34,442 nt of DNA from a virus. Below the pieces are notes generated by a model. The model was not told where the DNA came from. It searched no databases and worked only from the letters and a program-made list of their open reading frames with translations. The stretch is taken from IMG/VR virus record IMGVR_UViG_3300009182_003811, positions 1 to 34,442 of that record. One strand, given 5' to 3'. Every line of letters begins with the position of its first letter. Position 1 is the first letter of the stretch. The translations under genes were made by a program, and so were the position numbers. This document shows, piece after piece, positions 1 to 34,442 of the stretch.

Positions 1-1
1 A

Positions 2-64
2 GCAATATCTGCTATAAGTCTCAATGCATCTTCAGGTACCACAGTGATACAGCAATTGGTTTAA
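2..64 (+). CDS. C-terminal end of a protein cut by the window edge
   Basis: Reading frame 2 is open from the window edge to TAA at 62-64 and encodes a 20-residue tail, AISAISLNASSGTTVIQQLV. The small, Ser/Thr/Ala-rich composition resembles the ends of the virion-type proteins at 2703 and 8984. A strong intrinsic terminator follows 15 nt later, which supports a real gene end. The function cannot be assigned from this fragment. Confidence 0.55.
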   Translation, partial: AISAISLNASSGTTVIQQLV

Positions 65-78
65 TAACAGATAGAATA

Positions 79-106
79 AAAAAGCCCACTTATGCGTGGG
101 CTTTTT
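79..106. terminator. Bidirectional intrinsic terminator
   Basis: An 11-bp perfect stem (79-89 with 96-106) encloses a 6-nt loop. The GC core GCCCAC/GTGGGC is flanked by an A-run on the left and a T-run on the right, so it can stop transcription from either side. It separates the rightward gene ending at 64 from the leftward gene at 207-476. Confidence 0.85.
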
Positions 107-139
107 CATATGCTCTCATAGCCCGTTGACACACTAGTC

Positions 140-163
140 AAAAGAAAAGCACCCGAAGGTGCT
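140..163 (-). terminator. Leftward intrinsic terminator with TTCG loop
   Basis: Read on the minus strand, AGCACC-TTCG-GGTGCT (148-163) is followed by the T-rich tract TTTTCTTTTG. A UUCG tetraloop on a GC-rich stem with a U tract is a textbook Rho-independent terminator. It closes the leftward transcript of the 207-476 gene. An outer inverted repeat (CACTAG 132-137, CTAGTG 162-167) can extend it. Confidence 0.85.
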
Positions 164-206
164 AGTGAATGTTACGCTATTCTGGCGAACTAGCTATGCT
201 AATGTA

Positions 207-476
207 TTACTTCTTTGAGACGCCTGCGTTCACAAAGCCATACATTTTTTCTGCGGCTTCTAGGACTTTTTCTAGACCTGGAAACTCTGGCATATCAACC
301 TTGCTAACGATCTGACCAGTCTTTTCGTCTTTAGTCGCAGTCATTTGCCATCCTGCGAATTTAACTTGAAAGTCTTCGGTGACCAATGATTTAGCCATGC
401 CAAGAATGTCTGTACGGATTTCGTAGCCGTTCTTGTTGAATTTTACTTCTGGTAGTTTTGGTGTTTCGTATGACAT
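207..476 (-). CDS. Conserved-looking small hypothetical protein (89 aa)
   Basis: An 89-residue soluble protein beginning MSYETPKLPEVKFNKNGYEI, with no signal peptide or membrane segment. I do not recognise a named domain. The start is supported by a Shine-Dalgarno GGAG shortly upstream (minus strand). It has its own candidate promoter at 539-567, a stem-loop in its leader and a strong terminator at 140-163. It is therefore probably a separately controlled, well-expressed gene. Function unknown. Confidence 0.8.
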   Translation of the reverse strand: MSYETPKLPEVKFNKNGYEIRTDILGMAKSLVTEDFQVKFAGWQMTATKDEKTGQIVSKVDMPEFPGLEKVLEAAEKMYGFVNAGVSKK

Positions 477-503
477 AATTTTCTCCTGTGTGTTTAATGT
501 CTG

Positions 504-539
504 TATATTAACAGTTATTTCTTTTTTACTGTTAATGTA
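504..539 (-). promoter_or_regulatory. Inverted repeat at the 5' end of the 89-aa gene's transcript
   Basis: ATTAACAGT (507-515) is exactly complementary to ACTGTTAAT (528-536) across a 12-nt loop, and the stem extends to about 12 bp with one wobble pair. It starts at the -10 box of the leftward promoter and covers the predicted transcription start. It could be an operator or a 5' stem-loop that stabilises the mRNA. Confidence 0.5.
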
Positions 540-567
540 TTATATATGCTTTTAGATAAAAAAGCAA
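539..567 (-). promoter_or_regulatory. Leftward sigma70-type promoter
   Basis: On the minus strand the -35 TTGCTT (562-567) and the perfect -10 TATAAT (539-544) are separated by 17 nt. The -35 matches the consensus only in TTG. The predicted start lies near 532, about 56 nt upstream of the ATG at 476, inside an inverted repeat. Confidence 0.5.
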
Positions 568-1143
568 CTATTTTTTAAACTTTTTTATTCGTTCTTGAAT
601 AATATCAACTACGGGTTCGGCTAGCACAACTTCGTAGTGATTGTAGTCTACTTCTATCAGCTCCATATCTTCATGGTGCTTTTGACTAGCAATAGTGACT
701 ACACCATCGTTATGTGCTAACATGAACGGGCTTTGTCCTTTGACTGTAACAACGTTGGTCCAAGGATGTTGTATTTTAATTTTATTAGCCTGCTTAAATG
801 CCCAACTGCTAGGACCAATATCCCGCATTAGACGACTAAATGGTAAGAAATATTGAACGTAATCAGCTACTTCTGCGCCACCGTAGGGTGTGCTTAAGGT
901 AACTGCACCAACAACTTGATCAGGTATACTATTAGCAATGTGTAATGCGTATATACCTCCTAAACTATGTGCTACAAATGCTATATCTTTAACATTAGCC
1001 AACTGTTTGATTATTTCGTTTAGATTGTTTTCAAATCCGTTACGACTATCATAATTGACATCTATACCATTGCCTATTCTGCTTCTGATATAATTAAAAC
1101 TCTCACTTGTAGCACTGGCTCCGTGTATGTAGACCAGTGTCAT
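568..1143 (-). CDS. Alpha/beta hydrolase (lipase-like)
   Basis: A 191-residue alpha/beta-hydrolase fold protein. The N-terminus carries the oxyanion-type HG pair (VYIHGAS, residues 4-10). The nucleophile elbow is AHSLGG with Ser60 (G/A-x-S-x-G type), followed by hydrophobic helix GIYALHIA. A later HNDGVV and YNHYEVV could supply the acid and histidine. A TTG codon 18 nt upstream could extend it, but ATG at 1143 gives the canonical start MTLVYIHG. A late-promoter box AATAAATA ends only 4 nt before this ATG. Substrate unknown: it may act on a host lipid, ester or peptide. Confidence 0.82.
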   Translation of the reverse strand: MTLVYIHGASATSESFNYIRSRIGNGIDVNYDSRNGFENNLNEIIKQLANVKDIAFVAHSLGGIYALHIANSIPDQVVGAVTLSTPYGGAEVADYVQYFLPFSRLMRDIGPSSWAFKQANKIKIQHPWTNVVTVKGQSPFMLAHNDGVVTIASQKHHEDMELIEVDYNHYEVVLAEPVVDIIQERIKKFKK

Positions 1144-1147
1144 CGTG

Positions 1148-1155
1148 TATTTATT
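1148..1155 (-). promoter_or_regulatory. Late promoter box directly before the hydrolase start
   Basis: The minus strand reads AATAAATA, one base from the T4 late consensus TATAAATA, and ends 4 nt before the ATG. If used, the transcript would be leaderless or nearly so. It also lies 15 nt downstream of the stop of the 32-aa gene. Confidence 0.4.
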
Positions 1156-1169
1156 GTGCAATACTATAA

Positions 1170-1268
1170 TTAATAGTAATGTTTAGAAGCGTAGTCTTTG
1201 CGATACTTGTGAATTGCTTCACCCCATGAGATTAAGAACTCATAAAATGTAATAAATGCTTGTTTCAT
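1170..1268 (-). CDS. Tiny hypothetical protein (32 aa)
   Basis: Minus-strand ORF encoding MKQAFITFYEFLISWGEAIH followed by a basic, Tyr-rich tail (KYRKDYASKHYY). Its ATG overlaps the TGA of the 59-aa gene upstream (ATGA), and an AAGGAG Shine-Dalgarno sits 8 nt before it. Coupled translation with a good ribosome binding site argues that it is real despite its length. No family recognised. Confidence 0.55.
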   Translation of the reverse strand: MKQAFITFYEFLISWGEAIHKYRKDYASKHYY

Positions 1269-1444
1269 AGAAATTGCTCCTTTTGGGAATAGTTGAACTC
1301 TCGTATGTAATTTTCAAGTTGTGCGGAATCGGTAATGCCTTTAGTGCTTAGGTAAGCATCTAATCGACTTTGATAAGAGCTAGTTGGGAACATTTCAGCC
1401 AATCTTTCTATGATAGCTAACATACCCTGTGTAATTTTTGACAT
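1265..1444 (-). CDS. Small protein (59 aa), possible DUF3563-like
   Basis: Minus-strand ORF starting MSKITQGMLAIIERL and ending YIREFNYSQKEQFL. An AAGGAG Shine-Dalgarno lies 8 nt upstream, and a late-type ATAAATA box lies about 32 nt upstream at 1476-1482. The central pattern AYLS-x5-D-x3-LENYIRE recalls the short DUF3563 proteins seen mostly in betaproteobacteria, but the similarity is weak. It is the first gene of a leftward cluster and overlaps the next gene by 4 nt. Confidence 0.6.
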   Translation of the reverse strand: MSKITQGMLAIIERLAEMFPTSSYQSRLDAYLSTKGITDSAQLENYIREFNYSQKEQFL

Positions 1445-1475
1445 TGTGTGTCTCCTTTAGTGTGTGTTGTATGTT

Positions 1476-1482
1476 TATTTAT
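1476..1482 (-). promoter_or_regulatory. Leftward late promoter box
   Basis: The minus strand reads GATAAATAAA, close to TATAAATA, 32 nt upstream of the 59-aa gene. The spacing is right for a T4-type late promoter with a short leader that carries the ribosome binding site. Confidence 0.45.
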
Positions 1483-1514
1483 CTCATGGTAATCACTGAT
1501 GTACTCTAAGTGAC

Positions 1515-1543
1515 TTGATAATGTTTTAATTAGACTGTATAAT
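1515..1543 (+). promoter_or_regulatory. Sigma70-type promoter plus overlapping late box
   Basis: The -35 TTGATA (1515-1520, 5 of 6 consensus) and the perfect -10 TATAAT (1538-1543) are separated by 17 nt. A late-type AATAAATA box follows at 1546-1553. The 1573 gene may therefore be served by both the host sigma factor early and the phage late sigma factor later. Confidence 0.65.
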
Positions 1544-1572
1544 CAAATAAATAAGTCATAAAGAGAATTATT

Positions 1573-1830
1573 ATGCGTAAGAGTACTAGAAGCATTTTGC
1601 AAGAACTTAGCGATATTGGCCTTAGCAGAGATACTGATTTGGTTATAGAAAGCCGCGGTTCAAATATTATACAAAGTGCTATAAATTTATTAAACACTAT
1701 TCGTGAAAGTTACGATGTAGAAACTGCCGCAGAATTAGAGCGCAGATTCATTAATTCTATTCGCACCTCAGATGGAACAAAATTCAAACGTGGTGTTAAG
1801 AAAATTCAGGAATCAAAAAATAATGGCTGA
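1573..1830 (+). CDS. Small hypothetical protein (85 aa), possible packaged internal protein
   Basis: An 85-residue, mostly helical, charged protein beginning MRKSTRSILQELSD. Its N-terminus contains I-L-Q-E, fitting the (L/I)-x-E cleavage consensus of the T4 prohead protease, as in several genes downstream. No named domain seen. It overlaps the next gene by 8 nt (ATGGCTGA), implying translational coupling to the nucleotidyltransferase-like gene. Confidence 0.75.
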   Translation: MRKSTRSILQELSDIGLSRDTDLVIESRGSNIIQSAINLLNTIRESYDVETAAELERRFINSIRTSDGTKFKRGVKKIQESKNNG

Positions 1831-2617
1831 GAAAGGCAGTAAAATATTTCCAGACACTGTGCCCTTTCAAAAGAAACACAGTGACGAGCTAAAAGCCAAG
1901 ATGGACAAATATCTAGCTAAACTAGGTCTACATGCAGTACTAGTGGGCTCTAATAGTGATCCAGATAAAAATCCAGAAGATATTGCCAGCGATCTAGATA
2001 CCATGGTTGATTTAGATCACATTATAGATGCACTTAATCCACAACTAAATCCTGCCGATAAAAAAGATAGCCTAGAAAAAGCCGCCCGTCGTGAGCTTTC
2101 AATTGCATTACAGGGCATGGGCTTACAAACTAGCCAAGCTGGTGTAAATGTATTTGTACGTTTACCATACGGGCCTAACGCACATCAAATTGACCTAGAA
2201 TGTATACGTAAAGTAGGTAAAGTTAGTCGTTATCATCAGCATAGAATTCCCAAAGGCAGTCCCTATAAAGGTGTTAGCAAACAGCTTATGATTGCTAGTC
2301 TAGCTAAACAAAAAGGCTATATGTATTCAGCATGGGAAGGTCTATATGCCCGTACACCTGAAAACAAGAAAGGTGATCTTGTAGCAGATGACTGGGACGA
2401 AATTGCCAAGGTATTAATCGGGCCTAATGCAACTGGAGACAATTTATCCAGTGTAGAAGCTATTATGCAGAGTCTGCCACATGAAGAAGCACAGACTCTG
2501 CTAGCCCATGTTAAACAAGACAAAAATTGGGTTGAAAGAACCCCTACAGCAGAAGCAACTCTACCTAAGAATCCGTTAGACTGGTTTAAATCTATATCAC
2601 AGAAATTAGTCCTTTGA
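1823..2617 (+). CDS. Nucleotidyltransferase-fold protein
   Basis: A 264-residue protein with a polymerase-beta-type nucleotidyltransferase signature: VGSNS (residues 41-45), D57-x-D59 in SDLDTMVDLD, and a third acidic strand HQIDLE with Asp124. A longer reading from 1772 would overlap the previous gene by about 60 nt, so I chose ATG 1823, which overlaps the previous stop. These folds transfer NMPs to RNA, proteins or small molecules. The target here is unknown. A second, unrelated-looking copy of the fold is at 4078. Confidence 0.7.
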   Translation: MAEKGSKIFPDTVPFQKKHSDELKAKMDKYLAKLGLHAVLVGSNSDPDKNPEDIASDLDTMVDLDHIIDALNPQLNPADKKDSLEKAARRELSIALQGMGLQTSQAGVNVFVRLPYGPNAHQIDLECIRKVGKVSRYHQHRIPKGSPYKGVSKQLMIASLAKQKGYMYSAWEGLYARTPENKKGDLVADDWDEIAKVLIGPNATGDNLSSVEAIMQSLPHEEAQTLLAHVKQDKNWVERTPTAEATLPKNPLDWFKSISQKLVL

Positions 2618-2702
2618 GCAGGTTTTTAGTTCAATTTGGTAAATAATAATACAAAGGCCACAGAGTAGTGGCTTAAATGCATAAAACAGAGGAGATTTTA
2701 TT

Positions 2703-3260
2703 ATGCCATCACTATTAAATACAAAAGTTACAGCCAATTATGGCCGTATGGTTCAACAAGATACATACGCAACAGGTGCCCACTTTGGTAACATGGGTCT
2801 ACGCCCAGTTCGTTTACTAAAAGTTACATTATCAAGTGTTACAAACGGCGACTTGACACTACAAGACGGTCAAACAGCTGACGCTTCTTTGACAGCAGCC
2901 TATGGATATGACACAACAACAACTACAGGTTGGAGACAGCCAAACAGCTTGTTCGGACGTTTAGTACGTACCCTACAAAACTTTGGTGAAATCTACTACG
3001 TTGGTGAGCCATCAAGTACAATTTTCATGGCACTTGTTGCCGCTGACACAGTTAACGATGCTGACACAACAGCTGGTACACAAAACACAGCAAGTACTTT
3101 GTACACACAAATCGAAGCAGAAATGGCTAAGACTGTTGCTGGTACATTAAAGTATGACGGTACATCAGGTGGTAGTTCAGCTACTGTTACTATTACTGCT
3201 ACTGGTACAGCCGCTAACAAGAACATGTTTGTTGGTGGTGCTCTAGGTACATTTGCTTAA
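2703..3260 (+). CDS. Putative virion structural protein (185 aa)
   Basis: Starts MPSLLNTKVTANYGRMVQQD after a good GGAG site, and is rich in Ala, Thr, Gly and Ser with short beta-type repeats. No cysteine or membrane segment. The composition and the monocistronic layout (own leader, terminator at 3300-3326) suit an abundant particle protein such as a decoration, head or tail component. No named family is recognised. The MPS start and composition resemble the 8984 protein. Confidence 0.65.
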   Translation: MPSLLNTKVTANYGRMVQQDTYATGAHFGNMGLRPVRLLKVTLSSVTNGDLTLQDGQTADASLTAAYGYDTTTTTGWRQPNSLFGRLVRTLQNFGEIYYVGEPSSTIFMALVAADTVNDADTTAGTQNTASTLYTQIEAEMAKTVAGTLKYDGTSGGSSATVTITATGTAANKNMFVGGALGTFA

Positions 3261-3299
3261 TTAGTAAATTAAGTTTATTCTCAGGGATGGGAAGACTAA

Positions 3300-3326
3300 G
3301 CCTCACTTTTTAAGTGGGGCTTTTTT
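3300..3326 (+). terminator. Intrinsic terminator after the 2703 gene
   Basis: GCCTCACTT (3300-3308) pairs with AAGTGGGGC (3312-3320), with one wobble pair, and is followed by six T residues. It ends the transcript of the virion-type gene. Confidence 0.85.
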
Positions 3327-3344
3327 ACGGCTGTTAAATACAAG

Positions 3345-3749
3345 ATGAATTATAAATTGTACACGCTCGTTGATATTACTCATACAGGTCAAACAAGACC
3401 CGAGACTGGGCGCGAACAAGCTCGATATCAAGAACAAAATTTTAATACTGTACTTCAAACATTGGGTATTCGAGCTAATGTACACTATTCATCTTCTCCT
3501 ATAGCAGTTGAAATGCTAGGAAGACTAGCAGGCTTTGATACAGACGAATTGATTAGACTATGGCGTTTTGATTTTGCAACAGAACGAGATAATCTATACG
3601 AATTAGACGGCAATCCAATTGGCTATCTTCTAGAGGACTTTCATCTAGTACCATACATTAAAGGACTTAATGAAATTATGGAACAAGAGTATGCAGTTTT
3701 CAATACCCAGGACCCGGGAAAAAATATTGTTTTTATGAAAAAGCAATAA
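3345..3749 (+). CDS. Hypothetical protein (134 aa)
   Basis: A 134-residue soluble, acidic protein (MNYKLYTLVDITHTGQTRPE). It has an aromatic-rich middle (LWRFDFATERDNLYELDG) and a C-terminal FNTQDPGKNIVFMKKQ. The compact alpha/beta character suggests a single small domain, but I recognise no family. It lies between two terminator-like elements and just ahead of a late-type AATAAATA box (3745-3752) that overlaps its stop codon. Confidence 0.75.
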   Translation: MNYKLYTLVDITHTGQTRPETGREQARYQEQNFNTVLQTLGIRANVHYSSSPIAVEMLGRLAGFDTDELIRLWRFDFATERDNLYELDGNPIGYLLEDFHLVPYIKGLNEIMEQEYAVFNTQDPGKNIVFMKKQ

Positions 3750-3805
3750 ATAACACTGTAGGCAAAATATCACACTTAGGCATTCAATCATACATTAGGC
3801 ACATG

Positions 3806-3818
3806 GCTCGGAGCGAGC
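3806..3818 (+). promoter_or_regulatory. Small hairpin in the leader of the coiled-coil membrane gene
   Basis: GCTCG (3806-3810) and CGAGC (3814-3818) form a perfect 5-bp stem with a 3-nt loop, 27 nt before the ATG at 3846. It lacks a T-run, so it is not an obvious terminator. The leader from the late box at 3745-3752 also holds two copies of TTAGGCA. It may shape the leader RNA. Confidence 0.35.
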
Positions 3819-3845
3819 ACTTGACTTATAACATTGGAGAGCCAA

Positions 3846-4076
3846 ATGGCCACAACATCGATAGAAAAAGAAAATCTTGAAACACACGTTGAACTATGCG
3901 CTCTGCGTTACGGACAATTAGAAACACGATTAGAGGCAATTGAAATTAAAGTAGAAAGTCTAGCTAATAAAATTAGCGACAGTCACTCAAGCATGAGTAA
4001 AGTTATTGTTGGAGCCACAGCTACTATTGTAGGCGGTTTACTTTCTGTAATAGTGACAATATTAATGAAGTTTTAA
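3846..4076 (+). CDS. Small coiled-coil protein with C-terminal membrane anchor
   Basis: A 76-residue protein. Residues 5-45 form a likely coiled coil (ENLETHVELCALRYGQLETR and following heptads), and residues 53-75 form one transmembrane helix (VIVGATATIVGGLLSVIVTI) ending KF. GGAG 6 nt upstream selects ATG 3846 over a TTG at 3834. The architecture is like XhlA-type lysis accessory proteins, but no lysin is adjacent, so the lysis role is only a guess. Confidence 0.7.
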   Translation: MATTSIEKENLETHVELCALRYGQLETRLEAIEIKVESLANKISDSHSSMSKVIVGATATIVGGLLSVIVTILMKF

Positions 4077-4077
4077 T

Positions 4078-4779
4078 ATGCGCTTAAATGAGCTGTCAAC
4101 AGTACACTATCATGACGAGCTCAATCCCCTACTGTGGGAAAACAATAAATTAAAAACTGAAGTTCGTTATAAACTAATGGCAATTGCATTGCACTTTGCC
4201 AAGTTCCTTAACGTGCCAAAATTAAATCTACGTGACATAACTATTAGCGGATCAAATGCCGCCTATGGGTACAGCGAACAAAGCGATTTAGATCTACACC
4301 TAGTAGTAGACATGCCTGTAGATAAACCCGAATTACCCGAATTATATACGGCTAAGAAAAATCAATATAATTTTACACACAACATTAAAATTAAAAACAT
4401 TGATGTAGAGCTGTATGTCCAAGATGTACAACAACCCCATCATTCAGCAGGTATCTACTCTGTATTAAATGATCAGTGGATTAGTAAACCAAAACATCAA
4501 CCGCCTAATATTGACGACAAAGAAGTTAAGAGCAAGGCACGTAATTACAGTGCTAGAATTAATCAAGCTATGCGAACAAATGATCTAGCAACTGCCAAAG
4601 AAACAATGGCTGATATTCGTCGTATTAGACAAGCAGGCCTAGAAAAAGGCGGCGAATATAGTGTAGAAAATCTAGCATTTAAACTTTTACGCAATCGTGG
4701 AAAGATAGACAAATTCACACGCCACATAAATAAGTTAACTAGCACTGAACTCAGTCTCGGAGAAAAGAATGAAAATTAA
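4078..4779 (+). CDS. Nucleotidyltransferase-fold protein with possible capsid-targeting N-terminus
   Basis: A 233-residue protein with a clear nucleotidyltransferase core: SGSNAAYGYSEQSDLDLHLV, giving G58-S59 and D70-x-D72, plus a third Asp109 in NIDVELYV. The C-terminal half is helical and basic. The first residues MRLNELS and the later LLWE fit the short N-terminal peptides with (L/I)-x-E sites found in the next genes. This raises the possibility that the enzyme is packaged in the head and injected. Target unknown. It starts one base after the previous stop and overlaps the next gene by 11 nt. Confidence 0.75.
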   Translation: MRLNELSTVHYHDELNPLLWENNKLKTEVRYKLMAIALHFAKFLNVPKLNLRDITISGSNAAYGYSEQSDLDLHLVVDMPVDKPELPELYTAKKNQYNFTHNIKIKNIDVELYVQDVQQPHHSAGIYSVLNDQWISKPKHQPPNIDDKEVKSKARNYSARINQAMRTNDLATAKETMADIRRIRQAGLEKGGEYSVENLAFKLLRNRGKIDKFTRHINKLTSTELSLGEKNEN

Positions 4780-5431
4780 TCAAATTGTAGGCGAACATAA
4801 AAAAGGCGTAAGAGCTAAGATCTACACACGTAAACCTAAAGCAGGTCCAGAGCCACGCAAGCCCGTTAAGCCTCAAGATGCTGAGCAGACAATGGAAGAT
4901 GCTGATGTAACACTAAAGCCGTTGCCAGGTGCTCAAGAAGTAGATATTAATGGTAAACCAGTCGGTACTGCCACTACACCGCAAGCCGCAACTGCTATCG
5001 CCGATCTAGCTAAAAAAGGAGAATTTACTCCGACTGATCCTAACCACCCTACTTCCGAAGATGTTAGTGGAGATCCGACTGACGACTATGTTAACGATGT
5101 AACAGATCACGGATGGGAACATGCTCAAGGTGTTGAGGAAGATTTCTTCGGACTTGGTAACAAGACTCCAGAAGAGTGGGCTAAGACCAGCAAGCAAATG
5201 GCTACACTTTTACAGTTCCGTGCTAAAGCAGTTGGCACACCCTATGCTGATCAAGTTGAAAAACGTATACAGTTACTTAAAGACAGATTGGACATGGACA
5301 AAGGCGAAGTTGCAGGTCCAGGCGGAGCTCCTAAGGATCCAACACCTCCAGAACAATTTGATATGAAACAGTTGCGTGAAGCTGATGATGCACTATTAGA
5401 AAAAATGCGAACAATCGCAGGATTAAGATAA
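4769..5431 (+). CDS. Low-complexity acidic protein, possible internal head protein (220 aa)
   Basis: Begins MKINQIVGEHKKGVRAKIYT. The first ~45 residues are basic and Pro-rich, followed by an acidic Asp/Glu/Thr-rich disordered stretch, then a helical segment (residues 130-175) and a short helical tail ending LLEKMRTIAGLR. The lack of cysteines and the disorder suit a structural or packaged protein. It overlaps the next gene by one base and is in an uninterrupted cistron run 4078-6877. Function not recognised. Confidence 0.7.
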   Translation: MKINQIVGEHKKGVRAKIYTRKPKAGPEPRKPVKPQDAEQTMEDADVTLKPLPGAQEVDINGKPVGTATTPQAATAIADLAKKGEFTPTDPNHPTSEDVSGDPTDDYVNDVTDHGWEHAQGVEEDFFGLGNKTPEEWAKTSKQMATLLQFRAKAVGTPYADQVEKRIQLLKDRLDMDKGEVAGPGGAPKDPTPPEQFDMKQLREADDALLEKMRTIAGLR

Positions 5432-5820
5432 TGAGAGCCAAAGAATTTATAGCAGAAGCTAAACCATCTGAAGGTGATATGCCTAATGACTTTAAAGATG
5501 CACATCAAGGTGGCACTGATATATTTCGTGATGTTGGCGGATATGATCGAACCTATCATCTAAATCGTATTATGATGGCAGCGGCTATGGCCGACGGCAA
5601 AAGTAAGAAACCTGTAGATATGCCAAATCATAGTTTTGTTGAAAAGTACAATGTTGCATTTCCATATACTGACATGGAAAGAATGATGATGTTACAAGCC
5701 ATGGCAACAATACCAACAGACGGTAAAGAATTAAGCAAACGAGGTAAAAGCGAAGAGCCTAAAGATACTAATACAGTAAGTGCTGTTGCAAAACCTAAAC
5801 GCAATCAGTACGGAGTATAA
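5431..5820 (+). CDS. Candidate internal head protein, paralogue A (129 aa)
   Basis: The N-terminus MRAKEFIAEAKPSEG closely matches the capsid-targeting peptide of T4 internal proteins (MKTYQEFIAEA as I recall it): the EFIAEA core is identical, and I-A-E is a (L/I)-x-E prohead-protease site. The middle contains HLNRIMMAAAMADG and YTDMERMMMLQAMA helices. The C-terminus is VAKPKRNQYGV, shared exactly with the next gene. The predicted role is packaging in the head and ejection with DNA. This rests on motif and context only. Confidence 0.7.
   Translation: MRAKEFIAEAKPSEGDMPNDFKDAHQGGTDIFRDVGGYDRTYHLNRIMMAAAMADGKSKKPVDMPNHSFVEKYNVAFPYTDMERMMMLQAMATIPTDGKELSKRGKSEEPKDTNTVSAVAKPKRNQYGV
5776..5820 (+). 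repeat. Direct repeat encoding a shared C-terminal tag (copy 1 of 2)
   Basis: The 3' end of the gene (5776-5820) and the 3' end of the next gene (6194-6238) are near-identical at the DNA level and encode VAKPKRNQYGV in both. Differences are mostly third-position changes, so the peptide is conserved while the DNA has drifted, suggesting selection on the tag. Confidence 0.7.
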
Positions 5821-5821
5821 A

Positions 5822-6238
5822 ATGAGAGCAAAAGAATTTATCAAAGAAGATACAGCAACAGCTGATGATTCAAACTCTAGCGGTAGCCATCCGGGCACTA
5901 CTAAAGGCGGCTCTCGTGCAAGTATTCACCACCACCACGCTACTGCTATCCCGGGACTACAAACTATTCCAGATTGGCCTGGTATGTATTACAAAATGTA
6001 TCGAATGGGAGTTAGCCTAGCATCTAGTCCAGAGCAATCACCGTTTGATACAGGTGCATATTCAAACGAAATGGTCTTTACAACATTTACCAAAGAAGAA
6101 CAAAAAATGCTTGATATAAGTGCTAAAGAAATGGGCGTTAATCTAAAAACTTTAAGCAGTTCAGACAGTGTTGAAACAGACAATACAAATAAGGTCAGCC
6201 CTGTTGCAAAACCAAAACGTAATCAATACGGTGTATAA
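5822..6238 (+). CDS. Candidate internal head protein, paralogue B (138 aa)
   Basis: Starts MRAKEFIKEDTATADD, again with EFI-x-E, and ends NKVSPVAKPKRNQYGV, the same tag as the previous gene. The middle (YYKMYRMGVSLASSP, then FTKEEQKMLDISAKEMG) has a helical layout comparable to paralogue A but little identity, plus a His run (IHHHHAT). ATG 5822 is used rather than the upstream in-frame ATG at 5780, which lies inside the previous gene. The pair looks like an old tandem duplication with conserved ends. Confidence 0.7.
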   Translation: MRAKEFIKEDTATADDSNSSGSHPGTTKGGSRASIHHHHATAIPGLQTIPDWPGMYYKMYRMGVSLASSPEQSPFDTGAYSNEMVFTTFTKEEQKMLDISAKEMGVNLKTLSSSDSVETDNTNKVSPVAKPKRNQYGV

Positions 6239-6450
6239 TGAAAGTTAACGAGTTAATACAGAACTTTGAAATTTGGACTACGCTTGAAGAAGCGGCCTTA
6301 CTTAAGAAGCTCAAAACTCCTGTTAAATTAAGTGCCTTAAGCGAACATGATCAGTTTAAGGTGCAAGCTATGATAAGAAAAAGTCTAGTGACAAAGATTG
6401 GTCATAAATATCCTACTGTTGTTGCTAATGAAAAATATACACCGAACTAA
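6238..6450 (+). CDS. Small helical protein (70 aa)
   Basis: MKVNELIQNFEIWTTLEEAA begins with a peptide like its neighbours and contains L-E-E as a possible prohead-protease site. The rest is a short basic helical domain (MIRKSLVTKIGHKY). The start codon overlaps the previous stop (TAATG), so translation is coupled. No family recognised. The context suggests another particle or packaged protein. Confidence 0.65.
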   Translation: MKVNELIQNFEIWTTLEEAALLKKLKTPVKLSALSEHDQFKVQAMIRKSLVTKIGHKYPTVVANEKYTPN

Positions 6451-6877
6451 GAAAAACATAAAAGATCTAGCCAAAGCATTTGATAAAGAGCTAGAAGCTA
6501 ATCTACCAGTAGCTGTCCTTCCAAATAAAGATCTGCTCTATAAACAATATGTGGTTAAACAGACTAAAGACAGTAGTTGGGCAATAATTGATGTTCGTAC
6601 TCGCGAATCAATAGATGAATTCTTTTTAAAAAGCTGTGCGCTAATGGCAGCAAAAGCATACTCTGTAGCCAATATAAAAAAGTACATTGAAGTTAAGACT
6701 CTAGATCGTAACTATTCATCAAATTACAATGATACTATAATATTTGGAAAAAACCTAAAATCAGCTAAAGATCTTGACAGGTACATAATCTTGTTAAATA
6801 AATTAGATTTAAGCAAACTACGGGTAGAGCAGTACAAAGATGAAATTACAAAAATGTTTAAGTGGTCTTTCGCTTAA
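6428..6877 (+). CDS. Hypothetical protein (149 aa)
   Basis: From ATG 6428 it encodes MKNIHRTKKNIKDLAKAFDK, a Lys-rich alpha/beta protein with WAIIDVRTRESIDEFFLKSC in the middle and a helical C-terminus ending MFKWSFA. An upstream in-frame start at 6398 would add a Leu run and lie deep in the previous gene, so I prefer 6428, which overlaps the previous gene by 23 nt. No obvious ribosome binding site, so probably coupled. Function unknown. Confidence 0.7.
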   Translation: MKNIHRTKKNIKDLAKAFDKELEANLPVAVLPNKDLLYKQYVVKQTKDSSWAIIDVRTRESIDEFFLKSCALMAAKAYSVANIKKYIEVKTLDRNYSSNYNDTIIFGKNLKSAKDLDRYIILLNKLDLSKLRVEQYKDEITKMFKWSFA

Positions 6878-6883
6878 TAAAAG

Positions 6884-6891
6884 TATAAATA
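6884..6891 (+). promoter_or_regulatory. T4-type late promoter, exact TATAAATA
   Basis: An exact match to the T4 late consensus TATAAATA, 30 nt upstream of the 6921 start and followed by a short AC/AG-rich leader. T4-like phages read such boxes with their own sigma factor (gp55). No such factor lies in this window. Confidence 0.65.
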
Positions 6892-6920
6892 CACAATAAG
6901 AAACAGCTTAGGAAACTACT

Positions 6921-7910
6921 ATGCAATTAAGAGAATTATCAAAACCCATTACTAGCAAACAGCTAAACGAAAGCCTAGAAAAGAATTTCGGATACAAACT
7001 TAAACTAGAAAAGTTTTCAGATGTACAATTAGAAGATGTGCGCAACAAGCTTCGCACAGAATTAAGCCAGTTTGAAGTTAATGAAAGTTACAATTCTGTC
7101 TTAGAAAGCCCTACGTATCAAAAAACAAAAGCATTGCTTGACGTTGTTAATCAAGAGATTATGGAACGTGAAGAAGGTAAATGCCCAGACTGTCATCACA
7201 AACCTTGCGATTGCGATGAAGAAGACACAAAAGAACCCACTATGAAAAAGAACAAAAACGAAAGTAAAATTTACTTTACATCACTAGTACAAAAAGCTAG
7301 AGAACAATCAATTCCAGATTCATGGATTAAATCAGCCATTGAAAGAATTAACTTAGGCGAAAGCAGCCAACAAGAACTAAAGGCAGAACTAGTAACACGC
7401 TACGATTTACATGAATCAGTTGCAAATCATGTTGTGTTTCTAAGTGAAAGTGAACAAACTAAAGCTGAGATCATCATGGCTACTAAAGATATGGTTGACC
7501 GTATCACAGGCTGGCTAGAAGATGTTGCCGCTATGAAAGCAGAACAACTTTTAGAATTAATGGACTCTATAAGAGAACAATTAGGCAGTGATGTTGCGGC
7601 TCAATACGAACAATCAGTTAAGCCTGCTCTTGAAAATATCTATTCAAGTTTAGAATCTGCACGTAGTCAACTAACAAGCGGACTTGCAATTGCCTCAGGC
7701 GGAGAAGCTCCTACAATGGGTGCTCCAGCAGGTGGTCCAATTGGCGGCGCAGATCTTGGCGCACCAGCAGGTGGTGAAATGCCTCCAATGGGAGCACCAG
7801 AAGGTGGCGATTTAGGAACTCCTCCAGCACCAGAAGCTGGCCGTGAGAAACGTGAAAGTGTTGAGTACAGCCGCAGACTAGGCCAAATTTTAAGCTCAAA
7901 AAAAAAGTAA
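6921..7910 (+). CDS. Putative head core or scaffold-like protein, zero-frame product (329 aa)
   Basis: Begins MQLRELSKPITSKQLNESLE, in the style of the neighbouring short N-terminal peptides (L-R-E, L-N-E). It is followed by coiled, acidic helices and a compact CPDCHHKPCDC cluster (residues ~92-102) that could bind a metal. A long Glu-rich helical region follows, then a low-complexity C-terminal part with GAPAGG repeats (residues ~265-310). Helical, acidic and single-copy behind an exact late promoter, it could be a head core protein. The frame ends KKK-stop on a slippery A-run, and the -1 frame stays open to 8230 (see next entries). Confidence 0.7.
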   Translation: MQLRELSKPITSKQLNESLEKNFGYKLKLEKFSDVQLEDVRNKLRTELSQFEVNESYNSVLESPTYQKTKALLDVVNQEIMEREEGKCPDCHHKPCDCDEEDTKEPTMKKNKNESKIYFTSLVQKAREQSIPDSWIKSAIERINLGESSQQELKAELVTRYDLHESVANHVVFLSESEQTKAEIIMATKDMVDRITGWLEDVAAMKAEQLLELMDSIREQLGSDVAAQYEQSVKPALENIYSSLESARSQLTSGLAIASGGEAPTMGAPAGGPIGGADLGAPAGGEMPPMGAPEGGDLGTPPAPEAGREKRESVEYSRRLGQILSSKKK

Positions 7911-7948
7911 CTGAAACAGTAGACCCCTTAGTAACCACACTAAGGGGT
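7901..7948 (+). promoter_or_regulatory. Candidate programmed -1 ribosomal frameshift signal
   Basis: A-AAA-AAG (7901-7907), the same heptamer as in E. coli dnaX, sits in the correct phase immediately before the zero-frame TAA (7908-7910). Fifteen nt downstream a perfect 10-bp stem (7923-7932 with 7939-7948) closes a 6-nt loop. The hairpin has no T-run, so it is not a terminator, and the -1 frame runs through it without a stop. The stem is farther from the slip site than the usual 5-9 nt. An indel error in the 9-A run is the main alternative. Confidence 0.55.
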
Positions 7949-8230
7949 ATACAAGCAGCCGCAGATAATAAAGGTTCATCTGCTCCAATGACCTGGGCGG
8001 CAATTAATAATCAACTCCATGCACAAGGTAATCCGGATATTGACTACGATCGCTTTGCCGCTCGTTGGGAAACGGATCCAATCCTTAAACAACTAGTAGA
8101 TCGTTTTGACGGTCACGGTCTTGTAATTAAAACTAACAAAGGTGAGACAAAACCTGCACAAGGAAAACCTGCACCAAGCAAAATGGCAGATGCTGCCAAA
8201 CGTGCTACACGAAAAGGTAAAATGGCATAA
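7907..8230 (+). CDS. C-terminal extension reached by -1 frameshift (107 aa)
   Basis: Continues the 6921 protein in the -1 frame as VTETVDPLVTTLRGIQAAAD and on through MTWAAINNQLHAQGNPDIDY to a basic tail ending RATRKGKMA. The total fusion product would be 436 aa. The only ATG in this frame (7988) has no good ribosome binding site, and protein-like sequence clearly continues upstream of it with no alternative start. A frameshift, or a sequencing indel, is therefore the simplest explanation. The domain has no recognised family. Confidence 0.6.
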   Translation, partial: VTETVDPLVTTLRGIQAAADNKGSSAPMTWAAINNQLHAQGNPDIDYDRFAARWETDPILKQLVDRFDGHGLVIKTNKGETKPAQGKPAPSKMADAAKRATRKGKMA

Positions 8231-8236
8231 AAATTA

Positions 8237-8265
8237 TTGACATCATTTAGTAACGACTATATAAT
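8237..8265 (+). promoter_or_regulatory. Perfect sigma70 promoter, TTGACA-17-TATAAT
   Basis: Both hexamers match consensus exactly: TTGACA 8237-8242, TATAAT 8260-8265, 17-nt spacer. The -10 ends 6 nt before the ATG at 8272, so transcription should start at or within a base or two of the initiation codon. This predicts a leaderless mRNA read by the host polymerase early in infection. Confidence 0.85.
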
Positions 8266-8271
8266 GTTACA

Positions 8272-8958
8272 ATGTCATTATTAATAACCAAATACAACTA
8301 CACACCTATTAACAGAGAAAGTGTAGAAGGCAAGCGTTTATACGCAACTCCAGACGGAAGCAAAGTACCATCCGTTACAACTATTCTAGATAAAACTAAA
8401 CCACTAGAAGCAAAACTTGCTCTAGCAAACTGGCGTAAAGCAGTAGGTGAAAAGAAAGCTCAAGAGATTACTACTGAAGCTGCCAATCGCGGCACTAGGA
8501 TGCACACATATCTAGAGTACTATATTAAAGGGCAACCTCTTAAAGAAAGTGTTACGAACCCTTTTGCACAACAAAGCCTAGATATGGCACAAATTGTAAT
8601 AAAAGAAGGACTTAGTAAAGTTAACGAAATATGGGGTTGTGAAGTTCCTTTATATTTTCCCGGTCTATATGCGGGAACTACTGATTGTGTGGGTGTACAC
8701 GAAGGTACAGAGAGTATTTTAGATTTTAAACAAACTAATAAACCTAAAAAAATAGAATATATTGATGATTATTTTTTACAATTAACAGCCTATGCTCTAG
8801 CACATAACGAAGTTCATAAAACTAACATTCGTAAGGGCGTTATTCTTATGTGCAGTAAAGATTATCAATATCAGGAATTTTTACTAAAACCTGAAGATTT
8901 TAACATGTGGACAGATCGTTGGTGTGATCGCGTTGACCAATACTACCGTGAAAACTGA
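8272..8958 (+). CDS. PD-(D/E)XK exonuclease (MGME1/RecB-like)
   Basis: A 228-residue nuclease of the PD-(D/E)XK superfamily. Motifs in order: PSVTTILD (33-40), NRGTRMH (72-78), GTTDCVG with Asp138, ILDFKQTNK with Asp151 and Lys153, and QLTAYALAH (170-178). Single-domain exonucleases of this type occur in many marine T4-like phages and probably act on DNA ends during recombination or host DNA breakdown. No Shine-Dalgarno precedes the ATG, which matches the predicted leaderless start. It is followed by a late-promoter box for the next gene. Confidence 0.85.
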   Translation: MSLLITKYNYTPINRESVEGKRLYATPDGSKVPSVTTILDKTKPLEAKLALANWRKAVGEKKAQEITTEAANRGTRMHTYLEYYIKGQPLKESVTNPFAQQSLDMAQIVIKEGLSKVNEIWGCEVPLYFPGLYAGTTDCVGVHEGTESILDFKQTNKPKKIEYIDDYFLQLTAYALAHNEVHKTNIRKGVILMCSKDYQYQEFLLKPEDFNMWTDRWCDRVDQYYREN

Positions 8959-8964
8959 TAAATA
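8957..8964 (+). promoter_or_regulatory. Late promoter box GATAAATA
   Basis: One base from TATAAATA and overlapping the stop codon of the exonuclease, 19 nt before the 8984 ATG, with an ACGGAG ribosome binding site in between. It suits late expression of the virion-type gene. Confidence 0.5.
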
Positions 8965-8983
8965 AAACAAACGGAGATTTGAT

Positions 8984-9535
8984 ATGCCATCATTTACAAG
9001 AGTTAAAGGTTCGAATACGCAAGTAGGAACACTTTATACACCAAATACATATGCTTACTTAATTACAGTACAGAATACCACGCCAACCGCCCTTGACCTA
9101 CAAGGTGAAGATAGCTACGGTACAGATGCGCAAGTTGACGGTATAATTGAAGTAATCGTAAAAGAATTAAACCCATTAGTTTGGTATACACCTGCTGACT
9201 CTACAGGTAAAATCCACGTAGTACTTGACCAGGGTAATAACTCAGCAAGTGAATTACAAACACGTATTCGTAGACTAGCAATTAGTAAAACTGTTACTGC
9301 TACTACTAATGCAAGCACTACACTGGCCTATGCAGGTGCAACACAAAGTATGTTAAAAGCAACCGTAGTTGGATCTGGTATTCCTGCCAATACTGTTGTA
9401 AACACAGTCAATGCTGGAGTAAGTTTAATTTTAAGCAACTCAGCAACTACATCAGTAACTAATGGATCATTCCAAATTTTATCTGATATAAGCGGCACTA
9501 CAGTAGTTGCGGCATCATCTATTACTATAGCCTAA
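8984..9535 (+). CDS. Putative virion structural protein (183 aa)
   Basis: Starts MPSFTRVKGSNTQVGTLYTP after CGGAG. The N-terminal ~105 residues look like a folded domain with LNPLVWYTPAD and a helix ELQTRIRRLAISK. The C-terminal part is Thr/Ala/Ser-rich beta repeat (ATTNASTTLAY, SATTSVTNGS). A late promoter upstream and a strong terminator downstream indicate a separately expressed late gene. Probably a fibre, neck or decoration protein. No family recognised. Confidence 0.65.
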   Translation: MPSFTRVKGSNTQVGTLYTPNTYAYLITVQNTTPTALDLQGEDSYGTDAQVDGIIEVIVKELNPLVWYTPADSTGKIHVVLDQGNNSASELQTRIRRLAISKTVTATTNASTTLAYAGATQSMLKATVVGSGIPANTVVNTVNAGVSLILSNSATTSVTNGSFQILSDISGTTVVAASSITIA

Positions 9536-9552
9536 ATATAAACTGCATACAC

Positions 9553-9578
9553 AAAGCCCTAGTATTCTAGGGCTTTTT
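9553..9578 (+). terminator. Intrinsic terminator after the 8984 gene
   Basis: AAAGCCCTAG (9553-9562) and CTAGGGCTTT (9567-9576) form a 10-bp perfect stem with loop TATT, ending in a T-run. The A-run on the other side means it could also work leftward. Confidence 0.88.
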
Positions 9579-9592
9579 CATTTAGTATTAGT

Positions 9593-9600
9593 CATAAATA
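9593..9600 (+). promoter_or_regulatory. Late promoter box CATAAATA
   Basis: One base from the T4 late consensus, just past the terminator and 20 nt before the tail-spike ATG. An AGAGGA ribosome binding site lies in the short leader. Confidence 0.5.
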
Positions 9601-9620
9601 TACTATAAGAGGATATTTTC

Positions 9621-11369
9621 ATGGCCGTAGTCCAAATTAGTCGCATACAAATCCGTCGTGGTAAAGCAAACGCAGGAACTGGATTCCCGCAATTGGCCAG
9701 CGGTGAAATGGGGTGGGCAGTCGACACCCAAGAATTATACATAGGTAACGGTGCTGTTAGTGAAGGAGCTCCTGCGGTAGGCAATACTAAGATTCTAACA
9801 CAAAATGATCTTAATATTGACGGCAATCTATTACAACATCTAGTACACATTTATAAAGTTGCTGATGCTAATGTGTTAACTGGTGAAAATCCAGGAACCC
9901 CAACAACTCGTTTCATGCAAGACAAATTAGACGATGTTGTTTATGTTGCAGATTTTGGTGCAGTCGGTGATGGCGCAGTTGATGATACTGTTGCAATTCA
10001 AAGAGCAATTGATCAATTATTTTTAAATTCTAACGGTAAATCGTCTATACAAAGTGAATATACTAGCATGACTCGGGTTAGTCTAGTATTTGCACCGGGA
10101 ACTTATCGCGTAACAAATACTTTGTATATTCCAAGCTATACTACTATAGTCGGTGCTGGATCAGATAAAACTATCATAACACACTACGGCAATGAACCAG
10201 CTATTATATTTGTAAATGACAATTCATCAATAGGCCATCCTAACGTCCAAATATCAACTACTCTATATAATACACAACCAAGACATATTACAATGAAGGG
10301 GTTGTCAGTTACTATTGATACAACTACACAACCTGCATTAAAATTTGATGCAGTTCGAAATAGTATTTTTGAAGATTTATATATTATAGGTTCATCTAGT
10401 TCTTCATCTAGCTCAAATAGTAGAGGAATTTCTTTAAATGCACTTAGCAGTATTGTAACTTGTCAAGATAATATTTTTAAAAATATTCGTATATCGGGAT
10501 TTAAGTACGCAGTATACAGTAAACAAGATATTTTAAATAATGTTTTTGAAGATTGTTATATTACTGATGTTAAGTACGGATTTATACTAGGCGGAGATCA
10601 GGACAACATTGATGAGACTCCAGCAAACGGTGCAACAGTCGGTGAGCAATACGGTCCAAGAGAAAGTAAAATCATAAGAGCTAAATTTGATAATGTAAAA
10701 CGTCATGCTATATACGTTTATAGAGGAACTGCAAATACTTTTAGAGATTGTAATTTATCTAATGTTGGGGCAAATGGCGGCGGATTATCATTATCAGCCT
10801 ATCCGCAAATCTTTATCAATACACCGGGTAACTTAATTGAAGGTCTAAATTCTGATAGAAACGATCCTTCTTTAAATTCTAGTCTAGCATCGCCATTAGC
10901 GACTACACCTTATCTACCTGAAGTTGCAGGTGTTGGAACTTTTTCACTTTACGGAACAAATTCTACGTCAATTGGACAAGCATCAAACACTATATTATTT
11001 AGACTACCAGTATCAACTAGTCGATCATCTGTACCGACAAGTTCGATAACTCATAGAGTAAATTATATCTATCATAGCTTCTCTGGAAATTTTACAAGAA
11101 GCGGAGTACTTACAATTGTTGCAGATATTAATGCATCTAAAGCATTATCGTCAAGTATCATTTCAATTTCGGATGATTATACTATTGCAGGGAATTTAAC
11201 TCCACTTAATCAAATAAAATTAAGTTTTTCAGCGTCATATCTAAACGGATCCAATACTGCATATACTGGTGCAGTCGGTACTGTTCCTCAAACTATTGTA
11301 GTCAAGTACACTAATACATTTGGTGATACTGGTGCATTCAGTTATTCTTACACTTCAATTTTTAATTAA
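9621..11369 (+). CDS. Tail spike or fibre with pectate-lyase-like beta-helix
   Basis: A 582-residue receptor-binding-type protein. The N-terminal part reads IQIRRGKANAGTGFPQL then GEMGWAVDTQELYIGNG, the repeat seen at the attachment end of many phage fibres. A pectate-lyase-3-type start follows, DFGAVGDGAVDDTVAIQ (about residues 111-127), then a right-handed beta-helix-like stretch (LYIPSYTTIVGAGSD, ITMKGLSVT, NIFKNIRISGF) and a C-terminal beta-rich domain. It likely binds and perhaps cuts a host surface polysaccharide. Own late promoter, no partner gene in the same transcript. Confidence 0.8.
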   Translation: MAVVQISRIQIRRGKANAGTGFPQLASGEMGWAVDTQELYIGNGAVSEGAPAVGNTKILTQNDLNIDGNLLQHLVHIYKVADANVLTGENPGTPTTRFMQDKLDDVVYVADFGAVGDGAVDDTVAIQRAIDQLFLNSNGKSSIQSEYTSMTRVSLVFAPGTYRVTNTLYIPSYTTIVGAGSDKTIITHYGNEPAIIFVNDNSSIGHPNVQISTTLYNTQPRHITMKGLSVTIDTTTQPALKFDAVRNSIFEDLYIIGSSSSSSSSNSRGISLNALSSIVTCQDNIFKNIRISGFKYAVYSKQDILNNVFEDCYITDVKYGFILGGDQDNIDETPANGATVGEQYGPRESKIIRAKFDNVKRHAIYVYRGTANTFRDCNLSNVGANGGGLSLSAYPQIFINTPGNLIEGLNSDRNDPSLNSSLASPLATTPYLPEVAGVGTFSLYGTNSTSIGQASNTILFRLPVSTSRSSVPTSSITHRVNYIYHSFSGNFTRSGVLTIVADINASKALSSSIISISDDYTIAGNLTPLNQIKLSFSASYLNGSNTAYTGAVGTVPQTIVVKYTNTFGDTGAFSYSYTSIFN

Positions 11370-11579
11370 TTCGATCTTAACTACCATTATGGTAGACTTT
11401 GATGAAAAATACGTATATTATTAATACTTTTAGTGTGATAAGATTCTGATTCCAAATTATATCAAATAAAACCTATTTAAAACAACAGGAGATGTGCGAT
11501 TCTTAATAAGATTAATAGGTTACATCGGGTTCACTAAATACTTCCTAAACAGAAATATACTCAAGTAAAAGTGAAATAA
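11370..11579 (+). other. 210-bp leader or intergenic stretch before nrdA
   Basis: There is no long ORF here. It holds a 6-bp hairpin (CTACCA/TGGTAG, 11381-11395) that is too weak and lacks a T-run for a confident terminator. It also holds AT-rich promoter-like DNA without a clear hexamer pair, and an AGGAG (near 11490) not positioned before any convincing start. The nrdA ATG lies in AAATAAATG with no Shine-Dalgarno. The length suggests a regulatory leader for the reductase genes. Confidence 0.4.
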
Positions 11580-13910
11580 ATGACAAAAATAACGGTTACA
11601 AAACGTAATGGAGCTAAAGAACCATTAACAATTGAAAAATGGCAGACACAGATAGCAAAAGTATGCGCAGGTATTGCAGATGTTAGCCAAAGTATGGTTG
11701 AGATCAAAGCTCAACTACATTTTTATGATGGCATAACAACTAAAGAAATTGACGGCATTACTCTACGTGCAATTGTAGATCTAATTGATGTTGAATCAAA
11801 TCCAGATGTAGGGCACACTAACTATCAATATGTAGCAGGCAAACAACGTTTGTCAATGCTACGTAAGGATGTATACGGTTCATACGAACCTCCTCACTTA
11901 TATGAAATTGTAAAGACCAATGTAGCAACAGGTCTGTATACTCCTGATCTACTAAAATGGTACAGTGAAGAAGACTGGAATAAAATGAATGATATTATTG
12001 ATCATTCAAAAGACGAACAGTATGGTTATGCGGCTATTGAACAATTGATAGAAAAATATCTAGTTAAAAATCGTAGCACAAGACAAACTTACGAAACACC
12101 TCAAGTTCGATATATGATTGCGGCGGCCACAGTGTTTCACAAAGAAGAGCCAAACAGTGCTCGAATGAAATATATTAAGGAATACTACAATGCGGCTAGT
12201 GACGGACTCTTTACATTGGCCACGCCGGTATTGGCAGGCCTTGGTACTCCTACTAAACAGTTTAGTAGTTGTGTTCTTATTAGGTCGGATGATGATTTGG
12301 ACAGTATTTTCGCGTCCGGAGAGATGATGGCCAAGTATGCCAGCAAGCGAGCTGGCATTGGTTTAGAGATTGGAAGACTACGTCCACTAGGCAGTCCTAT
12401 CCGTGGTGGCGAAATCATGCATACTGGTATGATCCCGTTCCTAAAGAAATGGTTTGGTGATTTACGTTCATGTTCCCAAGGAGGTATTCGTAATGCTAGT
12501 GCTACTGTGTTCTATCCTATTTGGCATCATCAGTTTGATGATCTTATTGTACTTAAAAACAACCAAGGAACCGAAGAAACCAGAGTCCGACACATGGACT
12601 ACGGAGTCGTCCTCTCCGCCTTCTTCTGGAGACGATTTCGAAACAAGGAAACTATAACTTTCTTTGATCCAAACGAAGTTCCAGACTTATACGAGGCGTT
12701 TTATAAAAACACAAGCCTGTTTGAAGAACTATATGTCAAGTACGAACAGCGTAAGGATCTAAGAAAAAAAACAATGAGTGCTGAAGAAGTGTTCAAGAGT
12801 GGCATTTTAAAAGAACGTACTGATACAGGACGTATCTATCTTGTGTTTATCGACAATGTAATGAACCAGGGACCGTTCGACCCTGAGTATCATACAATCT
12901 ACCAGAGTAACCTTTGCTGTGAAATTCTATTACCTACAAAATCTTTCAAGCGCCTTGATGATGCTGACGGCCGTATTGCTCTCTGCACATTGGGTTCAAT
13001 CAATTGGGGAGCTTTCCGTAATCCAGAAGATATGCGTAGGGCTTGCCGTATTCTACAACGTAGTCTTTGCAATATATTGGACTACCAAGATTTTCTATCA
13101 ATCCAAAGCAAACTAAGCAACGACGAAATACAGCCACTTGGCATTGGTGTTACTAATCTAGCCTACTGGCATGCCAAGCGTGGCTTACGCTATGGCGACA
13201 AAGATGCACTACAAGATGTAAAGAGTTGGATAGAACATCAGGCATTTTACCTAACAGAAGCTACTGTAGAATTAGCCAAAGAACGCGGGGCGTGTACACA
13301 TAGTAATAAGACACGCTATGGGCAAGGCTTTTTCCCTTGGGAATTACGTGCCAAAGGAGTAAATGACCTTGCCGACTTTACACCAGAACTTGACTGGGAA
13401 ACACTACGTACTAATATGAAACAATACGGAGTTCGAAATGCTACACTTATGGCTATTGCTCCTGTTGAAAGTTCTAGTGTTGTTATTAACAGTACTAATG
13501 GCATTGAAATGCCTATGTCGCTTATTTCAACTAAGGAAAGCAAAGCAGGTTCTTTTACACAAGTTGTACCTGAATATGCTAAACTAAAAAACAAATATCA
13601 AATGATGTGGGAACAAAAAGACTGTGATGGTTATTTAAAAACAGCCAGTGTGTTAGCTGCCTATGTTGATCAGAGTATAAGTACTAACACATTTTATAAT
13701 CCAGCACACTTTGCAGATCGCAAGGTTCCAACTACATTGATTGCTAAAAATTTAATGCAGGCCCATATATGGGGTTTAAAAACATTCTATTATAGTTTGA
13801 TTAATAAAGCTGGTAGTAAAAACATAGACGAAGATATTGTGCAATCTATTGCACAAAATTATGTTGAAATTGAATACGATGAAGATGATTGTGAGGCATG
13901 TAAACTATGA
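11580..13910 (+). CDS. nrdA: Class I ribonucleotide reductase large subunit NrdA
   Basis: A 776-residue catalytic subunit that reduces ribonucleoside diphosphates to deoxy forms for phage DNA synthesis. Residues 1-90 are an ATP cone (ITVTKRNGAKEPLTIEKW). Active-site features line up with E. coli NrdA: redox Cys231 (QFSSCVLI) and Cys469 (ALCTLGS), thiyl-radical loop N444-L-C446-C-E448, radical-transfer Tyr737-Tyr738 (TFYYSLI), and C-terminal shuttle cysteines 771 and 774 (CEACKL). Full length and apparently intact. It overlaps the next gene by 4 nt and works with NrdB and the glutaredoxin downstream. Confidence 0.97.
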   Translation: MTKITVTKRNGAKEPLTIEKWQTQIAKVCAGIADVSQSMVEIKAQLHFYDGITTKEIDGITLRAIVDLIDVESNPDVGHTNYQYVAGKQRLSMLRKDVYGSYEPPHLYEIVKTNVATGLYTPDLLKWYSEEDWNKMNDIIDHSKDEQYGYAAIEQLIEKYLVKNRSTRQTYETPQVRYMIAAATVFHKEEPNSARMKYIKEYYNAASDGLFTLATPVLAGLGTPTKQFSSCVLIRSDDDLDSIFASGEMMAKYASKRAGIGLEIGRLRPLGSPIRGGEIMHTGMIPFLKKWFGDLRSCSQGGIRNASATVFYPIWHHQFDDLIVLKNNQGTEETRVRHMDYGVVLSAFFWRRFRNKETITFFDPNEVPDLYEAFYKNTSLFEELYVKYEQRKDLRKKTMSAEEVFKSGILKERTDTGRIYLVFIDNVMNQGPFDPEYHTIYQSNLCCEILLPTKSFKRLDDADGRIALCTLGSINWGAFRNPEDMRRACRILQRSLCNILDYQDFLSIQSKLSNDEIQPLGIGVTNLAYWHAKRGLRYGDKDALQDVKSWIEHQAFYLTEATVELAKERGACTHSNKTRYGQGFFPWELRAKGVNDLADFTPELDWETLRTNMKQYGVRNATLMAIAPVESSSVVINSTNGIEMPMSLISTKESKAGSFTQVVPEYAKLKNKYQMMWEQKDCDGYLKTASVLAAYVDQSISTNTFYNPAHFADRKVPTTLIAKNLMQAHIWGLKTFYYSLINKAGSKNIDEDIVQSIAQNYVEIEYDEDDCEACKL

Positions 13911-14137
13911 ATAATTCGTTTGAAGAAATACAACCTGCTGTTGACTTGCTAAGTGAAATAGCAGTTGACAAAGAGATTGCTGATTTATTAGCGCAATTTA
14001 ATATACACGAATCAGTTCCAATTGAAAAAGAAGCTAAAAATATGATTTTATCTGCACTTAGAGATCCAGACGTTGATAAAGTATGGATTGATGAAGAAGG
14101 CGGTCTTAATATAGAATATAGAGGTGATAATGAGTAA
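13907..14137 (+). CDS. Small acidic hypothetical protein (76 aa)
   Basis: MNNSFEEIQPAVDLLSEIAV..., a strongly acidic protein with two helices and a short beta end (VWIDEEGGLNIEYRG). Its ATG overlaps the nrdA stop (ATGA), so it is co-translated with the reductase. No family recognised. The position suggests an accessory or regulator of NrdA, but nothing in the sequence proves that. Confidence 0.7.
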   Translation: MNNSFEEIQPAVDLLSEIAVDKEIADLLAQFNIHESVPIEKEAKNMILSALRDPDVDKVWIDEEGGLNIEYRGDNE

Positions 14138-14146
14138 GGCTATCTT

Positions 14147-14854
14147 ATGAAACTAACTATAGGATTTTTTGGTGATAGTTATTGTTGTCGAAAATATGGA
14201 AATTTATTATTTCTTGACAACTACAAAACTTATATAAAAAAATTAGAAGAGCATTATTCTGCAAAAATTGTTAGTTTAGGTCACGGCAGTACTGGAGTTC
14301 AGGATTTATTATTAAACCAATTAAATCCGTATATTAAAAAAAACTCATACCCGGATGTTTGTATATTTACATGGACAAATCCAGGAAGATTATTTCATAG
14401 AACTGTAAGAAATATTACACATACTGTGATTGATTATACAGACACTGATGAGTTACACTTGGCTGCTCGAGAGTATTACAAACATATATACGACGCAGAT
14501 TTAATAGAACTTGAGTATATTGCGCTTATGCAGTATATAGATTTAAACATTTTAAGCAATTTTCCAAAGACTACTAAAATTATACACCTATGGTCGTTTG
14601 GTAAATGCAAAGCATGGAATGATGAAAGTTTTAAACCAGAAAACGTAAATTACCATTATCGATGGACTAACGGAGTTGAGATACGGCCACCGCTTGTTTG
14701 CATATCATTGTTAGATTCTGATCTTAGTAAAATGCATCGTGATCGAAGACCTAATCATTTAGACGGAGAATTTAAAAATTCGCTAGTATTTGATAATATT
14801 AAATTAGCAATTGACGAATACGAAAACGGTAAATTAATTAGATACAATATATAA
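14147..14854 (+). CDS. SGNH/GDSL-like hydrolase-fold protein between nrdA and nrdB
   Basis: A 235-residue protein with an SGNH-type first block, IGFFGDSYCC (Gly9-Asp10-Ser11). A block-II-like GHGSTGVQD (about 49-57), VCIFTWTNPGRLFHR as a possible block III, and NHLDGEF near the end as the candidate Asp/His region complete the pattern. The catalytic Asn is not certain. It is visibly more AT-rich than nrdA and nrdB, as if inserted between them. Such enzymes act on acyl esters of lipids or glycans; the substrate is unknown. Confidence 0.6.
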   Translation: MKLTIGFFGDSYCCRKYGNLLFLDNYKTYIKKLEEHYSAKIVSLGHGSTGVQDLLLNQLNPYIKKNSYPDVCIFTWTNPGRLFHRTVRNITHTVIDYTDTDELHLAAREYYKHIYDADLIELEYIALMQYIDLNILSNFPKTTKIIHLWSFGKCKAWNDESFKPENVNYHYRWTNGVEIRPPLVCISLLDSDLSKMHRDRRPNHLDGEFKNSLVFDNIKLAIDEYENGKLIRYNI

Positions 14855-14869
14855 ATTAGGAAAATATCA

Positions 14870-15979
14870 ATGAGTAACGCACAATATAATTTACGTACAC
14901 GCACTGACTATCTTAGCCGCAAGATGTTCTTAGACCCAGCAGGCCCAGTTACAATCCAACGATTTGAAGAAGTTAAGTACAAAAAGATTGCAGACTATGA
15001 TGCAACTGCACGTGGTTTCTTTTGGCAACCAGAAGAAATTAGTTTAACTAAAGATGCAAACGATTTTAAAGATGCAAGCGATGCAGTTAAACATATCTTT
15101 ACCAGTAACTTACTAAGACAAACAGCATTAGATAGTCTTCAAGGACGTGGGCCAACGCAGGTATTTACTCCAGTGTGTAGCTTGCCCGAAGTTGAAGCTC
15201 TTATGTACAACTGGGGATTCTTTGAAACAAACATTCACAGCAAATCATATAGTCACATTATCCGCAACATCTACAATGTGCCAAAAGATGTGTTCAACAC
15301 TATCCATGACACAACTGAAATTGTTAACATGGCGTCAAGTGTTGGCAAGTATTATGATTGGCTGCATCGATTAAATTGTCGTAAAGAATTAAATGACAAT
15401 GGTTTTGCAGTAAGTGAAGATGAACACATTAAGGCTATTTGGTTAGCTCTCAATGCATCATACGCATTGGAGGCGTTCCGCTTTATGGTATCGTTTGCTA
15501 CAAGTCTAGCAATGGTAGAGAACAAGATCTTTATTGGCAACGGCAACATTATTAGTTTGATTCTGCAAGACGAATTATTACATAAAGAATGGACTGCTTA
15601 CTTAATCAACCAATCAGTTAAAGAAGACAGCCGTTTTGCCAAAGCAAAAGCAGAATGTGAACAAGAAGTATATAATCTATATATGGATGTTATACGTGAA
15701 GAAAAAGCATGGGCTGACTACTTGTTTAACAAAGGCCCAGTTATTGGATTAAACGCTAACATTCTAAAAGATTTTGTAGACTATACAGCCGCAAGTGCTC
15801 TTAAGGATATCGGTATTAAATATAATAATCCATTTCCTAAATCAACACCAATACCTTGGTTCAACAAGCACAGCGATACTAGTAAAAAACAAACAGCATT
15901 GCAAGAAAACGAAAGTACAAATTATGTCATTGGCATAATGAGTGAAAATCTAAATTATGAAGAATTACCAGCATTATAA
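14870..15979 (+). CDS. nrdB: Class I ribonucleotide reductase small subunit NrdB
   Basis: A 369-residue radical-generating subunit. Metal ligands: Asp88 (LDSLQGRGP), Glu119 and His123 (FFETNIHSKSYSH), a Glu in ALEAFRFMVSF, and DELLHKE. Tyr127 sits at the E. coli Tyr122 position. Glu119 and His123 are four residues apart (E-T-N-I-H) whereas E. coli has three (E-T-I-H), an extra residue inside the ligand helix. Otherwise complete. It has a GGAAAA-type ribosome binding site and is followed 9 nt later by the glutaredoxin gene. Confidence 0.96.
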   Translation: MSNAQYNLRTRTDYLSRKMFLDPAGPVTIQRFEEVKYKKIADYDATARGFFWQPEEISLTKDANDFKDASDAVKHIFTSNLLRQTALDSLQGRGPTQVFTPVCSLPEVEALMYNWGFFETNIHSKSYSHIIRNIYNVPKDVFNTIHDTTEIVNMASSVGKYYDWLHRLNCRKELNDNGFAVSEDEHIKAIWLALNASYALEAFRFMVSFATSLAMVENKIFIGNGNIISLILQDELLHKEWTAYLINQSVKEDSRFAKAKAECEQEVYNLYMDVIREEKAWADYLFNKGPVIGLNANILKDFVDYTAASALKDIGIKYNNPFPKSTPIPWFNKHSDTSKKQTALQENESTNYVIGIMSENLNYEELPAL

Positions 15980-15988
15980 GAGAAACAT

Positions 15989-16231
15989 ATGATTACAATA
16001 TATAGTAAAAATAATTGTCCATTTTGTGATAGAGCAAAAGCATTATTGGAAAGTAAACACATTCCATTTAAAACAATTAATATTGAAGAACAACCAGAAC
16101 ATCGTGAAACACTAGTAGATTTAGGTTTACGATCAGTTCCACAAATTTTTAAAGACGGTGTTTTACTACCTGGCGGCTATCAAGGCCTAGCAGGTAAAGA
16201 CGAAGAATTTTTTAATACATTAAAAGGATAA
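15989..16231 (+). CDS. grx: Glutaredoxin
   Basis: An 80-residue thioredoxin-fold protein with the dithiol active site CPFC (residues 9-12 of MITIYSKNNCPFCDRAKALL), the cis-Pro segment RSVPQIFKDG and the GGYQGL glutathione-binding turn. It would re-reduce the C-terminal cysteines of NrdA using host glutathione. The position directly after nrdB supports this. An AGAGAA site precedes the ATG. Confidence 0.95.
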   Translation: MITIYSKNNCPFCDRAKALLESKHIPFKTINIEEQPEHRETLVDLGLRSVPQIFKDGVLLPGGYQGLAGKDEEFFNTLKG

Positions 16232-16233
16232 GC

Positions 16234-16524
16234 ATGTTAATTAATAAAGGCATTACAGCAGGAGAAGTAGTTACAATTAAGACTACAGCAGGAGAGGAAA
16301 TTGTTGCTAAATTAGTAGAAGACGGTGTAGTAGGTGTTAGGGTAACTAAACCTCTATGCTTAACAGCTACAGAAAAAGGAATTGGACTAGTTCCCTTCTT
16401 ATTTACAACTGACCCAGATGCAGAAGTTACTATAAATAAAAATACTATAATGGTTCTTGCACCTACAATTAAAGATGCCGCTGACCGTTATATACAACAG
16501 ACGACTGGCATTCAGCTAGCCTAA
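16234..16524 (+). CDS. Small Sm-like-fold protein (96 aa)
   Basis: The N-terminal half reads AGEVVTIKTTAGEEIVAKLV, a strand-turn-strand pattern similar to the Sm1 motif of Sm/LSm proteins. VPFLFTTDPDAEVTINKNTI and VLAPT follow as the later strands, with a short helical C-terminus. Similar proteins accompany T4-like marine phages, though I cannot name the family. If Sm-like it might bind RNA. It begins 3 nt after the glutaredoxin stop and is likely in the same transcript. Confidence 0.6.
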   Translation: MLINKGITAGEVVTIKTTAGEEIVAKLVEDGVVGVRVTKPLCLTATEKGIGLVPFLFTTDPDAEVTINKNTIMVLAPTIKDAADRYIQQTTGIQLA

Positions 16525-16532
16525 AATAAATT

Positions 16533-17429
16533 ATGCCATACTTTAGACCAGTTATTCCAACAGTACCCGGATCCGATTTAGCAGGAGTTACTGCGGCTAT
16601 TCCAATTTTTGGAACTTTAACTGGCCAGACTACTGGCACTTCGGGCGTTGCATTTAATTATTCCCCATACTTAGAACGAATTTCTAACGCATTGGAAAAT
16701 TTATCTGAAACAACATATATCCTTGCAGGAACTTTTACACCTGTACAGCCAGTATCACAACTAGCCCATATTACTGGAACACTATCTGGATCGTTACTTT
16801 CGGGATTACCTCCTCAATCTGTAGCATTAATGAAACCTGGAATGGTATTAACTAATCTAGCAGATGCTCCAGCAGACAACACTGGCTGGTTTGGTGGCCT
16901 AGCAAAAATTGCCACGGTTAATACTAGTACATCAATTATTATATCAACACAATATCCTAATAATGATGGCCCAATTGATTTTATGGCTGGAGGATACGGG
17001 CTATTAACATGCACTCCCCCAGTTCCGATTGCGCAAGCAGATCCTCGACCTGGTATGTTGTTAACTGGCCAAGGAATTTTACCAGGTACATTTATTGTTG
17101 ATTATGTTGTCCCCGGAGTTGCCGCCGAATTTTATGTTAGTGTTCCACAAAAGGGAACAGTATCATTAATTGCAGCCGCCGGTGGATTCTCAGCGATGGC
17201 ACATTCATTAAACACCTTAGAAGCAGATATGTCTTCAATCACTAATATGGCAAACAATCAAGGTATTCATACCGTTGATCCGTATACACTGGTAGAAAAG
17301 TCAACACAATATGCCTACTATGCAAAAAATCCAGGAGAACTTGCGCCGTTAGTTGCGGCATTGGCAAATTTACCTGCAGAATTGGCGGCACTCAAATCTG
17401 TTCTAAAAGGTGTTACCAAACTTCCGTAA
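16533..17429 (+). CDS. Hypothetical protein, probably virion-associated (298 aa)
   Basis: MPYFRPVIPTVPGSDLAGVT..., with a Gly/Pro/Thr-rich beta region (residues 1-215) that contains two similar turns, LMKPGMVLTNLADA and PRPGMLLTGQGILPGT. A helical C-terminal part follows (LNTLEADMSSITNMANNQG and the final PAELAALKSVLKG). It has no signal peptide and no cysteines other than one. It reads like a structural protein with an internal repeat. No family recognised. Confidence 0.65.
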   Translation: MPYFRPVIPTVPGSDLAGVTAAIPIFGTLTGQTTGTSGVAFNYSPYLERISNALENLSETTYILAGTFTPVQPVSQLAHITGTLSGSLLSGLPPQSVALMKPGMVLTNLADAPADNTGWFGGLAKIATVNTSTSIIISTQYPNNDGPIDFMAGGYGLLTCTPPVPIAQADPRPGMLLTGQGILPGTFIVDYVVPGVAAEFYVSVPQKGTVSLIAAAGGFSAMAHSLNTLEADMSSITNMANNQGIHTVDPYTLVEKSTQYAYYAKNPGELAPLVAALANLPAELAALKSVLKGVTKLP

Positions 17430-17438
17430 TCAAATTCT

Positions 17439-17467
17439 TTGACATTTATTTTTAACCCCTATACACT
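17439..17467 (+). promoter_or_regulatory. Sigma70-type promoter before the histone-like gene
   Basis: TTGACA (17439-17444) and TACACT (17462-17467) lie 17 nt apart; a TATACA at 17460 gives an alternative 15-nt spacing. The leader then contains AAGTAC-ATG-GTACTT and a strong AAAGGAG, indicating high early expression of the small DNA-binding protein. Confidence 0.65.
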
Positions 17468-17506
17468 AGTGCTAAGTACATGGTACTTGCCTTAAAGGAG
17501 AAATAT

Positions 17507-17701
17507 ATGGCTACAAATAAACACGCAGAATTCACAGCAATCGTAGAAGCAATGGAAGCAGACTTTGAAAAGTTCTATGATAAAGAAGTAGGTGCCGCAG
17601 GTACCCGTGTTCGCAAACATTGCCAAGATTTGGCTAAGTTGTGCAAAGACACCCGTAACGATGTTACCGCAGTTAAGAACGCCCGCAAAGAAGCAAAATA
17701 A
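17507..17701 (+). CDS. Histone H1-like DNA-binding protein (Hc1 family-like)
   Basis: A 64-residue basic helical protein. ATG 17507 is chosen because AAAGGAG lies 9 nt upstream; the longer reading from 17480 would start before it. The pattern EADFEKFYDKEVGAAGTRVR followed by a Lys-rich helix matches the N-terminal helical module of bacterial Hc1/H1-like proteins, which bind and compact DNA. A phage copy could coat host or phage DNA early in infection. Own near-consensus promoter. Confidence 0.75.
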   Translation: MATNKHAEFTAIVEAMEADFEKFYDKEVGAAGTRVRKHCQDLAKLCKDTRNDVTAVKNARKEAK

Positions 17702-17754
17702 GTCAACTAAATATTAGTCTAAGGCGTTATATAATATACACCTAGGGGACTGTT

Positions 17755-18051
17755 ATGAAAAAACTATTAATTCTTTGCTTGCTATCTGTTAGTTCGGCTG
17801 CAATGGCCCAACATCATCATCACGGATATTGGCAATATAGAAGTGGTCCTAATCCATGGATTTGGGTAGCACCTACAGTTATTGGTGGAGTTATTGGTTA
17901 CGAAATTGCTCGTAACCAACCTCCAGTAGTTGTACAGCAACCTCCAGTGATTGTACAACAATTACCTGCACAACAAAATTGTAGTCCTTGGACAGAAATA
18001 CAAAACCCAGATGGCACTATAACAAGAACACGAACTTGCTATAACAACTAA
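17755..18051 (+). CDS. Secreted His- and Pro-rich protein (98 aa)
   Basis: Sec signal peptide MKKLLILCLLSVSSAAMA, with probable cleavage before QHHHHG. The mature part has a His cluster (metal binding?), a Gly-containing hydrophobic segment (WVAPTVIGGVIGYEIA), a PPVVVQQPPVIVQQLP linker and a C-terminal CSPWTEIQNPDGTITRTRTC with two cysteines that could form a disulfide in the periplasm. An AGGGGA ribosome binding site precedes it. It could modify the host envelope (for example superinfection exclusion), but that is a guess. It resembles host-derived periplasmic proteins. Confidence 0.75.
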   Translation: MKKLLILCLLSVSSAAMAQHHHHGYWQYRSGPNPWIWVAPTVIGGVIGYEIARNQPPVVVQQPPVIVQQLPAQQNCSPWTEIQNPDGTITRTRTCYNN

Positions 18052-18052
18052 C

Positions 18053-18658
18053 ATGCTCTATAACTTACTCGATGGCCGCGAACTTTTATTTTTACATATA
18101 CCAAAAAATGCAGGGACAAGTGTAAGAATATGGTTGCGGGGCATTGCAGAAAAAGTTGACGTTGGAGTTGCAGACGAAAATCACGGGCATTTATCTTTAG
18201 AACTACTAAAGAGCAAAGTAAGTATGCCACATAAATCTTTTACTATTGTGAGGAATCCATGGGATAGGACTATATCCTCGTACTTTTTTGGTCTTCATAT
18301 GTTTAAGGCCGCCCTTGTGGAATTTAACAACGGAAATGTTCCTACATTTGAAGATTTTGTATGCAATTTAAGAGATGGGTTTACTTTAGGTAATCCTAGT
18401 TTGTCTCAACCACAGGCAAATTGGATTACTTCTCCAATAGATTATATTTTAAAATTTGAAAATTTAACGCAAGACTTTGCAGTAATACAGCAGTATGTAG
18501 GTAATAATAATCCTCTACCTATAGAAAATACTAGGTATCAATTTAATAAAATAGATAATTTGCCCTATCAAGAATACTATAATGATACTACACAAAAAAT
18601 TGTAGAAGACATCTTTCAAAAAGATATTTTAGAATTTGGATATAAATTTAATGACTAA
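18053..18658 (+). CDS. PAPS-dependent sulfotransferase family protein
   Basis: A 201-residue sulfotransferase. The 5'-phosphosulfate loop is LHIPKNAGTS (residues 14-23) with Lys18. HGHLSL (44-49) is the usual candidate catalytic-histidine region, and the 3'-phosphate-binding segment is TIVRNPWDRTISSYF (64-78). It would transfer sulfate from PAPS to a hydroxyl or amine acceptor, most likely a glycan. The next gene encodes an APS kinase-type domain that could supply PAPS, and their ORFs overlap by 8 nt. Acceptor unknown. Confidence 0.88.
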   Translation: MLYNLLDGRELLFLHIPKNAGTSVRIWLRGIAEKVDVGVADENHGHLSLELLKSKVSMPHKSFTIVRNPWDRTISSYFFGLHMFKAALVEFNNGNVPTFEDFVCNLRDGFTLGNPSLSQPQANWITSPIDYILKFENLTQDFAVIQQYVGNNNPLPIENTRYQFNKIDNLPYQEYYNDTTQKIVEDIFQKDILEFGYKFND

Positions 18659-19442
18659 ACGAATTTTAATTATGGGATTACCAGGATCCGGTAAAACCAC
18701 ACTAGCAAACGCATTAAGACAGCAACTATGGGAAGAAGGGCGCACTGTCAGCTGGTTCAATGCAGACGAAGTACGTAAGGCAAACAATGATTGGGATTTT
18801 AGCGAAGCGGGACGTATTAGACAGAGTGTACGTATGCGAGAGATGGCTAATAAATCTAATACTGATTATGTAATATGTGATTTTGTAGCACCCATTCCTG
18901 CAATGAGAAATAACTTTAAAGCAGATTGGACCGTATGGGTTGACACAATTTCTGAGGGTCGATATGCAGATACTAATAAAATGTTTGTAGAACCTGATGT
19001 TTATGATTTCCGTATTACAGAACAAAACGCCGACAAATGGGCCGAGTTTATCTCAGATCATATTAATAATGATCGTAGACGTCCTACGTTTGATTGGCAA
19101 AAAGAAACTGTTCAAATGCTAGGGCGCTGGCAACCGTGGCATGATGGACATCGTGCCTTGTTTAATCGTGCTATTGCTAAAACAGGACAAGTTGTTATAC
19201 AAATTCGAGATTGTCAAGGTTGGCAAGGCACTAATCCATTTGCTATAGAACAGGTTAAATATTTTATACGTAGAGATTTAGATCCCTTATATCAAGGACA
19301 ATATGAAATACAAGTGGTTCCTAATATTGTTAATATTACTTACGGTCGCGATGTCGGCTATAGAATTGAACAAGAGTCCTTTGACGAATCGATTACCGAT
19401 ATCTCAGCGACCAAGATAAGAAAAGAGCTAGGATTAAAATAA
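18651..19442 (+). CDS. APS kinase-like / HxGH nucleotidyltransferase fusion
   Basis: 263 residues in two domains. Residues 1-140 are a P-loop kinase of the adenylylsulfate-kinase type: GLPGSGKTT (9-17), FNADEVR (36-42), FSEAGRIRQSVRM (50-62), VICDFVAPIPAMR (74-86). Residues 155-263 are an adenylyltransferase-type Rossmann domain with GRWQPWHDGH (158-167, HxGH) and ISATKIR (251-257, ISxTxxR). The domain order kinase then nucleotidyltransferase is that of animal PAPS synthase, whose sulfurylase half also carries an HxGH motif. The second domain could equally be an NMN- or CTP-type transferase. ATG 18651 overlaps the sulfotransferase gene. Confidence 0.8.
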   Translation: MTKRILIMGLPGSGKTTLANALRQQLWEEGRTVSWFNADEVRKANNDWDFSEAGRIRQSVRMREMANKSNTDYVICDFVAPIPAMRNNFKADWTVWVDTISEGRYADTNKMFVEPDVYDFRITEQNADKWAEFISDHINNDRRRPTFDWQKETVQMLGRWQPWHDGHRALFNRAIAKTGQVVIQIRDCQGWQGTNPFAIEQVKYFIRRDLDPLYQGQYEIQVVPNIVNITYGRDVGYRIEQESFDESITDISATKIRKELGLK

Positions 19443-19443
19443 A

Positions 19444-20487
19444 ATGAAAATTAGTAAAATACCAGGACTTGGAAGATTTGGAGTCTTTATCGATGATTTA
19501 GATTTTAATAATATTACAGACGAAGAATGGATGGAAATTGGTAAGTTACATTTAGAAAGCCTTGTTACTATAATAAGAAATGTAAATTTAACTGCCGAGC
19601 AATATGAAAATCAAATTGAAAAGTGGGGTAGTGCAAGAAACTTTTCAACATATCGTGTACTTAAAAAATATAATTTAACGCATCTGTCTCAAATATTTAC
19701 TGCACCTAATATCAGTGAAGAAGACATTTTCTGGGCAAAAAGTTTAGTCAACTTAATTTCTTTAGATACTAAAGGAAGCAGAAAAGACACTAACATACTT
19801 AGAGTATCTGGATTAAAGAATGAAAAAGGACAGCCATTGGGTATGTTTGCCGAAGGCGAATTACTCTGGCATTCAAATGAATCTGGAAATCTTTTGTTTG
19901 CACCGGGTGTAAGTTTACTTGGAAGTCGTGGATTAGTTGGTAGTTCTACCGGGTTTGTAACAACCGCAGACTGGTACGAAAAACAAAACGAAAGTTTTCG
20001 TAGCGAACTAGACGAAATGATTATTTTACACAAATTTACTCCCGGTCGTATTAATCCTGGATTAACACGCACAGAACAGGAAGAAATTGTTTATAAAAAT
20101 ATGTGTCCTGAACCTTCAGAATTACCGTTAGTAATACAAAGTCCTATAGGTATTAAAGGTCTTCATTATAGTGTGAACACTATAGATGGTATTAAAGGCA
20201 TGACCAAAGCAGAATCAGATTTAGTATTTGCTCAAATAGATAAAACATTATTTGTTGACGAATACATCTACGATCATTGGTATCAACAAGATAACGATCT
20301 TGTTCTGTTTGATAATTCAATTACATTACATAGACGACTGGGTGGTGTTGCAAACAGACTATGTTACCGTATACAATATGATTACGGAAAACTAGCACCA
20401 GATAATCAACCATATTTAACTGAACCATATGCTAGACAATATGCTGAATTAAAAGTTGACGTTAATTCAATGTTAGGAATAAACTAA
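19444..20487 (+). CDS. TauD/TfdA-like Fe(II)/2-oxoglutarate oxygenase with altered iron site
   Basis: A 347-residue double-stranded beta-helix oxygenase. Core motifs: LLWHSNESGNLLFAPG (141-155), VGSSTGFVTTADWYE (165-179), and the distal histidine and arginine in LVLFDNSITLHRR plus NRLCYRIQYDYG (His296, Arg305/309). The usual metal motif H-x-D/E reads H143-S-N145, with Glu146 next, so the carboxylate ligand is changed or shifted. Its operon partners are sulfotransferase and APS kinase upstream and IscU downstream. It may hydroxylate a sulfonated, sulfated or amino-acid substrate, or may be a non-canonical enzyme. Confidence 0.75.
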   Translation: MKISKIPGLGRFGVFIDDLDFNNITDEEWMEIGKLHLESLVTIIRNVNLTAEQYENQIEKWGSARNFSTYRVLKKYNLTHLSQIFTAPNISEEDIFWAKSLVNLISLDTKGSRKDTNILRVSGLKNEKGQPLGMFAEGELLWHSNESGNLLFAPGVSLLGSRGLVGSSTGFVTTADWYEKQNESFRSELDEMIILHKFTPGRINPGLTRTEQEEIVYKNMCPEPSELPLVIQSPIGIKGLHYSVNTIDGIKGMTKAESDLVFAQIDKTLFVDEYIYDHWYQQDNDLVLFDNSITLHRRLGGVANRLCYRIQYDYGKLAPDNQPYLTEPYARQYAELKVDVNSMLGIN

Positions 20488-20488
20488 T

Positions 20489-20869
20489 ATGGCGTATTCA
20501 GAAAAAGTAATCGACCACTACGAAAATCCACGTAACGTAGGATCGTTTGATAAGAATGATCCTACAGTGGGTACTGGTATGGTTGGTGCTCCTGCCTGTG
20601 GTGATGTAATGAAGTTACAAATAAAGGTAGAAAATGGGATCATCACAGACGCCAGATTCAAGACATACGGTTGTGGTTCAGCGATTGCGTCAAGCTCTCT
20701 TATTACAGAATGGGTTAAAGGCAAAACGCTGGACCAAGCAGGAACTATCCGAAATTCTGAAATTGCTGAAGAACTTGCTCTCCCGCCCGTAAAAATACAT
20801 TGTTCAATATTAGCAGAGGATGCTGTTAAAGCCGCAGTAGCCGATTATAGGAAAAAATTTAATGATTAA
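20489..20869 (+). CDS. iscU: Fe-S cluster scaffold IscU
   Basis: A 126-residue scaffold on which [2Fe-2S] clusters are built. All key residues are present: Cys37 and Asp39 (GAPACGDV), Cys62 ([10 protein letters not shown]), His104 and Cys105 (HCSILAED), and the Hsp70-recognition loop LPPVK (98-102). It starts one base after the oxygenase stop and overlaps erpA by 8 nt. No cysteine desulfurase is in the window, so sulfur must come from host IscS. The LPPVK loop could engage host HscA or the phage DnaK. Confidence 0.96.
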
Positions 20870-21191
20870 TATATCCGAGTCAGCAAAAACAAAAATTAAA
20901 GACTTACTGTTAGAAGAAAATAATCCTAAACTATCATTACGTACATTTGTACAAGGCGGTGGCTGTAGTGGTATGAGTTACGGATTTACATTTGATGAAG
21001 AAATGAACGAAGATGATTTTGAAATTCCTCTAGATGGGTTTCGTGTTCTAGTTGATAGTATGAGTATGCAATATCTTACTGGTGCAGAAATAGATTATAA
21101 AGAAGAACTGATGGGTAGTCAATTTGTAATAACAAATCCAAACGCACAAACAACTTGTGGGTGTGGTTCAAGTTTTAGTCCCAATGATTAA
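20862..21191 (+). CDS. erpA: A-type Fe-S carrier, ErpA-like
   Basis: 109 residues with the A-type carrier cysteines Cys35 ([11 protein letters not shown]), Cys99 and Cys101 ([10 protein letters not shown]). The GGGCSGM and [14 protein letters not shown] blocks are ErpA-like rather than IscA-like. It accepts clusters from IscU and passes them to apo-proteins. It overlaps iscU by 8 nt and iscA by 8 nt, so the three are translated as a unit. Confidence 0.93.
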
Positions 21192-21510
21192 TATAACTGA
21201 TCAGGCCAAACACCAAATTAAAAAGATCCTAGCTAAACGTGGAAAAGGCGTTGGCATTAGAATTGGCGTTAGAACTACGGGATGTAGTGGATTAGCCTAT
21301 GTATTAGAATACGTAGATAAGTATGAGGCAGAAGTAGGAGTAACTAACTTTGCTCAACCTGATTTTTGTGTCCTAGTTGATGCTAAGTCACAAGTATATC
21401 TAAATGGCTTAACAATGGATTGGGTCCGCAATGGACTTAATGAAGGTTTTGATTTCCAAAACCCAAATGAACGTGATCGCTGTGGGTGTGGCGAGTCATT
21501 TCGAGTCTAA
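21184..21510 (+). CDS. iscA: A-type Fe-S carrier IscA
   Basis: 108 residues from ATG 21184; a 21157 start would run inside erp[21 protein letters not shown] and [19 protein letters not shown] are very close to E. coli IscA. Cluster ligands are Cys34, Cys100 and Cys102. It forms a third, separate Fe-S assembly gene with IscU and ErpA. A perfect sigma70 promoter for the next gene starts 11 nt after its stop. Confidence 0.95.
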
Positions 21511-21521
21511 TTCAAAAATAC

Positions 21522-21550
21522 TTGACAATTAATTAAAACTGTTGTATAAT
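21522..21550 (+). promoter_or_regulatory. Perfect sigma70 promoter, TTGACA-17-TATAAT
   Basis: TTGACA 21522-21527 and TATAAT 21545-21550, both exact, with a 17-nt spacer. The start near 21557 gives a ~24-nt leader with GGAG before the 21581 gene. Confidence 0.88.
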
Positions 21551-21580
21551 AACAGATATTGATAACTTTTGGAGTTAAAA

Positions 21581-21979
21581 TTGAGTATGCATATCGAAGG
21601 TCCGTGGCTTAGTACCACAGGCAAAAAGAAAGGCAAAAAGAAGTTTGCTTCGGCAGAACACGCAAGAAAGGCAAGAGAATTGGACGAATCATGGAAAGAA
21701 CTCCAAAAACGTTGGGGTGTTGAAGCAGAAGAAAAGAAACGAGCCCGTGCAATGAAAGCACCTAGTTTGAGTGGCAGTTATAGTTTGACTATTCCGGCAG
21801 GTAGAGACACTACTAGCCATATAAAAAGTAAAAATTCAGGCGCAGGTGTTGCTACACTGGCTCCTGCTAAAGTTTACACAGGAACCAAAGTTTTAGGCAT
21901 TGCAACCATGCATAAGAGCAACGCAGTGCCGGTTTTTAGCGATGAAGAAGCCGTAGATATTTCTAAAATGCGGCGATAA
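21581..21979 (+). CDS. Conserved phage protein of unknown function (132 aa)
   Basis: Basic N-terminus (MSMHIEGPWLSTTGKKKGKK, then FASAEHARKARELDESWKEL), a Gly/Ser/Thr linker and a C-terminal block GIATMHKSNAVPVFSDEEAV ending DISKMRR. I recognise this N- and C-terminal pairing from many environmental phages of different morphologies, but no function is known to me. GGAG lies 6 nt before TTG 21581 and 12 nt before ATG 21587, so I favour the TTG start. The perfect promoter suggests an early, strongly expressed takeover gene. Confidence 0.85.
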   Translation: MSMHIEGPWLSTTGKKKGKKKFASAEHARKARELDESWKELQKRWGVEAEEKKRARAMKAPSLSGSYSLTIPAGRDTTSHIKSKNSGAGVATLAPAKVYTGTKVLGIATMHKSNAVPVFSDEEAVDISKMRR

Positions 21980-22036
21980 ATCTTTGCTAAGTAAAAACTA
22001 TACTTTTAACAGTCATTTAAAAAGGATAATTACTTA

Positions 22037-22062
22037 TTGACCCGGAAAGGTTTCTGGGTTAA
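22037..22062 (+). promoter_or_regulatory. Long hairpin in the leader of the lysin gene
   Basis: TTGACCCGGAAA (22037-22048) pairs with TTTCTGGGTTAA (22051-22062) over 12 positions including two G-U pairs. It is followed by GAGTTTAATG rather than a T-run, so it could be a weak terminator or an RNA control element about 95 nt upstream of the lysin start. Confidence 0.5.
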
Positions 22063-22155
22063 GAGTTTAATGATTTGTTAAAGTAGGAGAAGAAGACAGC
22101 AAAACATTAATAACGGTACTAGCGATACCTCATCCAGCGTAAAGGAGAAAACCAT

Positions 22156-22689
22156 ATGATACGCATCATAAAAATTACAGTGTTTGCATTTGCCTTTTTG
22201 GCAGTAACACTGGCAGGGTACAAGGCAGTTAATTATAAAATTGCAAACCTGAAGGCACAGGCACCTACACAGGTGAGTCAAATCACAGCAGATGTTAGGA
22301 TGCATCAACTAGAATGCCTAGCAAGAAACATTTACCATGAGGCCGGTTATGAGCCATTTGAAGGTAAAGTTGCTGTGGCACAAGTAACAATTAATCGAGC
22401 AGAAAGCGGACAATTTCCGTCTGACATCTGCCAGGTAGTTTATCAAAAAAATGTAGTGTACCAAAAGGTACTTTGCCAATTCAGTTGGTACTGCGAACAA
22501 GCTACTTTAAAGAGACCAATCAACTCAGAAGTATATGCAGAAGCTATGGAAGTAGCCAAAAAAGTTTTACTAGAAGGATTTAGATTGCCATCAGTAAAAA
22601 ATGCGTTATACTTTCATGGCGATTACATTAACCCAAAATGGGGCAAACAGCCCGTGGCTAAAATTGGCCGCCACATCTTTTACCTATAA
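22156..22689 (+). CDS. SleB-type cell wall hydrolase (lysin) with N-terminal anchor
   Basis: 177 residues. Residues 4-22 are a hydrophobic signal-anchor (IIKITVFAFAFLAVTLAGY). Then comes a Hydrolase_2 (SleB/CwlJ) domain with LARNIYHEAGYEPFEGKVAV (Glu62 the likely catalytic acid), QVTINRAESGQFPSDICQVV, and a C-terminal ALYFHGDYINPKWG. It would cut peptidoglycan. The uncleaved-looking anchor suggests a SAR-type lysin exported by the host Sec system. An AAAGGAG site precedes the ATG and a three-helix membrane protein follows. Confidence 0.85.
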   Translation: MIRIIKITVFAFAFLAVTLAGYKAVNYKIANLKAQAPTQVSQITADVRMHQLECLARNIYHEAGYEPFEGKVAVAQVTINRAESGQFPSDICQVVYQKNVVYQKVLCQFSWYCEQATLKRPINSEVYAEAMEVAKKVLLEGFRLPSVKNALYFHGDYINPKWGKQPVAKIGRHIFYL

Positions 22690-22697
22690 GGAATGAT

Positions 22698-23033
22698 ATG
22701 AACATAGAAAAAATCAAAAATAATTTGCGTACAAGTCTTGATATGAATCTTTGGGTTCAAACTTTGAAAGAACACGCTCCCCAAGTTTCAGCAGAAACAA
22801 TGGGTTGGATTGCAGTTGTCCTAATGCATCTAGCCACAATACCTACTCTCATTGCCATGCTGACCGGCTTAACAGAAAAAACACCTCCAGTAGATCTAGT
22901 GTTGTTTAGTTGGATTGGATTATTTTGCTTTTTTATCAAAGCCACTATCCAGAAAGATCTTCTTAACATAGTTACTATTGGATTTGGCTTTTTTGTGCAA
23001 GCGGCCTTAATGGCATTAATTCTTTTTAAATAA
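22698..23033 (+). CDS. Three-helix membrane protein, holin candidate (111 aa)
   Basis: A charged N-terminal tail (MNIEKIKNNLRTSLDMNLWV), then hydrophobic segments at about 37-60 (WIAVVLMHLATIPTLIAML), 68-85 (LVLFSWIGLFCFFIKA) and 91-110 (LNIVTIGFGFFVQAALMALI). The size, helix number and position 8 nt after the lysin gene fit a holin or pinholin, but no holin family motif is seen. A terminator follows at 23051-23088. Confidence 0.6.
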   Translation: MNIEKIKNNLRTSLDMNLWVQTLKEHAPQVSAETMGWIAVVLMHLATIPTLIAMLTGLTEKTPPVDLVLFSWIGLFCFFIKATIQKDLLNIVTIGFGFFVQAALMALILFK

Positions 23034-23042
23034 TCAAAAGGA

Positions 23043-23071
23043 TTGACTTTAAAACACCTCTAACGTATACT
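23043..23071 (+). promoter_or_regulatory. Sigma70-type promoter nested in a terminator
   Basis: TTGACT (23043-23048) and TATACT (23066-23071), 17-nt spacer, each 5 of 6 consensus. The -10 lies in the loop of the terminator hairpin 23051-23087, so read-through transcription and promoter use share the same DNA. Confidence 0.6.
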
Positions 23072-23088
23072 TCTTTAGAGGTGTTTTT
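23051..23088 (+). terminator. Intrinsic terminator with 13-bp stem
   Basis: The 23051-23063 arm pairs perfectly with 23075-23087 and the stem ends in a T-run. The 11-nt loop contains the -10 box of the next promoter. It ends the lysin/holin transcript. Confidence 0.85.
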
Positions 23089-23091
23089 GTT

Positions 23092-23099
23092 AATAAATA
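23092..23099 (+). promoter_or_regulatory. Late promoter box AATAAATA, 4 nt from the ATG
   Basis: AATAAATA ends 4 nt before ATG 23104, the same geometry as the leftward hydrolase at 1143. Late transcripts would be leaderless. No Shine-Dalgarno precedes this ATG. Confidence 0.45.
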
Positions 23100-23103
23100 T
23101 TAT

Positions 23104-24501
23104 ATGATCTTAGCCTGGCTACTTTTACTCACTGGTTTAACAATATCGGCAGTTGCAATCTATTATTCTGTGATAGGTCTAACTGCAATATTTTCAGCGG
23201 CAGTAATTCCCATCATTATTATGGGATCTGCTCTTGAAGTAGGCAAACTAGTATGCGCTAGTTGGCTTAAGGCCAATTGGGAACGTGCTCCACGTTTCAT
23301 GAAGTACTACATGATCACAGCCGTATCTGTGTTAATGCTGATCACTTCAATGGGTATCTTTGGATTCCTTTCCAAAGCACACAACGATCAAAATCTAGTA
23401 TCAGGCGATGTAACCAGTAGAATTGCCATCTATGATGAAAAGATCAAAACAGCAAAGGATAATATTGATGCGAACCGGAAGGCGCTTAAACAGATGGATG
23501 AGGCTGTGGACCAAGTTATGGGTCGAAGCAGTGATGAAAAAGGTGCCGATAAAGCTGTTGGCATCCGAAGAGCACAGCAAAAAGAACGTGTCCGCCTTCA
23601 ATCTGAGATTGCGGCCGAACAGAAAACTATTGCCGCCCTTAGCGAAGAAAGAGCGCCAATTGCCGCAGAGGTACGCAAGGTTGAAGCTGAAGTAGGGCCA
23701 ATCAAATACATAGCCAAGTTTCTATATGGCGATCACGGTGCCGACGAAAATATGTTAGAACGTGCAGTAACATGGATTATTATTCTTATTGTTATTGTGT
23801 TTGATCCATTGGCTGTTATTATGTTACTAGCGGCACAAATGACGTTTGGTTGGTACAGAGAACAAAAAGAATCTACATGGATTGACGAGCAAGTTGAAGA
23901 ATTGAATGATTCTGCATTTGTTGCCGACGTAGGTGAAAAGCCTACGGCTGAGGAAGTTAAACAAGTGGAAGAACCTGAAATTCCCTATACTATTTTAGAC
24001 GAACATCACGAACCAGATTATCCAGATCCTAAGTTAGAAGTTACTATGGTAATTACGCCAGAAGAATCTCTAAATCATATAGTAGCTTCCCCTGCATATC
24101 CAGAAACAGATGTGTATTGGCCATTCCCAGATGCAACAGAGCCAGCAGAAGAACCCACACCGGTAACTGCGGATTCTTCAGAAGTTATTGTAGAAGAATC
24201 TACAATACAGAGAGAAGCAAGAAAATATCATATTATTCCAGAATTAGCACAAGAACTAGCAAAGACAACATCATTTCCTGAAAACCCTAAAGAAGGTGAT
24301 GTATGTTTAAGAGAGGATTTTAAACCTGCTCGTTCATTTACATTCAATGGAAGTCAATGGGTTGATACTGCTACATACGTAATACCAGAGGGCAGAGTTA
24401 AACCTAATCTTACAGAAGTTATTGAATCAGAAGACTCAAAAAAAAAGAGTTATATGATCAAGGATCCAACGGGATCAATACAGATAAAGACCAGAGATTA
24501 A
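23104..24501 (+). CDS. Large membrane protein with coiled coil (465 aa)
   Basis: Two or three N-terminal membrane helices (residues ~2-45: LAWLLLLTGLTISAVAIYYS and onward) and one near 65-88 (YMITAVSVLMLITSMGIFGF). A charged coiled coil at about 100-200 follows, then a further hydrophobic segment (AVTWIIILIVIVFDPLAVIM, ~220-245). The acidic, Pro-rich cytoplasmic tail ends with a small domain (PENPKEGDVCLREDF, FTFNGSQWVD). Proteins of this build occur in T4-like marine phages with no assigned role that I know. It could reshape the inner membrane or assist assembly. Confidence 0.75.
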   Translation: MILAWLLLLTGLTISAVAIYYSVIGLTAIFSAAVIPIIIMGSALEVGKLVCASWLKANWERAPRFMKYYMITAVSVLMLITSMGIFGFLSKAHNDQNLVSGDVTSRIAIYDEKIKTAKDNIDANRKALKQMDEAVDQVMGRSSDEKGADKAVGIRRAQQKERVRLQSEIAAEQKTIAALSEERAPIAAEVRKVEAEVGPIKYIAKFLYGDHGADENMLERAVTWIIILIVIVFDPLAVIMLLAAQMTFGWYREQKESTWIDEQVEELNDSAFVADVGEKPTAEEVKQVEEPEIPYTILDEHHEPDYPDPKLEVTMVITPEESLNHIVASPAYPETDVYWPFPDATEPAEEPTPVTADSSEVIVEESTIQREARKYHIIPELAQELAKTTSFPENPKEGDVCLREDFKPARSFTFNGSQWVDTATYVIPEGRVKPNLTEVIESEDSKKKSYMIKDPTGSIQIKTRD

Positions 24502-24565
24502 GTTATGTACAAAATTCAGAGCAATCTGAAAAGTCGATATGGCAACGAATTAAAAAGAAAGATTT

Positions 24566-24976
24566 ATGAACTTAGGAAAAATAACAGTAATTACTCCACC
24601 TGATAAGTTGTTTAATCTAACATTAAGTTACTTGTTAGTTAAACCAAGTGTTCACGTAAAACAACAATTTCAAGCAATTCTAAGCCATAGTTTAGATGAT
24701 CTTAATGTGTTTATCTATGATGCAGAAGATCACGACACTAGCTGGCTATTAGATGTATCACAACAAGTCGATATTGTTATAATTGATGTTGACAATTGCG
24801 ATGAAATAACTAAAAAATTCATTTCTTTTATTATTGCACATCCAAATGCACACTACATTACTAGTGATGAAACAACCCCATATAACCTAATAAGCAAAAA
24901 TCGGATATATAATTTAGATTGGATTGTAGATCAACTAAAAGATAACGAGGACACTGATGATTCAGAAGAAGAATAA
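24566..24976 (+). CDS. Hypothetical protein (136 aa)
   Basis: MNLGKITVITPPDKLFNLTL..., an alpha/beta protein with VDIVIIDVDNCDEITKKF and a very acidic tail (KDNEDTDDSEEE). The strand-helix order is Rossmann-like with IIDVDN as a buried strand, but no nucleotide-binding motif is present. It overlaps the bS21 gene by 20 nt, so the two are coupled. Function unknown. Confidence 0.7.
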   Translation: MNLGKITVITPPDKLFNLTLSYLLVKPSVHVKQQFQAILSHSLDDLNVFIYDAEDHDTSWLLDVSQQVDIVIIDVDNCDEITKKFISFIIAHPNAHYITSDETTPYNLISKNRIYNLDWIVDQLKDNEDTDDSEEE

Positions 24977-25190
24977 AGGAACTGGTATTACAGTTCGAGA
25001 AGGAGAAAACATTAACCAAAGTCTCCGTCGATTTAAGAATAAAGTAGAAGATGCAGGTACATTAGATGACCTACGCAAAAAAGAGTTTTACGAAAAACCA
25101 ACTACAACTCGTAAACGTGCCAAAGGTGCTGCCAAAGCACGTTGGCGCAAGAAGCTCGAAAAAGATCAATTACCACCTAAATTATATTGA
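24957..25190 (+). CDS. rpsU: Ribosomal protein bS21
   Basis: 77 residues with the full bS21 signature: ITVREGENINQSLRRFKNKV, then EFYEKPTTTRKRAKGAAKAR and a Lys-rich end. bS21 sits at the 30S platform near the anti-Shine-Dalgarno of 16S rRNA and exchanges easily. A phage copy could enter host ribosomes and shift initiation toward phage mRNAs. The start ATG lies in the 3' end of the preceding gene. Its stop codon overlaps the -35 of the next promoter. Confidence 0.95.
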   Translation: MIQKKNKGTGITVREGENINQSLRRFKNKVEDAGTLDDLRKKEFYEKPTTTRKRAKGAAKARWRKKLEKDQLPPKLY

Positions 25191-25215
25191 CACATGTAGT
25201 ATAATCTGTTATACT
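25187..25215 (+). promoter_or_regulatory. Sigma70-type promoter, TTGACA-17-TATACT
   Basis: Exact TTGACA (25187-25192) and TATACT (25210-25215), 17-nt spacer. It overlaps the bS21 stop and drives the exonuclease, MazG-like and perhaps later genes. Confidence 0.8.
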
Positions 25216-25242
25216 GTTAAGTCACAATAAAGAAAGAACTTA

Positions 25243-25827
25243 ATGGCTAGAACAGATATAATGATTGACCTGGAAACGTTAAACACTACTCCAGACGCAA
25301 CAATACTTACAATTGGCGCAGTTAAATTTGATCCATTTGGTTCTGAATTAAAAGAATCAGATATGGATAGTTTCTACTGTAAAGTAGATATTGACAGTTG
25401 TGATAGAATTGGACTTACTACTAGCGATGACACTATTGCTTGGTGGGCCAATCAAAGCAAAGAAGCTCAAGAAGCCGCATTTAGTCCTGAAGACAGAATT
25501 GATATTGAAGAAGCATTTGCTCGACTTTATAAATTCTGTTGGGGAGCAAAACGTGTATGGGCTAACGGTGCATGTTTTGATATCATCATATGCGAGCACG
25601 TATTCCGTAAAATTGGTCGAGCGATCCCTTGGCAATTCTGGGAAGTACGTGATGTACGCACAGCTTTTGATCTAGGTATTAATCCACATCGTCCTCCAGT
25701 GACAGCACACCATGCCTTAGAAGATGCTTGGAATCAGGCAGTGGGTATTCAAAACGTTTACAATACATTACGGACTAGCACTACTAGTCAAGGTAATTAT
25801 ATAACCCCATTTGCAAACCAAAGGTAA
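25243..25827 (+). CDS. DEDD-family 3'-5' exonuclease
   Basis: 194 residues. Motif I MIDLETLN (Asp9, Glu11), a middle motif FDIIICEHVF (Asp113) and motif III HHALEDAWNQA (His156/157, Asp161). This is the DEDDh pattern of RNase T/ExoVIII-type exonucleases, which remove nucleotides from 3' ends of RNA or DNA with two metal ions. It could process RNA or recycle host nucleic acid for NrdAB. ATG follows an AAAGAAAG leader, and the MazG-like gene begins 3 nt after the stop. Confidence 0.88.
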   Translation: MARTDIMIDLETLNTTPDATILTIGAVKFDPFGSELKESDMDSFYCKVDIDSCDRIGLTTSDDTIAWWANQSKEAQEAAFSPEDRIDIEEAFARLYKFCWGAKRVWANGACFDIIICEHVFRKIGRAIPWQFWEVRDVRTAFDLGINPHRPPVTAHHALEDAWNQAVGIQNVYNTLRTSTTSQGNYITPFANQR

Positions 25828-25830
25828 TAT

Positions 25831-26115
25831 ATGGATAATCAAACTAAAGAAGTAATGGACATTCTTCAAGAAGAGTGTGCCGAAGTAATACAGGCGATAA
25901 GTAAAATCAGTCGCTTTGGTCTCGATAATTTTAAGCCAGGGAAACCTAAAACTAATAGGGAACACTTGGAAGAAGAATTGGGAGATTTGTATGCTATGAT
26001 TGAAATCCTGCAAGAACTAGATGTAGTTAGCTGGACTAATATCGAACAAGCCGCAGAAGCCAAGCGCGAAAAACTTAAAAAGTGGTCAAATATTTTCAAT
26101 AAAGAAACTATCTGA
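25831..26115 (+). CDS. MazG-like nucleotide pyrophosphohydrolase
   Basis: 94 residues, all-alpha. The metal-binding acidic motif is EECAEVIQ (E-E-x-x-E) with EELGDLYAM (E-x-x-D) about 50 residues later. Such enzymes cleave NTPs or dNTPs to the monophosphate and PPi. In phages they may clean non-standard nucleotides or alter (p)ppGpp-type signalling. Cotranscribed with the exonuclease. Confidence 0.85.
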   Translation: MDNQTKEVMDILQEECAEVIQAISKISRFGLDNFKPGKPKTNREHLEEELGDLYAMIEILQELDVVSWTNIEQAAEAKREKLKKWSNIFNKETI

Positions 26116-26117
26116 GA

Positions 26118-26183
26118 GATAAATAAAAATGTAAAACGCCGTAAGGGTCTTACATTTTTCTTGCTTAATTAAAGGAGATTATT
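26118..26183 (+). promoter_or_regulatory. dnaK leader: late box, hairpin and ROSE-like anti-SD element
   Basis: The late-type box GATAAATA (26118-26125) is followed by a hairpin of AAAAATGTAA (26125-26134) with TTACATTTTT (26150-26159). TTCTTGCTT (26158-26166) then stands 5 nt from the AAAGGAGA ribosome binding site (26171-26178). UUGCU can pair with AGGAG through one G-G and one G-U contact, the scheme of ROSE RNA thermometers. The same block precedes hsp20. The hairpin may also act as a terminator for the upstream genes. Confidence 0.55.
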
Positions 26184-28097
26184 ATGAGCAAAATCATCGG
26201 TATCGATTTAGGTACAACAAATAGCTGTGTAGCAATTCTAGAAAACGGAGTTGCAAAAGTAATCGAAAACAGCGAAGGTGCTAGAACAACACCATCAATC
26301 ATTGCATATACAAAGGACGAAATCCTAGTTGGTGCAACAGCAAAACGACAAGCAGTCACAAACCCAAAAAATACAATCTACGCAAGTAAGCGTTTAATCG
26401 GACGTAAGTTTGATGAAGCGGCTGTGCAGAAAGATATTGATCTAATGCCATATAGCATTATCAAAGCTGACAACGGCGATGCATGGGTACAAGTAGATGA
26501 ACAAAAATTAGCACCACCACAAATTTCAGCTGAAGTACTTCGCAAAATGAAAAAGACTGCTGAAGATTATCTTGGCAGTGAAGTAACTAAGGCAGTTATT
26601 ACTGTTCCAGCTTACTTTAACGACAGTCAACGTCAGGCAACTAAGGATGCAGGTAAGATTGCTGGCCTAGAAGTTCTACGTATTATCAACGAACCAACAG
26701 CGGCCGCACTTGCTTATGGTGTAGACAAAGCAGATAAAAAAGATCGTAAAGTTGCTGTCTATGACCTAGGTGGTGGTACATTTGACGTATCAATTATTGA
26801 AATTGCCAACATCGACGGCGACAAGCAAATCGAAGTATTGAGCACAAACGGAGATACATTCCTAGGTGGTGAAGACTTTGACCAAGCTATTATGGATCAT
26901 CTAGTAGATGAGTTTAAGAAAGACACTGGTGTTGATCTTAAGAAAGATATGCTTGCCCTACAGCGTCTAAAAGAAGCCGCAGAAAAAGCCAAGATTGAAT
27001 TGTCAAGCACTACAACTACCACAGTTAACCTTCCATACGTAACTGCGGATGCAAGTGGTCCTAAACACTTGAATGTAACTATTAGTCGTGCTAAGTTTGA
27101 ACAAATGGTTGACAAACTAATTGAGCGTTCAATTGAGCCATGTAAGATTGCTATGAAAGATGCTAAGGTTACAGCCGCTGACATCGACGAAGTTATTCTA
27201 GTTGGTGGACAAACACGTATGCCTAAAGTACAAGAAGCAGTTGAGAAATTGTTTGGCAAGGCTCCACGTAAGGACGTTAACCCAGACGAAGCAGTTGCCG
27301 CAGGTGCCGCAATTCAAGGCGCCGTTCTAGCAGGCGACAAGACAGATGTTCTATTGTTAGATGTTACACCACTAACATTAGGTATTGAAACAATGGGCGG
27401 TGTGTTTACCAAGTTGATTCAAAAGAATACAACTATCCCTACTAAACACAGCCAAGTGTTTTCAACAGCAGAAGATAACCAACCAGCTGTGACTATTAAG
27501 GTTGCACAAGGTGAACGTGATATCTTCAAATATAACAAGATGCTACGTGAATTTAATCTAGAAGGTATTGCACCAGCAATGCGTGGTATGCCACAGATTG
27601 AAGTTACCCTAGACATAGATGCTAACGGTATCTTGAATGTAAGTGCCAAGGATAAAAACACTGGCAAAGAAAACAAGATCACTATCAAGTCTGATTCAGG
27701 ATTAACTGAAGCTGAAATTCAACGTATGATTAAAGAAGCTGAAGAAAATGCTGAAGCAGATAAGAAGGCAGCAGAATTGATCAATGCACGTAATCAAGCC
27801 GAAAGTACTAAACATACTATCAAGAAAGACTATGATACGTACAAGGATCAATTAACTGAAGAGGAGCAAACTAAATTTGAAGATGGTCTTAAGGCATTGG
27901 AAGAAGTTAGTGCAGGAGAAGATCCTGAAGCAATCCAAAAATCAGTTAGCGAATTCTTTGAAGCCGCTGGTCCAGTTATGACTAAGAAACAAGCCGCAGA
28001 ATCTGCTAAAGCAGAAGCTGAGAAAAAGGCTGCTGAATCTGGTGAACAAACTGTAGATGCGAGCTTCACAGAAGTTGACGCAACAGAGAAGAAGTAA
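26184..28097 (+). CDS. dnaK: Full-length chaperone DnaK (Hsp70)
   Basis: 637 residues, complete. ATPase domain with GIDLGTTNS (6-14) and [11 protein letters not shown] (about 193-203), linker-type [14 protein letters not shown] (about 389-402), substrate-binding domain and a helical lid with an Ala/Glu-rich tail ending EVDATEKK. It folds client proteins with a J-protein and GrpE, neither of which is in the window, so it would use host partners. It may help virion assembly or pull clusters off the phage IscU, which keeps LPPVK. A full Hsp70 is rare in phages. Confidence 0.97.
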
Positions 28098-28103
28098 TAT
28101 AAT
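28075..28103 (+). promoter_or_regulatory. Sigma70-type promoter for hsp20 overlapping the dnaK 3' end
   Basis: TTGACG (28075-28080, last codons of dnaK) and perfect TATAAT (28098-28103) with a 17-nt spacer. The start near 28110 puts the leader hairpin at the very 5' end of the hsp20 mRNA. Confidence 0.75.
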
Positions 28104-28167
28104 GTAAACAAGTAGGGCGCCGATGGTCGGGCCCTACACAGTTCTTGCTTATTAAAGGAGAAATATC
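28104..28167 (+). promoter_or_regulatory. hsp20 leader: two-hairpin, ROSE-like RNA thermometer candidate
   Basis: Hairpin I: GTAGGGC-(G bulge)-CCGA-TGG-TCGG-GCCCTAC at 28112-28137, 11 bp. Hairpin II: TTCTTGCTT (28142-28150), loop ATTA, AAGGAGAA (28155-28162), which would sequester the ribosome binding site. It has U-A, C-G, G-G, U-A and G-U contacts like the UYGCU/AGGA pairing of ROSE elements of proteobacterial small heat-shock genes. The whole leader is about 58 nt, and the second element is almost identical to that of dnaK. Confidence 0.6.
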
Positions 28168-28593
28168 ATGACACAACTAAGAACTATTGACGCCGCTCAT
28201 CTTGCTAATCTTAGCAGAGCACTTGTGGGATTTGACCGTTATTTTAACGGGCATTTTTCAAACACTAACGGTAACTACCCTCCACACAATATTGTAAAAT
28301 ATGACGAAAGTCATTATGGTATTGAAATAGCAGTTGCCGGGTTTAGTAAAGAAGAAATCACAGTAGAAGTTGATCAAGACCAACTTACTGTCCGTGGAGA
28401 ACATAATGTTCCTGCTGATCCAGAATATCAGTATCTGCATCGTGGTCTTGCGGCACGTGATTTTGAACAAACATATACTCTAGCCGAGTATATGGAAGTT
28501 CGAGGCGCAGAAGTTAAGGATGGTATGCTTAAAATTGAAATTGAGCGTATTGTTCCAGAGGCTCTTAAACCACGTCAAATAGAAATAAAATAA
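28168..28593 (+). CDS. ibpA: Small heat-shock protein, IbpA-type (Hsp20)
   Basis: 141 residues with an IbpA-like N-terminus (VGFDRYFNGHF), an alpha-crystallin domain (KYDESHYGIEIAVAGFSKEE, VDQDQLTVRGEH, HRGLAARDFEQTYTLAEYME) and the C-terminal GMLKIEIERIVPEALKPRQI with the IEI anchor. It holds unfolding proteins for refolding by DnaK. Such genes are common in T4-like cyanophages and other marine myophages. Here it sits directly behind a phage dnaK, with its own promoter and a thermometer-like leader. Confidence 0.95.
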   Translation: MTQLRTIDAAHLANLSRALVGFDRYFNGHFSNTNGNYPPHNIVKYDESHYGIEIAVAGFSKEEITVEVDQDQLTVRGEHNVPADPEYQYLHRGLAARDFEQTYTLAEYMEVRGAEVKDGMLKIEIERIVPEALKPRQIEIK

Positions 28594-28615
28594 TAAAATA
28601 ATTAAATAACAATAT

Positions 28616-28633
28616 GGGGGAGGAAACTCCCCC
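28616..28633 (+). promoter_or_regulatory. GNRA-capped hairpin between hsp20 and clpS
   Basis: GGGGGAG (28616-28622) and CTCCCCC (28627-28633) form a 7-bp perfect stem with a GAAA tetraloop. It is very stable but followed by TGCATTTAAGG, not a T-run, so it is more likely an mRNA stabiliser, processing site or weak attenuator than a full terminator. Confidence 0.55.
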
Positions 28634-28651
28634 TGCATTTAAGGAAACAAC

Positions 28652-28954
28652 ATGTCAAGCACCGATATTAAAATAGATGAGAGAATTAAGATAAAAGTAA
28701 GTGAGCCACTTCGTTGGAAGGTTATCTTACTTAATGATGACAGCACTCCTGTCGATTTTGTAATAAGTTTGTTAATTGAAGTGTTTAGGCATACTCCTGT
28801 TACTGCCCAAGAAATTACTCTAGCAGTACATGAAACTGGCTCAGGTGTTGCAGGTGTTTATAGTTTTGAAATTGCCGAAGCAAAAGCAGTTGAATCTACG
28901 TCGATGGCTCGTACTAGCGGCTGGCCTCTCCAAATTAAACTGGAGGAAGAATGA
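28652..28954 (+). CDS. clpS: ClpS, adaptor of the ClpAP protease
   Basis: 100 residues: WKVILLNDDSTPVDFV (Asn28, Asp29, Asp30) and AVHETGSGVAGVYSFEIAEA (His60) contain the N-degron pocket residues. The C-terminal part is conserved as ARTSGWPLQIKLEEE. It delivers N-end-rule substrates to host ClpA, and at high level blocks other ClpA substrates. A phage copy could redirect host proteolysis. It overlaps the heme oxygenase gene by 4 nt (ATGA). Confidence 0.94.
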   Translation: MSSTDIKIDERIKIKVSEPLRWKVILLNDDSTPVDFVISLLIEVFRHTPVTAQEITLAVHETGSGVAGVYSFEIAEAKAVESTSMARTSGWPLQIKLEEE

Positions 28955-29493
28955 GCCTACGTGATATAACACACGATTTACACGCAGACGCAGAACGCAC
29001 AATATTTGCCAAAAAGTTAGTAACAGGCTCGTTCACCGCAGACGAGTATGCTAACTATCTTTGGCAAATGGTTTTAGTATACAACGGCATAGAAACTGCC
29101 GCTAATAGTCAAGGCATGCTAAAGAATTTGCCTGATATTGAAAGAGCACACAAGATATTTCAGGACTGTATGGAACTAGTGGGCATACATCACAATCTTA
29201 AATGGCTACCTGAGACTATTGACTATTACAAATATCTACTTGAATTAAACTACGATCCAGAACGTAGACACTTAATCAAAGCACACCTATACTGCCGCCA
29301 TATGGGCGATTTGTTTGGTGGACAGATTATTGCTAAGAAATGTCCTGGCTCGGGTCGTTTCTATCAATTTAAAGATGCAGAAAATTTAAAAACAGCCATA
29401 CGTGCAGAACTTACTGACGATCTCGGTGACGAAGCTCGTGTAGCATTTGCGTGGGCAATTAAAATTATGAAAGCGTTGGTAAAAGATGAGTGA
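28951..29493 (+). CDS. ho1: Heme oxygenase (biliverdin-forming)
   Basis: 180 residues, all-alpha. Proximal His11 in DLHADAERTIF, and the distal-helix signature HLYCRHMGDLFGGQIIAK (112-129). It opens heme to biliverdin IX-alpha, iron and CO using reduced ferredoxin. It overlaps clpS (4 nt) and the bilin reductase (8 nt), forming an ho1-reductase pair as in some ocean virus contigs. Products: biliverdin for the next enzyme and free iron that could feed the Fe-S genes. Confidence 0.93.
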   Translation: MSLRDITHDLHADAERTIFAKKLVTGSFTADEYANYLWQMVLVYNGIETAANSQGMLKNLPDIERAHKIFQDCMELVGIHHNLKWLPETIDYYKYLLELNYDPERRHLIKAHLYCRHMGDLFGGQIIAKKCPGSGRFYQFKDAENLKTAIRAELTDDLGDEARVAFAWAIKIMKALVKDE

Positions 29494-30166
29494 CGTATGG
29501 AACACACTAATAGAAGTTGAACAATATTTTGAATCAAAATTCTATGCTACAGGTAGTATTATACACGAACCGGGTATGGAACGTTTTAATCAACCTGGCT
29601 GGGTCAACAAAGTGTGGCAAAGCAGTCGTTATCGTAGGGCGCACATAGATGTCGTCGACGCTCGGGAGAGCAAAGGCCTATGGATGATGCATTGCTGTAT
29701 CTTTCCTTATACACATAATCCTGCTCCTATTTTTGGATTTGATGTAATTGCAGGTAAGAATAAGATCACTGGATGCTTTTATGATTTTAGCCCAGCAGGT
29801 AATATTGATCATCCAATGCTAGAATGGTTTGCAGAACAAGCAATACGCCTACAATGGAATAAGACTCGAAAATTACCAGACTGGGCAGAACGTATATTCA
29901 GCTCAAGTATGGTTGCCGCAGGTAATGTAAGTGATGCTACAGAACTTGAACAGATCATGGCAATGGCCCGTAACGGCATTGATCATTATCTAGAAGCAGT
30001 AAGCGAAACTAACAATACAGCAAGAGATACTAGAGAATTACAGAATTTTTACTGTAGTAATCAAAAACAAAACCCGCATACACCTAAAGTTATGGCTAGT
30101 TTAGGCTTAAACGAAGCCGATGTGCAGGCATTCATTCAGGATTGTTTGTTCCCAGAAATAGTATAA
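29486..30166 (+). CDS. pcyX: Ferredoxin-dependent bilin reductase (PcyX/PcyA-like)
   Basis: 226 residues of the bilin reductase family. Core: RAHIDVVDARESKG (50-63), WMMHCCIFPYTHNPAPIFGF (66-85), DVIAGKNKITGCFYDFSPAG (86-105), and the C-terminal FYCSNQKQNPHTPKVMASLG with LFPEIV. Relative to Synechocystis PcyA, His69 and Asp86 match His88 and Asp105, while the Glu76 position is Asp55, a change I recall for viral PcyX. The substrate is biliverdin from the overlapping ho1. The product could be phycoerythrobilin or phycocyanobilin. Electrons come from host ferredoxin. Confidence 0.9.
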   Translation: MSDVWNTLIEVEQYFESKFYATGSIIHEPGMERFNQPGWVNKVWQSSRYRRAHIDVVDARESKGLWMMHCCIFPYTHNPAPIFGFDVIAGKNKITGCFYDFSPAGNIDHPMLEWFAEQAIRLQWNKTRKLPDWAERIFSSSMVAAGNVSDATELEQIMAMARNGIDHYLEAVSETNNTARDTRELQNFYCSNQKQNPHTPKVMASLGLNEADVQAFIQDCLFPEIV

Positions 30167-30169
30167 ATA
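30162..30169 (+). promoter_or_regulatory. T4-type late promoter, exact TATAAATA, next to an ATG
   Basis: Exact TATAAATA ending 7 nt before ATG 30177 and overlapping the end of the bilin reductase gene. With T4 late spacing the transcript starts at or next to the initiation codon. No Shine-Dalgarno is present. Confidence 0.65.
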
Positions 30170-30176
30170 TTGTACT

Positions 30177-31994
30177 ATGCGTGTAATTGACATTTTATCA
30201 GAATCAATCTTAACAGAAGACCATTTAAAATCAAAGGATTTTAAAGAGCGTTATCGACTTGCAAACCTTATTGACAAGTTAAAACACAAAAAGCCATTTC
30301 ATGCCTTGTCCGGCGATCCTATTATAATTTCAGACGTTACACCTGCTGAAATTAAAGAACTTGAAGATTTTTTAAAAAATAACTTCGATCCCAAAGATCC
30401 AAGTCCAAAAGCACAACCAGTTAAACCATTTACAGTTCCTAATACAATCGGAGGTGTCCGACTAAGTACGTTACAAAAAACTAACGAATTTGGCGGAAAG
30501 ATCGCACGAGATGCTAGCGGCGAACAGGATTATACTAAAGCTAATCTAGGTCCAACTGTCGAAGCATTAAAAGCCTTTGCTATGTATGCAAAACTAATAA
30601 TGCGTGAAAAGGAACAGATTACTGTAGAAGATGTTCTTGCCGTAGGAAAGCTAGCGGATGAAAATTCTCAAATAACCTATAGCAAGAATGAAAAAACAGG
30701 AGCAGTGTCTAACAGTCCAACCACTCTTGCTGTGTATATTAAAGATGTTCCAGATGCTAACAAACAAGTTCAAGATCATTTAACACTTAAAGTAGCATTA
30801 AGTACTCCGTCTTTCAAACGAGCAGTTTTAGTTACGCCAACTGACACAGAAGCTTGGGGCAACTTACAAGGTATTGTAAAATATGTTAACGAAGAAAATG
30901 ACATTAACAAATATACCCGTTTGTTTAAAAACAACAACAAGCGAGATCCTATTAAAATTGCTGTAGTCGGTATCGGCGGTCTAAAGACAGATATTCAAGC
31001 AAGTCGCGATAACGAAGCTTGGCACGAAGGTATGGATCCAAAACTTAAAGAAAAGAATATTAAGAGTCTTAGCCTAAGTGTTAAAGCCGCGGGTGCAAAA
31101 TGGTACGATCAAGCTCCGGGTAACAAATTAGAAGGTTGGGAAGATTTTTACAAGATCATTGGATTAGATACTGGACTTGCGGCAGAAGCAATTACAGTTG
31201 CAGGCTTTATTGAAGGCGGTAAAGTAAACACAATAGCAGGCAAAAAAGCCTTTGAAAAACGTGTACAAGCGTCACACTTGATGTATGAATTTACATGGCA
31301 TAAATTGCAAGAACGTATGGCTAGTCTAAACGATAAAGGCGAAGCAGATTATATCCATCATTTTCTTGCTAACTTGAAAAAAGGTATTGCAGGCGACGAA
31401 ACACTAGTATATGTAAAGTTTGATGCTAATGGTACATACGAAAAATTAAAACCACATTTACTAATGGATTTGGCAAATGTAATTAATTTAGATGTAAACT
31501 TAGGTTCTGGTGAACGCCCAACAATTTATTGGATCGATAAAGATACTGGCAGAACATTGATATGGGTAGTGTGTGCTAAAACACCAAGTGAACAGCGTTT
31601 AACACATCAGTTTAATTTAGGTAAAGATTTCTTCCCATTATTACGCGAAGCAGAAAAACGTGCTTTTGAACGTAAGCAACAAGGTAATACAAAACTTACA
31701 ACTACTTCTAGTGGGCAAGCGCCACTAGAAGTAAAACAACGTGAAGCTTTTTTAGGTTGGGCAACTCGCTTTGCTGATCAACGTAGAGTAACAGATAGAC
31801 GTATTATTCCAAAGATAGCTAATGTAGCATTTGACTTACGTAAAGCAGGAACTCCTGAAGATGGTGTTATTGCAGAACTAGAACGTCAATTCCCACAATT
31901 GACTAATAACGTTATTAAAGCTAGAGAAGTTCCGACAACACAAAAATTATATACACCTTACGTTCCTCCAACCGAAGATGAAGAAGAAGTGTAA
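30177..31994 (+). CDS. Large protein with possible nuclease-like core and packaging peptide (605 aa)
   Basis: The N-terminus MRVIDILSESILTEDHLK has two (L/I)-x-E sites (L-S-E, L-T-E), like the internal-protein set at 4078-6921. The middle has GIGGLKTDIQAS (Asp272) followed by SLSLSVKAAGAKWYDQAPG (Lys303). A strand Asp then S-x-K spacing recalls PD-(D/E)XK-type nucleases in other marine phage proteins, but this is weak. The C-terminal ~100 residues are basic then acidic (PPTEDEEEV). Probably a late protein, possibly injected. No family recognised. Confidence 0.65.
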   Translation: MRVIDILSESILTEDHLKSKDFKERYRLANLIDKLKHKKPFHALSGDPIIISDVTPAEIKELEDFLKNNFDPKDPSPKAQPVKPFTVPNTIGGVRLSTLQKTNEFGGKIARDASGEQDYTKANLGPTVEALKAFAMYAKLIMREKEQITVEDVLAVGKLADENSQITYSKNEKTGAVSNSPTTLAVYIKDVPDANKQVQDHLTLKVALSTPSFKRAVLVTPTDTEAWGNLQGIVKYVNEENDINKYTRLFKNNNKRDPIKIAVVGIGGLKTDIQASRDNEAWHEGMDPKLKEKNIKSLSLSVKAAGAKWYDQAPGNKLEGWEDFYKIIGLDTGLAAEAITVAGFIEGGKVNTIAGKKAFEKRVQASHLMYEFTWHKLQERMASLNDKGEADYIHHFLANLKKGIAGDETLVYVKFDANGTYEKLKPHLLMDLANVINLDVNLGSGERPTIYWIDKDTGRTLIWVVCAKTPSEQRLTHQFNLGKDFFPLLREAEKRAFERKQQGNTKLTTTSSGQAPLEVKQREAFLGWATRFADQRRVTDRRIIPKIANVAFDLRKAGTPEDGVIAELERQFPQLTNNVIKAREVPTTQKLYTPYVPPTEDEEEV

Positions 31995-32041
31995 ATTTTT
32001 TTACATGTAAATTTTTTTACACTGTAAGAAAAATAACACTG
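31992..32041 (+). repeat. Tandem AT-rich repeats at the stop of the 605-aa gene
   Basis: TAAATTTTTTTACATG (31992-32007) is followed by TAAATTTTTTTACACTG (32008-32024) and a diverged third copy TAAGAAAAATAACACTG (32025-32041). The first copy includes the stop codon. The third ends just before a late-type box. Possible roles are a regulatory site, a recombination scar or replication slippage. Confidence 0.65.
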
Positions 32042-32044
32042 TAG

Positions 32045-32052
32045 TATAAATC
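32045..32052 (+). promoter_or_regulatory. Late promoter-like box TATAAATC
   Basis: Seven of eight bases match the T4 late consensus, 59 nt before the small membrane gene at 32112, directly after the tandem repeats. Confidence 0.45.
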
Positions 32053-32111
32053 TTTAAAACCAACAAGTAAATACTTTCTAATTCAGTATCTTTTGGGTTA
32101 AGGAGAAATAA

Positions 32112-32303
32112 ATGGAATACATTAACATTGAGTTTTACAAAATATTTGTTATATCAATATTGTTAATTATGTTATACTTGGTGTTATGGATTATATGGAC
32201 AATATTTAGAGCAGATCAAAGAAATATTAGAAATGAAATGCAAAGTATTAAAACTGATATAGTTGGTATACTTAAAGAATTTACTAAAATAAATAAAAAA
32301 TGA
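32112..32303 (+). CDS. Small single-span membrane protein (63 aa)
   Basis: Acidic N-terminus (MEYINIEFYK), one strong transmembrane helix at about 11-32 (IFVISILLIMLYLVLWIIWT) and a charged helical C-terminus (FRADQRNIRNEMQSIKTDIV). AAGGAG lies 7 nt upstream. Short membrane proteins like this include lysis regulators and superinfection factors, but nothing specific is seen. Confidence 0.75.
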   Translation: MEYINIEFYKIFVISILLIMLYLVLWIIWTIFRADQRNIRNEMQSIKTDIVGILKEFTKINKK

Positions 32304-32464
32304 TGTTTCGTTGGTTATTATTGATAGGGTTAGTAAGAATACACATACACGTATTCCAGAAGCTGAGTTTATTGCAAAAAGATTTTGATAAAACTCACTT
32401 TAGAGATCTACTAGGTAGCGAATCGTTCAATCTCAAGGCAGCAGTCGCCTACCCTCGCAACTAG
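32303..32464 (+). CDS. Small hypothetical protein translated by TGATG overlap (53 aa)
   Basis: Begins MFRWLLLIGLVRIHIHVFQK with a short hydrophobic segment, then a soluble tail with SLLQKDFDKTHFRDLLGSES and AVAYPRN at the end. Its ATG shares a base with the stop of the 63-aa gene (TGATG), the classic geometry of reinitiation. Real status is likely but not certain. Confidence 0.45.
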   Translation: MFRWLLLIGLVRIHIHVFQKLSLLQKDFDKTHFRDLLGSESFNLKAAVAYPRN

Positions 32465-32489
32465 TGCGGTCCTAAGGGTGTTACTATAT

Positions 32490-33260
32490 TTACCTACCTA
32501 CGTACCTTTTAGGTTCTCGTTCTTCTTGACGCTGACGTTCGGTTTTAGGAGTCCATTCAGTTCCTAAATGTGGATATTTTTTTACTCGATCTTCTACAAC
32601 CATGGCAAACATAATGCCCATAAAAATTGCTACAAAAAGAATTGCCACACCCCAGTATGACCAGCCTTTAATAGCGTTCATTAATTTTCGATGTTCTACT
32701 TCTTTTATATGATTAAGCTGTATTTGTTTTTTTAATGCAACTGCTTGTCTTGCATTTAATAATCTAGAAGTTTCTTGTACTTCAGTCCAAAGAGCACCTA
32801 GTTCAGGAGGACTCTGATATATCATTAACTCTCGCAAATCAATTTCCATTTGCTCAAGTTTTTTCTTCATTAGAACTCGCTGTAATGCTCTAGCACCTAC
32901 TGATGCTGTTCCAGTATATACTTGATAAGACCTACGGTCTTCTTCTTCAAACACTGCAATGCACTTTGCTTGATTGTCAAAGAATATACCTAGCTGTTGG
33001 CCTAGCTCAAAATATATGTCACCGCTATCTTGTTTATTAAGTTCTCTTACTCGAGCTTTTTCTTCGTTTAATTGTTTTACTGCGGCCGGCGGAGGTGTCT
33101 TGCCTTTGGCTTCGTAGGCATTATGAAATTGACTATCAAGATCTTTAAGAACTTCTTTGACATCACCGGCCGCACCCTTTATATCTTTATAAAGTTTACA
33201 GCCAGCTTTAATTGCAGAGACAGCTCCGTTAGCTAGGGCAAAGAGTGTTAATGGATCCAC
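32490..33260 (-). CDS. Membrane-anchored coiled-coil protein (256 aa)
   Basis: MDPLTLFALANGAVSAIKAG..., a mostly helical protein with one C-terminal transmembrane segment at about residues 203-224 (GVAILFVAIFMGIMFAMVVE) and a charged tail (TERQRQEEREPKRYVGR). Long helices and no named domain. It is the last of three leftward membrane genes, 12 nt after its neighbour, and converges with the rightward genes ending at 32464. Virion or membrane-remodelling role possible. Confidence 0.75.
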   Translation of the reverse strand: MDPLTLFALANGAVSAIKAGCKLYKDIKGAAGDVKEVLKDLDSQFHNAYEAKGKTPPPAAVKQLNEEKARVRELNKQDSGDIYFELGQQLGIFFDNQAKCIAVFEEEDRRSYQVYTGTASVGARALQRVLMKKKLEQMEIDLRELMIYQSPPELGALWTEVQETSRLLNARQAVALKKQIQLNHIKEVEHRKLMNAIKGWSYWGVAILFVAIFMGIMFAMVVEDRVKKYPHLGTEWTPKTERQRQEEREPKRYVGR

Positions 33261-33272
33261 ACACCTGGCTCC

Positions 33273-33863
33273 TTAGAACCAGAGGAACACACCTTGTGCT
33301 GATAAAAGTAAACCTAGACCTGCTACAAAAAAGCTACCCCAGAACATACTCATACTAACTGCTAGTATACTTGCAGATAGAACAACAATGCTCAATTGAT
33401 ATAGTGTGTTAGCATAACCAATCCAAGGTGTGCTTTTCTTAGCTTGATCGCGTTCGGCTTCTAACTTACGAGCTTTTGCCATAAGTTCTTTCTTACCTTC
33501 ACCAGTTTCTGGATCGCTTTCGTATTTTTCAATCTTAGCTTTTAGGGCTTCGGCTTTCTTAGCATCCTTAGCGGCTACGGCATCATCATAACGCATCTCC
33601 GTTAGAGTTTGCTTGATAGATTTTGCTTGATAGAATGCCCAAACGTTATTAGCAGAAATAGTATTGTTTAATACTGTACTGCCTAACTTACCACCATACC
33701 AACTATTAACAGCTAAGATTAAGGCAAATATAGAAATAACCATACCTGCTTTGTCTTTGATCTTTGCTTCGCGTTCGCTACGTGAGCCAACTGGTGGCTT
33801 TGGTGCGTCCGGATCTTTTGGTGTTTTGTTGATTAAATTTAATACTGAGTCAATAAGTGCCAT
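33273..33863 (-). CDS. Membrane protein, DUF4337-like (196 aa)
   Basis: An N-terminal region with GSRSEREAKIKDKAGMVISI, a membrane helix (ISIFALILAVNSWYGG), and NNVWAFYQAKSIKQTLTEMR, the WxxYQAKSIK motif of DUF4337 proteins. A charged coiled coil and two C-terminal membrane helices follow (LSIVVLSASILAVSMSMFWG and VAGLGLLLSAQGVFLWF). Function of the family is unknown. It is encoded 4 nt from the upstream gene in a leftward operon. Confidence 0.8.
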   Translation of the reverse strand: MALIDSVLNLINKTPKDPDAPKPPVGSRSEREAKIKDKAGMVISIFALILAVNSWYGGKLGSTVLNNTISANNVWAFYQAKSIKQTLTEMRYDDAVAAKDAKKAEALKAKIEKYESDPETGEGKKELMAKARKLEAERDQAKKSTPWIGYANTLYQLSIVVLSASILAVSMSMFWGSFFVAGLGLLLSAQGVFLWF

Positions 33864-33867
33864 GTTA

Positions 33868-34212
33868 CTATTCCTTCATTGCGCCAATTTTCTTTGGACC
33901 AAATCCCTGTCTATCTTCCAAGACAGCAATGTGCTGACGGTTCTCCATGATAGCATCACGGTTCTTTTGGATTTCTTTTTCAAGATCTTGACGCAGTTTC
34001 TCACGGGCTAGTTCAGCACCACTGTTGCTGGCCTGCTTGTTGTCTGTGGTCACTACTAGACTTACTTTCTGGTTTAGAATAGTCACATCGTGCTGTATCG
34101 CTCCTAGAGCACTGATCAAGTATCCTGTTGAACCAATTAGTAGTGGTAATAGAGCAAACAGTAGTTTCTCTATAAATGCGCCTTTGTCGCTTTGTTTGTT
34201 TTCTTCTGCCAT
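33868..34212 (-). CDS. Small membrane protein with coiled coil (114 aa)
   Basis: MAEENKQSDKGAFIEKLLFA with one transmembrane helix (FALLPLLIGSTGYLISALG, about 18-38), then a coiled-coil (LAREKLRQDLEKEIQKNRDA) and a short basic tail. The helix-then-coil plan resembles Rz-type spanins and holin-associated proteins, but no cysteine or lipobox is present. AAGGAG precedes the ATG. First of three leftward genes. Confidence 0.75.
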   Translation of the reverse strand: MAEENKQSDKGAFIEKLLFALLPLLIGSTGYLISALGAIQHDVTILNQKVSLVVTTDNKQASNSGAELAREKLRQDLEKEIQKNRDAIMENRQHIAVLEDRQGFGPKKIGAMKE

Positions 34213-34314
34213 TTTTCGCTCCTTTTGGATTATGTTCTCAAGGGGTCGCTACTAAAAGTCGATTCGCTCCCGGCTTGTTAATATACTAGTATTTAGTTTT
34301 GAAAGCCAAAAATC

Positions 34315-34343
34315 TAGACAGGCTAAATAATATGCCGTATAAT
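34315..34343 (+). promoter_or_regulatory. Sigma70 promoter for the tmRNA acceptor piece
   Basis: TAGACA (34315-34320, 5 of 6) and perfect TATAAT (34338-34343), 17-nt spacer. It predicts a transcript starting near 34350, which is where the RNA gene begins. Confidence 0.8.
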
Positions 34344-34349
34344 AGCGGT

Positions 34350-34414
34350 ATTGTTGTAATCCCTTCAAAGTGAAGGCATTCTGGACGCGGGTTCGACTCC
34401 CGCCAGGTCCACCA
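34350..34414 (+). ncRNA. ssrA: tmRNA acceptor piece of a permuted (two-piece) ssrA gene, cut by the window end
   Basis: The block GGACGCGGGTTCGACTCCCG is the tmRNA T-arm signature (stem GCGGG/CCCGC, loop TTCGACT). It is followed by the 3' acceptor strand CAGGTCC-A and an encoded CCA at 34412-34414. A hairpin CCTTCA-AAG-TGAAGG (34363-34377) lies before it. No GGACCTG 5' strand is found upstream at tRNA or one-piece tmRNA distance. The promoter starts just before this 65-nt segment. This is the layout of circularly permuted tmRNA, where the 3' acceptor piece is encoded first and the tag-coding piece downstream, here beyond the window. Confidence 0.8.
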
Positions 34415-34442
34415 TAAGGAAGTTTGTGAAAAGTAAAAGTAA

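Follow-up and report, generated by a model that had tools for sequence, protein, structure and literature searches.

The window analysed here is an IMG/VR virus record of 34,442 bases, probably a fragment of a longer genome. On its plus strand, the gene for an HO-1-type heme oxygenase (HO; 28951..29493, +, 180 aa) is followed by that for a PcyX-type ferredoxin-dependent bilin reductase (FDBR; 29486..30166, +, 226 aa). The stop of the first overlaps the start of the second by 8 nt (ATGAGTGA, 29486..29493, +), which suggests translational coupling; both open reading frames and their overlap lie exactly where an earlier note on this DNA had placed them. That note also had HO following clpS without a gap. 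The two genes are indeed adjacent, but they actually share 4 nt (ATGA), slightly more than was claimed. The ClpS adaptor (28652..28954, +, 100 aa; Pfam ClpS, 86 bits) is preceded by an Hsp20 small heat-shock protein (28168..28593, +, 141 aa; Pfam HSP20 and phrog_432) and by DnaK/Hsp70 (26184..28097, +, 637 aa; Pfam HSP70, 846 bits), giving a dnaK-hsp20-clpS-HO-FDBR block in which FDBR comes last. Further upstream are genes for bS21, a cell-wall hydrolase, two IscA-type proteins, IscU, a TauD-like dioxygenase and glutaredoxin, along with nrdB and nrdA. Scans for sigma-70 promoters and terminators gave counts near those of shuffled sequence. A copy of TATAAATA shares bases with the stop of FDBR, immediately ahead of the next gene; as a candidate late-promoter motif it was rejected, with 3 matches against 5.2 expected, not above chance.

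The oxygenase scores 65 bits against Pfam Heme_oxygenase (cut-off 23) and matches HmuO at E 9e-9, an alignment that makes His11 the proximal His and Asp120 the distal Asp; these residues are found in 118/119 and 119/119 unique relatives, respectively. It bears the motif GDLFGGQ, in keeping with the GDLxGGQ of HO-1-type enzymes, and its model (pLDDT 91) has an all-helical fold whose best match is rat HO-1 (TM 0.86).

The reductase scores 69 bits against Pfam Fe_bilin_red (cut-off 31). Its closest solved relative is PcyX_EBK42635 (PDB 5owg; E 8e-67), followed by Synechocystis PcyA (4e-14), and Foldseek ranks 5owg first for its AlphaFold2 model (pLDDT 92), ahead of PcyA, PebA, PebB and PebS. Aligned to Synechocystis PcyA, its Asp55, His69 and Asp86 correspond to Glu76, His88 and Asp105, bearing out the reading of the earlier note that the Asp-His pair is kept and that Asp replaces the catalytic Glu76 of PcyA. 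Within our first set of FDBR sequences, Asp55 is present in 75/76 and His69 and Asp86 in all 76. The lack of Glu76 is a published trait of PcyX (Rockwell et al. 2023, PMC10151467), and Asp55 has been described as a PcyX-specific residue, absent from the enzyme of freshwater phage CB_2, which is a PcyA (Wegner et al. 2024, PMC11480375).

The earlier note had assigned the protein to the bilin reductases, and in a maximum-likelihood tree it does fall inside them, within the phage PcyX lineage. Viral FDBRs from outside the cyanophages, PcyX and the enzyme of Pelagibacter phage Mosig among them, are separated from PcyA (Synechocystis and cyanophage P-SSM4) at 100/99, and also from PebA/PebB/PebS at 100/99. 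PebS of cyanophage P-SSM2 (PDB 2vck) presumably forms the same pigment from biliverdin on its own, but it belongs to another branch of the FDBR tree and to a phage of phototrophs, and like PebA it aligns Asn where the window enzyme has the His of the Asp-His pair. The window FDBR lies within a clade of 37 rows (100/97), beside a clade holding 5owg, Mosig and marine large phages; the node joining these two clades is weak (85/56, or 72/93 when long branches are removed). Nearby, but separate at 100/99, is a clade of phage FDBRs with Glu55.

From its place in the tree, its closest relatives and Asp55, phycoerythrobilin (PEB) is the likely product of the window FDBR. Work by Ledermann et al. in 2018 is said to have found that Asp55 is not catalytic and that its replacement failed to turn PcyX into a PcyA, so we treat the residue as a marker rather than as proof of product. 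Should the enzyme instead make phycocyanobilin (PCB) as PcyA does, or some other bilin, the closeness of the Glu55 clade and the weak node between the window clade and the assayed PcyX would fit, as would the CB_2 enzyme, a true PcyA from a cassette of the same kind (PMC11480375). We consider this unlikely, since CB_2 lacks the Asp55 that the window enzyme has, the Glu55 clade is well separated, and the best match by both sequence and fold is PcyX. Two observations on position 55 are set down here for the record. Other residues also occur there, namely Ser (L156, L179, L181), Asn (L199), His (L161) and Lys (L198), in phage reductases that sometimes fall inside the Asp55 or Glu55 clades. At locus L106 (IMGVR_UViG_3300042691_026427, 10001-11792), an HO 78% identical to that of the window is paired with a Glu55, PcyA-type reductase, one inserted hydrolase-like gene lying between them; this is possibly a reductase swap within the cassette.

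Relatives of the FDBR are encoded in 546 IMG/VR stretches. Among 104 distinct loci, HO is found at 102, hsp20 at 92, clpS at 91 and dnaK at 88, counts that are limited by contig ends; HO is adjacent to FDBR in most relatives. These loci had been chosen by FDBR or HO, and the reverse test was therefore started from relatives of the window Hsp20. All 63 such loci with at least 3 kb downstream, none selected by FDBR, have dnaK, clpS and FDBR (63/63), which makes the cassette a core rather than an optional element of this lineage. The FDBR is under purifying selection, with a median dN/dS of 0.107 over 148 pairs with 0.15<dS<1.2; these pairs were taken from elsewhere among the relatives because dS between the window and its nearest kin is saturated. 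The number of related stretches, the conserved active-site residues and this median (0.11) together argue that the gene pair is not there by chance. A capsid gene of the T4 gp23 type is present in each of the five related contigs that span 345-383 kb, from which we infer that the window probably derives from a large phage of the T4 superfamily.

Some relatives have genes inserted between HO and FDBR (desaturase-like, SAHH-like, aldolase-like, nitrilase-like and hydrolase-like), which we considered as a clue to function and set aside, as they are mutually unrelated by eye. A bacterial origin of the cassette was likewise dropped: the GTDB genome set gave two matches, both on phage-like contigs. 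Two contigs from Neomarinimicrobiota/Rickettsiales MAGs, L128 (PBPT01000016.1, 335,231 bases) and L129 (PALK01000009.1), read as large phage and are probably misbinned; they have the same cell-wall hydrolase, hsp20, clpS, HO, nitrilase-like gene and FDBR.

HO-PcyX cassettes in non-cyanophages are already known, reportedly from the metagenomic work of Ledermann et al. in 2016 and 2018; what the window adds is fixation across a lineage. The window FDBR resembles PcyX 5owg in sequence, fold, Asp/His/Asp residues and cassette partnership with HO, and differs in being about 50% identical and in having its own 37-row clade, whose product is predicted by homology. Mosig (EXVC030M, MT647606) is an isolated phage of a heterotroph with a 141 kb genome, in which HO directly overlaps a PcyX-type FDBR 51% identical to that of the window; its cassette, in contrast, lies beside neck genes, with a ferrochelatase and a phage ferredoxin, and has no dnaK-hsp20-clpS block adjoining. 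The hemO-pcyA/X-valaS cassettes found in marine as well as freshwater phages (Wegner et al. 2024, PMC11480375), including that of CB_2, likewise belong to phages that infect heterotrophs in water and, as in the window, pair HO with an FDBR of the PcyA/X type. A 5-ALA synthase (AlaS), also part of these cassettes, occurs in some relatives of the window but not in the window fragment, and CB_2, whose enzyme lacks Asp55, makes PCB. That study published freshwater phages with HO, PcyA/X and AlaS together with enzyme assays; its main text mentions no DnaK, Hsp20, ClpS or IscU. Hsp20 and Clp genes near a phage bS21 have also been published (PMC9723584). The papers searched, which took in few subscription journals, gave no account of a cassette fixed across a lineage next to dnaK-hsp20-clpS.

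We then asked what surrounds the cassette in 48 records, comprising the window, 46 viral relatives and Mosig. No GAF domain, phycobiliprotein, CpeT lyase or photosynthetic reaction-centre gene was found in any of them, an absence that carries most weight in the five large contigs, since the records are mostly fragments. The remark of the earlier note that the window has no photosystem or phycobilisome gene thus stands and extends to the 47 related records, while the phage phytochrome for which it proposed a search did not turn up, no GAF domain being present. Among matches in a plasmid collection, a limited stand-in for bacterial genomes that includes some whole chromosomes, the best for DnaK (72%), IscU (86%) and bS21 (53%, 96% covered) are all from Neisseria. 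Burkholderia and Cupriavidus come next for DnaK, and for IscU the gammaproteobacteria trail by just some 3 points. These similarities hint at a betaproteobacterial host. With no genes for photosynthesis or phycobilisomes in the close relatives, and host-like genes that look betaproteobacterial, a cyanophage is very unlikely, in agreement with the non-cyanophage genome supposed by the earlier note; the hosts are most likely heterotrophic and probably proteobacterial. Three of the Asp55-type FDBRs (L023, L067, L097) come from Lake Simoncouche (sample 3300009164, the one sample whose habitat was placed from papers). PcyX had previously been found only in marine viruses (Wegner et al., PMC11480375), whereas these Asp55-type enzymes are from a lake.

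Why phages of non-photosynthetic bacteria should make light-harvesting pigments has been a question since PcyX was described, and the earlier note posed it well as one of pigment against iron; the same cassette had already led Wegner et al. (2024, PMC11480375) to ask it. One answer is that the bilin is joined to a host or phage protein that senses or harvests light. This is the role presumed for cyanophage PebS and PcyA, and it would be in line with the Bradyrhizobium ORS278 island, where HO, PcyA and AlaS accompany a phytochrome (PMC11480375), and with the bilin-binding BBAG globins of heterotrophs (PMC10151467). The HO and FDBR are however not of cyanophage type, and GAF, phycobiliprotein, CpeT and reaction-centre genes are absent from the 48 mostly fragmentary records, so that we regard a chromophore supply of this kind as quite improbable, though the host may have a photoreceptor and a distant BBAG globin may be encoded.

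Genes of heme and iron metabolism bear on the other answer. A 5-ALA synthase is encoded in 13/48 records, though not in the window fragment, and a ferrochelatase lies close to the Mosig cassette. As both serve heme synthesis, they favour a flow into bilin over a purpose confined to iron. A phage ferredoxin was considered as electron donor and rejected, a Fer2 gene being found in Mosig only among the 48 records. IscU is encoded in 33/48 records, often 9-12 kb from FDBR. Elsewhere among viral contigs, 24 of 25 close relatives of IscU have no FDBR in the vicinity, and we therefore dropped the IscU link as specific support for iron salvage. A relative of this IscU is encoded by at least 596 stretches of IMG/VR; of 50,697 phage records, just 16 have one.

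The reading we favour, at a probability of roughly 70%, is that of a viral heme-to-bilin cassette, in which heme turnover is coupled to formation of a reduced bilin and the bilin, or the removal of biliverdin, is what is selected. HO would open heme to biliverdin IXalpha, Fe2+ and CO. The co-translated PcyX-type FDBR would then carry out a four-electron reduction of biliverdin, with electrons presumably from host ferredoxin, most likely giving PEB via 15,16-dihydrobiliverdin by means of the Asp86-His69 pair. The cassette would form the end of the dnaK-hsp20-clpS-HO-FDBR block, fixed in these phages of the T4 superfamily, and its most likely use would be controlled turnover of heme in the infected cell. 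Bilin formation or biliverdin removal may there matter as much as iron, since the FDBR is kept intact and some relatives carry 5-ALA synthase. Counting against this explanation, no bilin-using protein was found in the 48 records, which leaves the benefit unexplained.

Iron may instead be the useful product, with Fe2+ drawn from host heme and the FDBR merely clearing biliverdin that would otherwise slow HO; its destination would be the diiron ribonucleotide reductase, the Fe(II) dioxygenase and the IscU/IscA proteins encoded about 9 kb upstream. Genes for NrdB, TauD-like and IscA proteins are in the window, IscU recurs among the relatives at a distance of 9-12 kb, no bilin-binding protein was found, and the authors of the cassette papers also discuss iron supply. 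Nevertheless, the IscU link is unspecific, the 5-ALA synthase and the Mosig ferrochelatase use up iron in building heme, and HO alone would release iron, yet the lineage always retains an FDBR with an intact active site. A search of papers for biliverdin release as a limit on HO found nothing. Iron release gained no specific support from our results, and we consider it somewhat unlikely as the main purpose.

Returning to the heme-to-bilin cassette, the trait is no occasional passenger gene, being fixed across a large-phage lineage under purifying selection with no recognisable bilin-binding protein. We tentatively suggest, hardly daring even odds, that in a widespread T4-superfamily lineage of large phages with heterotrophic freshwater (perhaps betaproteobacterial) hosts, PEB synthesis may be a fixed and selected core function, placed beside the chaperone/ClpS block and serving a purpose other than light harvesting. 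With this lineage comes a delimited group of genomes, and predictions on product, host and the effect of losing the FDBR alone that can be tested to separate a pigment role from iron release.

We lastly note some other features of the window, all on the plus strand: (i) IscU and then two overlapping IscA-type genes occupy 20489-21510, without IscS. (ii) The ribosomal protein bS21 is phage-encoded at 24957-25190 (Pfam, 62 bits). (iii) Directly after FDBR, 30177-31994 encodes a 605-aa protein that has a relative at 9/104 of the related loci. (iv) Genes for a sulfotransferase, an APS-kinase-like protein and the TauD-like dioxygenase follow in series at 18053-20487, possibly a sulfur-related set.
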